This document shows positions 1-57,541 of a stretch of DNA of 57,541 bases, in pieces. The position numbers were made by a program, and so were the translations under genes. The stretch comes from Methylobacter sp. (GTDB lineage: Bacteria; Pseudomonadota; Gammaproteobacteria; Methylococcales; Methylomonadaceae), in the NCBI GenBank assembly GCA_026399025.1, contig JAPLRU010000052.1:1-57541 (forward strand), written 5' to 3'. The notes below the pieces were generated by a model, which worked only from the letters and a program-made list of their open reading frames with translations, was not told where the DNA came from and ran no database searches. The first letter of the stretch is position 1. Each line of letters opens with the position of its first letter.

Positions 1-2
1 TT

Positions 3-125
3 CGGTCGGAAGATTATGCCAAGGCCTATTGCCGCATTTCAAGCTATTTGCAAACTATGGCAAATAAGGGATATAACCCGCTCATTGCTGTGCAATTGGC
101 TTTGGCGGGTAAGTTTGATATTTAG
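3..125 (+). CDS. C-terminal fragment, possibly a transposase
   Basis: An open frame enters from the left edge and stops at 123-125, giving about 40 residues that end in ALAGKFDI. The fragment contains CRISSYLQTM and GYNPLIAVQLALAG, which remind me of the C-terminal tails of IS66-like transposases, but the match is from memory and the fragment is short. The surrounding DNA is AT-rich and gene-poor, which fits a mobile-element edge. The 5' end lies outside the window. It could equally be the tail of an unrelated protein. Confidence 0.35.
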   Translation, partial: RSEDYAKAYCRISSYLQTMANKGYNPLIAVQLALAGKFDI

Positions 126-149
126 GGGGCGAGTAGTTACGAAATATCT

Positions 150-308
150 ATGCCCAACAATTCTGATTTTACTACAAAGAAAATAAAACCAACCATTGCT
201 GACTATCTTACTGAATCACTTGAGAAAGTGCTGGAAAGATTAAATAACAACCCACTCAGAGACTTAAACGATGTAACGATTATCGATTTAGCGGAAACGA
301 TTAAGTAA
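150..308 (+). CDS. Small hypothetical protein, 52 aa
   Basis: An ATG at 150 opens a 52-codon frame ending at TAA 306-308. The product is hydrophilic with a central likely helix (DYLTESLEKVLERL) and an acidic end, and no signal peptide or membrane segment. It starts 24 bases after the putative transposase tail. I do not recognise a family. No convincing Shine-Dalgarno is visible, so it may not be expressed. Confidence 0.3.
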   Translation: MPNNSDFTTKKIKPTIADYLTESLEKVLERLNNNPLRDLNDVTIIDLAETIK

Positions 309-524
309 TCAGCAATTACTCTTCGTCGTTAATATCGACTCAAATTACCCGGCGTCCTGATTGCGGTAACTACACATAATTTAAATGCAGAATTGTTCAC
401 TAATGATATCAAGTTGCTGAATATAATAGAATTACCTATAAAATCTTTGCTATTAAAATCATAAAATCTGTAAGGTGAATGATGTGAAGGGTAATTCGCT
501 GCTAAGCACTCCGCCACAATTGTT

Positions 525-899
525 ATGAAAAGCTATCTATTGTTATTTACTGTCTTAGCCTGTTTAGGCTGCACGCCTGTCAACCAGCTGAACCGCTTTT
601 ATTTCGGTATGAATAAACCTATTGGTGGAGCTGTCAGTGACCTGGAGTTTAATCAATTTTTGCAGCAAGAAATCAGTTCGCGCTTTCCTAAAGGCTTAAC
701 GCTGTTTGAAGCAAAAGGGCAGTGGCAAAATGCGAAAGGCATGATTGATCAAGAAGAAAGCCGAGTGGTGGAAATCGTTTGCGACGATACGCCGGAAAAT
801 CGCGACAAGGTTGCAGCCATCGCGGCAAAATATAAAGTATTGTTCGCTCAACAAGCGGTGATGGTCATTAAAAGTCGGTCTGAAATAGTTTTTTATTAA
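525..899 (+). CDS. DUF3574 domain lipoprotein
   Basis: This encodes a 124-aa exported protein. The N-terminus is a short hydrophobic signal (MKSYLLLFTVLACLGC) with cysteines at 13 and 16 that can serve as the lipidation site; the VLAC context at Cys13 is the better lipobox. The mature part carries the DUF3574 pattern: FYFGMNKPIGGAVSDLEF, then RFPKGLTLFEAKGQW, then a conserved IDQEESRVVEI segment. The function of DUF3574 proteins is not known. The gene stands alone, about 200 bases from its neighbours on either side. Confidence 0.75.
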   Translation: MKSYLLLFTVLACLGCTPVNQLNRFYFGMNKPIGGAVSDLEFNQFLQQEISSRFPKGLTLFEAKGQWQNAKGMIDQEESRVVEIVCDDTPENRDKVAAIAAKYKVLFAQQAVMVIKSRSEIVFY

Positions 900-1090
900 T
901 AATCAATGATGTAATTCAATATTTTTGCATTTTTTCATTTCGAATTCCCCCTTTAGCTGACACCGAAAAGCTGTTGCCGGACCTTGGCTGAAAAAAATGT
1001 AAAAGCCGTAAGGCGATGATATGAACTGCTCCTACAGCTTGGATGGCTCAGAGGCCAGCCTAAATAATTAAAAGTTTAGAGAACTACCTT

Positions 1091-1678
1091 ATGGATATAA
1101 ACCTCATTATTTTTTTCTTGTACTTAGTTGCCGTTATTTATTTAGTAGGCTTTACTCTGGTTAATAGCTTAACGGAGGTAAGAATTAGAGAGGTCTACAT
1201 GTATTCAGGAACACTCGCGCTGATAGGATGTATTAGCGAGGTGGCTGTTAACAGCTTCTGTAGAGTGGTTTTCGATGCGCCTCTTTGGATATACCTAGTG
1301 ACGCCTATACACCAAGGGGATACTTCTATTTTTGCATTTTTTCAATGGTCACTCTATGGCTATCATCTTTATTTCGTTCATAAAAAGATTCAATCTCTTA
1401 AGGTTAAGCACAAAGCATCTATTTTTGTTTTAGTGCTTTCTATAGAGGCGTTATTGCTTGAGATATTCGTAAATATTTCAAGCAATTTTTTTCTGAATAC
1501 ATTCATATTTTATTACATGCCTGAAGATATGGGGCATTTGACCTCGGTTTTTGTATTGCCTGTTTATGTTTTGGGGGGGGCTATTCTGAATGAAACTTTT
1601 AAAAGGTTTCTCAGAGACCCCGTATTTTTCGGTACGTTGAGTTTTGCTATTGCTTTTATTTTTGTATTTTTAGAGTAG
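1091..1678 (+). CDS. Uncharacterised multi-pass membrane protein
   Basis: A 195-aa, strongly hydrophobic protein with five or six likely transmembrane segments, roughly at residues 4-24, 40-57, 80-95, 105-128, 145-165 and 178-194. It has few charged residues and no motif I recognise. The coding DNA is clearly richer in A and T than the housekeeping genes further right, and it sits next to a possible transposase remnant, so horizontal origin is plausible. The start ATG at 1091 is the only good one. No operon partner is visible. Confidence 0.55.
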   Translation: MDINLIIFFLYLVAVIYLVGFTLVNSLTEVRIREVYMYSGTLALIGCISEVAVNSFCRVVFDAPLWIYLVTPIHQGDTSIFAFFQWSLYGYHLYFVHKKIQSLKVKHKASIFVLVLSIEALLLEIFVNISSNFFLNTFIFYYMPEDMGHLTSVFVLPVYVLGGAILNETFKRFLRDPVFFGTLSFAIAFIFVFLE

Positions 1679-2034
1679 AACCTTGCCCCTAACGTTTTTT
1701 CAGTGTTGAAGCTAAGAGTTTACATTTAAACAAGGCCAAACGTTTGTTCGAGGGGGCAAGCATATCTCGAAATGGCTGGTTGAGAGCATTTTTAAAGCCA
1801 GTACCGTTCGACGATGGTCTATTTGTCGATGTGGCTCATCAATGTTTTGCGGCGGTTTTTCTCGCGCTTTTTTTGTAGGAGAAGCCTCATGGATCGCGAC
1901 CAACGTCTTTTTGACTCTATTTTACTTTGCTCTCGATAAGATTTTCTATCCCAAGCCATTGTCTAAAATTAGGGGATTATTGTATCCATATGGTTAAGTT
2001 TTTATGATGCCCTGAATTCGTTTTGATTACTCAA
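1679..2034. other. Intergenic stretch, no gene seen
   Basis: No coding frame that I would defend is present on either strand between the membrane protein and the exopolysaccharide promoter. The stretch contains a GTAGGAGAAGCC string at about 1876-1887, which also occurs in the hairpin near 37580. The minus-strand frame at 1712-1903 has no family resemblance. Confidence 0.5.
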
Positions 2035-2063
2035 ATGACTTGCAATTTTTAGTACGCTATAAT
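2035..2063 (+). promoter_or_regulatory. Sigma70-like promoter of the exopolysaccharide operon
   Basis: A perfect TATAAT at 2058-2063 is preceded, with the ideal 17-base spacer, by ATGACT at 2035-2040, which matches four of six positions of TTGACA. It lies about 110 bases upstream of the first gene of the exopolysaccharide export operon, leaving a long untranslated leader of roughly 100 bases. The call rests on sequence match only. Confidence 0.6.
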
Positions 2064-2174
2064 TAGAGCTTTTACTAGACAACGAAAGGTAAACGGTTAT
2101 ATTTATGTACCGCTGCATTTGGTTCTTTTTAAGCAAAAACAAACAATTAAATAATTAAAGTGAGCGGTAAGGTA

Positions 2175-2948
2175 ATGAATAGTTTAGTTAATAAAATAGT
2201 TCTGCTGGTTGTGTCGCTAGGTATGTCGTTCGCAACGCATGCCGAGTTTAGTCCGGCTCAAGTGCAGCAGATAGTAACAACTGCGGCGAAAATACAACTC
2301 TCGAACCAGACCGGCAATTCTTTAGAAGCTAAAGCTGTTGAGGATATTGCAGAGAAAGCGTTGTTGGAGGCGGTAGCCGACCCCGATAAAGCTGCTGAAA
2401 TCACAAAGATGTTTGTTGCAGCAAACCCGGATGCGGCAGCGGCTATTGCTTATGCGGTTGCAAAAGTGTTTCCTAACCGGGCAACGGTTATTGTGGCGGC
2501 AGCCATTGCTGCTGCGCCCCCATCTGCCTCCGCCATTATTACAACGGCTGTTGTCACGGCAGTGCCGGCTGAAATGGCAAACGTTACGGCGGCGGCTGTT
2601 ACAACGGCTCCCCAATTGGCGTCAGCTATTGTAACGGCAGTTGTTGGTTTGGTAGTTGTCGCACCGAGCCATACTTTTACGGAGTCGGAGTCAACGGCAA
2701 GTAACTCCTCAGTTAAACAAAATTCTATAACCACTGCTTTAGCGACTACACTTAAGGGCTGCTCTAACGATGAATGTAAAATTGCCGCTACTGTTGCAGC
2801 AGTGAACCAAGGTGGCGCCAGCCCGGATTTAGTGGGCTCGCTGGCTGGTGAAATCATCAGAACAGTCATAGCGACTGATCCGGATCCGGGTCTACAAAAG
2901 AAAGTTACCGAAATAGTCGAGAATAAAAAACCGGCTAGCCCCAATTAA
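2175..2948 (+). CDS. Secreted Ala/Val-rich repeat protein
   Basis: I take ATG 2175 as the start rather than GTG 2160, because it leads directly into a signal peptide (MNSLVNKIVLLVVSLGMSF, cleavage near THA-EF); the product is 257 aa. Residues about 75-165 consist of about six tandem units of 15-16 residues. Each starts with a proline (DPDKAAEI, NPDAAAAI, PNRATVIV, PPSASAII, PAEMANVT, PQLASAIV) and continues as an Ala/Val-rich helix, suggesting a short helical solenoid. A second part contains two cysteines (GCSNDEC). It is the first gene of the export operon, just upstream of the outer-membrane barrel, so a role in exopolysaccharide export or in the matrix is inferred. I know no named family with certainty. 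Confidence 0.6.
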   Translation: MNSLVNKIVLLVVSLGMSFATHAEFSPAQVQQIVTTAAKIQLSNQTGNSLEAKAVEDIAEKALLEAVADPDKAAEITKMFVAANPDAAAAIAYAVAKVFPNRATVIVAAAIAAAPPSASAIITTAVVTAVPAEMANVTAAAVTTAPQLASAIVTAVVGLVVVAPSHTFTESESTASNSSVKQNSITTALATTLKGCSNDECKIAATVAAVNQGGASPDLVGSLAGEIIRTVIATDPDPGLQKKVTEIVENKKPASPN

Positions 2949-3005
2949 TTCAGTTTTCGATTGTAGCAAAATATCCTTTATTCAAGTTTCATAATCAAAT
3001 CTTCT

Positions 3006-4295
3006 ATGTGTATGAAAAATAATATTTTATCCATTTTTTTGTTGAGTGTTGCAAGTTGTGGCACTGTATTGGCTTATGACAGTAAAGACGACGCCAAAGT
3101 GGAAAAAGAACGCCAAAGTTCCGAATATACGCATCCCGGCATACACGCCGGATCTTTTGTTGTTTCACCCAAGATGGATGTCGGTAACCAGTATGATTCT
3201 AATATTTATAAACAAGATAAAAAAGTATATACCCCGGTAGATAGCTATGTTGCGCATTTTAAGCCCGGTTTAAATGTACGCTCGGATTGGCGTCGACATG
3301 CGCTTAATTTGATGTTCGATAGCGATCTAACGCAGTATGCCAGTCAAGGTGATTTAAATAATTATGAAGACATGTTTACTCGTCTGGACGGAAGATTGGA
3401 CGTCGTTCGCGATAGCCATCTGGATTTAGGGTTTTCCTATAGCAGCATACATGAAGACCGAGGCTCTCCCGACCAGATTGCCGGTAAAGGTCCGACTTTC
3501 TACGATACTAAAAGCATGGATGCTTTTTATACTCATAAGCTTAACCGGATGTCGGTTAAGGCCGGCTTGGAATCCACTCGCTATGACTATCAAGATGTAT
3601 TCACTTCGCTAAATTCAGTGTTGGCTATGAGCACTCGTAACCGTTGGGAGTATATGCCTTCGGTTCGTTTAGGTTATGAAATCCAGCCGGAATATGAAGC
3701 CTATCTAAGAGTAGTGTATAAAGAGGCCGATTATGATAATTTTGTTCAGTCGAGTGGCGCCGGCGTGGGCTATAACCGTAACTCGTCCGGCTACAATGTG
3801 TTAGGAGGGTTAGCGTTTGAAATGACCGAATTGGTGACCGGCGATATGTCTGTCGGTTACTTGCAGCGCGATTACGTCGATGCACGCTTACCTAGCATTT
3901 CCGGGGTTAACGGTTTCGTCAAATTAAAATGGAGACCGACGCAACTTACCACTGTTACCGGTAAATTGAGTCATGATATTGGTGAAACGACGCAGGCGGG
4001 TGTTGCAGGCGTTTTAGCAACCGGTGTCAGTATGGGGGTTGATCACGAATTAATGCGTAATATTCTTCTTAGTGCGGGTGGTACTTTTGGCAATAATGAT
4101 TATCAAGGTTTTGTCGCCCCTAACTTGGTAAATCGTAATGACAAGGTGTATGGGGGTAATGTGAGTGCTAAATACATGTTGAACAGGAATTTATCGGCGG
4201 CTCTGTTATATACTTATCAAAGTCGGGATGTTAACTATCTGTTTAGTGACTATGAAGTGCATCAGGTAATGCTTAATTTAAGAGGTGAGTTTTAA
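3006..4295 (+). CDS. Outer-membrane beta-barrel protein of EPS operon (BBP2/EpsL-like)
   Basis: A 429-aa protein with a signal peptide ending near Ala23 (TVLAYDSK follows); ATG 3012 is an alternative start two codons in. The rest shows alternating hydrophobic and polar strands rich in Tyr, Asn and Gly, with many RYDYQ- and LSYTYQ-like strands, and ends in a strand closing with Phe (LNLRGEF), as outer-membrane barrels do. Early residues NQYDSNIYKQDK match the start of the putative beta-barrel porin 2 family (EpsL-like) common in exopolysaccharide operons of methylotrophs and beta/gammaproteobacteria. It probably helps polysaccharide cross or attach to the outer membrane. It is followed after 83 bases by the Wza-type gene. 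Confidence 0.75.
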   Translation: MCMKNNILSIFLLSVASCGTVLAYDSKDDAKVEKERQSSEYTHPGIHAGSFVVSPKMDVGNQYDSNIYKQDKKVYTPVDSYVAHFKPGLNVRSDWRRHALNLMFDSDLTQYASQGDLNNYEDMFTRLDGRLDVVRDSHLDLGFSYSSIHEDRGSPDQIAGKGPTFYDTKSMDAFYTHKLNRMSVKAGLESTRYDYQDVFTSLNSVLAMSTRNRWEYMPSVRLGYEIQPEYEAYLRVVYKEADYDNFVQSSGAGVGYNRNSSGYNVLGGLAFEMTELVTGDMSVGYLQRDYVDARLPSISGVNGFVKLKWRPTQLTTVTGKLSHDIGETTQAGVAGVLATGVSMGVDHELMRNILLSAGGTFGNNDYQGFVAPNLVNRNDKVYGGNVSAKYMLNRNLSAALLYTYQSRDVNYLFSDYEVHQVMLNLRGEF

Positions 4296-4378
4296 GTTTG
4301 ACGCGGTTAAGTTTGAGTGTACGCGCTAGGGTGAGGCGTATTACTGATTTGAAAATAATGTATTTTTTGTGAGAAAAG

Positions 4379-4960
4379 ATGAGCCAGTATCGTATTAGAT
4401 TTTTTCCACGACTATTGTTGTGTAGTGTGTTTTTTTGCACAAACTTATGTGCTGAAGAAAATAATAAGCAACAACAAAATTTGAGTTTAACTTCCATAAA
4501 TACCGAGTATCGGTTAGGTTCCGGTGACTTATTGAAAATTACCGTGTTCAACCAGGAAGACCTATCGGGCGAGTACACAATTAATGGCGCCGGTCAGGTT
4601 TCCTTGCCGTTAATTGGCGATGTCAATACTAAAGATTTAACGGTAAAGCAAGTAGAGCAGGGCATTGCCGATAAATTAAAGCCGGATTATTTGCTTAATC
4701 CTCGTGTTAGTGTGCAAGTGTTAAACTACCGGCCTTTTTATATTTTAGGCGAAGTCAAGGAGCCTAAGTCTTATCCTTATGTCGACGGTATGACCTATCT
4801 AAATGCTGTAGCCATAGCCGGCGGTTATACTTATCGAGCTAAAGAAGACCATGTGGTTGTTATTCGTATGAACGATCCGCAAAAGCAGGAGATTATCCTC
4901 AAAATGGATGATAAAGTTTTGCCGGGTGATGTAATTCACGTTAAAGAGCGCTTTTTTTAG
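4379..4960 (+). CDS. Wza-type polysaccharide export protein (Poly_export/SLBB)
   Basis: A 193-aa periplasmic or outer-membrane protein with a signal peptide (start MSQYRIRFFPRLLL, cleavage near LCAEE). The polysaccharide-export domain begins at YRLGSGDLLKITVFNQEDLSG and includes GAGQVSLPLIGDV and the SLBB-type segment PFYILGEVKEPKSYPY. It ends at VLPGDVIHVKERFF, so it has only one SLBB-like domain and lacks the C-terminal amphipathic helix of E. coli Wza. This matches the short EpsE-type exporters. No lipobox cysteine is obvious, although two cysteines lie in the signal region. It should form the outer-membrane channel of the export machine with the downstream Wzc-type kinase. Confidence 0.85.
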   Translation: MSQYRIRFFPRLLLCSVFFCTNLCAEENNKQQQNLSLTSINTEYRLGSGDLLKITVFNQEDLSGEYTINGAGQVSLPLIGDVNTKDLTVKQVEQGIADKLKPDYLLNPRVSVQVLNYRPFYILGEVKEPKSYPYVDGMTYLNAVAIAGGYTYRAKEDHVVVIRMNDPQKQEIILKMDDKVLPGDVIHVKERFF

Positions 4961-5088
4961 CTGTTGCTTATGCTTAGTACGTGTATCAGTTACACGGCTT
5001 TCGACTAAAAACTTAACGGGATAAGATTCTTGATAAAACAATAGCTTGTTATATTTAATCTTCTAAGTAATCCGTGGCGTTTCATTTG

Positions 5089-5113
5089 GCGGCAGCCTTC
5101 CGACTGCCGCTTT
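5089..5113 (+). terminator. GC-rich hairpin between export protein and Wzc-type gene
   Basis: GCGGCAG (5089-5095) pairs with CTGCCGC (5104-5110) over an 8-base loop, followed by TTT. It sits in the 202-base gap between the Wza-type and Wzc-type genes. It could attenuate transcription, but the T-run is short. Another small hairpin, CGTGTA/TACACG, lies near 4980-4996. Confidence 0.4.
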
Positions 5114-5162
5114 CAGGTTTTAGAATACCCTTCATTCCCTTTAAAATACTATCGAGAAAATA

Positions 5163-7412
5163 GTGCAAGATTCAAAAGACCAATCCCTCATATCCGGCGA
5201 ATTTCTACAAAATGACAAAACAGAAATTTCACTTATTAACTTTTTTCATACGCTGTGGCTGAGAAAGCGCGTATTCTTGAGCGTGATATTTTCTCTCACT
5301 ATTTTCGCGATATTGATTATTTATCAGTTAGTGCCTCGTTATACTGCGACAGCGCAGTTGTTGATCGGTATCAATGCGACCAAAGTCGTTGATATTGAAG
5401 AGGTTATGACCGGCAACTTTAAAGGCGATGCGGCGGTTATTGGTGAAATGGAAGTGATTAAGTCGCGCGAGTTGGCGCACAAAATAATTGATCAATTACA
5501 TTTAGAGCAATACCCTGAATTTAACCCAAAACCTCAAAAACCAGGCCTTTTAGCGCAGTTTAGCTTTAAAAACTTGTTGCCTGAATCTTGGAAAGAAGCT
5601 ATGGGAATGATAAAAATCGATAGCCGTACTGCCGAAGAAAAGGAAGAAGCGCGCTTAACAAGATTGACTAATATTTTTCTCAGTAAACTGAAAGTTTCAC
5701 AAGTCAAGCGCTCTCAAGTCATTAATGTGGCGTTTGAATCCCAGGATCCTAAATTAGCGGCAAAGATCGCTAATGAGGTTGCGGATAAATATATTGTCGG
5801 TCAATTACAAGCCAAGTTTGACGCCACTAAAAAAGCGACCGACTGGTTAAACGATCAGCTTGTCGAGTTAAAGCAAAAGGTAGAATCTTCGGAACGTGCC
5901 GTGGAGCAATACCGTAAAACCCACGAATTGCTGGAAGTAAGTAAGGAGGTGGGACTCTCGCAACAACAAATGTCGGAAGTGAACAGTCAATTGATTATTG
6001 CCCGCGCCCAACGAGCGGAAGCTGAGGCTAAATATCAGCAAGTAGAAGCGATTGCCAAAAGCGGGCGTGACATCGATAGCGTTGCCGAAGTTTTAAATTC
6101 ATCCTTAATATCGAGTTTACGCCAACAAGAATCGGAAGTGCAGCGTAAATATTCGGAAATGTTAGTGGAATTCGGCCAACGGCATCCTCGTATGATTCAA
6201 ATGCAGGCTGAACTGGAAGACATACAGGCAAAAGTGCGCTCCGAAGTTAAAAAAGTCGCCGCCAGCTTACGTAACAGTATGGACGTTGCACGAGCGCGTG
6301 AAGGCTCATTGTCCAGCAGTCTAAGACAGATGGAGTCCAAAACCAGCGGCAGCAATCAGGCTGAAGTGCAATTACATGCTTTAGAACGGGAAGCGACCGC
6401 CAATAAAGCCTTATTCGAGACTTTTTTAGGCCGGTTTAAAGAGACGGCTTCGACGCAGGGTATCGCACAAGCGGATGCACGGGTGATTTCATTTGCGGAG
6501 ATTCCTCTGGGGGCCTCGTATCCGAAGAGAAACTTGTTGCTGATGAGCAGCGTGGTTGGCGCATTATTATTTGGAGTTTTTCTGGTATTCATACTTGAAA
6601 TGCTCAATCCTGGGGTGCGTTCACCGGAGCAAATTCAGGATTTATTTAATATGTCCACGTTGGGGATCGTGCCTAAGATAGTGGATGCCAATGCGCTGCC
6701 GCATGAATATTTGTTGACTAAACCGCAATCGTCTTTAGCGGAAGCGGTAAACACCTTACGTATTTCACTCAGCTTACTTAACCCGGATGCTGAAGTGAAG
6801 TCATTGTTAGTGACATCCTCGGTCCCCGGCGAGGGTAAAAGTACCTTGGCTGTTTTAATAGCAAGGCACTCGGCTTGTGCCGGGCAGCGAGTGGTTTTGG
6901 TCGATACCGATTTGCGTCGTCCGACCATTGAAAAAATGTTTAAATTCAAAGACCGAAAACTGGGCTTAACGGATTTATTAATGCAGCACGATTTGTCAAT
7001 AAATGATGTTTTAGTTGATGATCCGGAAACCGGTATGAAAATTCTAACCGGAGGCAAATCGGCATTTATTAATCCTGTCGATTTATTTGCTTCTCAACGA
7101 ATGAAATCGATCGTCAACGATTTACGAGAACGGTTTGATTTGGTTATTTTGGATTCGGCTCCCATCATGGCGGTACCGGATACCCGAATATTAGCCGGAT
7201 TAGTGGATAAAACCATTTTTGTCTTAAATTGGGATTCAACACCGAAAAAAGTGGTGCATGGCGCGTTGCATTTATTAAATAAAGACGGTCATTCCAATAT
7301 TGCCGGAGTTGTCTTGCAGAAAGTTAATTTGCAGCAATATGGCCGTTACGGCTATGGCGATTCCGGATATTATTACCATTACGGCCGTTATAATCAGTAT
7401 TACAACAGTTAA
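5163..7412 (+). CDS. Polysaccharide co-polymerase / tyrosine autokinase (Wzc-type)
   Basis: A 749-aa inner-membrane bacterial tyrosine kinase that controls length and export of exopolysaccharide. It starts at a GTG. The N-terminal Wzz domain has a membrane segment at about 37-57 and a second at about 460-480, flanking a long periplasmic coiled-coil region with the GNVR-like EVQLHALEREATANK. The cytoplasmic kinase carries Walker A at 553-561 (SVPGEGKST), Walker A' at 577-583 (VVLVDTD) and Walker B near LVILDSAP. The C-terminus is a tyrosine cluster (about 10 tyrosines in the last 25 residues), the autophosphorylation tail typical of Wzc/EpsB. It is followed almost directly by the VpsP-like gene, with no low-molecular-weight tyrosine phosphatase nearby. 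Confidence 0.92.
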   Translation: MQDSKDQSLISGEFLQNDKTEISLINFFHTLWLRKRVFLSVIFSLTIFAILIIYQLVPRYTATAQLLIGINATKVVDIEEVMTGNFKGDAAVIGEMEVIKSRELAHKIIDQLHLEQYPEFNPKPQKPGLLAQFSFKNLLPESWKEAMGMIKIDSRTAEEKEEARLTRLTNIFLSKLKVSQVKRSQVINVAFESQDPKLAAKIANEVADKYIVGQLQAKFDATKKATDWLNDQLVELKQKVESSERAVEQYRKTHELLEVSKEVGLSQQQMSEVNSQLIIARAQRAEAEAKYQQVEAIAKSGRDIDSVAEVLNSSLISSLRQQESEVQRKYSEMLVEFGQRHPRMIQMQAELEDIQAKVRSEVKKVAASLRNSMDVARAREGSLSSSLRQMESKTSGSNQAEVQLHALEREATANKALFETFLGRFKETASTQGIAQADARVISFAEIPLGASYPKRNLLLMSSVVGALLFGVFLVFILEMLNPGVRSPEQIQDLFNMSTLGIVPKIVDANALPHEYLLTKPQSSLAEAVNTLRISLSLLNPDAEVKSLLVTSSVPGEGKSTLAVLIARHSACAGQRVVLVDTDLRRPTIEKMFKFKDRKLGLTDLLMQHDLSINDVLVDDPETGMKILTGGKSAFINPVDLFASQRMKSIVNDLRERFDLVILDSAPIMAVPDTRILAGLVDKTIFVLNWDSTPKKVVHGALHLLNKDGHSNIAGVVLQKVNLQQYGRYGYGDSGYYYHYGRYNQYYNS

Positions 7413-7434
7413 AATAGCTGTGCTAAAAACCAAA

Positions 7435-8130
7435 ATGTGGGGTCGTGAGCGGATTATTGCCGGTTTTGGCGTGTTTGTTTGTTGCGGATTGTTAATGTTG
7501 GCGGTTCCCCGGTTTATCGCCAGTTTATACGCCCTTTATCCGGAAGCCGCGTTTAAACAAGTCGAGAAAGAACTTCCTCCGAAAGTTTATGAAAAAAGCA
7601 TTGCCGATTTAACAGAAGCTCTGGCTTGGTATAAAAATCCTGAATACTGGCAGGCACAGGCGTTTTTTTATTTAGCCCTGTTCAATGCATCGCCGTCGCA
7701 ACCGTATGAAAAACGCCGGGAGCTACTGAGAAAAGCGCAGAATTCGACGATTCAGGGCTTAACATTATCACCTATCGATCCTTATGCGTGGTTCCGCTTG
7801 GCAGTGGTTGACAACATGCTTAAGCTGCCTACAGAGCAAATCGTTAATGCGTTACGTTTGTCGTTTTACGCCGGACGCGTCGAACCTGACTTATTAATGC
7901 CACGTCTTTCATTCAGTTATGATTACTATAATGAGTTTAATGAAGAAATGCGGAAGCTATGGCAAAAGCAAATCCCCGTTGTTTGGGCTTTTCAAGCGGT
8001 ACCGCTAGTTGAATTCGTCGCTCTGCACTTAGAAGTCAAACCTCTTGTTGAAGAGGCATTTGCTTATTCTCCCGATGACTGGAAAAAATTCTCCCACGAT
8101 CTTGAAATCCATCTTCAAAAAAATTCTTAA
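7435..8130 (+). CDS. Membrane-anchored EPS operon protein (VpsP-like, tentative)
   Basis: The open frame extends upstream into the kinase gene, but the natural start is ATG 7435 (MWGRERIIAG), or GTG 7420, just after the kinase stop. This gives 231 aa. Residues about 8-30 form one membrane segment; the rest is helical and looks periplasmic, with segments such as ALAWYKNPEYWQAQAFFYLA and LSPIDPYAWFRLA that resemble TPR-like pairs. Position after a Wzc-type gene and overall layout fit the VpsP family of polysaccharide biosynthesis proteins, whose exact role is unknown. The 3' end overlaps the downstream phosphatase. Confidence 0.55.
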   Translation: MWGRERIIAGFGVFVCCGLLMLAVPRFIASLYALYPEAAFKQVEKELPPKVYEKSIADLTEALAWYKNPEYWQAQAFFYLALFNASPSQPYEKRRELLRKAQNSTIQGLTLSPIDPYAWFRLAVVDNMLKLPTEQIVNALRLSFYAGRVEPDLLMPRLSFSYDYYNEFNEEMRKLWQKQIPVVWAFQAVPLVEFVALHLEVKPLVEEAFAYSPDDWKKFSHDLEIHLQKNS

Positions 8131-8863
8131 TCCCAAGCAGAGCGAACCGTTAGCGGTTGGCTTACCTGAAAGCCATAGACTCTATTGTGTGGGCGATATA
8201 CATGGTCGCTTGGACTTGTTGCACGATATACATCGAAAAATCGCGACTGATGCGCTGGAATTCGATGGCGTTAAGCTAGTGGTTTACTTGGGCGATTATG
8301 TCGACCGAGGCCCACATTCCAAGCAAGTTATCGATTGTTTAGTGGAAAACGATTTTCCTGATTTTGAGACGGTGTTTTTATTAGGCAATCATGAGCAAGT
8401 CTTGCTACGGTTTTTAAGCGGTAAAGACGCTTCCATTGCCCATGACTGGTTTAGATTCGGCGGATTATCGACTTTGGCAAGCTATGGCGTTAGTGTTCGA
8501 GGCATACCTACGTCAAAAGATTTAGAGCGATTAAGGGCCGAATTTAAAGAAAAATTGCCCGCTACGCATTTACAGTTTCTTGAGCGCTTAGTTAGCCATT
8601 ATGAACTGGGCGGATACTTTTTCGTGCATGCCGGCGTCAGGCCGAAAATTAAACTTCATCGCCAACGCCTCGAAGATCTGCTGTGGATCCGCGAAGAGTT
8701 TTTGAACAGTGATTTTTTTCACGGTAAGGTAATTGTGCATGGGCATTCCGTTACAGAACAGCCTGAAGTTCATCATAATCGTATCGGCTTGGATACAGGA
8801 GCATATAGCTCAGGAATATTAACCTGTGCTGTTTTTGAAGAATTAACTTGCCGGTTCCTCTAG
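8075..8863 (+). CDS. PPP-family metallophosphatase (Ser/Thr phosphatase-like)
   Basis: A calcineurin-like phosphatase of about 262 aa. The diagnostic metal-binding motifs are all present: GDIHGR, GDYVDRG, GNHE, then a later FVHAGV and VHGHS. This places it with PrpA/PrpB and lambda phosphatase rather than ApaH. The frame is open from 8045; ATG 8075 and TTG 8102 are possible starts and ATG 8075 overlaps the previous gene by 56 bases, so the two are probably translationally coupled. As the last gene of a unit with a tyrosine autokinase, it is a candidate for removing phosphate from the kinase tail. That is inference from position. Confidence 0.85.
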   Translation: MTGKNSPTILKSIFKKILNPKQSEPLAVGLPESHRLYCVGDIHGRLDLLHDIHRKIATDALEFDGVKLVVYLGDYVDRGPHSKQVIDCLVENDFPDFETVFLLGNHEQVLLRFLSGKDASIAHDWFRFGGLSTLASYGVSVRGIPTSKDLERLRAEFKEKLPATHLQFLERLVSHYELGGYFFVHAGVRPKIKLHRQRLEDLLWIREEFLNSDFFHGKVIVHGHSVTEQPEVHHNRIGLDTGAYSSGILTCAVFEELTCRFL

Positions 8864-9487
8864 ATATTCAGGTTCTGCGATTCAATTGTTTTTAGTCCAT
8901 TAAAAACATACCGATTTAAAGACATCAACCTCGTAAATAAAACATTGTCGTACCATCGTCGTTTTTAACCGGTAAAACGTTTGCATAATGGGGCAGGGCG
9001 TATGTTTTAAAGTCTGGAAAATATCACTCTCAGGCTATTTATATACGCTTGCGCTGTCCCGCTTATGCTATCGCTAAACCGACCAAACGTTCAGTACTGT
9101 TAAAAAGCATAAACAATGTTCCGGTGGCATTATTTACACGCCCGCTCCGCATGTGCAGTAAGTGACACAAGAAGCGATAGTGGCCTTTGTCGGTTCTGAA
9201 TACGATTTTCCGGATAGTCAAAATTTGTCAGGTGGTTCAAGACTTTTTGGTTAGGGCATTCGTTTACTCCGCTCCTTTATATCTGCAACTCATGGCTGAT
9301 GTTTTTTATTGCTTAGCAATGGAATTTTGCACGAAATGATAAAACTTGCTAATCAGCAATTTGAGCTTATTCCCGCGTTAAAAATGAATTATCCTTGGTA
9401 TTCAGTTAAAATAGTCGGGTTAAAAAACCTCCGCTTCGATTTAGCGGTGTGTCATTTTTATTTAATGTATCTTTCCGAGGTCGTTGT
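8864..9487. other. 624-base gap before the multicopper oxidase
   Basis: No gene I can defend. Frames are short; one stretch from 9162 (VTQEAIVAFVGSEYDF and on to a stop after 30 residues) looks protein-like but has no start and no recognised match, so it could be the remnant of a decayed gene. A GTTTTTA/TAAAAAC inverted repeat lies just after the phosphatase (near 8888-8906). The ORF starting at 9309 overlaps the true start of the oxidase in another frame. Confidence 0.45.
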
Positions 9488-11221
9488 ATGCATAAAAATC
9501 TTCTTACCTTCATGTGCGGTGCCACCTTGCTCCTCACACATTCTTGGAGTCAAGCGGCCAGTGATTTACCTCCTACGGCCAAGGTGGATATGGGGCCGGT
9601 AGAAGAAGTATGTTCCGATTTCACTAACCCGGAATGGCGCAAAGAACAAGTCATTGACGGTGTAAAAATACAGGCTTCACGACTCTGTAATCCCGATAAT
9701 CCCGCCGACATCGCGGCCTTTGTCAAGGGTACCAACGGTATTTCCATGTCGACGTTGATGGAGACTCAGCTCGCGGCCGATGCGATTACAATGTCCGACG
9801 ATGTCGACGGCGACGGCGATCCCGACAAAATTATTATCAAACTGGAAGTGGCCGAACTCAACGGTCATTCACCGGACATGAAGGATCCCACCACTACTTT
9901 TGATATAGCGCCGGGCATCCAACCGACTTTCTGGGTTTATGCGCCAAAAACCCGTGATATGTCGACGCTGAGCATCTACGAGCCGATCGCCAATCCGTTG
10001 TTGCGCGCACCGTCTCCGGTGATTCGTGTCGAACAGGATGACGTTATTTGGATCGTCCTGGAAAACACTCATTATTTACCGCATTCCATCCATTTACACG
10101 GCATCGATCATCCGTTCATGGATCATAGCGGTGGCGGTAACGATGGGGTTGGGCAAACCAGCAACATGGATACGATGCCGGGCCAAAGCAAAACTTATGT
10201 GATCAAACCGCGCCAACCGGGCACCATGTATTACCATTGCCATGTTCAGCCGCACACTCATATTCCAATGGGCTTGCAGGGTATTTTTATCGTTGAGGAA
10301 AATCGTCCCAATAACTGGGTGCAAACGCTTAATGTCGGCGCCGGTCAAGTGCGTCATCCTTCGGTAGCGGTGCTTGAAAAATATGCTCGCGAATACGACT
10401 TGCATTATCAATCGGCGGATAAAGAGCTGCATGAGCTGGTGGCCCGCTCGGCCAATGATCCAAGGCTGATCGCCAAGCATATGAATATGGAATACGACAC
10501 CACCGAGGCCACCGACGATTATTTCATGCTCAATGGTCGCTCTTTCCCTTATACCTTAAGGGAGTCGTTGATTGAGATGAAACAGGATGAAAAAGTTAAA
10601 TTGCGGGTTCTGAACGGCCATACCGAATCTATGGCGGTGCATATCCACGGTCACAAGCCGACTATTACGCATTACGACGGCGTCGATAACGGTCCCAGCT
10701 CGTACATCACTCGTGATGTACACGGCATGGTGCCCGCTCAGCGTATTGACCTGGAATTAAGCGGCGTCGATGACGGCTTGCACAGCTTCGGGCAAGGCAT
10801 CTGGATGTTCCATGACCATGTCGAAAAATCGTTTACTACCAACGGCATTGGCGAAGGCGGCGACATCAGTTTGGTCGTCTATGACGGCTTTATTGATGAA
10901 AAAGGCATTCCCAAAGCACACGGTATGAGCTTGGCGCCTTATTTCACCAAAGGCCTTTGGAAAGCCAATTATCCAATCTGGCAAGATTACGATGAATGGC
11001 GCAGCTTGGGCTTGCCCGACCTGACGGCAGCTTATCAACCGTCTAAAGTTGCGGTGCAAACCGTACAGGCGCAATGGGCGCCACCGGCTCCGGAAGCGGC
11101 GCAAGAAGGTTCTGCGTTCGGCAAGTTGGTGTTCGGTTTAGTCTTGGGATTATTCAGTTATGTGCTGATTATTAAACGGCAGATCATTTTGGACCGCGTT
11201 CTTAAATTGCTTAATAAATAA
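9488..11221 (+). CDS. Multicopper oxidase with C-terminal membrane anchor
   Basis: I take ATG 9488, which follows a GAGG at 9477-9480 and leads into a signal peptide (MHKNLLTFMCGATLLLTHSW, cleavage near SQA-AS); the product is 577 aa. Residues near 100-110 carry an Asp-rich DDVDGDGDPD loop like a calcium-binding EF-hand or dockerin loop. Cupredoxin copper motifs follow: H199-SIHLHG, HCHVQPHTHIPMG at 250, HIHGHKP near 385 and FHDH at 442-444. The Cys-containing type 1 copper motif lies in the first cupredoxin half, unlike classical three-domain laccases where it is near the C-terminus. A transmembrane helix (LVFGLVLGLFSYVLII) ends the protein. It should oxidise a periplasmic substrate or metal ion; the substrate cannot be told. 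Confidence 0.85.
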   Translation: MHKNLLTFMCGATLLLTHSWSQAASDLPPTAKVDMGPVEEVCSDFTNPEWRKEQVIDGVKIQASRLCNPDNPADIAAFVKGTNGISMSTLMETQLAADAITMSDDVDGDGDPDKIIIKLEVAELNGHSPDMKDPTTTFDIAPGIQPTFWVYAPKTRDMSTLSIYEPIANPLLRAPSPVIRVEQDDVIWIVLENTHYLPHSIHLHGIDHPFMDHSGGGNDGVGQTSNMDTMPGQSKTYVIKPRQPGTMYYHCHVQPHTHIPMGLQGIFIVEENRPNNWVQTLNVGAGQVRHPSVAVLEKYAREYDLHYQSADKELHELVARSANDPRLIAKHMNMEYDTTEATDDYFMLNGRSFPYTLRESLIEMKQDEKVKLRVLNGHTESMAVHIHGHKPTITHYDGVDNGPSSYITRDVHGMVPAQRIDLELSGVDDGLHSFGQGIWMFHDHVEKSFTTNGIGEGGDISLVVYDGFIDEKGIPKAHGMSLAPYFTKGLWKANYPIWQDYDEWRSLGLPDLTAAYQPSKVAVQTVQAQWAPPAPEAAQEGSAFGKLVFGLVLGLFSYVLIIKRQIILDRVLKLLNK

Positions 11222-11234
11222 CTTCGCTCGTTAA

Positions 11235-11263
11235 GTAGAGGTGTCGCCTTGCAACGCCTCTAC
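11235..11263 (+). terminator. Hairpin after multicopper oxidase gene
   Basis: GTAGAGGTG (11235-11243) pairs with CGCCTCTAC (11255-11263) with one wobble pair, 14 bases after the oxidase stop codon. No T-run follows, so it is at best a weak or factor-dependent terminator, or an mRNA 3' stabiliser. Confidence 0.4.
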
Positions 11264-11488
11264 TCATCTCAACCAGTCGGATTCAGATTAAAGTGCATCC
11301 GGTATTTCTCGATAAAAATCTCCCGATTATGCGATAGCGGTGCTATTCGAATTCCGGCTCTTTTCTTTCATAACGCTCATTGGCAAGATTAAGGAAGGTA
11401 TGTCGGTTTTTTTGATGTGCTATGAATATAAATATACGACTTAACAGACAATGACTATTAAGCATAGAAAGTGAATTACCTTAATATA

Positions 11489-14400
11489 ATGCGAACTCAT
11501 GCCATGCTTTTTATGGCATTGATAGGTTCGTGCTTTTCAGTATCGGCCGAACCTATTCATCTGCAATTACGATGGCATCATCAGTTTCAATTTGCCGGAT
11601 ATTATGCGGCGTTAGAAAAGGGTTATTACCAAGCGGCTGGACTTGATGTCATTATCGATGAAGGCCGTCCGGAAAAAAAACCGGTCCGGGAAGTCCTTCA
11701 AGGTCATGCCCACTATGGCGAAGCCAACAGCGAGTTATTGCTGGAACGCTTGCGCGGCGCGCCGCTGGTTGCCTTGGCTGCGATTTACCAACATTCTCCT
11801 TCGGTGTTAATCGCGCGCAAAGATGCCGGAATTTCTTCGCCTGACGACTTAGTCGGAAAAAAAATCATGATGCTGAATCAGACCGTCGACGCTGATTTTA
11901 TCGCCATGTTCAATAATGAAGGCATCGATGTGAGCCGTCTTCATGTTATTCCGAGTAGTTATGACGTTGCCGATTTGGCGACCGGCAAGGTCGACGCATT
12001 TAACTCTTACTTAAGCAACGAGCCTTATTTTCTAAAACAACAAGGCATTGACTTTACCGTGCTCAATCCGCGCAATTACGGCGTCGATTTCTACAGCGAC
12101 ATTCTGTTTACAACGGAAGCCGAACTTAAGCATCATCCCGAGCGGGTTAAAGCCTTCCGGCAAGCCAGCCTTGAGGGCTGGTATTACGCGATGAATCATC
12201 CGCAGGAAATCATAGATCTGCTGCTGAATAAATACCACGTCACTAAATCCAAAGACCATCTTAACTTCGAGGCCGACGCTATACGTGAGTTGATCATGCC
12301 CGATGTGATCGATTTGGGCCATATGAATCCTTGGCGTTGGCGGCGCATGGCGGAAACCTTCATCAAAGCGGGCATGGTGGAAAACGATAAGTTTTTGCAA
12401 GGTTTCAGCTACGATCCCGAGCCCAAATACGATCGGGAAAAATTGCTTCGGTATATCGAAATTGCGCTAACGGTTATGCTGTTAACAGGCGCTATTGCAT
12501 TAATGTTATTGGCTTCGTATCGCTCGCTAAAACGGAAAAGTATTCTAGCCGCCCGTAACGAGAAACTTCTGCGCTTAGCGCATGAGACGGCGGGAATAGG
12601 CTACTACGTGACCGATCTGGCGACCGGCCGTTGGGAAAGCTCGCCTCTGCTCGACCGGATTTTCGGCATTGATGCGCACTTCGAACGGAACATTTCCAAT
12701 TGGGCGGCATTAATTGCTCCTGAACAACGCCGGCGCACGCTTGACGAGTATCGGAAAAAAATCCGTCAGCGCGAGCGGTTTTCTATTGAGTATCCGATTG
12801 TCCGAGTCGGCGATAACGCAACGCGCTGGGTGACCGATCATGGCGACATTGAGTACGATAAAGCCGGTAATCCTTCGCAATTGGTAGGCGCGATCCAGGA
12901 TATTACCGAACAGAAACAAGCCGAAGCGGCGCTACGCGAAAGCGAGGAGGCTTTTCGACACCTGTTCGAAGACTCCAGAGACCCTATTTTGCTGCTCAAA
13001 GAAGGGCGCTTCGTTGACTGCAACAATGTTACGCTGACTGAACTCGGCTATCGATCCAAAGCCGAATTCATCAATTGCAGCCCTGCTGAAATATCGCCCG
13101 AGTATCAACCCGACGGCCAAGCCTCCGCCGTGAAAGCGGCTGCAATGATAGCCATTGCTCTGCGAGTGGGTTACCACCGATTCGAATGGCTGCACAGCCG
13201 AGCCGATAAGTCGTCTTTTCCGGTCGAGGTGTCTCTAACGCCGATGAGCGTACAGGGTGAACTTATTCTTCATGTTTGCTGGCGCAACATTACCGAACGC
13301 AAGCACGCGGAGCGGCAACTCACTCGTCAGCTCCGTTACCTGGATATTATGGAGAGAATCTCCCGAATCAGCTCCGCTTCGGAAAATCTCGAAGCCATGC
13401 TCAATGCCGTGCTCAAAGAAATCCAGTCGATCTTTGCTGCCGATCGGGCTTGGTTTTTGTATCCTTGCGACCCCAAAGCAAGCTTCTGGTCTATCCCGAT
13501 GGAGTTCACCCGTCCCGAATGGCCGGGCGCTTTTGCAGACAACATGAAAATTGAGGTCACACAAGACATCGCAGATTTGTTTCAAGCAACGCTTGAGGCT
13601 AACGGTCCGTTGCAATACGGCCCGCTATTAGACCTTGCCGTTCCAGCCCTATCCGCAGAGGAATTCTCGGTAAAGTCCCAACTGCAAATTGCGCTTAGGC
13701 CGCAGCTCGGTAGCCCCTGGATATTGGGTATTCACCATTGCTCAAAAGCCCATATCCACAGCCCTGACGATCTTTGGATTTTTGCCGAGATTGCGCAACG
13801 GATTACCGAGGCGCTGAGCAGTCTGATTTCGCTTAAAAGCCTACGGGAAAGCGAGGAGCATTTTCGCCAACTCATTCTAAAATCGCCGATTGCGATAGCG
13901 ATAACCAATATGCAAGGTGAAATCGATTTTGTGAACGATTGGTTTATCCATATTTTCGGTTACACGCTGGATGACATTCCGCACGTAGATGCATGGTGGC
14001 CGCTTGCTTATCCTGACGAGCATTATCGGAATCAGGCAAAAAGCACTTGGTTAGGTGCGCTGGAGAAATCCGCCCTTGACGGAAAAGACATAGAGCCGAT
14101 GGAGTTTAAAGTAAGCTGCAAGAATGGCACGGTACGCGATATATCGTTTTACAACGCCATTGTCGGTGAGCGGGTTCTGGTCTTTCTTGACGACATCAGC
14201 GAACGCAAAACTGTCGAAAATCAATTGCGTAACCGCACCAATGAGTTGGCATTACAAAATCGAATCCTGCAACAAATTAATCAAGGCGTTGAGATAGCCA
14301 GGGTCTTGGATGAGTTAGTCGGTCAAATCGAAACACTGCATCCCGATATGTTGTGCTCGATTTTACTTCTGGACGATGATCAACATCTGCGCCATGGCGC

Positions 14401-16819
14401 CGCACCGAGCTTACCCGACTTTTACAACCAAGCGGTTGATGGTCTGGCGATTGGCGATGGCGTCGGTTCGTGCGGCACCGCGGCCTATCGGGGCGAATGC
14501 GTCATTGTTGAAAATGTACAACAACACCCTTACTGGGAGAGATTTCGGGAGATTACCCAACAAGCCGGGTTACAGGCTTGCTGGTCGCAGCCGATTAAAA
14601 ATAACCGGAACCGTGTGCTGGGGACTTTTGCCATTTATCATCGGTTTCCGGCCCGGCCAACCGATACTGAAACCCGCTTGATTGAACACTATGCCGGTTT
14701 GGCGCAATTGGCGATTGAGCGAAATCAGTCAATGGCGCAAATAGCGGAATCGCTGTCCATACTCAAGGCCACCTTGGAATCGACCGGCGAGGCTATTTTG
14801 GCGGTGGACCTGGATAACAACTGGTTGCTGCACAACCAAAAGTTTATTGATTTATGGCAAATTCCAGATGAAGTCATGACTTCGAAAATAGGGGCCAAAG
14901 ACGGTAGCTCGGATTTACTGCACGGCCTCGGCCAAATTAAGGATGCGGATGCTTTCTCGAAAAAGGTAAGTGAGCTGTACGCAACGCCGGAAATGCATTC
15001 TTTCGATGTCATTGAGTTTAAAGATGGAAAAATCGTTGAACGAAACTCCATCCCTCAACTCATTAACAATAAGGTTGTCGGCAGAGTATGGAGTTTTCGC
15101 GACGTTACTCAGCAAAAACTGGCCGAAGCCGAGCTTCGCATCGCCGCAACCGCGTTCGAGTCGCAAGAAGGCATGTCCATCACCGATGCCAATCAGGTTA
15201 TCCTGAAAGTCAATAAAGCCTTTAGCCGCATCACCGGCTATAGCCCGGAAGAGGCCGTCGGTCAAACCCATACCTTGCTTAATTCGGGCCGCCAAGACAG
15301 CCGTTTTTACCAAGCGCTGCAACATAGCCTGCAACGGGAGGGCTATTGGGAAGGCGAAATATGGAACCGGCGCAAAAACGGGGAAATCTATCCTCAATGG
15401 CTCAGTATTACCACCGTTTGCGATGCGGACAACCGGATCAGTAACTATGTTGCCGCGTTCACCGACATCACCAAAGACAAGGAGGCGGAAGAAACCATTC
15501 ACAATCTGGCCTATTACGATCCACTAACGGCCCTGCCTAACCGCCGCCTGCTGTGGGAACGCTTGAAACACGCTATCGAAATGGAACGGCGCGACGATAA
15601 ACAACTGGCCTTGCTGATGCTTGATCTGGATCGGTTTAAAGCGGTTAACGACAGCTTGGGCCACTTGGCCGGCGACGAGCTGCTGCAACAAGTCGCTAAG
15701 CGCATCAAAGCCAGATTGCGCGATGTCGATATGATCGCCCGTTTGGGCGGCGATGAGTTTGTGGTATTGCTGGAAAATATTGCCCATCCGGAAGATGCGG
15801 CGCGGATCGCTGAAGGTCTCGTCGCCGACTTAAGTAAGCCTTTTCACTTACTTAAAAGCAACAATGCCCATCCTGAGCTTAGCCGGAAGGTGAGAATCGG
15901 CGCCAGTATAGGTATTAGCTTATTTCCGCAGCACGGCAACAGCCCCGAAACCTTGATGGATAATGCCGACATTGCGCTCTATCGGGCCAAAGACGAAGGG
16001 CGCGGTTGCTTTGCCTATTTTTCCGAAGAGCTTACCGCCATTGCGCGTGAGCGTATCGCCTTGGAAAGCCGCCTGCGCCACGCTACCGAACAACGGGAAT
16101 TATGCGTTTATTATCAAGCCCAAATAGACATCGACAGCGGCCTGATCATCGGCGCCGAGGCCTTGGTACGCTGGCATGATCCCAACGAGGGATTGGTTTC
16201 GCCGACCTATTTCATTCCCATTGCCGAAGAGACCGGCCTGATTGTCGAAATCGGCGCCTGGGTATTGCGCGAGACCTGCCTGCAAGGCAAACGCTGGCTA
16301 GATGCCGGGTTGCCGCCGTTAACGCTGGCGGTCAATGTCTCGCCTCACCAGTTTCGCCGTAGCGACATCAGCGCTCTGGTGGCCGAAGTGTTGCACGAAA
16401 CCGGCTTTCCGTCCGAACTATTAGAACTGGAGCTCACGGAAAGCGGCTTAATGGAAAACGAAGAAAAAGCCGTCGAGGTACTTAATAACTTGCGCGCTCA
16501 AGGCGTCCGGCTTGCCATTGACGATTTTGGCACCGGTTATTCGTCGCTGGCTTATCTAAAGCGCTTTCCTTTGGACGTGCTGAAAATCGACAAGAGCTTT
16601 ATCGATGATATTCCCTCGGTACAGGACGATATGGAAATTACCGCGACGATTGTGGCTATGGGCCATATTTTAGGCTTTAAAGTGCTGGCCGAAGGCGTTG
16701 AAACGCTAGAGCAACTGGCCTTCCTGCGGGAAAAAGGCTGCGACACCTACCAGGGCTTCATCAAAAGCAAACCGCTACCGGCTGAAGAATTTGCCTGTTT
16801 GTTGAGAGGGCAAAGTTAA
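11489..16819 (+). CDS. Solute-binding/PAS/GAF/GGDEF/EAL signalling protein
   Basis: A 1776-aa membrane receptor for cyclic di-GMP turnover. I prefer ATG 11489 (MRTHAMLF) to GTG 11471 because it starts the signal peptide. Residues about 22-310 form a periplasmic NMT1/THI5-type solute-binding domain (HLQLRWHHQFQFAGYYAALE). A membrane helix lies at about 322-345, followed by PAS (350-480, 490-615), GAF (630-780), PAS (790-905), GAF (920-1075) and PAS (1085-1210, 1215-1330). The GGDEF domain has an intact GGDEF at 1420-1424 and an RDVD inhibitory site five residues before it. The EAL domain (EAL at 1557) keeps the usual catalytic residues (NVSPHQF, ELTES, DDFGTG, KIDKSF, AEGVET). Both synthesis and breakdown of c-di-GMP are therefore possible. 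Domain borders are approximate. Confidence 0.9.
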   Translation: MRTHAMLFMALIGSCFSVSAEPIHLQLRWHHQFQFAGYYAALEKGYYQAAGLDVIIDEGRPEKKPVREVLQGHAHYGEANSELLLERLRGAPLVALAAIYQHSPSVLIARKDAGISSPDDLVGKKIMMLNQTVDADFIAMFNNEGIDVSRLHVIPSSYDVADLATGKVDAFNSYLSNEPYFLKQQGIDFTVLNPRNYGVDFYSDILFTTEAELKHHPERVKAFRQASLEGWYYAMNHPQEIIDLLLNKYHVTKSKDHLNFEADAIRELIMPDVIDLGHMNPWRWRRMAETFIKAGMVENDKFLQGFSYDPEPKYDREKLLRYIEIALTVMLLTGAIALMLLASYRSLKRKSILAARNEKLLRLAHETAGIGYYVTDLATGRWESSPLLDRIFGIDAHFERNISNWAALIAPEQRRRTLDEYRKKIRQRERFSIEYPIVRVGDNATRWVTDHGDIEYDKAGNPSQLVGAIQDITEQKQAEAALRESEEAFRHLFEDSRDPILLLKEGRFVDCNNVTLTELGYRSKAEFINCSPAEISPEYQPDGQASAVKAAAMIAIALRVGYHRFEWLHSRADKSSFPVEVSLTPMSVQGELILHVCWRNITERKHAERQLTRQLRYLDIMERISRISSASENLEAMLNAVLKEIQSIFAADRAWFLYPCDPKASFWSIPMEFTRPEWPGAFADNMKIEVTQDIADLFQATLEANGPLQYGPLLDLAVPALSAEEFSVKSQLQIALRPQLGSPWILGIHHCSKAHIHSPDDLWIFAEIAQRITEALSSLISLKSLRESEEHFRQLILKSPIAIAITNMQGEIDFVNDWFIHIFGYTLDDIPHVDAWWPLAYPDEHYRNQAKSTWLGALEKSALDGKDIEPMEFKVSCKNGTVRDISFYNAIVGERVLVFLDDISERKTVENQLRNRTNELALQNRILQQINQGVEIARVLDELVGQIETLHPDMLCSILLLDDDQHLRHGAAPSLPDFYNQAVDGLAIGDGVGSCGTAAYRGECVIVENVQQHPYWERFREITQQAGLQACWSQPIKNNRNRVLGTFAIYHRFPARPTDTETRLIEHYAGLAQLAIERNQSMAQIAESLSILKATLESTGEAILAVDLDNNWLLHNQKFIDLWQIPDEVMTSKIGAKDGSSDLLHGLGQIKDADAFSKKVSELYATPEMHSFDVIEFKDGKIVERNSIPQLINNKVVGRVWSFRDVTQQKLAEAELRIAATAFESQEGMSITDANQVILKVNKAFSRITGYSPEEAVGQTHTLLNSGRQDSRFYQALQHSLQREGYWEGEIWNRRKNGEIYPQWLSITTVCDADNRISNYVAAFTDITKDKEAEETIHNLAYYDPLTALPNRRLLWERLKHAIEMERRDDKQLALLMLDLDRFKAVNDSLGHLAGDELLQQVAKRIKARLRDVDMIARLGGDEFVVLLENIAHPEDAARIAEGLVADLSKPFHLLKSNNAHPELSRKVRIGASIGISLFPQHGNSPETLMDNADIALYRAKDEGRGCFAYFSEELTAIARERIALESRLRHATEQRELCVYYQAQIDIDSGLIIGAEALVRWHDPNEGLVSPTYFIPIAEETGLIVEIGAWVLRETCLQGKRWLDAGLPPLTLAVNVSPHQFRRSDISALVAEVLHETGFPSELLELELTESGLMENEEKAVEVLNNLRAQGVRLAIDDFGTGYSSLAYLKRFPLDVLKIDKSFIDDIPSVQDDMEITATIVAMGHILGFKVLAEGVETLEQLAFLREKGCDTYQGFIKSKPLPAEEFACLLRGQS

Positions 16820-16900
16820 GGGATTTTTATCGGGAAGATACTTAAAGCGTCCGAAGCTTTACTCATGGAATCTTTTACATCATTACTTAAGCAAATACAT

Positions 16901-16927
16901 AAAAAGCCGGGTAATTCCGGCTTTTTT
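16901..16927 (+). terminator. Rho-independent terminator
   Basis: AAAAAGCCGG and CCGGCTTTTTT form a near-perfect stem around a GTAATT loop, with the A-tract and T-run of a classical, potentially bidirectional terminator. It closes the transcript of the GGDEF/EAL gene about 80 bases after its stop. Confidence 0.9.
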
Positions 16928-17032
16928 GTGCGCTTGTTTTCCCAATCCATCCCATCGTGTATCATGTAAGCACACTAAAAATGTTCACCAAGGCCTCACA
17001 AAAAAATGAGTGTTCTTTAAAATCAAATTGTT

Positions 17033-20000
17033 ATGAAGATACTTAATATCCATTTTAAAAATATCAACTCATTGGAAGGCGAGAGTCGGATCAATTTTGA
17101 ACAATCGCCTTTTTCAGATACCGGGGTTTTTGCCATTACCGGCCCGAACGGGTCGGGAAAATCCAGTATTCTGGATGCCATTACGCTGGGTTTATATGGC
17201 GAGACTTTTCGCTTCGATCGTCCCGCCAAGCATGTGATGACCCAGCATACGGCGGAGTGTTTCTCGGAGGTTGAGTTCGTTTTGGACGCTATAAAATACC
17301 GGTCCAGCTGGCATGTGCAACGGCAGGATGCGAGTCCTGAGGCGGAGTTAACGCCGCCGGTCATGAACTTGACTCGTTTGAGCGACAATGAAGTGCTGGC
17401 GACTACAGCCCAACAAGTCTGCGCACGGATTAGCGAAATTACCGGCATGAACTTTCGTAATTTCACCCGGTCAATCCTGTTAGCTCAGGGCGATTTTGCG
17501 GCTTTTCTGAATGCGCTGGACAGTGAGCGCATGGATATTCTGGAAAAAATCATCAGCGCCGATATTTATACCGACTATAAAAATGAAGTGCATGATAAGG
17601 CCGAGGCGGCGCGGCAACGTCTGGACTATTTAAAGCAGGATTTATCGGTTATACCGATCATAGAACCGGCCAAGCGGGAAGCTTACGAACATGATTTGAG
17701 CGATTTTATTGAGCAAACAGCCGAGTTGCAGCAGCAGCAAAGCCGCTTGAAGCAACAGCAGGCCTCGCTGCAAAATGTGTTGCTTGTGCAAAGCCGGGTT
17801 GCCGATCAGGAAAATAAACTCCAACACATCAAAGTGCTGGCGCAAACCGAACGGCAAAAACTGGAGCAGTTGGCTACGGCTCAAGAAGCATTGCTGTTTA
17901 AGGAGGATTTACAGGCAATTAAAGAAAAAAAACACGAGCTTCATCAAGGTAAAGCAACGCTGGCGGAGTTTCGGGGCGAACTTAAGCAGATACAAGACCA
18001 TATCGGTGCGGATAACACCGCTCCGGACGGATTAGCCGATAAATCCTTGGCGGAGCAAGGCCAAACGCTGGCTAATCTTAGAGCCCTGATAGGCCAAATG
18101 ACTGCGCAGCGCCAGTCGGAGTCGGATTTACGGCATTCTTTGGGGATGCAAATCGATGAGAAAACGTCGGCTCTGGCTACGGTATCGAAGTGGCTGGAGG
18201 AACATGCGGCCGACGAATCGTTACTGTCCAGTTTTCCAGAAACAGCCCGGTTAAAACATCTTCGGGCCGATCTGGCGGAACTGAAAGAAAAACAAAAAGC
18301 CTTCGGCAAATGGTCGAAAAACACCAGCTCGTCGCTGAAAAACAACCAATCCGCGATTGCGCAGGAAAACAAAAAGATTGCCGAGTTAAACCGCAAGCTG
18401 CCGCTGGCGGAAAAGGCGCTGGAACAGCTGGCGCAGGGCAGGAATTTGGCTGAACTTGAAGAGTTTCGGCAAGAACAGCAAGAGCGGGTTAATGATTTTC
18501 GCGAGCTTTATCGTTTGGCGGCGATACACCAAAAGTTAAGCCATAGCGGTTTTAGTTTTTTCGGTATGTTCGGTCGTAAAGAACAGCCGGATCATGATAT
18601 TGAGCAACTGCAAGCCGAGCTTGAAGCGCTAAAACAGGATCTCGGCAAAGAAGAAAATGCCAGGCTTACGTTGGAAATCGCGGTATTCCGTGAAGCCTTG
18701 CTGAAAAAAATGGCCCCGGATCGCCAGTATCTTGCCGATAATGAACCTTGTTTTTTATGCGGCGCTTTAGAGCATCCTTATACCGAACATCCGCCGAAAG
18801 AAGCCAACTCTCAAAAGGCTTTGACCGAGCAACGGATGAAAATAAAGGGCTTGAAAACGGCTGCCGGAAAGCTGGTGCAACAGATTCTTACGGCGCAAAA
18901 ACTAGCCGACAAAAATCAGGCGAATCTGACCGAGAGGACTAAGACCAAATCCCAATGGCAAACCCTGTGCAACCGGCTTAATAGCGCCAGTGAAGAGCTA
19001 ACGATTAATAAGTTACGCTTAATGAAGCGCCTGTTGGCGGACGAAGTAGGCGCATTAAAGACGATAGTCAGCGTGGTGGCCGACTATCGGAAGAAACAGC
19101 TCGGCATCGACCAATTAAAAGCGCTGATCGTCAAGGGTGAGGAGACGGTTCAACGGTTACAGCTCAATACTCAGCAGTTGGATGCCGAATGGCGCGAGCG
19201 TCCGAAGGAAGAAATCGATTATGAAGCCGCTCTGGCCGCTTGTCAGCAGGAAGAGCAGCAATTGGCCGACAAAGTGCTGGCGCAATTGGCTTTACTGGGC
19301 GAAAAAATGCCAGCTAAAGGCAAAGAAGATGTCTTGTTCGATCGCCTGAATGCACGTCGGCAGGATTATCAAGGCTATGTGTTCCGTCGTAAGAATTTAA
19401 CCGAGGAACTGGAAACCTTAAAGGCAAAAGCCGAGCAGTGCCAAATTGAAATCGCGTCATGCAATGAAAAGCTTGAGCAATACAACCGTCAATTACACGG
19501 CGAAGAAATCATCGGTCTGCATTTAGCCTTGATTGAAAAGCAAAAACTGCTCGCCGACAAGGAGCGGCTGATTGCCGAACAGGAAGCCGAATTTGGCGTG
19601 TTAAAACAGGCGCTGGAAGATAAAATACAGGGCACGCAATTTACCGGCGTACATCAGTTGAGCGAAATGCTGGAATTAGTGCAACATCAGCCTGAATTGG
19701 AACGGCATTTGGCCGAGCTGGAACAGGAGATCGATGCCCGAACGATAGAGCTGGAAACCGGCAGACATGAACTGGAAGCCGGAAACACGCTGGTTGCAAC
19801 CGAGTTAAGTGCGGAACAGTTGGAGGCCGAATTAAAGAGCGTTAGCGAAAAAATGGCGATAGCCGATTTGGAAGCGCAACGCCTGGAACGCTTGTTGAGC
19901 GAGCAACAGCATTATCAACAAAAAGCCGATGCGATTTCGGTTCAGTTACAAGAGCAGGAAGACGTTGTTCGCTCGTGCAGCGCGGAAGCCGCCCAGATAG

Positions 20001-20476
20001 CCGAGGAGAGCGGCATGGCTTTTCGGCGCCGGGTTCAACACCGGGTGGCCGATCGGTTATTGTCCCAAACCAATGCGGTGCTGGAAAAGGTCAGCGGCCG
20101 TTATTATTTGCGGCAAATGCCCAGTGAACAGGGCTTGGCGTTGGATATTGAAGATACTTACCAAGGCAATGCGCGCCGATTGCCGAAGACTTTGTCCGGC
20201 GGCGAGAGTTTTGTGGTGAGTTTGTCGCTGGCGCTGGGACTTTCCGAATTGGCGAATAACGGCAAATCGGTGGATTCGTTATTTCTTGACGAAGGCTTTG
20301 GCAATCTGGATGCGGAAACGTTGTATACGGTTATCAGCACTCTGGAAGGCTTGCATACCCACGGCAAAACCGTCGGCGTTATTTCTCATGTCGAAGGCGT
20401 GCAAAAACGCTTCAAGGCTCAGCTGCAAGTGGTTAAAAAGCCCAATGGAATGGGGATGTTGCGGCAGGTGTCGTAG
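17033..20476 (+). CDS. sbcC: SbcC-type exonuclease subunit (Rad50-like SMC ATPase)
   Basis: A 1147-aa SMC-like ATPase, the structural subunit of the SbcCD nuclease that opens DNA hairpins and double-strand ends. Walker A is at residues 37-45 (GPNGSGKSS), a QGDFAAFLNA loop follows, then two long coiled-coil arms flank a zinc hook CFLC at 573-576. The C-terminal lobe has the signature LSGGESFVVSLSLALGL and Walker B SLFLDEGFGNLD. Length is in the family range. SbcD is normally encoded immediately upstream, but here the upstream gene is the GGDEF/EAL protein, separated by a terminator, and no nuclease gene occurs in the window. SbcC therefore either works with a distant sbcD or has another partner. 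Confidence 0.92.
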   Translation: MKILNIHFKNINSLEGESRINFEQSPFSDTGVFAITGPNGSGKSSILDAITLGLYGETFRFDRPAKHVMTQHTAECFSEVEFVLDAIKYRSSWHVQRQDASPEAELTPPVMNLTRLSDNEVLATTAQQVCARISEITGMNFRNFTRSILLAQGDFAAFLNALDSERMDILEKIISADIYTDYKNEVHDKAEAARQRLDYLKQDLSVIPIIEPAKREAYEHDLSDFIEQTAELQQQQSRLKQQQASLQNVLLVQSRVADQENKLQHIKVLAQTERQKLEQLATAQEALLFKEDLQAIKEKKHELHQGKATLAEFRGELKQIQDHIGADNTAPDGLADKSLAEQGQTLANLRALIGQMTAQRQSESDLRHSLGMQIDEKTSALATVSKWLEEHAADESLLSSFPETARLKHLRADLAELKEKQKAFGKWSKNTSSSLKNNQSAIAQENKKIAELNRKLPLAEKALEQLAQGRNLAELEEFRQEQQERVNDFRELYRLAAIHQKLSHSGFSFFGMFGRKEQPDHDIEQLQAELEALKQDLGKEENARLTLEIAVFREALLKKMAPDRQYLADNEPCFLCGALEHPYTEHPPKEANSQKALTEQRMKIKGLKTAAGKLVQQILTAQKLADKNQANLTERTKTKSQWQTLCNRLNSASEELTINKLRLMKRLLADEVGALKTIVSVVADYRKKQLGIDQLKALIVKGEETVQRLQLNTQQLDAEWRERPKEEIDYEAALAACQQEEQQLADKVLAQLALLGEKMPAKGKEDVLFDRLNARRQDYQGYVFRRKNLTEELETLKAKAEQCQIEIASCNEKLEQYNRQLHGEEIIGLHLALIEKQKLLADKERLIAEQEAEFGVLKQALEDKIQGTQFTGVHQLSEMLELVQHQPELERHLAELEQEIDARTIELETGRHELEAGNTLVATELSAEQLEAELKSVSEKMAIADLEAQRLERLLSEQQHYQQKADAISVQLQEQEDVVRSCSAEAAQIAEESGMAFRRRVQHRVADRLLSQTNAVLEKVSGRYYLRQMPSEQGLALDIEDTYQGNARRLPKTLSGGESFVVSLSLALGLSELANNGKSVDSLFLDEGFGNLDAETLYTVISTLEGLHTHGKTVGVISHVEGVQKRFKAQLQVVKKPNGMGMLRQVS

Positions 20477-20512
20477 GTGCTTTGTCCTGTTTTTTGTTGT
20501 TCCGCTTTATAA

Positions 20513-21070
20513 TCAACGCAAGCGTTTTCCGCTGACCGCATCATAGATAGCGGTTTCCTGTTCAAGCTTACCGACTTTGCCGTGAACGATAAAAATATCG
20601 GCATCGGCAAAGGTTTTAAGCAACTTTCTTGATTCTTTGACGGCCGGTCGGGTCGTCGGATTAGCGCTGGTGGACACTAAAGGGCTGCCGAATTGCAGGC
20701 ATAAATCGCGGGCTATCGGGTGATTGGTCACCCTGACCGCCAGCGATTGATGCGCGCCGGTCAGCCATTTCGGCACCCAGGGCCGGGCCGGCACCACCCA
20801 GGTGACGGGGCCCGGCCAACTGGGGCTTATGCGCTCAATGACAGTCTGATCCAAAACCAGATAGGGCCGCAGTTGTTCCAAGGATGAAGCGATTAAAATC
20901 AGGCCTTTTTCTACCGGGCGCTGTTTGATGTCGAGCAAGGTCATTACCGCATCTTCGTTAAGCGGATCGCAGCCTAAGCCGTAGACCGCTTCCGTGGGAT
21001 AAGCGATGACCGCGCCGGCTTTGAGATGACGGACGGCGTTTTTTATTTTAAAAGGGGAATGGTAAGGCAT
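20513..21070 (-). CDS. tsaC: Threonylcarbamoyl-AMP synthase TsaC (YrdC/Sua5)
   Basis: A 185-aa protein that makes threonylcarbamoyl-AMP from threonine, bicarbonate and ATP for the t6A37 modification of ANN-decoding tRNAs. Family landmarks: AVIAYPTEAVYGLGCDP, the IKQRPVEKGLILIA segment, PSWPGPVTWVVPA, and LVSTSANPT near the C-terminus. Size fits the short TsaC form rather than Sua5. It is the last gene of the minus-strand block dprA-smg-topA-tsaC, the same order as smf-smg-yrdD-yrdC in E. coli. It ends 36 bases from the end of sbcC in convergent orientation. Confidence 0.93.
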   Translation of the reverse strand: MPYHSPFKIKNAVRHLKAGAVIAYPTEAVYGLGCDPLNEDAVMTLLDIKQRPVEKGLILIASSLEQLRPYLVLDQTVIERISPSWPGPVTWVVPARPWVPKWLTGAHQSLAVRVTNHPIARDLCLQFGSPLVSTSANPTTRPAVKESRKLLKTFADADIFIVHGKVGKLEQETAIYDAVSGKRLR

Positions 21071-21145
21071 TTTGGGTTTACAAACTGTAATCGATGTCAG
21101 TAGGAGCGGGCCGTTTCCGCTCCTGCAACGCTATAAGATTGATGT

Positions 21146-23458
21146 TTACTTAGGCCCCTGAACATCCGCCGGATCGCCTTCATACGGTGTGGCATATTTG
21201 CATTCTTTTTGCGGACAAACCTTTTCCACGCCGCGTTTCTTGGTTTCCTTGACGGTCAAAATAGGCCACGCGCATTCCGGGCAACTCTCTTTTATTGGCG
21301 CATTCCATAATGCGTAATCGCATTTTGGGTATTCCGAGCAGGAATAAAATATTTTGCTGTTCCGCGATTTGCGCTTGAGGATATTGCCTTGTTTGCATTG
21401 CGGACACTCTACGCCGGTATCCAGCGGTTTTTCCAAAGGCTCGATATGCTTGCATTTGGGATACCCGCTACAACCGATAAATTTGCCGTAACGTCCGGTT
21501 TTGAGCACTAAAGGCGATTCGCATTTAGGGCAGACTCGGCCTTCGACGACTTCGGGTTCAACGCCGGCGTCGCCGTCATCGTTCAGATTCCGGGTGTAGG
21601 AGCAGGTAGGGTAGTTGGTACAGCCGATAAAGCGGCCATTCCTGCCTAAACGGATGGACAGCGGGCTGCCGCAATCGGGGCATTTTTCATCAATAGCTTC
21701 CTGGGTTACATCCTTGCGCTGAACGCTTTCTTCTTTTTCATGGATCAGGGTGGTGAACGGCTGCCAAAAGTCGTGCATCAACGGAACCCAGTCTTTTTCT
21801 CCCCGCGAAACCGCATCCAATTCATCTTCCAGATTAGCGGTAAAATCGTAATCGACGTATTTGGTAAAATGCTCGGTCAAAAACTTGTTCACAATTCTGC
21901 CGACATCGGTCGGATGAAAGCGTTTGCTGTCCAGCGTGACATATTCGCGAGCTTGCAAGGTCGAAATAATCGACGCATAAGTCGATGGTCTGCCGATACC
22001 GTGTTCTTCCAGGGATTTTACCAAGCTGGCCTCGCCGTAGCGTGGCGGCGGCTCGGTGAAGTGCTGTGCGGCATTAATATCGTTGAGTTGGACCGGACGG
22101 CCTTCTTCCATCGGCGGCAGAAAGCTTTCCTTGTCGTCGCTTTCGGTGCTGTCGTCTTTTCCTTCCAGATAAGCCGCCATGAAGCCGGGCGATGCAATTG
22201 TCGAACCGGTCGCCCTGAATACGTGCTTGCCGTCGCCGCAGCTTAAATCGACCGCAACCATGTTCAAAGTGGCATGAATCATTTGGCAAGCAATGGTGCG
22301 CTTCCAGATCAGTTCATAGAGTTTGAATTGCTCAATACTGAGATGCTGTTTTATCTGGCCGGGTAAGTAGCGGGGATAGGTCGGGCGTATCGCTTCGTGC
22401 GCTTCCTGGGCATTTTTCGATTTGGTCTTAAAGACTCTGGGTTCTTTCGGCACATTTTCCGCGCCGTAATTTTCGGCAATCAACGCGCGTATTTCTTCGA
22501 CCGCATCGACCGACAGGTTAACCGAGTCGGTACGCATATAGGTGATTAGGCCTGCGGTTTCGCCGCCTATATCGATGCCTTCATAAAGTTGCTGGGCCAC
22601 TATCATGGTGCGCTTGGTGGTGAAACCCAGTTTGCGCGAGGCTTCCTGTTGCAAGGTCGAGGTAATGAAAGGCGGAGCGGGGTTGCGTTTTTGCTGTTTC
22701 TTTTCTTGTCTTGCGACCATTAATTGACCGTCGGCGGCATCCAGCAAGGTTTGCTTGGTTTTTTCCGCCAGCTCTTCATCGGTAATGCTAAATTGCGTGA
22801 CTTTTTCGCCGTCAAATTGGGTCAGTTTGGCTTTAAAAGCTTGATCCTGTGCGGTCAGTGCCGCGTCAATCGTCCAGTATTCACGAGATTTAAAGGCCTC
22901 GATTTCCAGTTCGCGCTCGACGATCATGCGCAGCGCGGGGCTTTGTACGCGGCCTGCCGACAAGCCGCGGCGGATTTTTTTCCATAACAGCGGCGACAGG
23001 TTAAAACCAACCAGATAATCCAGCGCGCGGCGCGCTTGCTGGGCGTTGACCAAACTGATGGCGACTTGCTCCGGATTGGCAATAGCTTCGGTGACGGCTT
23101 TTTTGGTGATTTCATGGAAGACAACTCGATGCACCGGTTTGTCTTTTAACAGTTTTTTCTCTTTCAGCAGTTCAAGTAAATGCCAAGAAATAGCTTCGCC
23201 TTCTCTATCGGGGTCAGTCGCCAGATATAAGGTGTCCGCGCTCTTAAGGGCTTTGGCGATAGCTTGCACATGTTTTTGGTTGCGATCGATGACCTCATAT
23301 TTCATTGCGAAGTTGTTGTTCGGGTCAACCGCGCCTTCTTTGGGTATCAGGTCCCTTACGTGTCCATAAGAGGCTAAGACCTGAAAATCCTTGCCCAAAT
23401 ATTTTTCTATGGTTTTGGCTTTTGCAGGCGATTCTACAATGACGAGATTTTTACTCAT
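21146..23458 (-). CDS. topA: DNA topoisomerase I
   Basis: A 770-aa type IA topoisomerase that relaxes negative supercoils. The TOPRIM domain starts at once (NLVIVESPAKAKTIEKYLG) with the acidic DPDREGEAI triad. The catalytic tyrosine is Y307 in GLITYMRTDS. Four zinc-ribbon units end the protein, beginning CPDCGSP, CPKCESP, CPQCKQG and CPECAWP; the last is irregular. In E. coli the corresponding operon position is taken by yrdD, which encodes only topoisomerase-type zinc ribbons, while here the full enzyme is present. Upstream is smg, separated by a repeat-rich gap. Confidence 0.96.
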   Translation of the reverse strand: MSKNLVIVESPAKAKTIEKYLGKDFQVLASYGHVRDLIPKEGAVDPNNNFAMKYEVIDRNQKHVQAIAKALKSADTLYLATDPDREGEAISWHLLELLKEKKLLKDKPVHRVVFHEITKKAVTEAIANPEQVAISLVNAQQARRALDYLVGFNLSPLLWKKIRRGLSAGRVQSPALRMIVERELEIEAFKSREYWTIDAALTAQDQAFKAKLTQFDGEKVTQFSITDEELAEKTKQTLLDAADGQLMVARQEKKQQKRNPAPPFITSTLQQEASRKLGFTTKRTMIVAQQLYEGIDIGGETAGLITYMRTDSVNLSVDAVEEIRALIAENYGAENVPKEPRVFKTKSKNAQEAHEAIRPTYPRYLPGQIKQHLSIEQFKLYELIWKRTIACQMIHATLNMVAVDLSCGDGKHVFRATGSTIASPGFMAAYLEGKDDSTESDDKESFLPPMEEGRPVQLNDINAAQHFTEPPPRYGEASLVKSLEEHGIGRPSTYASIISTLQAREYVTLDSKRFHPTDVGRIVNKFLTEHFTKYVDYDFTANLEDELDAVSRGEKDWVPLMHDFWQPFTTLIHEKEESVQRKDVTQEAIDEKCPDCGSPLSIRLGRNGRFIGCTNYPTCSYTRNLNDDGDAGVEPEVVEGRVCPKCESPLVLKTGRYGKFIGCSGYPKCKHIEPLEKPLDTGVECPQCKQGNILKRKSRNSKIFYSCSEYPKCDYALWNAPIKESCPECAWPILTVKETKKRGVEKVCPQKECKYATPYEGDPADVQGPK

Positions 23459-23497
23459 TTATTTAAAAGGATGAAAGGCGAAGGGCTAAAGACGAAG

Positions 23498-23548
23498 GGC
23501 GAAGGGCTAAAGGCGAAAGTGTATGTTTTTTGCCTTTAGCCCTTCGCC
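23498..23548. repeat. Tandem and inverted repeat between smg and topA
   Basis: A 17-base arm at 23498-23514 (GGCGAAGGGCTAAAGGC) pairs perfectly with 23532-23548. The left arm is itself part of a degenerate tandem series of GGCGAAGGGCTAAA units from about 23475. It lies in the 103-base gap between smg and topA, so a strong hairpin would form in the shared transcript. Neither strand shows the T-run expected of a simple terminator. Confidence 0.75.
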
Positions 23549-23561
23549 TTTCGCCTATTTT

Positions 23562-24029
23562 TTAATGCAAATAAGTCGGAATAAGGTCATAAACAATATC
23601 TTCCATTCTGGAGAAAGCAATTTCTTCGTCAGGCTGGCTCAGTAATACCATCAGCACGATCCATTTTAATTTTTCCATCGATATTTCTTCATTTTCCAAG
23701 GCCATGGCTCGGTCGATAACAATTTCCCGGTTGGCTGAATTCAAGATGCCGCTGTTCTCCAGGAAGGTCAGCAAATTGCGGCATTCAAGATCCAGCTTGG
23801 CTTTCTCTTGGCTGCAAAAAATACGGAAGGCAGGGGAGGCCGACGCTCTTATCGCCCGTTGCAGGCTTAGCGATTCAAGCCAGTCGAAAGCTTTGTTGAC
23901 CTCGATTTGCTCAAAGCCCGCTTCCAGTAATTCCGTTCTAACAATGTCACTGTCCGGAAGTATTTCGATTTCATCTTCCATATAGTTTTCGAATAAGTAC
24001 ATTAGGACATCAAAAATATTTTCTTTCAT
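23562..24029 (-). CDS. smg: Smg family protein (DUF494)
   Basis: A 155-aa soluble protein of unknown molecular function. It starts MKENIFDVLMYLFENYM and continues with the acidic DEIEILPDSD and the FDWLESL segment characteristic of Smg/DUF494. It sits between dprA and topA, as in most gammaproteobacteria. The start is 15 bases beyond the dprA stop, so the two are one transcription unit. The frame ends GYIPTYLH-like (LIPTYLH), as in the family. Confidence 0.9.
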   Translation of the reverse strand: MKENIFDVLMYLFENYMEDEIEILPDSDIVRTELLEAGFEQIEVNKAFDWLESLSLQRAIRASASPAFRIFCSQEKAKLDLECRNLLTFLENSGILNSANREIVIDRAMALENEEISMEKLKWIVLMVLLSQPDEEIAFSRMEDIVYDLIPTYLH

Positions 24030-24044
24030 AGGACTTCTAAGTGT

Positions 24045-25097
24045 TTATTTGATTCGACTGTAGTAACCGCCGGCGGTTGCTTCTATGTAACCTTGCAGTT
24101 CCAGAATCAGTAACATTGATGAAATAACTTCGACCGATACGTTGGCATTTTCAACCAGAGTATCGACAGACGTTGGACTAAACTGGACAAGATTCAATAA
24201 TGTTTGTTGCTCTAGGTCAAGTGTTGATTGCATTGTTAACGGCATTAAATTGTCAACCTGTTGATTATACTGATTTAGTTCTTCAAGAATATCTTGGCTT
24301 GTTTCCACCAGCTTGGCGCCTTCACGGATGAGTGCGTTGCAGCCTCGGGCCAGCGGGTTGTAAATGGAACCGGGGACGGCAAAAACTTCGCGGTTTTGCT
24401 CCAGCGCCATGCGCGCCGTAATTAATGAGCCGCTTTGTTTGGCGGCTTCCACCACCAATAGGCCTTGGCACAGTCCGCTGATAATGCGGTTGCGCCTGGG
24501 AAAATGGTTGGCTTTGGCGGTCGTTCCGGGCGGAAACTCGGAAATCATGGCCCCGGTATTGACAATTTCAGTAGCCAAATCTTTATGTCGGGCGGGATAT
24601 ACGCGATCCAGCCCGGTTCCGGCGACCGCAAGGGTATAACCGTTGGCTTTTAATGCGCCCTGATGGCTGGCGGCGTCTATGCCCAAAGCCAGTCCGCTGG
24701 TGATGGTAAAACCGCATTGACTCAGGCTTTTGGCAAAGTTAAATGCGATTTCCAGACCTGAAGACGACGGATTGCGGCTGCCCACAATCGCAATCTGCGG
24801 TTGCGATAATAGTTCTGGATTACCGCGTACAAACAGGATGGGCGGAGGATCGGAGATTTCTTTTAATTGCGCCGGATAGTTTGAATCATTCAGGGTTATT
24901 GCGCGATTGTTGGGCTGGCTCAACCAGTCCAGATCATAGTCGATCAACGACCAATCGGGACTGCGGATGGCTTGGACACTATCGTTTTTTAAGCCCAAGG
25001 CGCTAAGCGCCGATGCGGACTCTGAAAACAACTGCGCCGGGCTGTGAGTTTCGAGTAAACGGAGAAATGTTCGGCAGCCGACGCCGGGCGTGCGCAA
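24045..25097 (-). CDS. dprA: DNA-processing protein DprA
   Basis: DprA loads RecA onto single-stranded DNA taken up in transformation. The Rossmann-type core is clear: IAIVGSRNPSSSGLEIA, TSGLALGIDAASHQGAL, AVAGTGLDRVYPARHK, ISEFPPG, FPRRNRIISGL and SGSLITARMALEQ. A winged-helix DML1-like C-terminus follows. The start is uncertain. The given start is a TTG, but the frame remains open upstream and encodes PDLKYWLALL, which looks like the normal N-terminus, without any ATG, GTG or other TTG. A CTG at 25149-25151, overlapping the stop of the LysM gene, or an ATT at 25143-25145, may be the true start. Confidence 0.92.
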   Translation of the reverse strand: MRTPGVGCRTFLRLLETHSPAQLFSESASALSALGLKNDSVQAIRSPDWSLIDYDLDWLSQPNNRAITLNDSNYPAQLKEISDPPPILFVRGNPELLSQPQIAIVGSRNPSSSGLEIAFNFAKSLSQCGFTITSGLALGIDAASHQGALKANGYTLAVAGTGLDRVYPARHKDLATEIVNTGAMISEFPPGTTAKANHFPRRNRIISGLCQGLLVVEAAKQSGSLITARMALEQNREVFAVPGSIYNPLARGCNALIREGAKLVETSQDILEELNQYNQQVDNLMPLTMQSTLDLEQQTLLNLVQFSPTSVDTLVENANVSVEVISSMLLILELQGYIEATAGGYYSRIK

Positions 25098-25147
25098 TAG
25101 CGCAAGCCAGTATTTGAGGTCCGGGTCGATTGGCGCGGTGATAATGT

Positions 25148-26266
25148 TCAGGGGGTTCTGACTTTGTCTAAGACATGAAGCGCTTGAGTCGCTTTCATGA
25201 CCAGCGCGTAACTGACGCGCTCAAACGGGCGGAAAATCATCAAAGTGCCTGCAATCTCATCGGGAAGATTAACGTTGTCGTTTTTAATCGGGCTGTAACT
25301 GTCTATGATAACTTTGCCGCGTTGATAGATGCTCAGCTCGTGGCCGACTAAAAGGCCGTCCGCCGTGCCTTTGTCTACCACGACCACACTGTATCGGCCA
25401 ATTTCGGATACGCCGCCAAGCACGTCGATAATGCTGCCTTTTATAGGGTGTTCAGGCGGCCGGGGGAAATAATTTAACGCAATATCTTGCTCTGCACTGG
25501 GCATTAATCGGTCGCCGGTGCGAATTTCGAGGGCTGATTTGGTTATGGCTAAGGTTGCCGGATCGCCGGGTTGTTGCAATGAAGCATCGGCAATATATTC
25601 CGCTTCATAACCCAGGATTTCTCCGCTGTCCGGGCTGATATAAGGATTGCCGGGCCGGTAAACCGTGTATGACAGCTTGGTCTGTTCGGCTATCGAGCGC
25701 ACGTAAACACGGTCTCCGATGCCTGCAACGATATGTTCTCCGGCAAAACCGACCACATAGGGCGCAAGGCCCAGTTCATCTTTATTCACCACTTTGGGCG
25801 ATGATAGATAAGCGGCTACGGTTCCGGTAGGAATTAAGCGGATTGCCTGTTTCAGGTTAGTTTCCCTGATGCACGGAATGACCTTTCCGTCCGCGGAAAC
25901 GGCAAAACTTTTACGCCCGTTTTTATAGTCTTCTTCATGAAGTACGCAGCTTGCATTCGGATTGGTTTGAGGCTGCATCAGACGGCTTTCGGCAAGGCTG
26001 AGCTGCGGCTTGCCGTCGACCATGGAAAAATAAAGCGTATCGCCGGGATAAATCAGATTAGGGTTTTTAATCTGGCTATTGCGGCTCCATAATTCAGGCC
26101 ATTGCCAAGCATGTTGTAAAAATTTAGCGGAAATATCCCATAAGGTGTCGCCTTCGACGACCGTATAGCGATCGGGGTGAGACGGGTTTATGGGGATCTC
26201 ATCGGCGAAGACATTTAAGCTGATAAGAAAAAATGCTATCGCTCCGGCGAGTAGTCGAAAAGCCAT
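25148..26266 (-). CDS. LysM domain cell-envelope protein
   Basis: A 372-aa exported protein: signal peptide MAFRLLAGAIAFFLISLNVF (cleavage after FA), then a LysM peptidoglycan-binding motif at about 33-85 (YTVVEGDTLWDISAKF, WPELWSRNSQIKNPNLIYPGD). The rest is beta-rich without catalytic motifs. Homologues are regularly found just upstream of dprA in gammaproteobacteria, and here the stop codon overlaps the probable dprA start region. A role in envelope maintenance is likely but not demonstrated. Confidence 0.85.
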   Translation of the reverse strand: MAFRLLAGAIAFFLISLNVFADEIPINPSHPDRYTVVEGDTLWDISAKFLQHAWQWPELWSRNSQIKNPNLIYPGDTLYFSMVDGKPQLSLAESRLMQPQTNPNASCVLHEEDYKNGRKSFAVSADGKVIPCIRETNLKQAIRLIPTGTVAAYLSSPKVVNKDELGLAPYVVGFAGEHIVAGIGDRVYVRSIAEQTKLSYTVYRPGNPYISPDSGEILGYEAEYIADASLQQPGDPATLAITKSALEIRTGDRLMPSAEQDIALNYFPRPPEHPIKGSIIDVLGGVSEIGRYSVVVVDKGTADGLLVGHELSIYQRGKVIIDSYSPIKNDNVNLPDEIAGTLMIFRPFERVSYALVMKATQALHVLDKVRTP

Positions 26267-26789
26267 GTGGGTTCCTGTCGAGTCTTTGCTGCTAGGTGAG
26301 TTCGAAGTTTAGATGAATTCGGATAGAAGTCTATGAGTAAATAAATTCTTGATTTAACAGGCTAAAGCTGATTTGTTCGATTGCGGCGCCGGTTTTACGT
26401 GGCCGGATTGTAATGGATAGGGGTTCTATTCCACAAGCGGGGATTGAATTATTTACCCGTGACAAACTATTTACAGGCCGCCTTAATTCATTAATTCGTA
26501 AAAGATAAACGCCTCATAGAATAGAGCGCGGATTTTTCAGAGTTTAATCTGTGTTTATCCATGCCCAGCATAATCATCTTCGTCATCTGCGTTCTATTTT
26601 TAGCGGCGAAACCGGCAAAAAACAGTTTCTACCCTTGAAAATCAAAAAATTGGGCGCATTGTCAACACTAGCCGCCATTAGGCCCTCTATCTCGCGTATT
26701 TTGCTGATTTTTGACAAATGTTATTTATTTTTAATCGGTTCGCGTAAAATTAAGGGTTCAGAATTCCATCAATAATACCGGGAAACACC
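26267..26789. other. Divergent intergenic region
   Basis: This 523-base gap separates the minus-strand LysM-dprA unit from the plus-strand DUF2760/Hsp70 unit and must hold both promoters. A TTGACA occurs at about 26711-26716, but no TATAAT-like box at good spacing accompanies it. A GCGCGGATTTTT string near 26525 resembles the start of the 'GAACGCGGATGACGCGGAT' repeat family. The frame at 26551-26775 has no features of a real gene. Confidence 0.45.
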
Positions 26790-27173
26790 ATGAACAAGAT
26801 TTTTTTCTTAACTATTTTATTGTCGGCAATGACTGCTTTTGCCGATGATGCTAAAAATGAGTGGCAGAACACGACGCTTTCCGACGCCACGATTAAGAAA
26901 ATTCAGGCTGCCCAATATGAATATAAAAAATGCGTGGGCGTTGAAATGCAAAAGCCGATTCATCAAGAACAGGAGAGCCGTAAAGCGACAGAAGACATCA
27001 TGAAACAATGCGAGACGATCTTATCCCAAATGCGTGAAGTGTATTTGGCGGAAAAAGTGCCGGGCACGATTGCCGACCGTCACTTAAAACAGATGCGCAT
27101 GCAAACCACTCGGAATGTACTGCAAGGCATGATGTTTAACGAAGCGGCGCGCAAATCCGGTCAACAACAATAA
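26790..27173 (+). CDS. Small periplasmic protein of the DUF2760/Hsp70 unit
   Basis: A 127-aa exported protein with a clear signal peptide (MNKIFFLTILLSAMTAF, cleavage after FA). The mature part is helical and charged, with two cysteines (KKCVGVEM and KQCETIL) that could form a disulfide, and ends Gln-rich. I do not recognise a named family. It lies 21 bases upstream of the DUF2760 gene and is probably co-transcribed with it and the Hsp70. Confidence 0.65.
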   Translation: MNKIFFLTILLSAMTAFADDAKNEWQNTTLSDATIKKIQAAQYEYKKCVGVEMQKPIHQEQESRKATEDIMKQCETILSQMREVYLAEKVPGTIADRHLKQMRMQTTRNVLQGMMFNEAARKSGQQQ

Positions 27174-27194
27174 TAACTAAAAGAGCCTTGAGTA

Positions 27195-27848
27195 ATGAAT
27201 AATTATGTAATCGATTTAACTCTAAAACCTACCACCTTCGATTTGTGGCATGTGTGTTTGGCCGGTACTGTCGCCGTTTTGGCGTTGGTTTTAATTGTGC
27301 TGCTGCTGTCGATGGTGATCGGTTTGGCGCGCAGCAAGAAGAAACCGGAAATTCAACCGGCCGCTCCCGCTCCTGCGCCTGAACCGATAGTAAAAATTGT
27401 CGAGAAAATCGTCGAAGTTGAAAAGCTGGTGCATGCGCCCGCTCCGGAACCGGTTGTGTTAAAAGAAGCAACTCCCGACGCCGCTTTGCAATTATTGGGT
27501 TTGCTGCAAAAAGAAGCGCGTTTTATCGATTTTATTAAAGAAGATATCGCCGCTTACGGCGACGCCGATATTGGCGTTGCCGCCCGCGTCGTGCATGAAG
27601 GCTGCAATAAAGCCATTAATGAGCACTTTACTTTGACCACCGTTCGCAACGAGCAGGAAGGCAGTAAAATTACGTTGCCCCAAGGCTTTGACGCCGCGGC
27701 CGTGCGTTTAACCGGCAATATCGTCGGCACTGCGCCTTTTACCGGCACCTTGGTTCACAAGGGCTGGCAAGTGACCGGCATCAGCTTGCCCAAACTGACC
27801 GCAGGCCATAATGCCGCGATTGTCGCACCGGCCGAGGTTGAGTTATGA
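27195..27848 (+). CDS. DUF2760 domain protein
   Basis: A 217-aa protein with one N-terminal membrane segment (about residues 20-45, VCLAGTVAVLALVLIVLLLS), a basic stop (RSKKKP), a Pro/Ala-rich linker with APAP repeats, and a C-terminal DUF2760 domain (ALQLLGLLQKEARFIDFIKE through FTGTLVHKGWQ). DUF2760 is commonly encoded directly before Hsp70-type chaperones. The stop overlaps the Hsp70 start in an ATGA arrangement, a sign of translational coupling. Function is unknown; an anchor or partner of the Hsp70 is an inference. Confidence 0.85.
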   Translation: MNNYVIDLTLKPTTFDLWHVCLAGTVAVLALVLIVLLLSMVIGLARSKKKPEIQPAAPAPAPEPIVKIVEKIVEVEKLVHAPAPEPVVLKEATPDAALQLLGLLQKEARFIDFIKEDIAAYGDADIGVAARVVHEGCNKAINEHFTLTTVRNEQEGSKITLPQGFDAAAVRLTGNIVGTAPFTGTLVHKGWQVTGISLPKLTAGHNAAIVAPAEVEL

Positions 27849-29782
27849 AAGATTTATTTAGTTTGCAGCCGAAACCCGTCGAAGCAAAGCCGGTGGCAGT
27901 GGAACCGGAAACTCAGCCGGATGAAAGCGTTGCTGAAGAGCCGGCGCAAAACGGAACGCGATTTTCGGTCGGTATCGATTTGGGGACCACGCATTGCGTG
28001 TTGTCTTATGCCAACCTGAATAATATCGACGATGAAGAATTTTCGCCGCTGGTTATGGCTATACCGCAACTGACCTCTCCCGGTTCGGTTGAAGACAAGC
28101 AACAATTGCCGTCGTTTTTATATCAGGCTCATGAAGCCGAGCTTGCCGAAGATTCCACTTCATTGCCTTGGACCGCAAAGCCGAATTACCTGGTCGGTGA
28201 AATCGCCCGTAACTTGGGCAGCAAAACCCCGATACGCTTGGTCTCCAGCGCCAAGAGCTGGTTATGTCACGCAGGCGTCGATTGCAAAGCCCCTATTTTG
28301 CCCGCCGAAGCGCCGGACGAAGTCGAACGGGTGTCGCCATTCCAGGCCACGACCGCTTATCTGCAACATATGTGCGACGCCTGGCGAAGCCTGCACCCGG
28401 AAGCGCCGTTGAATCAGCAGGATGTGGTTATTACGGTACCCGCTTCATTCGATCCGGCGGCACGGGAATTGACGGTTGAAGCCGCGCGCGCGGTGGGTTT
28501 GGATCAAGCCATTCTGCTCGAAGAACCGCAGGCGGCGTTATACAGCTGGATAGAAAAAAGTCATGGCGACTGGCGCAAGCAAGCGGAAGTCGGCGACATT
28601 ATTCTGGTCATCGATATTGGCGGCGGAACCACCGACTTGTCATTGATAGCGGTCACCCAACAAGAAGGTAACCTTGAACTGACCCGCGTAGCGGTTGGCG
28701 ATCATATTCTGTTGGGCGGCGACAATATGGACTTGGCCTTGGCTTATACCGTAAAAGCCAAGCTGGAAAAAGACGGCAAACGTTTGGAGCCTTGGCAAGT
28801 CCAGGCCTTGACCCATAGCTGTCGCGACGCCAAGGAAAAGCTTTTCAGTCATGCCGATATTGATAACATTCCGTTGGTGGTTGCGAGCCGGGGCTCATCG
28901 TTAATCGGCGGCACACTGCGTAGCGAATTAACCCGGGAAGAAGTCAATCGCGTCTTGGTTGAAGGCTTTCTGCCTAAGGTGTCAGTCAGCGACAGGCCGA
29001 TAAGCCGCCCTCGTACCGGTTTAAGAACCGCCGGTTTGCCTTACGCTCAAGATGCGGGCATCACCCGTCATCTGGCCGCATTTTTGGCTAAACAACAAGG
29101 CGCTACGGACGAGCTTAAAGATATCAATCTGCCGGAACATGCGAGCTTTTTGCATCCCACCGCCGTGTTGTTTAACGGCGGCGTGTTAAAAGCCGATACC
29201 TTGGCCGAACGCTTAATGGAAGTGCTGAATTCATGGTTGAGTGCGGAGCAAGCGCCCGAAGCCCGATTATTGGAAGGCGCCGATCTTGATTTAGCCGTCG
29301 CCCGCGGCGCCGCTTATTACGGCTATGTTCGCAAAGGCAAGGGCGTTCGTATTAAAGGCGGTACCGCCGCTTCTTACTATGTCGGTATCGAAAGCGCGAT
29401 GCCCGCCGTACCCGGCATGGCCCCGGAAATTCAGGCCTTATGCATTGCCCCGTTCGGTATGGAAGAAGGCACCCAACAGGAATTGCCCGATGATGAATTC
29501 GGTTTGGTGATTGGGGAGCCGGTACGGTTTCGCTTTTTTGCATCCAATACCCGGCGCGAGGATAAGGTTGGGATCCGTCTGGATTACTGGACTGACGAAG
29601 AACTCGACGAATTGGATGAAATTGAAATTACTTTGCCCGAAGAAAACCGCAGGCCGGGCGAAGTCATACCGGTGCATTTGTGCGCGGCCGTAACCGAAGT
29701 CGGCACCCTGGAACTGCAAGCCGTTTCCCAAAAAGACAACGGTCGCTGGAAGATTGAGTTTGATGTCAGGGCAGGGGAGTAG
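27845..29782 (+). CDS. Hsp70 family protein (DnaK-like)
   Basis: A 645-aa Hsp70-type ATPase. After about 35 Pro/Glu-rich residues the actin-like ATPase fold begins with FSVGIDLGTTHCVLSY (phosphate-1). Phosphate-2 is VIDIGGGTTDLSLIAV and the adenosine motif VLFNGGVLKADTL. The C-terminal part is a short substrate-binding-like beta domain without a DnaK helical lid or EEVD-like end. This type is usually part of a DUF2760-Hsp70-Hsp70(DUF3731) set; here the second Hsp70 is missing and ubiX follows after a repeat. Client proteins are unknown. Confidence 0.88.
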   Translation: MKDLFSLQPKPVEAKPVAVEPETQPDESVAEEPAQNGTRFSVGIDLGTTHCVLSYANLNNIDDEEFSPLVMAIPQLTSPGSVEDKQQLPSFLYQAHEAELAEDSTSLPWTAKPNYLVGEIARNLGSKTPIRLVSSAKSWLCHAGVDCKAPILPAEAPDEVERVSPFQATTAYLQHMCDAWRSLHPEAPLNQQDVVITVPASFDPAARELTVEAARAVGLDQAILLEEPQAALYSWIEKSHGDWRKQAEVGDIILVIDIGGGTTDLSLIAVTQQEGNLELTRVAVGDHILLGGDNMDLALAYTVKAKLEKDGKRLEPWQVQALTHSCRDAKEKLFSHADIDNIPLVVASRGSSLIGGTLRSELTREEVNRVLVEGFLPKVSVSDRPISRPRTGLRTAGLPYAQDAGITRHLAAFLAKQQGATDELKDINLPEHASFLHPTAVLFNGGVLKADTLAERLMEVLNSWLSAEQAPEARLLEGADLDLAVARGAAYYGYVRKGKGVRIKGGTAASYYVGIESAMPAVPGMAPEIQALCIAPFGMEEGTQQELPDDEFGLVIGEPVRFRFFASNTRREDKVGIRLDYWTDEELDELDEIEITLPEENRRPGEVIPVHLCAAVTEVGTLELQAVSQKDNGRWKIEFDVRAGE

Positions 29783-29835
29783 CGCTTTCGGCTTGGAAAC
29801 ATGAGTTTCCCGGCTATATAGGAAACCGGAAAATA

Positions 29836-29933
29836 GAACGCGGATGACGCGGATCAGACCGATAAACACTGATAGATGCTGTTGGCTCTTTAAAATTCAG
29901 TATAAATCCGTCTAATCCGCGTCATCCGTGTTC
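29836..29933. repeat. Inverted repeat, GAACGCGGATGACGCGGAT family
   Basis: A 19-base arm at 29836-29854 is matched by its reverse complement at 29915-29933 with one mismatch, enclosing 60 bases. It lies between the Hsp70 gene and ubiX. A diverged relative occurs at 47825-47884. The structure would fold into a large hairpin in RNA from either strand. Confidence 0.8.
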
Positions 29934-29968
29934 CACTTTAAAATCAGTCTCTTGTCTCTACATAAAAA

Positions 29969-30544
29969 ATGAATCGCAAAAAACGTTTAATCATAGCCAT
30001 GACCGGCGCCACCGGCGCGATTTATGGCGTAAGGATGCTGCAAGTTTTGCAGGCGCAGGAGCAATGGGAGACGCATTTAGTGATTTCTTCGGCCGGTGTG
30101 GTCAATTTAAAGCATGAAATGGGCATGAAGCGCGCTGAATTGGCCGAGTTGGCCGACGTGACTCACGGCATTAATGACATAGCCGCCGGCATTTCCAGCG
30201 GCGGCTTTAAAACCGAAGGCATGATCATCGCGCCCTGTTCGATGAAAACCTTGTCGGCGGTTGCGCACGGCTTTGGCGATAACCTGATTTCACGCGCGGC
30301 CGACGTGGTGCTGAAAGAGCGGCGGCGCTTGGTGGTGATGCCCCGCGAAACGCCGTTAAATCTGGTGCATATTCGCAATATGGCGAGCGTGACCGAAATG
30401 GGCGGCATTATTTTTCCGCCGATGCCGGCTTTTTACAGCAAATCGGATTCATTGGCAGCCATGGTGGATGAAACCGTGGGCCGGGTTTTGGATTTATTCG
30501 GGGTAAATGTCGATGGCTTGTATACACCTTGGGAAGGGCTCTGA
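29969..30544 (+). CDS. ubiX: Flavin prenyltransferase UbiX
   Basis: A 191-aa flavoprotein that attaches a dimethylallyl group to FMN, making prenyl-FMN for the UbiD decarboxylase of ubiquinone synthesis. Family motifs are intact: MTGATGAIYGVRML at the start, HLVISSAG, IIAPCSMKTLSAVAHG, and VVMPRETPLNLVHIRNM near residues 125-145. It is preceded by the inverted repeat at 29836-29933 and appears to be a single-gene unit. No ubiD is visible nearby. Confidence 0.93.
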   Translation: MNRKKRLIIAMTGATGAIYGVRMLQVLQAQEQWETHLVISSAGVVNLKHEMGMKRAELAELADVTHGINDIAAGISSGGFKTEGMIIAPCSMKTLSAVAHGFGDNLISRAADVVLKERRRLVVMPRETPLNLVHIRNMASVTEMGGIIFPPMPAFYSKSDSLAAMVDETVGRVLDLFGVNVDGLYTPWEGL

Positions 30545-30945
30545 TCGCCTAATTTAATAACTTCGGCAACAAACTCACCTTCCTGCCGGACGACTTGTGT
30601 ATAAAGGCGAGTGCCGGAGCGTGGGAACGATAGCAGATCCTCTCCAGACTTTGCGGCGGCGCTCTATTAGTTCCGGGCTCTATATTATCGGAATAATCGT
30701 AGTTTCTTAGTGCAGGGTTTTATTCGTCACGAAGAACGCGAAGTTTATTTTCTTCGTGTTCTTCGTGGTGAAGATTGTTTTTAATCGACTGTTGGTTATA
30801 AGCCGGTAGTCCGTTATCTTCAAAGATAAATTCCAGCTATAGGCTTTCAGCCGATATTTCGCATCCCACCCCGATTTTTATTATCGATGAAACTTTTAGT
30901 CTGCTGGGATATTAGTATCTTATGCCGGTAACTGAAGTGTCGAAA
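30545..30945. other. Intergenic region with REP-like palindromes
   Basis: No gene. It contains a GCCGGAGCGTGGGAACGAT half-palindrome at about 30614-30632, matching the repeats at 41599-41700 and 55805-56238, and a long hairpin at 30728-30768 of the CACGAAG family. The genes on both sides converge here (ubiX plus, waaA minus). Confidence 0.6.
30728..30768. repeat. CACGAAG-family palindrome
   Basis: CACGAAGAACGCGAAG is followed, after a short AT-rich loop, by CTTCGTGTTCTTCGTG, forming an almost perfect hairpin between the convergent ubiX and waaA genes. The same family occurs at 34563-34609 and 51718-51810, with a partial copy near 41514. Confidence 0.75.
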
Positions 30946-32205
30946 TTAAATATCCTGATTAAGAATATTAAGAATCCGGGTGATTGCGCCTTGGTTCTGT
31001 TGAACGAAGGCCTTACCATTCTCGGCTAACGCTTGCCTGTAGGCGGCATCGGCATACAAGGTAAGAATCGCAGTGCTTATTTCGTCGTTATCTTGACATT
31101 GTATAGCCGCATTCCGCTGCAATACGCCTTCGCTTATGTCCTTAAAATTTACCATATAAGGACCAAACATAACGGGAGTTCCAACCGCTAAGGCTTCCAA
31201 AATGTTGTGTCCGCCAACGGGAACCATGCTGCCGCCGACAAACGCAACGTCAGCGACCGCATAAAGCAACTTTAATTCACCCATGGTATCGGCCAGGTAA
31301 ACGTCGGTATGCGCAGTGCAAACTGCGTTGGCAGTGCGCACTGCCAACGCCAGTCGATGTGCTTCGCAGAGTTTTTTGACTTCGCCGAAGCGTTCGGGAT
31401 GTCGGGGGGCAATGACCAGTATTAAGTCGGGAATCTTCGGTTTTATTTTTTTATAGATGTCAAGAAACAGGGCTTCTTCGTCTTTGTGGGTGCTGGCAAT
31501 CAGCCAAACGAATCTGTGCTCAAACACATCAGTTTTTAATTGCGCGCCTTGTTTAATGAGGGCCGTTGAAACCTCAAGATCAAACTTTATATTGCCGAGT
31601 ACTTTAACTGTTTCGGCTTGCGCGCCAATAGCGATAAAGCGCTCGGCGTCGTCCGCTGTCTGGGTGGCGATTAATTTGATGCGGGATAATGCCGGCCTGA
31701 TAAGAGCGGGGATTTTTCGATATCCTTTTGCGGAATTTTTCGATAAGCGCGCATTGATAATATACAAAGGAATAGCGTTTTTGCCGCAATAAGCGAAAAA
31801 ATTGGGCCAGATTTCGGTTTCCATCATCACCGCGATTTTCGGCTTAAAGCATTGCATAAACCGCTTGACTGCGCAGGGTAGGTCATACGGCAGGTAAACA
31901 TGGTCGACGCTGTCCTGCATGACGGCTTTAACCCGTGCCGATCCTGTCGGTGTTGTGGTGGTAATTAATAATTTTGCCTGAGGGTGCTGTTGCAGTATTT
32001 GCCGAGCTAGAGGAAACAATGCTTCGGCCTCGCCGACTGAAACAGCGTGAAACCAGATCGCATGTTGAGCGAATTTTCTATCATACAGAGCGAATCGTTC
32101 GCGCCATCGGTACCGATAGGCAGGAGCTTTAATGCTTCGCCAGATCAGGCGAATGAATATGAAGGGGATTAAGAGGTAAAAAAGGCAGGAATAAAAAGTT
32201 CGCAT
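30946..32205 (-). CDS. waaA: 3-deoxy-D-manno-octulosonic acid transferase (Kdo transferase)
   Basis: A 419-aa inner-membrane-associated GT30 enzyme that adds Kdo from CMP-Kdo to lipid A. An N-terminal hydrophobic segment (YSCLFYLLIPFIFIRLI) anchors it, followed by WFHAVSVGEAEAL with the catalytic glutamate. Further motifs are LLITTTTPTGSARV, METEIWPN, LYIINARLS, and in the C-terminal half FVGGSMVPVGGHNILEALAVGTPVMFGP. It lies downstream of rplI on the same strand, across a hairpin. A perfect 26-base palindrome lies inside the coding sequence at 31325-31350. Confidence 0.94.
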   Translation of the reverse strand: MRTFYSCLFYLLIPFIFIRLIWRSIKAPAYRYRWRERFALYDRKFAQHAIWFHAVSVGEAEALFPLARQILQQHPQAKLLITTTTPTGSARVKAVMQDSVDHVYLPYDLPCAVKRFMQCFKPKIAVMMETEIWPNFFAYCGKNAIPLYIINARLSKNSAKGYRKIPALIRPALSRIKLIATQTADDAERFIAIGAQAETVKVLGNIKFDLEVSTALIKQGAQLKTDVFEHRFVWLIASTHKDEEALFLDIYKKIKPKIPDLILVIAPRHPERFGEVKKLCEAHRLALAVRTANAVCTAHTDVYLADTMGELKLLYAVADVAFVGGSMVPVGGHNILEALAVGTPVMFGPYMVNFKDISEGVLQRNAAIQCQDNDEISTAILTLYADAAYRQALAENGKAFVQQNQGAITRILNILNQDI

Positions 32206-32209
32206 AGTT

Positions 32210-32248
32210 AAAAGGCTCCAGGCTGTAAGTTGACCTTACCAGCCTTTT
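32210..32248 (-). terminator. Hairpin between rplI and waaA
   Basis: AAAAGGCT (32210-32217) pairs with AGCCTTTT (32241-32248), with further pairing inside. Read from the rplI side it ends in a short T-run, so it may partly terminate the ribosomal-protein transcript before waaA. The spacing to waaA is tight. Confidence 0.45.
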
Positions 32249-32270
32249 GCCTTTCGCCTTGAACCTTTAA

Positions 32271-32720
32271 TTATGCTTCAGCAGCAATTTTAATAGGCAT
32301 TTTTACGACAACATCGGTATGGCAATGAATGTCGATTTGGTATTCGCCAATTTGACGAATAACGCCTTGAGGTAAACGGATTTCATGTTTTTCAACAGGA
32401 ACGCCGGCTTCGGTAATGGCGGCAGCGATGTTCTGCGTACCTACGGAACCGAACAATTTGCCTTCATCTCCGGCTTTATGAGTGATCACAACTTGAAGCT
32501 TGCTCAATGCGTTGGCGCGCGTTTGAGCTGCACTCAGTTTTTCTGCCGCGGCTTTTTCAAGCTCTGCGCGACGTATTTCAAATTCGGCAATTTTAGTCGC
32601 TGTTGCAGCAACGGCTTTGCCGTACGGAATAAGATAGTTTCTGCCGTAGCCTGCTTTAATGGCAACTTTGTCGCCCAGGTTACCCAAGTTTGCTATCTTT
32701 TCAAGAAGAATAACTTCCAT
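32271..32720 (-). CDS. rplI: Large-subunit ribosomal protein L9
   Basis: A 149-aa protein of the 50S subunit that binds 23S rRNA. The N-terminal rRNA-binding domain is unmistakable: [19 protein letters not shown], then [16 protein letters not shown] (here [16 protein letters not shown]). A long central helix and the C-terminal domain ([31 protein letters not shown]) follow at full length. It closes the rpsF-rpsR-DUF2232-rplI unit. Confidence 0.97.
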
Positions 32721-32768
32721 CTTTTATTACCTCGTTATCGGATTTTATCCGGCTATTTTTTTACGCCA

Positions 32769-33662
32769 TTAAGGCGTGTGTTGATTCGAAATTTTATTGC
32801 GTAAGTTCATCCAGGTATCGCACAGTCCAACTACAGCAACAGGCAGCATGGCGTGAGGGATCAAAAACATGGTGATATAAAACATCGGCACGATGAAGCG
32901 ACCCATTTTCATTGCGGCAAATACGGTGTGCAGTACCGCCGTTCCGATAAAGGTGTACAGTACAAACAGCAAAATGGCGATATTCCAGGCAACTTCGGAA
33001 AGGGCACCGGAACTTGCCGATGCAATAACAAGCACCAGAATGCTGCCTATCGCCAATCTGGGATGGGTATTCAATGACAAAAATTCTTGCTTGAAACCGC
33101 CGGGGTTATACAGTAAAGCCTGCCACCACCGTCCCAGAAACAGGCCGAACAATAGGCCGAATACCGATGCCGCCGCGATGATGCCGGTCATGTAATGGGA
33201 CAGTACATCCAGCGTGTGCTGAATATCTTCAACGGGCGCTTTAGGAGGCACCATTTGCGAAAGTATGTTCTTCCACATCGTTGTCAACTCGGCGTTATAC
33301 AGATAAGCGCCGATAACGCCCAGAACACCCAGCAATACCGCAACTTCAATTGCCAGAGATAAATACCGGCCTTCTCTTAAGATGATTGAAATCAACCAAA
33401 CAGGAACCCACAATACCATCCCGTAAAGCAATACGAATTGATAATTGCCTAACAGGAAAAAACCTAATACCGCTGCTATTGCGGTTGAACACGCCAAGAC
33501 GATTAAGCCTTCGGTGGCTCCCCGTCTTAAGGTAACCAATGCAACAGAGGCTGAACTTACAATGCTTACCGGCGGCATAACCAGCGATATTAAGGCGAGA
33601 GTGGAAGCCACTAGCATGGCTTGCATGCGTCCCCGCATAATATATTCAGCTAAAAAACCCAC
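32769..33662 (-). CDS. DUF2232 membrane protein
   Basis: A 297-aa multi-pass membrane protein with about eight hydrophobic segments. The N-terminus ARMQAMLVAS-type (GRMQAMLVASTLALISL) and the position between rpsR and rplI are typical of the gammaproteobacterial DUF2232 protein. Its role is unknown. It begins 16 bases after the rpsR stop and is co-transcribed with the ribosomal proteins. Confidence 0.85.
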   Translation of the reverse strand: MGFLAEYIMRGRMQAMLVASTLALISLVMPPVSIVSSASVALVTLRRGATEGLIVLACSTAIAAVLGFFLLGNYQFVLLYGMVLWVPVWLISIILREGRYLSLAIEVAVLLGVLGVIGAYLYNAELTTMWKNILSQMVPPKAPVEDIQHTLDVLSHYMTGIIAAASVFGLLFGLFLGRWWQALLYNPGGFKQEFLSLNTHPRLAIGSILVLVIASASSGALSEVAWNIAILLFVLYTFIGTAVLHTVFAAMKMGRFIVPMFYITMFLIPHAMLPVAVVGLCDTWMNLRNKISNQHTP

Positions 33663-33678
33663 CGGTCAGTCCTGCGAA

Positions 33679-33906
33679 CTATTTGTGAGCGTCGCAGAAA
33701 GGCAACAATGCAATAAAACGAGCGCGTTTAATTGCAACACCGAGTTGTCTTTGGTACTTGGCGCTGGTTCCTGTGATGCGGCTGGGAACGATTTTGCCGG
33801 TTTCGGTGATGTAATCGCTCAATAAGTCCAGATCTTTGTAATCGATCTCGGTTCCGCCTTCTGCACTGAACCGGCAGAATCTTTTGCGTCTAATGTTACG
33901 TGCCAT
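33679..33906 (-). CDS. rpsR: Small-subunit ribosomal protein S18
   Basis: I take ATG at 33904-33906 ([13 protein letters not shown]), giving 75 aa, the normal length; the longer frame adds MNFTRII, which is not part of S18. The protein binds 16S rRNA as a heterodimer with S6. Motifs [30 protein letters not shown] and [11 protein letters not shown] are standard. Confidence 0.96.
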
Positions 33907-33941
33907 AATAATTCTCGTAAAATTCAAGTGTTAAAGGTTTA

Positions 33942-34385
33942 TTAAGAAGCGCTTGTTGCAGCGTCGAAATCTTCGTCATCATCCAGGTCGTCATCGCTGC
34001 TTGCCGCAGCCGCTTCTCTGGCCGCTGCATCTTTGGCTCTTGATTCGGCCACTTTGTTTTCTTCAGCGGTTGATGTAGCAATGATAGAAGCCCCGGTAAT
34101 CGCGGTTTTTTGCAATAAAGTCATGCTGCGTAAAATGGCATCGTTAAAACGGAAGCCGCTTTCCAATTCCGCCAAGGTCGCTTGATCGCACTCGACATTC
34201 ATCAGTACATAATGCGCTTTATGAACTTTATTGATAGGGTAAGCCAAGTGTCTACGGCCCCAGTCTTCCAAACGGTGAATTTTGCCGGAAGTGGCTTCGA
34301 TGGTGGATTTATAACGTTCAATCATCGCCGGAACCTGAGAACTTTGGTCGGGATGGACTAAAAAGACAATTTCATAATGTCGCAT
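33942..34385 (-). CDS. rpsF: Small-subunit ribosomal protein S6
   Basis: A 147-aa 30S protein, partner of S18. It begins [18 protein letters not shown] and contains [16 protein letters not shown] and HYVLMNVEC. The C-terminus is an extended Ala/Asp/Glu-rich tail ([19 protein letters not shown]), longer than average; in E. coli the S6 tail receives added glutamates by RimK. It is the first gene of the unit, behind a structured leader and a promoter. Confidence 0.96.
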
Positions 34386-34464
34386 GATTTTTCCTTTCGG
34401 GTTAAGCCTCCCATCTTCGTCTTTAAAGATGGTAAAGCAAGGAGGAGCGGACAGCCCCTAAGAA
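34386..34464 (-). promoter_or_regulatory. Candidate S6:S18 autoregulatory leader
   Basis: The roughly 79-base leader of rpsF folds well. CCTCC pairs with GGAGG around an inner stem CCATCTT/AAGATGG (34406-34445 on the plus strand), with GTCCG just 5' of it. The S6:S18 complex is known to bind a hairpin with a CCG-containing bulge in rpsF leaders to repress translation. The placement and structure fit that motif, though I have not aligned it to the Rfam model. Confidence 0.6.
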
Positions 34465-34470
34465 CCGGGC

Positions 34471-34499
34471 ATTATAGATGTTTTTTCAAATATTGGAAA
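34471..34499 (-). promoter_or_regulatory. Sigma70-like promoter of rpsF
   Basis: On the minus strand, TATAAT (34471-34476) is preceded at exactly 17 bases by TTTCCA (34494-34499), four of six positions of the -35 consensus. Transcription would start near 34464, just before the structured leader. Confidence 0.65.
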
Positions 34500-34562
34500 G
34501 TGCGGTAAGCGAAACGGAACACAGATAATACATAAGCACAGGTTAAAACTTAAAAAACTCAC

Positions 34563-34609
34563 CACGAAGACACGAAGGACACGAAGTTTTTAAGCTTCGT
34601 GTCTTCGTG
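34563..34609. repeat. CACGAAG-family palindrome
   Basis: CACGAAGACACGAAG (34563-34577) is perfectly complementary to 34595-34609, with GACACGAAG partly repeated in the loop. It lies between the pilT/pilU-type gene end and the rpsF promoter in a 313-base gap that holds no gene. It could terminate or insulate transcription on either side. Confidence 0.8.
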
Positions 34610-34698
34610 CTGAATTGCTTTTTGTATTTTTGTTAAAAAACTTTTAGTTGCCTGCTTACTATTCGTTTCATCCGAGCGAGTTCCCCTCACTTAAAAAA

Positions 34699-36129
34699 TC
34701 AGCCAAAATTAATTTTTGCTTCCAGGTCGTTGCTGGAATCGGCATTTTTTAATGCTTCGTCCAAACTGATTTTTCCCGATGCATATAATTCATATAAAGC
34801 ATTATCAAAGGTTTTCATGCCTTTGCTGCCGCTTGAGGTCATCGCCGATTTAATTTCGTTCAGTTCCCCTTTTAAAATCAGGTTTGCAATATGTGGGGTG
34901 TTGATCATCACTTCAATGGCCGCGCAACGTTTTCCTGCAATATCGGGAATCAGGCGCTGGGAAATAACGCCGTTTAAGTTGGTCGCCAGATCCATAAACA
35001 ATTGCGCATGATGTTCATGCGGGAACATATTGACAACCCGCTCCATGGCTTGATTGGCATTGTTCGCGTGCATGGTCGAGATGCATAAGTGACCGGTATT
35101 CGCCAGTTCCAACGCGGCCGCCATGGTTTCCTGATCCCTGATTTCGCCGATTAAAATAACATCGGGCGCTTCCCGCAAACAGGCCTTTAGCGCTCTGGCG
35201 TAAGAGTCGGTATCGACGCCGACTTCGCGCTGATTTACGATCGATTTCAGGTTGGGATGCGAGAACTCGACCGGATCTTCAATGGTTAAAATATGGCCGG
35301 CCGAGTTGGCATTGCGGTGGTTGATCATGGCCGCCAGCGTAGTCGATTTTCCCGATCCGGTGCCGCCGACCATTAATAACAAGCCCCGCTTGGCCATGAT
35401 CAAGTCCAGCAAAATGTCCGGCGTACCTAAATCCTTGGCGCTCGGAATGACCGAGGGAATCAGGCGCATAACCAAACCGACGGTTTTGCGTTGATAAAAC
35501 GCATTGGCGCGAAAACGCGCACTGCCGTCCGGCATACTGATCGCAAAATCCAAATCACGGGTCACTAAAAACTCGTCAATCTGCTCCTGGGTCATAATCC
35601 CGAAAGTACCCGATTTTGTCAGCTCCGGCGTTAACAAAAAATTATCCATAGCGACCGCACGGCCGAAAATTTTGGCTTTAACCGGAGAGCCGACCGTCAA
35701 AAATAAATCCGAGGCATTCAATTTAATCATTTCGGTTAAATACGGCAGAATATTTAAATCGTCTTCCGGCGCCGCCCCCAAAACTTGGTAACTGAGCGTT
35801 TCCTCCTCATCGGTTGTTGCCGGTAGCGAGTCAGGGACGATCAATAACGCTAAGCCGTTATCCTCTATTTTGGCGCTAACCTTGAATTTTTCGCCGTCAG
35901 GCGCAGAGCAACTAAACTCTAGCGCTTTATTTTGGTTTAACTCCTGTTTCTGGGCGTCATCAAGAAGACTGAGGGCGATTTCTTTGATGACATTAGGGCT
36001 TAGTTCGTTTTCACCTAAAGGGTATTTCTCCCCGGATAATTCCAAAATTGCCGGAAAACCTGCTTTTAAAGATAAACTTTCCGATTTTTTTTCCAGCATT
36101 AATTTTAAATAAGGTTTAATCAAGCTCAT
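34699..36129 (-). CDS. PilT/PilU-like ATPase with an extra N-terminal domain
   Basis: A 476-aa hexameric retraction-type ATPase of type IV pili. Residues about 125-235 form the usual PilT N-domain (LPYLTEMIKLNASDLFLTVGSPVK). The RecA-like core has Walker A GGTGSGKST at 255-263, the Asp box LTIEDPVEF, Walker B DVILIGEIRD and the His box STMHANNA. Unusually, residues 1-105 look like a second, diverged copy of the N-domain (PYLKLMLEKKSESLSLKAGF). At 476 aa it exceeds the usual 345-380 aa. It lies upstream of no other gene than the rpsF block, and downstream of the PilU-like gene on the same strand. Confidence 0.88.
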   Translation of the reverse strand: MSLIKPYLKLMLEKKSESLSLKAGFPAILELSGEKYPLGENELSPNVIKEIALSLLDDAQKQELNQNKALEFSCSAPDGEKFKVSAKIEDNGLALLIVPDSLPATTDEEETLSYQVLGAAPEDDLNILPYLTEMIKLNASDLFLTVGSPVKAKIFGRAVAMDNFLLTPELTKSGTFGIMTQEQIDEFLVTRDLDFAISMPDGSARFRANAFYQRKTVGLVMRLIPSVIPSAKDLGTPDILLDLIMAKRGLLLMVGGTGSGKSTTLAAMINHRNANSAGHILTIEDPVEFSHPNLKSIVNQREVGVDTDSYARALKACLREAPDVILIGEIRDQETMAAALELANTGHLCISTMHANNANQAMERVVNMFPHEHHAQLFMDLATNLNGVISQRLIPDIAGKRCAAIEVMINTPHIANLILKGELNEIKSAMTSSGSKGMKTFDNALYELYASGKISLDEALKNADSSNDLEAKINFG

Positions 36130-36264
36130 GTCAGTATCTGGTTTAGGTGAAAGGGAGGCGATTGAAACGCGGCTTATAGCGTCTTTTTCCGGGCAATCCG
36201 TTGGCTTTGCGTAAGCCGGAAAAGGATGACTCGTCTCAGCCGGGCTTTACGGCAACGGAATAGT

Positions 36265-37404
36265 CTATTCGTTACCTTCGTCATCTTTTGATTGCAACGA
36301 AAGCCCGCCGAGCGAGCGGTCTTCACCGGAGGCTAATTTAATCTGCAAACGCAGCTCATTTTGGGAGTCGGCGTTTCGCAAGGCTTCTTCATAATCTATC
36401 TTGCCCGCCTGATAAAGATCTAATAAAGCCTGGTCAAAGGTTTGCATGCCCAATTCGCGGGATTTAGCCATCAGCGGCTTGATCGCGGAAGCCTCGCCTT
36501 TGGCAATATAATCCGAAATCAACGGCGTATTTAATAGTATCTCAATGGCCGCACAACGTCCGCCGTCAACGGTTTTAATCAGACGTTGAGAAATAATGGC
36601 GCGCAAATTGACCGAAATGTCCTGCATTAATTTGGTCTGGGATTCAATCGGAAAGAAGCCTAAAACCCGGTCAATAGCCTGATTGGCATTGTTGGCATGC
36701 AAAGTCGCCAGCGCCAAATGACCGGTTTGAGAAAATTCCAGTCCGTAATTCATAATCTCGGCATCGCGAATTTCGCCCAGCACAATCACATCGGGAGCCT
36801 GCCTTAAGGTATTGTGTAATCCGGCCTCCCAGCTTTTAGTGTCGACGCCGACTTCCCTTTGCATAACGATGCAGTTTTTGTGGGTATGCACGTATTCAAT
36901 GGGATCTTCCAAGGTGATGATATGGCCGTAACTATTGGCGTTACGATGGTCGATCATGGCCGCCATCGACGTCGATTTACCGGAACCGGTGCCGCCGACC
37001 ATGATAACCAAGCCGTTTTTGTTCATCATCACGTCTTTCAAAATAGGTGGCAAACCCAATTTATCGAAGTTAGGTATTTCCGCGGCAATGACGCGGATAA
37101 CCAAGCCTTGACAGCCTTGCTGGACATAAGCATTAACCCGGAACCGCGATAATCCGGCCGGAGCAATGGCAAAATTGCATTCTTGCGATTCTTCAAACTC
37201 CTTGAGCTGCTTATCGTTCATGATGCACTGGGTCAGCGCTTTAGAGTCGTTAGGCGATAACGGCTGCTGCGAAACCGGCGTCATTTTGCCTTTAATTTTT
37301 ATCGCAGGAGGAAAGCCGGCGGTAATAAATAAATCGGACCCTTCTTTATGCAGCATAAGTTTGAGCAACTTAATCATAAAGTCCATTGCTTCTTTTCTTT
37401 CCAT
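36265..37404 (-). CDS. pilU: PilU-type twisting-motility ATPase
   Basis: A 379-aa PilT/PilU family ATPase driving pilus retraction. N-domain KLLKLMLHKEGSDLFITAG, Walker A GGTGSGKST at 137-145, Asp box ITLEDPIEY, Walker B DVIVLGEIRD, His box ATLHANNA. The C-terminal extension after the core (LASGEDRSLGGLSLQ) is typical of PilU rather than PilT. Start: the frame opens at 37404 (MERKEAM), but the Met seven codons in (MDFMIKLL) matches the family start better. It precedes the duplicated-domain ATPase by about 135 bases. No pilT of standard form is present. Confidence 0.88.
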   Translation of the reverse strand: MERKEAMDFMIKLLKLMLHKEGSDLFITAGFPPAIKIKGKMTPVSQQPLSPNDSKALTQCIMNDKQLKEFEESQECNFAIAPAGLSRFRVNAYVQQGCQGLVIRVIAAEIPNFDKLGLPPILKDVMMNKNGLVIMVGGTGSGKSTSMAAMIDHRNANSYGHIITLEDPIEYVHTHKNCIVMQREVGVDTKSWEAGLHNTLRQAPDVIVLGEIRDAEIMNYGLEFSQTGHLALATLHANNANQAIDRVLGFFPIESQTKLMQDISVNLRAIISQRLIKTVDGGRCAAIEILLNTPLISDYIAKGEASAIKPLMAKSRELGMQTFDQALLDLYQAGKIDYEEALRNADSQNELRLQIKLASGEDRSLGGLSLQSKDDEGNE

Positions 37405-37556
37405 TGACTCTCCCCAGAATTGATTGGCTATATAGATTTTTACCCGAAATAAGGTAAGACGTTGCGGATTATAATTTTAATAAGTAAAGATACCTAAAAA
37501 AACACCTGCGGCTTATAGATGCCATTGTTGATCAAGCAACATTAACTCAGGCATCC

Positions 37557-37598
37557 GGAGTGCAGGCTTTGCCTGCTTGTAGGAGAAGCCTGCACTCC
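37557..37598. repeat. Hairpin between pilU and UbiB-family gene
   Basis: GGAGTGCAGGCTT (37557-37569) is perfectly complementary to AAGCCTGCACTCC (37586-37598). It lies in the 295-base gap after the UbiB-family gene and before pilU, both on the minus strand, and shares the GTAGGAGAAGCC string with 1876-1887. It probably separates the two transcripts. Confidence 0.7.
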
Positions 37599-37699
37599 AA
37601 CCGGCCGCGGACTGAATTTTTAGCTGTCCTGTTGCTCAGTCGATTCAGGGCTCTATTGTTTTGTCCTCAATGCCGTCGAACGGAGCCAAGAGTCCTGGC

Positions 37700-39250
37700 T
37701 TACTCCAGCCACACCTGATAAGTTTTCCTGCCGTCCTCAAAACTAAACAATGGCTGGGGAACGATGCCGTTGGCGCGGAGGGAGCGCTGCAATTGTTCAA
37801 GGTCTATTTTTCCCGAACTTATAATGCGCTCCAACACGTCCTCAGGGATTAGATGTTCCAAATCCAGCACCGCTTCGGCAGGCATTTTAACCGCAACCCG
37901 TTGCTCGCCGCCCTCGGTGACGCGCACGCAAAGCAGGCTTGCCTGTTGATTGAAGCCCAGCACTTTAGCGCTTGGCTCCAGCTTAACCACGGGTAATCGG
38001 TAAGCCAGTGCCTGCTCAATGAGCTCCGGCCCGACCGCTTGTTGCAACAAGGTCCACCACGGCAGTCTAACCTCCAATTGTTGCAATTGTTGGATCAGCC
38101 CCTGAAAGGCGCGCATCAGTAAAAACAGGTCGGAAGGACCGGCCGACCTAAACCACCAGCGATAATCGCCCAATAAATCGTTAACCGATTGGCCTAGCTG
38201 CCATTGTTCGGGATCAAACGCATGATTCAATAAAAAAGGCCGAAATAATATCCGGCATAAGGCGGGCAACGAAGCGCTGATAAAGACCAGTTTTTTGCTG
38301 TCAAAACCCAGTGCCGCAAAGCAATCCAAAGGCTTAATGTGGTTTCGTTCGCGGCAACCGATAATCAACTTGAGCAGCGCCAAGCGGCGGGATTCGGTAA
38401 TGCTGAGAGTGCAGCCGTAGTCGAGCAAGGTGACTACGGCTTGACCGTATGGATCGTGGCTGTAAAACACGTTGCCGGGATGCGGGTCGCCATGTACTTC
38501 GCCGGCAACAAACAAACTTTTAAACAGTGTGATTACCAGCGTTTGGCCGATAGTCCGACGGTCTTGTTCCGACCAGTTAGCGGCTTGGTCGATTAACACG
38601 CCCTCCGCCCGACTTTGCACCAAGACGCGCTCACTGCATAAATGCTGATACACCTTGGGAATCAGCAGCCCCGGAACGTTGACCGTCCGGCCGAAATAGT
38701 CCTGTCTTCGGGCTTCCGAGCGGTAATCAAGCTCGCGCCGCATATTGTCGCGCAGGCTTTTTTTATAGGCGTCGAGATCGAAACCCCAGCGGTTGGCCGG
38801 ACCCACGCCGGGAATCAGGCCGACCAGGCGCAATTCCGCATCCACCGCGTCGGCAATATCGGGGTAGCGTATTTTTACCGCCACCTTGTCGCCGCTTTTC
38901 AGCACCGCAAGATGGACTTGTCCCAAGGATGCCGCCGCGATGGCGGGCTCGATAGAGCGGAACACCGCTTTGACCTTTTGCCCGAGTTCTTGTTCAAGCA
39001 ACGGAATCATGGTTTTTAACGGTAACGGTTCGATGCCTTCAACGAGTTCCTGAAACGGTGTGCTGCCGTCGGTGCCCGCAAATAACTGGCCGGCTTTCAT
39101 GGTGATGCCTCGGGCATCGGCAAACAATCCGCTCAGCGCTTGCTTGGCCAGTAAGCGTTCGGTTTCGTTTTGTGTGCGTTGGAGTTTCTTGGCCGCCAGT
39201 CCGATGCGGAAAAATTGCACGGCGCGTTTTGCTGTGTTGAAAAGAGTCAT
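37700..39250 (-). CDS. UbiB/ABC1 family atypical kinase-like protein
   Basis: A 516-aa protein of the UbiB/ADCK family. Diagnostic motifs: MKAGQLF (the KxGQ motif), AAASLGQVHLA (Ala/Gly-rich loop in place of the Gly loop), KVAVKIRYP with the catalytic lysine, HGDPHPGNVF and LLDYGC (the DFG-equivalent). It lacks the C-terminal membrane helices of UbiB itself and does not sit with ubiE/ubiJ, so it is a paralogue rather than the ubiquinone-synthesis UbiB. Family members are thought to help lipid or quinone biosynthesis through ATPase activity. Confidence 0.85.
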   Translation of the reverse strand: MTLFNTAKRAVQFFRIGLAAKKLQRTQNETERLLAKQALSGLFADARGITMKAGQLFAGTDGSTPFQELVEGIEPLPLKTMIPLLEQELGQKVKAVFRSIEPAIAAASLGQVHLAVLKSGDKVAVKIRYPDIADAVDAELRLVGLIPGVGPANRWGFDLDAYKKSLRDNMRRELDYRSEARRQDYFGRTVNVPGLLIPKVYQHLCSERVLVQSRAEGVLIDQAANWSEQDRRTIGQTLVITLFKSLFVAGEVHGDPHPGNVFYSHDPYGQAVVTLLDYGCTLSITESRRLALLKLIIGCRERNHIKPLDCFAALGFDSKKLVFISASLPALCRILFRPFLLNHAFDPEQWQLGQSVNDLLGDYRWWFRSAGPSDLFLLMRAFQGLIQQLQQLEVRLPWWTLLQQAVGPELIEQALAYRLPVVKLEPSAKVLGFNQQASLLCVRVTEGGEQRVAVKMPAEAVLDLEHLIPEDVLERIISSGKIDLEQLQRSLRANGIVPQPLFSFEDGRKTYQVWLE

Positions 39251-39425
39251 GTTTAACTAAAGGTTTACAGTCCGGTATAGCGAAGTCTACAAGAAAGAGG
39301 GGAAATTCAAAATAGAAGTAAACCGAGCGGAGGCGAAACCGCTCAATGAGATGGACAAGATCAATCGTGGGCTTATAATCCTGCTTCTATTAACGCTCGT
39401 CTCTACAGAAATTAACGTGCCTCAG

Positions 39426-39893
39426 ATGAAAATAAATTTTACAACCGCAGAATATCGACTATTGCTTGATTTAATCTATATGGCTGATTGGATCTTGCAT
39501 TCGCACGATTCGGAAGAGCGAAGCGATACCCAACAATACTCCGATTTATTTCAGAAATTAATGTCTTATGCCAAGGAGATGGGGGCTGGAAACTGGGTTA
39601 ACTTTGACAAGCAGCTTAAGAAATACTCCGAATCGTTTACCTTCGAAACAGAATCTTCCGCGTTAAATTATATTGAAGAATTCGAAGACAATACCTTTTG
39701 GGACGAGCTGATTTCAAGATTGGCGCATCAAGAAGCGATGACCGAGATGAAGCCGAGCAATTCGTCCGATATTGACACCGAGGAACTGTTTGCCGCTATT
39801 TCCAAGGCGGAAGACAAATGGAGCCAGGAATTTGAAGCGTTTGGTTTAAACCGAATCCGCATCAATAAAACCCAATCCGATACGGTTCATTGA
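39426..39893 (+). CDS. Small conserved hypothetical protein
   Basis: The frame opens at ATG 39351, but I prefer ATG 39426 (MKINFTTAEYRLLLDLIYMADWIL), because that beginning looks like a conserved family start and the extra upstream residues look like translated spacer; this gives 155 aa. The protein is acidic and helical, with no membrane segment and no motif I can name. It ends 49 bases before the HDOD-GAF gene, so the two probably form one unit. Confidence 0.6.
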   Translation: MKINFTTAEYRLLLDLIYMADWILHSHDSEERSDTQQYSDLFQKLMSYAKEMGAGNWVNFDKQLKKYSESFTFETESSALNYIEEFEDNTFWDELISRLAHQEAMTEMKPSNSSDIDTEELFAAISKAEDKWSQEFEAFGLNRIRINKTQSDTVH

Positions 39894-39942
39894 TACTCAT
39901 ATCTCGAGCTGAATATCTCTCATCCAAGCCTCAACAATAGTA

Positions 39943-41397
39943 ATGAACCGCGAATACCCCTCTCTCAACGCTCCAGCAGGATCTCATTCTCTTCATGAAT
40001 GGACTCACCGGCTATGCAATGAAGAAATGCCGATATTTTCCAATACCGCGCTCAGAATTCATGACGTCTTGAGCGATGATAAAAAAGGCGCTATGGAATT
40101 GGCCTCGGTGATCTTGCAAGACCCGAATTTGACGGTGAAGGTGTTAAAAATCAGCAATAGCCCCAACTACAATCCGGCGCGCCATAAAATGATTACCGTG
40201 TCGCGAGCCATTATTATGATCGGTTCCGAAATCATTCGTGAGTTAACGCTGGCTTGCTCCTTTTTTGAAGCCATTTTATCCTCGACCAACAAGCAGCAGG
40301 TCAACGAAGAAATAGCCCGAGCCGTTCATGCCGCGGTCCATGCCAAGTCCATCGCGATTGCCGCGAAAGATATATCGCCGGAAGAAGTTTTTATTGCGAC
40401 CTTACTGAACCGTATTGGCCGTATTTCTTTTTGGTGTTTTTGCGGAGAACACGGAGAGCGTATCCAAGCGTTGATCTATAAAGGCGATTGCAGCCGCGAA
40501 GAAGCTGAAAAACAAGTGCTGGGCTTTAAGCTGACCGAACTGGATGCGTCTTTATGCAAAGCCTGGGAATTAGGCGGCCTGATTGAAGACGCGGTTAAAG
40601 CCGGCGCCTTATCCAAACAGCCGAGGGTCGACTTTGTTCAACTAGGCTATGAAGTGACCGAAGCGTTAAAGGAAGGGAGTGTATCCAAAAAATATGCAAA
40701 TTGCGTCAGGAAAATTGAGGCATTCACCAAGCAATCGGCAAGAGTTATTACTGAGCAGTTTCAAGATAATACCCGCCTTGCGGCAGATATTGCACGGCAG
40801 TTCGGAGCCGCCGAGGCGGCCATCATTCTTAAAAAGAGTTTAAATCAAACGGTCGATTTTGAAGAAGAATCGTCGATTATCGACAAAAAACAAATGCAAT
40901 TCCATATTTCGCAAGAGATAACTTCAATAATAAGCGGTCAGATTGACCTTAATCTGTTATTGGAAACGGTGTTGGAAGGCATACACCGGGGTATCGGCAT
41001 GGACCGGACTATTTTTTCCTTGTTGGTTGCCGATAAACAGACCCTTAAAGAAAAGCTGTCTTTGGGCTGGCGCAAAGCGGTGTTTGAACATAAAGTGATT
41101 TTTAATATTTCGGCAACGCCGCTGAATCTTTTTGCCCATGCTTTGTCCGCTACCCACGCTTTCTGGGCTAAGCCTGCCGATCATGCGAGGTTGTACACGC
41201 TCCGCGACATCAATGTGATCGGGAAAAACGAATGCTTCATGATGCCGATTTTTTCCAACAAAACACCGATTGGCTTGATTTACAGTGACCGCGCGTTTAG
41301 CAACGAAACATTAAGCAAAGAAGATTTCGATGCCTTCAAATATTTCACCCAGCAGGTCAATATAGGGCTTGCTATTTATCGTATGCAGCGTAATTAA
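39943..41397 (+). CDS. HDOD domain protein with C-terminal GAF-like domain
   Basis: A 484-aa signalling protein. The N-terminal HDOD domain (about 20-230) begins MPIFSNTALRIHDVLSD and includes LASVILQDPNLTVKVLKISNS and TVSRAIIMIGSEIIREL; HDOD proteins resemble HD phosphohydrolases but lack the full catalytic set. The C-terminal part (about 315-480) is GAF-like (QEITSIISGQIDLNLLLETV, GMDRTIFSLLV, NKTPIGLIYSDR). Such proteins are often tied to motility or c-di-GMP output, but no direct evidence is here. Confidence 0.82.
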   Translation: MNREYPSLNAPAGSHSLHEWTHRLCNEEMPIFSNTALRIHDVLSDDKKGAMELASVILQDPNLTVKVLKISNSPNYNPARHKMITVSRAIIMIGSEIIRELTLACSFFEAILSSTNKQQVNEEIARAVHAAVHAKSIAIAAKDISPEEVFIATLLNRIGRISFWCFCGEHGERIQALIYKGDCSREEAEKQVLGFKLTELDASLCKAWELGGLIEDAVKAGALSKQPRVDFVQLGYEVTEALKEGSVSKKYANCVRKIEAFTKQSARVITEQFQDNTRLAADIARQFGAAEAAIILKKSLNQTVDFEEESSIIDKKQMQFHISQEITSIISGQIDLNLLLETVLEGIHRGIGMDRTIFSLLVADKQTLKEKLSLGWRKAVFEHKVIFNISATPLNLFAHALSATHAFWAKPADHARLYTLRDINVIGKNECFMMPIFSNKTPIGLIYSDRAFSNETLSKEDFDAFKYFTQQVNIGLAIYRMQRN

Positions 41398-41772
41398 GCG
41401 GCTCGCAATCGATAAGCTATGCAACGAATTCAGTAAAAACGGAACGCAGGAATTATCGTTCCCACGCTCCGCAGACTGTGAAAGTATTTGTTTTAGAATA
41501 AAAGAAAAAGCATTCACCACGAAGGCACGAACGACCTGCGTAGGGCAATGCAGGGAGCAATTGCCGAGCGCGCGAAGGGAAAATAGTTATTTTTATAGTT
41601 CCCACGCTCCGGCGTGGGAATTCAGTCTGCAACGCTCCAGCGTTGCGGGACGCTGGAGCGTCTACCACTGCATTCCCACGCCGGAGCGTGGGAACGATGC
41701 CGCTTTTAATCATAACTATCCGCGCCGTCTGCGTTCCTTTTGCGCTACACGCATTTATTGAAACCCCAACAC
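41398..41772. repeat. Cluster of REP-like palindromes
   Basis: No gene in this 375-base gap. It holds a composite repeat at 41458-41530 that recurs at 51662-51734, a perfect palindrome GTTCCCACGCTCCGG/CGTGGGAA at 41599-41621, an AACGCTCCAGCGTT palindrome near 41632 and its inverted half near 41650, and an inverted copy of the first at 41672-41695. A diverged GAACGCAGACGG stretch (reverse strand) follows near 41718-41738. The flanking genes converge here. Confidence 0.75.
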
Positions 41773-43263
41773 CTATTTTTCCTTCATTGCCGCTTCAATT
41801 CGTTTGCATAAGGTTTTCAATATCTTAATCCTGGCAAAGTTTTTGTCGTTGGCTTCCACCAGCGTCCATGGCGCAATTTCGGTGCTGGTGCGATCGACCA
41901 TATCGCAGACCGCATGTTCATACTCATCCCATTTATTACGATTGCGCCAATCTTCTTCGGTAATCTTGAAACGTTTAAAACCGATTTTCTCACGCTCGTT
42001 AAAGCGCAGCAGTTGCTCTTCCTTGCTGATGGAGAGCCAGAACTTGACCACCACAATATTATGCCGCACCAACTGACCTTCAAAATCGTTGATCTCGCTG
42101 TAAGCGCGCATCCAGTCGACTTTTGAGCAGAAACCCTCAACGCGTTCGACCAATACCCGGCCATACCAGGAGCGATCGAAAATAGTTACCCGGCCGCGTC
42201 GCGGGATATGTCGCCAAAAGCGCCACAAATAAGGTTGGGCGCGTTCTTCTTCGGTAGGCGCGGCAACCGGAATAATATTGTACCAGCGCGCATCGAGAGC
42301 ACTGGTAATGCGGCGAATAGCTCCGCCTTTACCGGCGGCGTCATTGCCTTCGAACATGGCGATAACGGTAATGTCCTTAAACTTGTCTTCGCGGGTTAGC
42401 AAAGCCAGCTTGCCCTGATATTTTTCCAGTTCGGCCTTATATTTTTTCTTGTCGATCTTTTGGCTAAGATCCAGTGTTTTCAAAATATCGAGTTGGTCTA
42501 TCGACGGCAACGGTGGTGGCGGCGCATGCACAGCCGTGGTTTTGGCATCGGCGTCATCCAGGCGTTTGCAAATGGCGTCAAGAATCACTTTACCCACGGT
42601 CAAGCTGCGGTAACGCGGTTCGTAACCCTCGACAATAGTCCACGGCGCTTCAGCGGTGCTGGTGTGCCGGATCACGCTTTCGTGGACAACGCGGAACTTG
42701 TCGTATTGCTTGAAATGCTTCCAATCGCGTTCGGTCACTCGCCAGCGGGTTTTCGGGTTGTCCTCAAGCAGTTTCAGGCGTTGCTCTTGTTTGTCTTTGG
42801 ACAAATGCATCCAGAACTTAAGGATCAGCGCGCCTTCGTCGGTCAGCATTCTTTCCAGGCGCTTGGCGCGTTCCATGCTTTGGTCGAACTCAGCCGGGTT
42901 GGTGCGGCCGGTCACCCGGTTGAGAATCGGCCAAGTATACCAAGAGCCGAGAAATACCCCGATCTTGCCTTTGGGAGGCAACTCGCGCCAGAATCGCCAC
43001 ATCATCGGGCGATCAAGCTCTTCATCGGACGGCTCGCCCATGCCGTGAGTTTGAATAAAGCGCGGGTCCATCCATTCGTTCAGCAAGTTCACGGTTTCGC
43101 CCCGGCCCGCGCCATCCAGGCCGCCGATCAAAATAATCACCGGGAATTTGGCTTGCTTGGCCAAATCCATCTGAGCTTCCAGCAACGCTTCGCGCAATTT
43201 GGGCACTTCGCTGTCGTAAGTGGCTTTGTCTATCGTGTGTCCAAGTTCTGCCGATTCAAACAT
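41773..43263 (-). CDS. pap: Polyphosphate:AMP phosphotransferase (two-domain PPK2)
   Basis: A 496-aa enzyme of the PPK2 family that transfers phosphate from polyphosphate to AMP, giving ADP. Two homologous P-loop domains are in tandem. Domain 1 (about 35-235) has GGLDGAGRGE at 47-56, where arginine replaces the Walker lysine, so it is probably inactive. Domain 2 (about 270-490) has EGNDAAGKGG and IFDRSWYGRVLVERV, the active PPK2 signature. Both domains retain a FWxxxPxxG-like motif (FWRELPPKG, FWRHIPRRG). The gene stands alone and diverges from the dehydrogenase gene. Confidence 0.93.
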   Translation of the reverse strand: MFESAELGHTIDKATYDSEVPKLREALLEAQMDLAKQAKFPVIILIGGLDGAGRGETVNLLNEWMDPRFIQTHGMGEPSDEELDRPMMWRFWRELPPKGKIGVFLGSWYTWPILNRVTGRTNPAEFDQSMERAKRLERMLTDEGALILKFWMHLSKDKQEQRLKLLEDNPKTRWRVTERDWKHFKQYDKFRVVHESVIRHTSTAEAPWTIVEGYEPRYRSLTVGKVILDAICKRLDDADAKTTAVHAPPPPLPSIDQLDILKTLDLSQKIDKKKYKAELEKYQGKLALLTREDKFKDITVIAMFEGNDAAGKGGAIRRITSALDARWYNIIPVAAPTEEERAQPYLWRFWRHIPRRGRVTIFDRSWYGRVLVERVEGFCSKVDWMRAYSEINDFEGQLVRHNIVVVKFWLSISKEEQLLRFNEREKIGFKRFKITEEDWRNRNKWDEYEHAVCDMVDRTSTEIAPWTLVEANDKNFARIKILKTLCKRIEAAMKEK

Positions 43264-43542
43264 AATGATCTCCCTAAGGGCCTTCCTGAGAATAAAAGAG
43301 TGAGGGTGTAAAAGCGCTATATTACGGGTATAGACAATAAAATTACACTCTTATAGCCGTGTCTTGCTGTGCGGCATTGTACTTGTTCTCGGCAAGGTGA
43401 GGTTTTGGCGGCATTTAGAACTGTCCGCTTAGTCTTTCGCTCGTTTTCAAGTGAGTTCTTAGCAACGCGCACATTCATTTGTTCGTGTTTTCGGGGCGGG
43501 ATTTGCGTAACATAAGTTTTTTTACAAAAAAAGGATAAGACC

Positions 43543-44535
43543 ATGAAAGCGATAATCATGACAGCCGTCGGCAATCCGGACGTTTTGAAATTCCAAGACA
43601 TCGACGAACCGGAAATTTCAACCGCCACCCAAATCAAAGTCAGGCTAAAAGCCGCCGGCATAAACCCGGTCGATGCCAAAATCAGGCATAACGGCTTGTT
43701 TTACGATAAGCCTTTGCCTGCGGTATTAGGCTGTGACGGAGCGGGAGAAGTCATAGCAACGGGCAGCGCCGTCAGCCGATTTAAACCGGGCGATAAAGTT
43801 TGGTTTTGTCATGGCGGCTTAGGCCGAGAACAAGGCAACTATGCCGAATACACCGTGCTCGATCAACGCTGGGCGGGATTAATGCCGGCAACCGCTTCAT
43901 TTGCCGAAGCGGCTGCGTTGCCGCTGGTCTTGATCACCGCCTGGGGCGGCCTGTTCGAGCGCGGCGGCTTGCAAGCCGGACAAACCGTATTGATTCATGC
44001 CGGAGCCGGAGGCGTCGGCCATGTTGCGATACAATTGGCCAAGTTAAAAGGCGCCCGAGTGATTACCACCGTGACTTCCGAGCAAAAAATCGAATTCGTT
44101 AAAGCGATGGGGGCTGACGAGACAATTATTTATACGCCCGCCGGGCTTGCCGATGCGGTCAATGAATTAACAAGCGGTAAAGGCGCGGATGTGGTTTTCG
44201 ATACCGTAGGCGCGGAAGTCTTTAAACAAAGCATCGCCGCGACCGCGCATTTCGGACGGCTGGTGACTTTACTCGATCCGGGCGAGTTGAGCTTGGCCGA
44301 GGCGAGGATGCGCAATTTATTGATAGGTTTTGAACTGATGTTAACGCCGATGCTGAGAGATTTGCCCGAAGCAAGAGACAAGCATCTGGACATTTTAAAG
44401 CAATGCGCGCAGTGGTTTGACGAAGGCCTGTTAAAAGCCCATATCAGCCGACAGTTACCGCTGGCCGAGGCGGTTACGGCGCATGAGTCGATAGAAACCG
44501 GGCACAGCACCGGTAAAATTGTGCTGGTCGTATAA
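43543..44535 (+). CDS. Quinone oxidoreductase-type MDR dehydrogenase
   Basis: A 330-aa medium-chain dehydrogenase/reductase. The start ATG 43543 has a good Shine-Dalgarno (AAGGATAAG). The GroES-like N-domain includes AAGINPVDAKIRHNG and VLGCDGAGEV; the nucleotide-binding domain has VLIHAGAGGVGHVAIQLAKL, the NADPH motif. The structural and catalytic zinc cysteines of alcohol dehydrogenases are missing, so it is a zinc-free NADPH-dependent quinone or enone reductase. It is followed by the Uma2 gene 50 bases on. Confidence 0.88.
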   Translation: MKAIIMTAVGNPDVLKFQDIDEPEISTATQIKVRLKAAGINPVDAKIRHNGLFYDKPLPAVLGCDGAGEVIATGSAVSRFKPGDKVWFCHGGLGREQGNYAEYTVLDQRWAGLMPATASFAEAAALPLVLITAWGGLFERGGLQAGQTVLIHAGAGGVGHVAIQLAKLKGARVITTVTSEQKIEFVKAMGADETIIYTPAGLADAVNELTSGKGADVVFDTVGAEVFKQSIAATAHFGRLVTLLDPGELSLAEARMRNLLIGFELMLTPMLRDLPEARDKHLDILKQCAQWFDEGLLKAHISRQLPLAEAVTAHESIETGHSTGKIVLVV

Positions 44536-44585
44536 AGGATAGCCATGCTTTCAAACACATTAAAATCGAATATTGGAGTCATGGC

Positions 44586-45179
44586 ATGTTAGCTGTAAAA
44601 AATAGCGATTTAATCAGTGTGGAAGAGTATTTGAAAGGCGAGCCGAGCAGTGAAGTAAAGCATGAATTGATTGACGGCCATGTTTACGCCATGGCCGGGG
44701 CCAGTGCCAATCATCAGAGAATATCTGTGAATATTTTATCGGAATTTAGTAATCATTTGAAAAATGTACCCTGCGAACCTTTCGGCTCCAACATGAAGGT
44801 GAGGATTGATTCAAATTTCTTTTATCCCGATGTTATTGTCGATTGCCATTTTGACAACTCGGAACCGTACTTTACTCAAACGCCGATCATCATTGTCGAA
44901 GTGTTATCGAAATCAACCCGAAGAATGGACGAAACCATTAAGTTGATGTCGTATATAACTATTCCGAGCTTACAAGAATATGTACTGATCCAACAAGATT
45001 TTGTGGATATTCAAGTCCTACGAAGAAGCGAAGGATGGCTACCAAAACACTATTTTTTAGGCGATGAAATCACCTTTGAAGCCATTGATTTAACCTTATC
45101 GGTAGAAGACATTTATCTTCGGGTGCAAAACGATGATGTGGCGGAATTTTTAAATAATAAAGCCGAAGCCGGGCAATAA
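44586..45179 (+). CDS. Uma2 family (DUF820) putative endonuclease
   Basis: A 197-aa protein of the Uma2/DUF820 group with a PD-(D/E)XK nuclease-like fold. Signature parts: ISVEEYLKGE, ELIDGHVYAMAGASANHQRI, FYPDVIVDC with the metal-binding Asp, and IIIVEVLSKSTRRMDE. These proteins are abundant in cyanobacteria and scattered elsewhere; a nuclease activity is predicted from the fold, the biological role is not settled. Its stop codon lies inside the loop of a terminator. Confidence 0.88.
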   Translation: MLAVKNSDLISVEEYLKGEPSSEVKHELIDGHVYAMAGASANHQRISVNILSEFSNHLKNVPCEPFGSNMKVRIDSNFFYPDVIVDCHFDNSEPYFTQTPIIIVEVLSKSTRRMDETIKLMSYITIPSLQEYVLIQQDFVDIQVLRRSEGWLPKHYFLGDEITFEAIDLTLSVEDIYLRVQNDDVAEFLNNKAEAGQ

Positions 45180-45189
45180 CCCGGTTTTT
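45169..45189 (+). terminator. Rho-independent terminator overlapping the Uma2 stop
   Basis: CCGGG (45169-45173) pairs with CCCGG (45180-45184), followed by TTTTT. The TAA stop codon of the Uma2 gene lies in the CAATAA loop. Confidence 0.75.
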
Positions 45190-45545
45190 ATGTGCTGGAA
45201 GGCAGGATTTTTGCGGGTAATGAGACCAAATCACTAAAAGTTTTCCCTTGTATTTTATCCGACATTCCGTATCCTTAAAAAATAACCCTTTAAAATCAAT
45301 AAGACGTTAACGGCTTGGGGCGGAATGTCGGTTCCAATATATCCGGTTTGATGTCGAAGGTCGGCGTGTATTGGGTTACAGCTAACACTATATATCGATT
45401 CCGCCTTGCTCAATGCCTAAGCTTGCCTAACAGTTCTCATAATCTTCGATGAAAATCGCATAAACTTCGTTCCCGACATAAAACAAATACTTAGCGTTTT
45501 TTAAAACGCCGTGTCCGCTGTTACTTCACCATTAAGGAAAATCTC
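45190..45545. other. Upstream region of the HzsA-related gene
   Basis: No gene seen. It contains a perfect 11-base inverted repeat, CCGACATTCCG at 45259-45269 and CGGAATGTCGG at 45321-45331, separated by 51 bases. This could be a pair of operator half-sites or a stem in the leader. Promoter boxes were not convincing. Regulation of the downstream gene is presumably encoded here. Confidence 0.45.
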
Positions 45546-47735
45546 ATGATAAAAAAACTTGCAGGCTTAACGTTACTGTCGCTGGCAGCGATGCCTTATT
45601 CGACTCAGGCGGCAATCAATTCGCCTATCGCTTTTGTGACTCAAGTCCCCATCCCTCAAGATTTTTGCAGTATGAACGCCACTTTTTGCAACCATCAAGC
45701 GAGCATGGATGCGGCGGGGCGGGGCGGCGATTTATGGATACGCTATCCTGACGGAACTCTTAAAAACCTGACTTTGGCGGCGGGCTTCGGGCAAACCGGT
45801 CTGCAAGGCGATCAAGCTATCCAAGTGCGCGATCCCGCCGTGCATTGGAATGGCAAAAAGATGATTTTCAGTATGACGGTGGGAGCTCCCAGCCATTACC
45901 AAGTGAAAAGATTTAATTGGCAGCTTTATGAAATTACCGGCTTGGGTAAAAACGAAACGCCGGTTATTACCAAAGTCGCTAATCAACCTGCTACTTACAA
46001 TAATGTCAGCCCCACTTACGGCACCGACGGGCGCATCATTTTTGTTTCCGACCGGCCGCGCGGCGGTCTTAGCCAGTTATATCCGCAGCTGGACGAATAC
46101 GAAGAAGCCGCGTCCAATACCGGTTTATGGAGCTTGGCGCCGAGCACCGGGAGTTTAATCATGCTGACTCACGCGCCTTCAGGTGATTTCAATCCTTTCG
46201 TGGACAGTTTCGGCCGCGTTATTTTTACCCGCTGGGATCATTTGCAACAAGATCAGCAAGCCGCCGGCGACCGTAACAAAACCGATTCCTACGGCACCTT
46301 TAATTACAGCTCCGAAGCGGCTAACGCAAAAATATTAAAAAGCCGCGCCGAAGTTTTTCCCGAGCCTTTAGGTTTCGACACCTTGTCTTTAGCGGGCACT
46401 AACTTATCGGGGCATAGTTTTAATCATTTTTTTCCGTGGCAAGTCCACGAAGACGGCACTGAGTTGGAGACGGTCAATCATATCGGACGGCATGAATTGG
46501 GCGGTTCCTATGTCAATCCGGCATTCACCGACGATCCGGTTTTAACCTACCTGACCAACGATTCCAATCCCAATAAAATCAGCAATTTTTTTCAAATCAA
46601 GCAGGCCCCGACCGATCCTAATACTTATATCGGGATTAACGCGCCTGAATTCGGCACTCATGCGTCCGGACAAATTGTGCGTTTGAATAATGTTGCGCCT
46701 ACGCACAACGCCGATCAAATGACTATCGATTATGTAACCGATAAATCGACATCGTCTCTCAGTCTTGACGATGCGACGCCGCCCGCCGAAAACTCAGGAC
46801 ACTACCGCGATCCGGTGATTCTGTCCGACGGCACTTTGCTTGCCGCGCATACCTTTGAAACCCGCCAGGACAGAAACGAAGGCACAACCTCGCCGGATTA
46901 CGCAAACAGCTATCCAAAATCCCGTTATAGCTTTCGCTTACGCACACTGAAAAAACAGGCAAACGGCGTGTGGACAGCCGATCAGCCTTTAACCAAGGGC
47001 ATTTACAAAGATATCAGCTATTACAGCCCGGACAGCCTGACCCACTACAGCAGCGCCTTGTGGGAATTGCAGCCGGTGGAAGTTAAAGCGCGACCTAAAC
47101 CGGCTAAACTCCTACCTGTGCTCAGCGCGCCGGAAGCCCAGGTGTTACAGGAAGAAGGCGTCGATGAAACCGGTTTGCGGCAGTATCTCAAAAGCAAAAA
47201 TATGGCGTTAATCGTGATGCGCAATGTGACCCAGCGCGACCACAGCGACAAACAACAACCGTTCAATTTAGCGGTTGCCGGATCTGCCACGCAAGCTGTG
47301 ACCGACAAAGGCAAAATTTACGAAATCGCCCATTTTCAAGCGTTTCAAGCCGATCAAATTCGCGGCCTAACCGGTTGTTGTTCAACAACACCGCTACCGG
47401 GTCGGCGCGTCTTGGCGCAAGAGCTGCACAGCATAACCGCGAATCCCGCGCCGGCGCTAGGCGATCCCAAAGGCAGCGTTAAAATTGCCGACGACGGTTC
47501 GGTTGCCATGCTTTTACCTACCCGTCGGGCGCTTACTTGGCAACTGACCGATACGCAAGGCAATTTTGTGGTTAGAGAACGTAACTGGCTGTCGCTGCAA
47601 CCGGGAGAAATCCGCTCTTGTCCCGCTTGCCACGGTATTAATAGCGGCGATCAACTGGGGCACGCAACTCCGGTCAACAAACCCGAAGCATTACGTCAGT
47701 TACTTCAGTATTTAAAAGGCAACGGTAGTTTGTAG
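45546..47735 (+). CDS. HzsA-related periplasmic protein with c-type heme motif
   Basis: A 729-aa exported protein that I place in the HzsA-related family (relatives of the alpha subunit of anammox hydrazine synthase). A signal peptide (MIKKLAGLTLLSLAAMPYST, cleavage near QAA) is followed by IAFVTQVPIPQDFC and a Cys41/Cys48-His50 cluster. A beta-propeller with blades such as DGRIIFVSDRPRGG, GRVIFTRWDHLQQDQQ, DPVLTYLTND and RDPVILSDGTLLAAHT follows. The C-terminal domain holds one perfect heme-binding CPACH at 692-696, which needs periplasmic cytochrome c maturation. HzsA has a second heme; only one CXXCH is found here. Substrate is unknown; hydrazine synthesis should not be assumed. Confidence 0.75.
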   Translation: MIKKLAGLTLLSLAAMPYSTQAAINSPIAFVTQVPIPQDFCSMNATFCNHQASMDAAGRGGDLWIRYPDGTLKNLTLAAGFGQTGLQGDQAIQVRDPAVHWNGKKMIFSMTVGAPSHYQVKRFNWQLYEITGLGKNETPVITKVANQPATYNNVSPTYGTDGRIIFVSDRPRGGLSQLYPQLDEYEEAASNTGLWSLAPSTGSLIMLTHAPSGDFNPFVDSFGRVIFTRWDHLQQDQQAAGDRNKTDSYGTFNYSSEAANAKILKSRAEVFPEPLGFDTLSLAGTNLSGHSFNHFFPWQVHEDGTELETVNHIGRHELGGSYVNPAFTDDPVLTYLTNDSNPNKISNFFQIKQAPTDPNTYIGINAPEFGTHASGQIVRLNNVAPTHNADQMTIDYVTDKSTSSLSLDDATPPAENSGHYRDPVILSDGTLLAAHTFETRQDRNEGTTSPDYANSYPKSRYSFRLRTLKKQANGVWTADQPLTKGIYKDISYYSPDSLTHYSSALWELQPVEVKARPKPAKLLPVLSAPEAQVLQEEGVDETGLRQYLKSKNMALIVMRNVTQRDHSDKQQPFNLAVAGSATQAVTDKGKIYEIAHFQAFQADQIRGLTGCCSTTPLPGRRVLAQELHSITANPAPALGDPKGSVKIADDGSVAMLLPTRRALTWQLTDTQGNFVVRERNWLSLQPGEIRSCPACHGINSGDQLGHATPVNKPEALRQLLQYLKGNGSL

Positions 47736-47745
47736 AGGCTTAAAA

Positions 47746-47775
47746 CACGGGTGCAAAGCCATTTTTGCACTCGTG
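47746..47775 (+). terminator. Hairpin after the HzsA-related gene
   Basis: CACGGGTGCAAA (47746-47757) pairs with TTTGCACTCGTG (47764-47775) with one wobble, 10 bases after the stop codon. The T content after it is modest, but stem length and position suggest a terminator. Confidence 0.65.
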
Positions 47776-48229
47776 ATCTTGTCTTCTTAAGTTAGCTTGT
47801 CCGCAAAAGATAAACTACAAAATAGAACGCAGATGGCACGAATAGTTATGATGTATCCGCGTTGATTCAGTGTCATCTGCGTTCCGACTCATCGGGTCTT
47901 TTACCTTAATCACCATAATCCAGGCTTTGCGTCGTTATATTGACTGATGTTACGCAGCCGGTAGGCCTGAAGTAGCGTGGGAACTATTCGGGGCGGCTGC
48001 GTATTTATTGCGAGTTGCCTAAGTGCTTGTTTTAGAATCAGCTGTAGGCCGGAAACGCTTGCCTTGGCCGACGCCGGGCTGACTTATAGCTGACTGCTAA
48101 CGTAGATAAATTGCTTGCTAATCAGGGTTATGCCTTTCAAAATATCATATCAAGCCATTCGGCAGACTCTTCTTAGAAGTAGATGAAAAAGGCTATAGCC
48201 GATTAGATTAATAACAGAGACATAAATCG
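47776..48229. other. Intergenic region with two repeat types
   Basis: No gene. An imperfect inverted repeat of the GAACGCGGATGACG family lies at 47825-47884 (GAACGCAGATGGCACG against GTCATCTGCGTTC). A copy of the GCGTATTTATTGCGAGTTGC element lies at 47998-48023. The fchA-like gene must be transcribed from the last 200 bases. Confidence 0.6.
47998..48023 (+). repeat. TATTTATTGCGAGTTGCC repeat, copy 1
   Basis: This string (starting GCGTATTTATTGCGAGTTGC and continuing CTAAG) recurs at 51881-51905 on the same strand and at 55766-55788 on the opposite strand with one mismatch. Copies 1 and 2 continue into unrelated sequence on the right. It is too well conserved for chance. Confidence 0.8.
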
Positions 48230-48859
48230 ATGGATGAAATAAAAGATAAATCAATTCAGGACTTTCTTGACGGCTTGGCCGGTAAAGCGCCAACGCCCGG
48301 CGGCGGTAGCGCGGCCGCCGTTATGGGCGCGCAGGCGGCGGCTTTAATCAGCATGGTTTGCAATTTGACTATAGGCAAACCCAAATATGCCGAAGTCGAA
48401 GCTGAAATGCAGGCCTTATTGGAACAATCGGAAGCCTTGCGTGAAACGCTGACCGGCATGATAAAAGCCGACGTTGATGTGTTCGAGCGCTTAATGGCAA
48501 CCTATGGATTACCAAAAGATTCCGATGAAGACAAAACGGCGCGTAGCGAAGCTATTCAAAGCGCATTAAAAGAAGCCACTGTTGTGCCTTTAAACTGTGC
48601 GCGCGCTTGCGCAAAAACCATTGCCTTGAGCCGAATTGCCGCGGAAAAAGGCAATATAGGCGTGATCAGCGATGCGGGTGTTGCGGTCATGGCGGGCTAC
48701 GGCGCGCTAAAAAGCGCCGCGCTAAATGTTTACATCAATGCCGGAAGCCTTAAAGACCGCTCTTTCGCCGACGCCCACTTAGCTGAGCTGGAAACAATTT
48801 TAGACGGCGCTGAAGTTGCCGCCGAAGAAGTTTATCAAATCGTTAAAGCCAAGCTGTAA
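48230..48859 (+). CDS. fchA: FchA-like methenyltetrahydrofolate cyclohydrolase / cyclodeaminase
   Basis: A 209-aa protein of the FTCD cyclodeaminase family. Features: SIQDFLDGLAGKAPTPGGGS, the glycine-rich folate-binding start, AAAVMGAQAAALISMV, DVDVFERLMATYGLP, and NIGVISDAGVAVMAGYGALKSA. The stand-alone length of about 209 aa matches FchA of Methylobacterium, which interconverts methenyl- and formyl-tetrahydrofolate in one-carbon metabolism; a formimino-THF cyclodeaminase is the alternative. No mtdA lies next to it. Instead dhaL follows after 44 bases. Confidence 0.8.
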   Translation: MDEIKDKSIQDFLDGLAGKAPTPGGGSAAAVMGAQAAALISMVCNLTIGKPKYAEVEAEMQALLEQSEALRETLTGMIKADVDVFERLMATYGLPKDSDEDKTARSEAIQSALKEATVVPLNCARACAKTIALSRIAAEKGNIGVISDAGVAVMAGYGALKSAALNVYINAGSLKDRSFADAHLAELETILDGAEVAAEEVYQIVKAKL

Positions 48860-48903
48860 GTCCCGATATTGCGCACCACCCTAATGACTTTTTGGAGGAT
48901 ACC

Positions 48904-49551
48904 ATGCAACTTGTTCCAGCCTTATTACCCCGCCTGATTCAGGCAATCGATAACGCCATCGAAACCAACGCCGAAGCAGTGACGGCTCTGGACCAAGCTA
49001 TCGGCGACGGCGATCATGTGACTAATCTGCAACGCGGCATTAAGGCGCTGACAGCTCAAAGCGACGAATTGGCCCAACTGGATTGGGCTGCGGCTTGGCA
49101 GAAAATCGGCATGACCATGATGACCGCGGTAGGCGGCGCGTCAGGCTCTTTATACGGAACATTGTTTGTTGCGATGAGCAAAGCGGCTCGCGAACGGCCG
49201 CTGGATCTGCAAACGTTTGCGGAGATATTCAGTGCCGGTGTGGATGCGGTAAAACAGCGGGGCAAAGCGGATGCAGGCGAAAAAACGATGTTGGATGTGT
49301 TGATTCCGGTGGCGGCAAGTTTGCGCCAAGCCGCCGCGAATTCCGTTGCCTTACCCGAAGTGTTGGAGAATGTTGCTCAGACAGCCATAGCGGGCATGGA
49401 GTCTACCCGAGACATGCTGGCGACCAAAGGCCGCGCTTCTTTTCTGGAGGAGCGCAGCCGGGGGCATATCGATGCCGGCGCTAAAACCAGTCAGTTAATG
49501 ATTTGCGCATTGGTCGAGGTATTGACGGAGCAGTTAACAGCCCCAGCGTAA
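48904..49551 (+). CDS. dhaL: Dihydroxyacetone kinase subunit DhaL
   Basis: The start is ATG 48904 behind a strong GGAGG at 48893-48897, not the in-frame TTG 48892; the product is 215 aa. DhaL binds ADP and passes phosphate to dihydroxyacetone on DhaK. Numbered from this start, the metal-binding aspartates fall at D30, D35 and D37 (LDQAIGDGDHVTN), the same positions as in E. coli DhaL. The nucleotide loop GGASGSLYGTLF and GHIDAGAKTSQLM are intact. PTS-type DhaL needs DhaM; none is in the window. The 3' end overlaps dhaK on the opposite strand by 18 bases. Confidence 0.92.
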   Translation: MQLVPALLPRLIQAIDNAIETNAEAVTALDQAIGDGDHVTNLQRGIKALTAQSDELAQLDWAAAWQKIGMTMMTAVGGASGSLYGTLFVAMSKAARERPLDLQTFAEIFSAGVDAVKQRGKADAGEKTMLDVLIPVAASLRQAAANSVALPEVLENVAQTAIAGMESTRDMLATKGRASFLEERSRGHIDAGAKTSQLMICALVEVLTEQLTAPA

Positions 49552-50523
49552 GGCTGCGGTATGGACGGGCGCGTCCCACCAACGGATCAGCTCGTCGTCA
49601 AGCAAACTCAAAGTAATCGAGCAACCCGCCATATCCAGCGATGTGGTGTAGTTGCCGACCAGTGAACGGCAGATGTTAAGGCCGCGCTGTTCCCAGAACA
49701 AGGATGCCAGTTCGTAAATCAAATGCAGTTCCATCAACGGCGTCGCCCCGAAGCCGTTGATATGCAACAACGCCGCTTGGCCTTGTTGCGGTTTCAGATC
49801 GTCATCGATAATGCCGGCCAGATAATCGACAATTTCAGTGGCGCTACGGATTGCGATACGCTCGCGCCCACGTTCGCCATGAATGCCCACGCCCATTTCA
49901 ATTTCGTTGTCGCCAATATCGAAAGTAGGCTTGCCCAAAGCAGGCACGGTGCAACTGCTTAGGGCCACGCCCATCGATGCAGTGACCCGATTGACTTTGT
50001 CGCCCAAGGCCTTACAGGCCGCTAAATCCGCTCCCGCTTCCGCCGCCGCGCCGACGATTTTTTCGACAATTAAAGTGCCGGCAACGCCGCGCCGCCCGGT
50101 GCTATGGCTTTTCGGGAAAGACACATCGTCGCACACCAATACCGTTGCGTTCGGGCAATCCAACATTTCCGAGGCGATTTCAAAATTCATTACATCGCCC
50201 GCATAGTTTTTGACAATAAATAAAACCCCGCCGCCGTTTTCGACCGCTTGCGCCGCCGCCAGCATTTGATCGGGAGTCGGCGAGGTAAATACTTGGCCCG
50301 GACAAGCGGCATCCAACATGCCCGCTCCGACAAAGCCGCTATGTAAAGGCTCATGCCCGGAACCGCCGCCGGAAATCAGCGCAACCTTGCCGGGAGCGGT
50401 CGGTTTTAGACGGCTGACGAAATGCGGCTGGGCATTGAGCTGAACGATATCGGCATGGGCTTTAGCAAAGCCGCGCAGACTTTGATCAAGCAGATTATCA
50501 ACCGTATTGATGAATTTTTTCAT
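49534..50523 (-). CDS. dhaK: Dihydroxyacetone kinase subunit DhaK
   Basis: A 329-aa subunit that holds dihydroxyacetone covalently through a histidine. Motifs: SGGGSGHEPLHSGFVGAGML at 51-70, KNYAGDVMNF, FPKSHSTGRRGVAGT, the substrate histidine H215 in GVGIHGERGR, and the ending WDAPVHTAALRWGC. With DhaL it yields dihydroxyacetone phosphate, which enters central metabolism; dihydroxyacetone is relevant in methylotrophs. Unusually it is encoded opposite to dhaL, tail to tail, so the two subunits come from different promoters. A HAD phosphatase gene lies 40 bases upstream on the same strand. Confidence 0.93.
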   Translation of the reverse strand: MKKFINTVDNLLDQSLRGFAKAHADIVQLNAQPHFVSRLKPTAPGKVALISGGGSGHEPLHSGFVGAGMLDAACPGQVFTSPTPDQMLAAAQAVENGGGVLFIVKNYAGDVMNFEIASEMLDCPNATVLVCDDVSFPKSHSTGRRGVAGTLIVEKIVGAAAEAGADLAACKALGDKVNRVTASMGVALSSCTVPALGKPTFDIGDNEIEMGVGIHGERGRERIAIRSATEIVDYLAGIIDDDLKPQQGQAALLHINGFGATPLMELHLIYELASLFWEQRGLNICRSLVGNYTTSLDMAGCSITLSLLDDELIRWWDAPVHTAALRWGC

Positions 50524-50563
50524 GGCAATGACTCCGGTAGGTTTAAGGATTTTGCTGCAACAG

Positions 50564-51391
50564 TCAGTTTTTTAAGGCTTGGGTCACGTCGCGAATGTCC
50601 GGCATCACCCAAGTCGGTTGATAATCGGTGGTTTTAAAATCTTCTTCGGTAGACACGCCCGACAACACCATCAGACTGCGAATGCCGGTGCGCACCGCGC
50701 CAAGAATATCCGTCTCCAACCGGTCGCCGATTGCCACCGTTTGTTCGGGATCGACGCCGAGTAAAGCTAAGGCTTGCTGATAGATGATCGGCTCGGGCTT
50801 GCCGATAATCGTCGGCGCTATCCCTGTTGCCGCTTGCAGTGCGGCCAGAATTGCGCCGTTGCCGTGAGTAAGGCCGCGTTCTGTTGGCAACGTAGTGTCG
50901 GCATTGGTGCCGATGAATTGCGCGCCGGCGCGGATATTCAGCGTCGCCGTTGCCAACTTGTCCCATGACAGGGTGCTGTCTTTACCGCAAACCACAATAT
51001 CGGCGCCCCTATTGGGATTGTCTTTATCGTCATTTAACTCATACAGTCCGGTCAAGGTAAAGCCTTGATCAAGTAGCGGTTGTTTAGCGCCGTCTTCGCC
51101 GATGACGAAAACGCGGCTTTGTGCAGGATTGTTATGCCGGCTTAGGTACAACGCCGTCGCCATGCTGGAGGTCAGGATTTCCTCGGGCTCGACCTGTACC
51201 CCCATCAACGCCAGCTTGCTGACATACTGCGCCTGAGTCAGACTGGCATTGTTGGTGGCTAAAATAAAGCGGATTTGTTGTTCGCGTAAAGTCTGAAAAA
51301 AATCGGTCAATCCCGGCATTGGCTGGTCGCCGTGCCATAAAACGCCATCCATATCGATAATGAGTGCGCGGATATTGGTAAAAGGTTGCAT
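50564..51391 (-). CDS. HAD-IIA family phosphatase (NagD-like)
   Basis: A 275-aa HAD hydrolase with motif I DMDGVLWHG (nucleophile Asp), motif II ILATNNAS, a subfamily IIA cap, and motif III/IV GKPEPIIYQQA and VAIGDRLETDILGA. This is the NagD/AraL/p-nitrophenyl-phosphatase group acting on small phosphate esters such as glycerol phosphate, sugar phosphates or 2-phosphoglycolate. Its position just upstream of dhaK on the same strand suggests triose or glycerol phosphates, which is inference. Confidence 0.87.
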   Translation of the reverse strand: MQPFTNIRALIIDMDGVLWHGDQPMPGLTDFFQTLREQQIRFILATNNASLTQAQYVSKLALMGVQVEPEEILTSSMATALYLSRHNNPAQSRVFVIGEDGAKQPLLDQGFTLTGLYELNDDKDNPNRGADIVVCGKDSTLSWDKLATATLNIRAGAQFIGTNADTTLPTERGLTHGNGAILAALQAATGIAPTIIGKPEPIIYQQALALLGVDPEQTVAIGDRLETDILGAVRTGIRSLMVLSGVSTEEDFKTTDYQPTWVMPDIRDVTQALKN

Positions 51392-51661
51392 CAGGTGGTC
51401 TCTCTGTTATGGGGGTTTATTGTTATTAAAAACTCGGAGTTAATGTATAGGCAATTGATAAATAATGAATATATTGTTTTTAAACAGGTCTTGTGCCGGA
51501 TCAGTAGTATACCTTGTCGACAGCGGCCAAACTACACCCGGAATTCGAGCCGGGCAGCGCGCCGAGCAAACATCATTATCAATTCGGCAGGTTGCTCTTG
51601 AAGTAGCCGTTTGTGCTTTCTTATCGGTTTTATCGGCTTTGGCCGAGTTGAAATTTTTATA

Positions 51662-51734
51662 GTTCCCACGCTCCGGAGACTGTGAAAGTATTCGTTTTAG
51701 AACAAAAGCAAAAGCACTCACCACGAAGACACGA
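51662..51734 (+). repeat. Composite repeat, second copy
   Basis: About 73 bases beginning GTTCCCACGCTCCGGAGACT and ending in CACCACGAAGACACGAA match 41458-41530 with roughly seven differences. The two copies share their internal non-palindromic part (TGTGAAAGTATT, GTTTTAGAA), so they are duplicates rather than independent palindromes. Confidence 0.8.
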
Positions 51735-51810
51735 AGGACACGAAGTTTTCAATACACTGAATTAAATAGTTATTTTTCCTTCGTGCTCTTCGTGCCTTCG
51801 TGGTGAAGAG
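51718..51810. repeat. CACGAAG-family palindrome, long form
   Basis: CACCACGAAGACACGAAGGA near 51718 and its partner ending CCTTCGTGGTG near 51812 form a hairpin with an AT-rich loop of about 40 bases. It belongs to the same family as 30728-30768 and 34563-34609. Confidence 0.75.
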
Positions 51811-51880
51811 TTTTTTAAACCGATTTTGATAAAACTTTCACAGCCTCTCCGGCGTGGGAACGATGCATTCTGGGTCTATG

Positions 51881-51905
51881 GCGTATTTATTGCGAGTTGC
51901 CTAAG
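51881..51905 (+). repeat. TATTTATTGCGAGTTGCC repeat, copy 2
   Basis: Identical to 47998-48023 over GCGTATTTATTGCGAGTTGC plus CTAAG; copy 3 lies inverted at 55766-55788. Confidence 0.8.
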
Positions 51906-52298
51906 AGTTCTTAATTATTGACTTCCTGAATATCAGTTAAAGCTGACATTAAATCGACAGCTGCTGTTATCCGTCCCCTATGAACGGTGGCGGGAAGACT
52001 TTGCCCGCTCAAATCCAAACTATAAAAGTTTGAACATCAAGTCTAAGAAAGTAGAATACGAGCGAAATGCTTACATTCGATGTTCAATTTTTCTTGTTGG
52101 TATTTTGCAACGTTTATGGGTATTTTTAATTTCAGCAAGCTATAACAGCTGATTTGTTGGCGCCGCTCTTGCCTTATCGGCAATCACGCCAGGACACTCA
52201 TTTAAATTACAAGAATTTCATAAGGTTAAACACTAAAACCTTGAACGTCGGGTTAAATAAAACGGTCTACTTTCAAATCGCCACTCCTCATTATTTAC

Positions 52299-55200
52299 AT
52301 GAACAACAAAAAAAAAATGCCTGCAAGCAGAAAAAGAGTTGTGGTAAATAGCCCTGCATTAGCCGCCCCTGTCGCATATAAAAAATCAAACAACACTTTT
52401 ATCGAATGGAACATCGAACGTGGCTGCGACTCCGGCTTTTTTGGCAATATCGATACCTTGGGACCGGACGGCGCTTCAGGATGGATCATAGACGCGGCTA
52501 AATCGTCCGAATCGATAAAGATAACCCTCTATATCAACAATGTTGCCGTCGCTTCCGGCGTCGCCGATACCTACCGGCCGGACATCAGCAAAATCATTCA
52601 GCTTCCTGCACATTGCGGCTTTCACATCAGCTGGAATAAAAAGCGGGTTATGGGTGCGATTAGCGACTTGAAAGCCAATCAACTGTGTCCCATCGCAATT
52701 TGTCCGGAAGGCGAAACGCTATCTCTAGTTGCGAGAATGCCCACATTGGTTGCCGAGCTGCAAAAATGGCTGAACATCAGATCAATTAACGGCCATCTCG
52801 ACCAGGTCGATGCCAACCTTATCGCGACCGGTTGGGCAATCAATTCCGCTCAGAAGGGTTCGGCGCGAGTTGAGATTCTGCTTGATGGGGTGGTTGTGGC
52901 TGAACAAGAGGCAAACTCGCCTCGACCGGACTTCGCTTTATTAAAACCTGACCACGTTATGTCCGGTTTCAAGATTCAAATTCCCCGCAAGGCGCTTACC
53001 CGGTTGATCGGTCAGGTGGGGGCTCGGGTTGACGGCTATCTATTGCTTGGGACGCCGATCAAAATCGATTTTTCCAATCAAATCGCTATTGCTCTTTCAA
53101 TGACCGGTCATAGCGAGTTACGTGTTGAATTAAGCGGATGGCTCGGTGAAGCTCTCGAAGGGGAGTTGCAGGTAGATGGCGCAAAAGCAACGGCTTTGCA
53201 GTTAACGCTTAACCCTGCCACGAAAAAGCTTGAGAGCTGCTGGGCTTTACCTGAATATTTGGTTGACGGACGGCCTCATCTTTATGTCTTTGTCATTCGA
53301 CAGGGGAATGCTGTAGTACGGAGCGACGCTTCGGTTTTTTCTTATCCCCACTACTCATATTGTATCGACCAGGCAAATTTAAACGCCATTTCAGGCTGGG
53401 CCTTTCGTTATGACCAGGCCGTACCGCTAAGGCTTAATTTGGTCAAGGCAGGCAAAAGGGTGGCGCAAACGCTTGCTAACAGGGCTCGAACTGACGTCGC
53501 CGAATTATTTCCTTCCGCATCAGCACATTCGGGATTCGAGTTTATTTTGCCTTATTCGCGAGATGAAAATAGTGCGGAATTTAAAATAACCGATACTGAA
53601 ACAGGCATAACGATTGCCGAGGTTACCGTTGCCAACCTCTATGAAACCCTCAGCGCACTGGCGAATAGCTTGGCGACCTCGCAAGCGGTCGCATCCCCTG
53701 CCTTAGTGCAGGCAGTGATGTCGGAAGTCGTTATGCACTCCGGCAGAGAATCGGTCTTTTCCGTGCAAACCTTCCCGCGGATAAGGCCCACTGTTCGCCC
53801 GGCCGAGGTTACTGTGATTATTCCGGTTTACGGCGGCAGCACCGAAACCATCGAGTGCATTGAAAGCGTGTATGCCGCCCGCAATAAAACACCTGTCCGC
53901 ATCGTTATTATCAATGACTGCACATCCGATCCGCTGATCGAAAATTATCTTGCACTATTAGAATCGCGCAATCTTGAAAATGGGCTGGTTATCCACAGAA
54001 CAAGCAACGGCGGATTTTCCCAATCGGTAAACATAGGCATGATTGTGGCCGGTGACTGCGATGTCATCTTGCTCAATGCCGACACCGTCGTCCAGTCTCA
54101 CTGGGTTGATCGTCTGCTTGCAGCAGCCGATAGCGATGCGCGCATAGCGACGGTCACGCCCTTGTCGAATAACGCGGAAATCTGCTCATTGCCCTACCTA
54201 AACACATCGTCACCGGTTCCCACCGATAGGCTGGCCGTTGAAATCGACCGGGCTGCGGCGTCGGAAAACGCCGGAAAAACAATCGACATTCCCGTGGCGG
54301 TCGGCTTTTGCATGTATATCCGGCGAGATTGCCTTGATGAAATCGGACTTTTCGACGCCGCCACCTGGGTGCGGGGCTACGGCGAAGAAGTTGATTTCTG
54401 TCTCAAAGCCGCCGCCCGCGGCTGGCGCAATGTAATGACCGGAGACACTTTCGTCGTTCACCACGGTGGCATTTCGTTCCAGGCGGACAAACTTGAACGT
54501 ATAAAAGAAAGCGCAAAAAAAATTACCGAGCTCTACCCGTTTTATGATGCTCTGATCCAACGCTTCCGCAGGGCCGATCCCGCCGCGCCTCTTAGACGCG
54601 TGATCAATCTCGAACTCATTGACAAAGCGCTGCCGCAACAACGCATTCTGCATATTACTCATAGTTTTGCGGGAGGCACCGAGCAGTATATAAAGGATAG
54701 GATCGCCCTGGATAGCGCCTCCGGCTACACCTCGATAGTGCTGCGTTTCACCGAGACCGGCGCCGCCGAGTTAGATATTGACCTCACAAAAACCCGGCTG
54801 GTAGGCTTTTTTAACGATGCGCATAAGGAAAATTACGCTCCGGATGAAGTTGACGCCATCAAGAAATCTATCGTTAAACTGGGTTTCGAACGCTTGCATA
54901 TTCAGGCGCCCTTTGGCATTCCTCTTGAATTATTGGATTGGCTTAGCACGACCTACCCATTCAATGTAACGATTCACGACTATGCCTGGATTTGCCCCAG
55001 AGTCACATTGACCACTGCGGGAGGGCGCTATTGCGGCGAACCGGCTGTGGAGCGCTGCAATAGCTGTATCGACTCCCATGGTCCTCATGCCGGATTGAAG
55101 CACTTTGTGGACGCTTGTCAAGGCGACATCGGCCAATACAGAACGCTGTTAGGCGGTATCATTCTACGCGCCGAAACAACCTTCGCCGCCGCCGAGGATG

Positions 55201-55769
55201 TGGTGCGGCGAATGGAACGGCATGGCATGGAAGGTAACTACCTGATGCTTCCGCACCCGGCACTCAAGGGGTCGGTTTTTGCAAAATCCAGAAATTTGGC
55301 ACATAAACCCTTTAACGATGAAGTCGTTAGGGTGGCGTTGTGGGGCGGGATTAGCGATATTAAAGGTTTTCATCTGCTCATTGACTGCGCCGAAAATGCG
55401 CTCAGGAAAAAACTGCCGCTTCAGTTTATTGTTTTTGGCTACACCATGAACGATGAATTATGCCGCACTCTTTCTAACATCGAAGTCACCGGAAAATATG
55501 ATAATGAAGCATTGGACGAAGTCGTGCAACGATACAGGCCCCACCTGAGTTTTTTTCCGAACCAGTGGCCGGAAACCTTTAGCTACACGCTGAGTCATAG
55601 TTTGAGATTAGGCATTTGGCCGATTGTTTCCGATATCGGCGCGCCGGCCGAACGGGTCAGAAGTCAGAAGTTCGGCAAGGTTTTTTGTTTATCCTCCAGT
55701 GCTGAAGCTATTTGCCACATGTTGCTTGATGAGGCATTCGGTTATTCTAAAAACAGAATTGAACACTAA
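52299..55769 (+). CDS. Large multidomain glycosyltransferase (GT2 plus GT4-like)
   Basis: A 1156-aa cytoplasmic protein. Residues 1-500 hold three or more copies of a beta-rich domain marked by a GWxxD/GWAxx start: GASGWIIDAAKSSES, TGWAINSAQKGSA, SGWAFRYDQAVP, each followed by R-(T/P)-D-x and SGFxxxIP-like ends. From about 505 a GT-A domain of family GT2 follows (VTVIIPVYGGSTETIECIES, LLNADTVVQ with the Asp of the DXD-type site, YGEEVDFCLKAAARGW). From about 775 to the end comes a GT-B-like domain with HSFAGGTEQYIKDR, a Cys cluster near 890-925 (WICPRV, YCGEP, CNSC) and FFPNQWPETFSYTLS. It may build two linkages of a surface glycan. It stands alone, far from the EPS operon. Confidence 0.82.
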   Translation: MNNKKKMPASRKRVVVNSPALAAPVAYKKSNNTFIEWNIERGCDSGFFGNIDTLGPDGASGWIIDAAKSSESIKITLYINNVAVASGVADTYRPDISKIIQLPAHCGFHISWNKKRVMGAISDLKANQLCPIAICPEGETLSLVARMPTLVAELQKWLNIRSINGHLDQVDANLIATGWAINSAQKGSARVEILLDGVVVAEQEANSPRPDFALLKPDHVMSGFKIQIPRKALTRLIGQVGARVDGYLLLGTPIKIDFSNQIAIALSMTGHSELRVELSGWLGEALEGELQVDGAKATALQLTLNPATKKLESCWALPEYLVDGRPHLYVFVIRQGNAVVRSDASVFSYPHYSYCIDQANLNAISGWAFRYDQAVPLRLNLVKAGKRVAQTLANRARTDVAELFPSASAHSGFEFILPYSRDENSAEFKITDTETGITIAEVTVANLYETLSALANSLATSQAVASPALVQAVMSEVVMHSGRESVFSVQTFPRIRPTVRPAEVTVIIPVYGGSTETIECIESVYAARNKTPVRIVIINDCTSDPLIENYLALLESRNLENGLVIHRTSNGGFSQSVNIGMIVAGDCDVILLNADTVVQSHWVDRLLAAADSDARIATVTPLSNNAEICSLPYLNTSSPVPTDRLAVEIDRAAASENAGKTIDIPVAVGFCMYIRRDCLDEIGLFDAATWVRGYGEEVDFCLKAAARGWRNVMTGDTFVVHHGGISFQADKLERIKESAKKITELYPFYDALIQRFRRADPAAPLRRVINLELIDKALPQQRILHITHSFAGGTEQYIKDRIALDSASGYTSIVLRFTETGAAELDIDLTKTRLVGFFNDAHKENYAPDEVDAIKKSIVKLGFERLHIQAPFGIPLELLDWLSTTYPFNVTIHDYAWICPRVTLTTAGGRYCGEPAVERCNSCIDSHGPHAGLKHFVDACQGDIGQYRTLLGGIILRAETTFAAAEDVVRRMERHGMEGNYLMLPHPALKGSVFAKSRNLAHKPFNDEVVRVALWGGISDIKGFHLLIDCAENALRKKLPLQFIVFGYTMNDELCRTLSNIEVTGKYDNEALDEVVQRYRPHLSFFPNQWPETFSYTLSHSLRLGIWPIVSDIGAPAERVRSQKFGKVFCLSSSAEAICHMLLDEAFGYSKNRIEH

Positions 55770-55788
55770 GGCAACGCGCAATAAATAC
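55766..55788 (-). repeat. TATTTATTGCGAGTTGCC repeat, copy 3 (inverted)
   Basis: CTAAGGCAACGCGCAATAAA followed by TAC is the reverse complement of copies 1 and 2 with one mismatch. It overlaps the stop codon of the glycosyltransferase gene and lies directly before the nested palindromic element. Confidence 0.75.
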
Positions 55789-55804
55789 CACACAGCCCCG
55801 TATA

Positions 55805-56238
55805 GTTCCCACGCTCCGGCGCTCATCGTTATACACAAGTCATTGTGTGAGCTTATGGAACCCCAGCGGGGTTCAAGCTGTTAGCCGGGGGTTGAGCGTA
55901 GCGACACCCCCGGATAGCGGAAACAATGATTTTTCGACCCTGGAGGGGTCGCAGTCACAGCTTTTTTTTTTCGACCCTGGAGGGGTCGCAGTCACAGCTT
56001 TTTATCTTTAATAGTTTGAATTTATTTATAATTATTAAAATACCGGACTGTGCGAATAAAACTCTCAGCCGCACAAAACGATGACTGCGACTGCGACCCT
56101 TCCAGGGTCGTGGTTTTTTTTCGTATTGACCGGGGGTGTCGCTACGCTCAACCCCCGGCTAATAGCTGGCAACCCTCCAGGTTGCAAAAAAGGCATTTTG
56201 ACACTTGTGTATAACGATGAGCGCTGGAGCGTGGGAAC
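55805..56238. mobile_element. Nested palindromic element with 36-bp terminal inverted repeats (MITE-like)
   Basis: The 36-base left end at 55805-55840 (beginning GTTCCCACGCTCCGGCGCTC) is matched by its reverse complement at 56203-56238 with one mismatch. Inside lie two perfect 33-base inverted arms at 55881-55913 and 56130-56162 (core CCGGGGGTGTCGCTACGCTC). Near the centre, direct copies of CGACCCTGGAGGGGTCGCAG lie at about 55935 and 55972, with an inverted copy at 56089-56110. It contains no gene. The layout suggests a non-autonomous mobile element or a compound REP/BIME. No target-site duplication was evident. Confidence 0.65.
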
Positions 56239-56393
56239 GATGTCGCTTTATCCGCTCCGGCTACTATAGCTTGATTGCAGGAACGTCATGATTGGAGCAG
56301 CAATGACACAAGGTAGTTTTCATGTCGGCTATGCGGAATCCGAAGCCAACGGCCGACAGCACTCAGAACAAGCCCGGCAAACGGCTTAAGCCA
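56239..56393. other. Spacer with a 33-codon frame
   Basis: ATG 56288 to TAA 56389 encodes 33 residues (MIGAAMTQGS and on), without a ribosome-binding site or recognised family. I do not regard it as a gene. The WD40 gene ends on the other strand just after it. Confidence 0.35.
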
Positions 56394-57541
56394 TTATTGA
56401 CACAGGACCGGACCGAAGCTTTCCAGCGGTAGGCGGCCGCCTTGGTTGTCTTGCCAAGCCAGCCAGCGCCAAGCTTCGCCGCCTGCTTCGATCAGCAGGT
56501 TGTCGGCGGGCGACCATACCGCATGACCCTTTTGTTTGCCGCTTTCGATGGCATGGATGCGTAGGCATTCGCCGCTGACGGCGTCCCAAATCCGCAATGT
56601 TCCGTCATAGCCAGCCGACAGCAATTGCAAGCCGTCCGGAGAATAGGCGCAGATATTAACCCCGCTTTGATGACCGGTCAGCACACGCAAGCATTCGCCG
56701 CTGATCGCCTCCCACTGCCGTAACGTACCGTCATAGCCCGCCGACAGCAGCTGCAAGCCGTCCGGGGAATAGGCACAGGCAGTAATCCCATGTTCATGAT
56801 CGGTCAGCACTCGCAAGCATTCGCCGCTGAACGCATCCCACTGCCGTAATGTGTGGTCATCTCCCGCCGACAGCAGTTGCAAGCCGTCCGGGTTAAAGGC
56901 GCAGGCGTTGACCCGGCCTTGATGACCGGTCAGCACGCGCAAGCATTCGCCGCTGACCGCATCCCACTGGCGTAATGTGCCATCAAACCCCGCTGACAGT
57001 AGCTGCGAACCATCCGGGGAAAAGGCGCAGGCCCTAATCCCATCTTCATGGTCGGTCAGCACGCGCAAGCATTCGCCGCTGACTGCGTCCCACAGCCGTA
57101 ATGTGCCGTTACTGTCTCCCGACAGTAGTTGCAAGCCGTCCGGGGAATAGGCGCAGGCGCTAACCCAGCTTTGATGACCGGTCAGCACGCGCAAGCATTC
57201 ACCGTTGACTGCATTCCATAGGCGTAATGTGCGATCATCGCCCACCGACAGCAGTTGCAGACCGTCCGGGGAATAGGCGCAGGCATTAATCCAGCCGTGC
57301 TGAATAGTCATCACGCGCAAGCATTCGCCGCTGCCAGCGTCCCACAGCCGTAATGCGCCATTACTGTCTCCCGATAGCAGTTGCGAGCCGTCCGGGGAAT
57401 AGGCGCAGACACTAACCCCATCTTCATGACCGGTCAGCACGCACAAGCATTCGCCGCTAACCGCGTCCCACATCCGTAACGTCCCGTCATCATCCGCCGA
57501 CAGCAGTTGCAAGCCGTTCGGGGAATAGGCGCAGGCATTAA
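56394..57541 (-). CDS. WD40-repeat protein, C-terminal part (window edge)
   Basis: The frame runs off the right edge, so the N-terminus is missing; the TTG at 57512 is not a real start. About 382 residues are visible: eight WD40 repeats of exactly 42 residues, each with the pattern LQLLSAGxDGTLRxWDAVSG, ECLRVLTGH and CAYSPDG, then a short tail ending LPLESFGPVLCQ. The 126-base DNA units are highly similar, a sign of recent expansion. A C-terminus like this is usual for large STAND proteins with NACHT or caspase-like N-termini, some of which are defence proteins. This cannot be settled from the fragment. Confidence 0.8.
   Translation of the reverse strand, partial: NACAYSPNGLQLLSADDDGTLRMWDAVSGECLCVLTGHEDGVSVCAYSPDGSQLLSGDSNGALRLWDAGSGECLRVMTIQHGWINACAYSPDGLQLLSVGDDRTLRLWNAVNGECLRVLTGHQSWVSACAYSPDGLQLLSGDSNGTLRLWDAVSGECLRVLTDHEDGIRACAFSPDGSQLLSAGFDGTLRQWDAVSGECLRVLTGHQGRVNACAFNPDGLQLLSAGDDHTLRQWDAFSGECLRVLTDHEHGITACAYSPDGLQLLSAGYDGTLRQWEAISGECLRVLTGHQSGVNICAYSPDGLQLLSAGYDGTLRIWDAVSGECLRIHAIESGKQKGHAVWSPADNLLIEAGGEAWRWLAWQDNQGGRLPLESFGPVLCQ

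Follow-up and report, generated by a model that had tools for sequence, protein, structure and literature searches.

A probably exported single-heme propeller protein at the locus

The 57,541-nucleotide stretch of Methylobacter sp. DNA analysed here, referred to as the window, carries on its forward strand an open reading frame at 45546..47735 that begins with ATG and encodes a protein of 729 aa, hereafter P0001. The reading frame, a domain profile, a structural model and a fold match together indicate an exported monoheme protein of the HZS_alpha-propeller type. When the gene was compared with its Methylovulum miyakonense orthologue, identities of 84, 88 and 48% were obtained at the three codon positions, and 295 of the 437 differing codons were synonymous; judged by these codon-position identities and the excess of synonymous differences, P0001 is a real gene.

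The protein begins with a likely signal peptide (residues 1-23, 45546..45614), recognised by eye from the hydrophobic N-terminus MIKKLAGLTLLSLAAMPYSTQAA, which agrees with the export signal originally predicted. The N-termini of relatives are, also by eye, mostly hydrophobic and of the export type, and some are lipobox-like. P0001 contains exactly one CxxCH, the c-heme attachment motif C692-P-A-C-H696 (47619..47633), so that the frame and the position of its single motif are exactly those of the original prediction. The motif forms the end of a match to the HZS_alpha middle domain (residues 643-696, 47472..47633), and a loop motif discussed below, HIGRH, is encoded by codons 312-316 (46479..46493). 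As the chain ends 33 residues beyond His696, it has no room for the domain that carries the second heme of the hydrazine synthase alpha subunit (HzsA), a heme that had indeed been predicted to be missing.

Directly 3' of the stop codon, a consensus scan found a terminator-like hairpin of 13 pairs with a 4-base loop (47746..47775); the scan returned 8 sites, where 4.5 were expected from shuffles, and this stem is the longest of the 8. The nearest upstream open reading frame of at least 100 aa ends 366 bases 5' of the P0001 start. With a hairpin behind the stop codon and a gap of this size in front, P0001 looks like a single-gene unit.

Pfam annotation of eight other open reading frames of the window identified, among others, a zinc-binding dehydrogenase, Uma2, FTCD_C, Dak2, Dak1 and PPK2. 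The Uma2 family gene lies directly upstream of P0001 (44586-45179). Downstream, between 48230 and 50523, there are an FTCD_C cyclodeaminase-type gene, a Dak2 DhaL-type gene and a converging Dak1 DhaK-type gene, the last two overlapping by 18 bases. Elsewhere in the window, a 590-aa product has a multicopper oxidase domain and, by eye, a hydrophobic C-terminal segment (9449-11221); another, of 1156 aa, has a glycosyltransferase family 2 domain, along with group 1 matches that are weaker and fall below threshold (52299-55769).

Relationship to the hydrazine synthase alpha subunit

The Pfam profile HZS_alpha (PF18582) matched P0001 with 41.9 bits against a curated cut-off of 26.6 (E 1.5e-10), over profile positions 44-97 of 98. 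The PD40 propeller repeat was matched once, at 16.6 bits, below its cut-off of 20.9. Three alignments were used to look further. The first (66 rows) comprised P0001, two further relatives (L044 and L046) and 63 of the 71 loci that remained from the collection of 80 described below, near-duplicates being omitted; the second (86 rows) combined 62 of these 66 rows with 24 of 30 longer HZS_alpha proteins from the class of the window (L010-L039); the third contained 28 of those 30. In sequence searches of the PDB, neither P0001 alone nor the 66-row subfamily profile retrieved HzsA, which was found only with profiles that included the longer relatives. The 86-row profile reached HzsA (5c2v_A) at E 3.3e-12 in collinear pieces, with the CxxCH of P0001 on the first CxxCH of HzsA, and the profile of the 28 longer relatives reached it at E 2e-19. 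The 66-row subfamily and the 28 longer relatives were linked by profile-profile comparison (Prob 99.9, E 2.6e-32, 543 columns), the longer proteins being homologous to P0001 over most of its length and having the same first heme motif.

A structural model of P0001 built from the 86-row alignment had a pLDDT of 93.8 and a pTM of 0.93, and replaced an earlier model from 8 close relatives with a pLDDT of 40.7. Among 662 Foldseek matches to this model, two HzsA chains of 5c2v came first and second (E 1.8e-19 and 1.3e-18, TM 0.51 and 0.50), ahead by about twelve orders of magnitude in E-value of the TolB structures that came next (E about 1e-7). The beta-propeller of the original prediction is thus upheld by the model and by fold matches to both HzsA and TolB, and its HzsA kinship by profile and structure alike. 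Neither of the outcomes that the original prediction named as refutations, a missing HzsA-type profile match or a better score for a TolB-like family, was observed. A TolB-like propeller unrelated to HzsA, with a CxxCH acquired by chance, might be suggested by the TolB matches and by the PDB sequence searches in which P0001 and the 66-row profile reached no HzsA, but it is very improbable given the lead of HzsA, the PF18582 score and the persistence of the motif, which arose in 19 of 20000 shuffles of P0001's own residues and was seen in 72 of 74 relatives; L113 and L125 are interrupted by a contig end ahead of it, and no intact close relative has lost it. On profile and model evidence, P0001 is a member of the HZS_alpha superfamily with an HzsA-like fold. 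With a moderate TM-score (0.51) and a sequence identity of 14% to HzsA, residue equivalences in the propeller, those of the loop containing His312, Arg315 and His316 included, carry an uncertainty of about two residues.

HzsA of Candidatus Kuenenia stuttgartiensis (PDB 5C2V), the best solved-structure match, shares with P0001 the propeller and the HZS_alpha middle domain, and the CxxCH of P0001 aligns with that of heme alpha-I; the histidine of the motif corresponds to HzsA His587 (chain and published numbering are offset by 27, by our own derivation). Passages of PMC12607021 and PMC12758564 describe the alpha-I iron as bound by Tyr591 and a zinc by His587; the latter source further describes the zinc as shared by His587 and Cys303, and Cys303 as not conserved in all anammox bacteria. 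Unlike HzsA, P0001 has one CxxCH only and no alpha-II cytochrome domain with its second, bis-His heme. It also differs in the absence of an equivalent of Tyr591: no tyrosine occurs within 10 residues past the CxxCH in any of the 66 aligned rows (0/66). The region aligned with Cys303 holds GRH, with no cysteine at or near that position in a register that is unsure by about 2 residues. Nor was a gene for HzsB or HzsC (beta/gamma) found among the adjacent genes, in the Pfam scan of eight window ORFs.

The NCBI HzsA equivalog model NF052339 gave P0001 13.2 bits against a cut-off of 800. Because of this score, the missing Tyr591 equivalent, the missing alpha-II domain and the lack of an adjacent HzsB or HzsC gene, the sequence identifies P0001 as something other than a hydrazine synthase subunit, and it very probably makes no hydrazine. 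The idea of a true alpha subunit, or of an anammox-type activity concealed in a methanotroph, could appeal to the common fold and alpha-I heme motif, but in view of the same evidence and of a genome with a single PF18582 protein it is scarcely credible.

Comparable losses have been reported. According to passages of PMC12758564, HzsA homologues of clades I-III have lost the equivalents of Tyr591 and Cys303, clades II and III have lost alpha-II, one predicted homologue structure has a canonical c-heme pocket, and the three clades were suggested to be unable to make hydrazine. As described there, clades II and III resemble P0001 in keeping the heme alpha-I site while missing the alpha-II site and roughly the last 100 residues, and also in a gap at Ser590/Tyr591 and a non-conserved Cys303. 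This likeness is one of features, not of tree placement, and the clades of that study, in the parts available, were chosen for an adjoining fused beta-gamma homologue with an FG-GAP gene nearby, neither of which was recognised beside P0001 or its relatives. The longer HZS_alpha proteins (open frames of 706-1070 aa) differ from P0001 in that 29 of the 30 have one or two further CxxCH motifs after the first. Ten of them (L010-L016 and L018-L020), with three CxxCH motifs and the sequence CNGCHSPRR at the first heme, form a distinct-looking subgroup.

Within the 66-row alignment, His312, Gly314, Arg315, Arg564, Asp565, Gln571, Tyr592 and the CxxCH are invariant (66/66), and position 316 is His in 60 rows and Gln in 6. 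There are 81 invariant columns, the majority of which lie a long way along the sequence from the heme motif. Through the longer relatives, the His312-His316 loop aligns with the Cys303 loop of HzsA, in two alignments that differ by two residues; as one zinc in HzsA is bound by both Cys303 and His587, the loop should lie near the heme of P0001. The column of His312 holds Gly in all 24 longer rows, so a distal histidine would be a trait of the short subfamily at most, and the histidine of the CxxCH is the sole histidine invariant across both subgroups.

A cluster of Cys41, Cys48 and His50 had originally been put forward as a possible atypical heme site. This candidate for a second heme or metal site was rejected: both cysteines occur in 12 of the 66 rows, namely the window and relatives from the same order, and such confinement does not fit a conserved heme site. 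Cys48 occurs alone in one Bacteroidota row, and position 50 is His in 56 of the 66 rows, so that its conservation does not depend on the cysteines. A clade-specific disulfide is the likelier role for the pair.

Distribution and gene neighbourhoods

Of 369 genomes from the class of the window (its own included), 57 had a PF18582 match, against 0 of 14 control genomes. When 84,980 species genomes were scanned with two subfamily peptide patterns, 178 short-form relatives were retrieved; 80 of them were retained, with 48-80% identity over the best segment and mostly near full length. Six of these 80 loci (L071, L077, L085, L099, L103, L107) lacked the core ORF, an overlapping frame having been picked in at least five of them, and L078, L113 and L125 were omitted from tree and alignments as truncated. 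Occurrence of the HZS_alpha domain outside the anammox bacteria is common, and the original view of this location as unusual is not supported.

A methanotroph host, as originally predicted, is supported: the genome has two matches to PF02461 (pMMO/AMO), and the nearest orthologues of P0001 are from Methylovulum. The P0001 type itself was found in 7 of 151 genomes of relatives (the window's own included), none of the other carriers being from the same genus. In a quick tree of 72 rows, representing 10 named phyla, P0001 and 13 Methylococcaceae rows fell into one starred group; the remaining hosts belong to Chloroflexota, Verrucomicrobiota, Acidobacteriota and further phyla, and two relatives are from Nitrospira. 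The tree required 14 changes of phylum label where 9 would be the minimum, a hint, short of proof, of some transfer between phyla; the labels are those of the submitters and many of the genomes are MAG bins, so that some placements may reflect contamination. No match to the gene was found among 72,556 plasmid records or in PHROGs.

Several relatives (L067, L075, L124, L070, L074) are extended at the C-terminus, judged by eye, by FG-GAP-like repeats, by a tail resembling those of type IX sorting or by surface tails rich in Thr and Pro, hinting at a cell-surface location in some hosts. In L083, two further ORFs (4271-6751) match the adjoining full-length relative in pieces, as if a second copy had been broken up, and a piece in L128 (9254-9823) is similar to that broken copy.

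The flanks of the 80 relatives were compared over up to 7 kb, often less at contig ends, and neighbour families present in at least 3 loci were examined. No consistent partner gene was found in these flanks, which together with the adjacent genes of P0001 bears out the stand-alone character originally proposed. The largest neighbour family, of a kinase type, was present at 9 loci, five of them near-identical Chloroflexota; the next families were groups confined to close kin and an artefact from overlapping frames of the gene itself. The common kinds of neighbour, assigned by eye, were ABC-ATPase-like (4 loci) and gyrase-B-like (3 loci). No nitrogen gene family was recognised among these recurring neighbours, and the eight window ORFs read with Pfam held no pointer to nitrogen or C1 chemistry.

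Any CxxCH was found in 8 of 711 neighbouring ORFs, two of the 8 being the pieces of further relatives in L083 and L128. Another, from a Nitrospira bin (L066, 12175-13560), has two CxxCH motifs, lies about 3 kb downstream of the relative there and shows weak similarity (26%, E 6e-4) to a CCP/MauG-type protein encoded in the genome of the window; a partner is therefore possible in some hosts. In the genome of the window, CCP_MauG gave 6 matches in 5 open frames, all on contigs other than that of P0001, and the two longest frames read by eye as diheme peroxidase-type. The hydroxylamine oxidoreductase profile PF13447 had no match in this genome and was equally silent in the control genomes, so it is uninformative. 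Of 23 genomes of the genus (own included), 21 had a match to the flanking cyclodeaminase and 19 matched the dehydrogenase with an identity of at least 81%. In G019, an assembly of 3 contigs, however, these two genes are separated by about 860 kb, and for this reason no clean empty site for P0001 is shown in the genus.

A proposed role and its alternatives

Taken together, these observations favour a reading of P0001 (probability about 0.68) as a stand-alone c-type redox protein located outside the cytoplasm, in which an ordinary His-ligated heme is turned towards a loop of the propeller, and which is not a hydrazine synthase and most likely a small-molecule redox enzyme. After export it would be a periplasmic or surface protein, built from a beta-propeller and an HzsA-type middle domain, with one heme at the alpha-I position and a short C-terminal helix in place of the alpha-II domain. 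Its heme is most likely of the ordinary c type, ligated on the proximal side by His696, and the opposite face of the heme would be directed toward the propeller loop with the invariant His312 and Arg315 and the near-invariant His316. Catalysis would most likely be a redox reaction on a small molecule, in which the single heme would pass electrons on to a soluble cytochrome or cycle them as in a peroxidase. A similar idea appears in part of PMC10732223, where low-similarity hzs-like genes were guessed to belong to a wider family of enzymes acting on other substrates.

An enzyme for a small molecule is more likely than a plain electron carrier, although the latter fits the observations as well. 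In that alternative, a possible one that we hold to be distinctly less probable, the heme would be low-spin with bis-His or otherwise six-coordinate ligation, and P0001 would be a non-catalytic electron-transfer protein whose propeller docks to another exported redox protein or to the cell surface. The presence of one heme only, the invariant and near-invariant histidines in the loop proposed to face it, the lack of substrate-specific neighbours and the resemblance, by eye, of some C-terminal extensions to surface or sorting domains are all consistent with a carrier. The 81 invariant columns, most of them remote from the heme motif, instead suggest a specific pocket over a carrier surface, and the flanks of the relatives offer no consistent partner gene.

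The methanotroph host, the kinship to HzsA and the two relatives from Nitrospira might direct attention to nitrogen compounds such as hydroxylamine or nitric oxide, perhaps formed as by-products of methane monooxygenase, as what the single heme handles. This is unlikely: few genomes of relatives (7 of 151) carry the P0001 type, the other hosts are scattered over Chloroflexota, Verrucomicrobiota, Acidobacteriota and further phyla, and the recurring neighbours include no recognised nitrogen gene family. Similarly doubtful is a wider scheme in which the short subfamily would be a widespread group of exported one-heme propeller enzymes, partly spread between phyla, whose heme, covered by the His/Arg loop, would turn over a reactive small molecule (peroxide, NO or hydroxylamine), and in which hydrazine synthase alpha would be a specialised offshoot of such non-anammox one-gene enzymes.

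An HzsA homologue may be mistaken for evidence of anammox, and an HZS_alpha match in a methanotroph denotes a common uncharacterised one-heme protein rather than anammox. In passages of PMC12758564, searches for the HZS subunits gave 300 to 1,000 hits by sequence among GTDB species and over 600 by structure; that work, as far as those passages go, deals mainly with homologues accompanied by a beta-gamma gene at the same locus, and its conclusion concerns distant alpha homologues from a small number of obligate anaerobes. With the domain in 57 of 369 class genomes and a partnerless short form in 10 phyla, the range of proteins that could have given rise to hydrazine synthase appears broader. 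The novelty is modest, since HzsA homologues without the key HzsA residues have already been published (PMC12758564, in the parts available). What is added here is the distribution of partnerless short forms, little dwelt on in those parts; no description of the stand-alone short subfamily was recognised in the portions of the open-licence literature consulted. The function can be tested in a named strain, Methylovulum miyakonense HT12, which has two copies of the gene (L049 and L061) on one contig.
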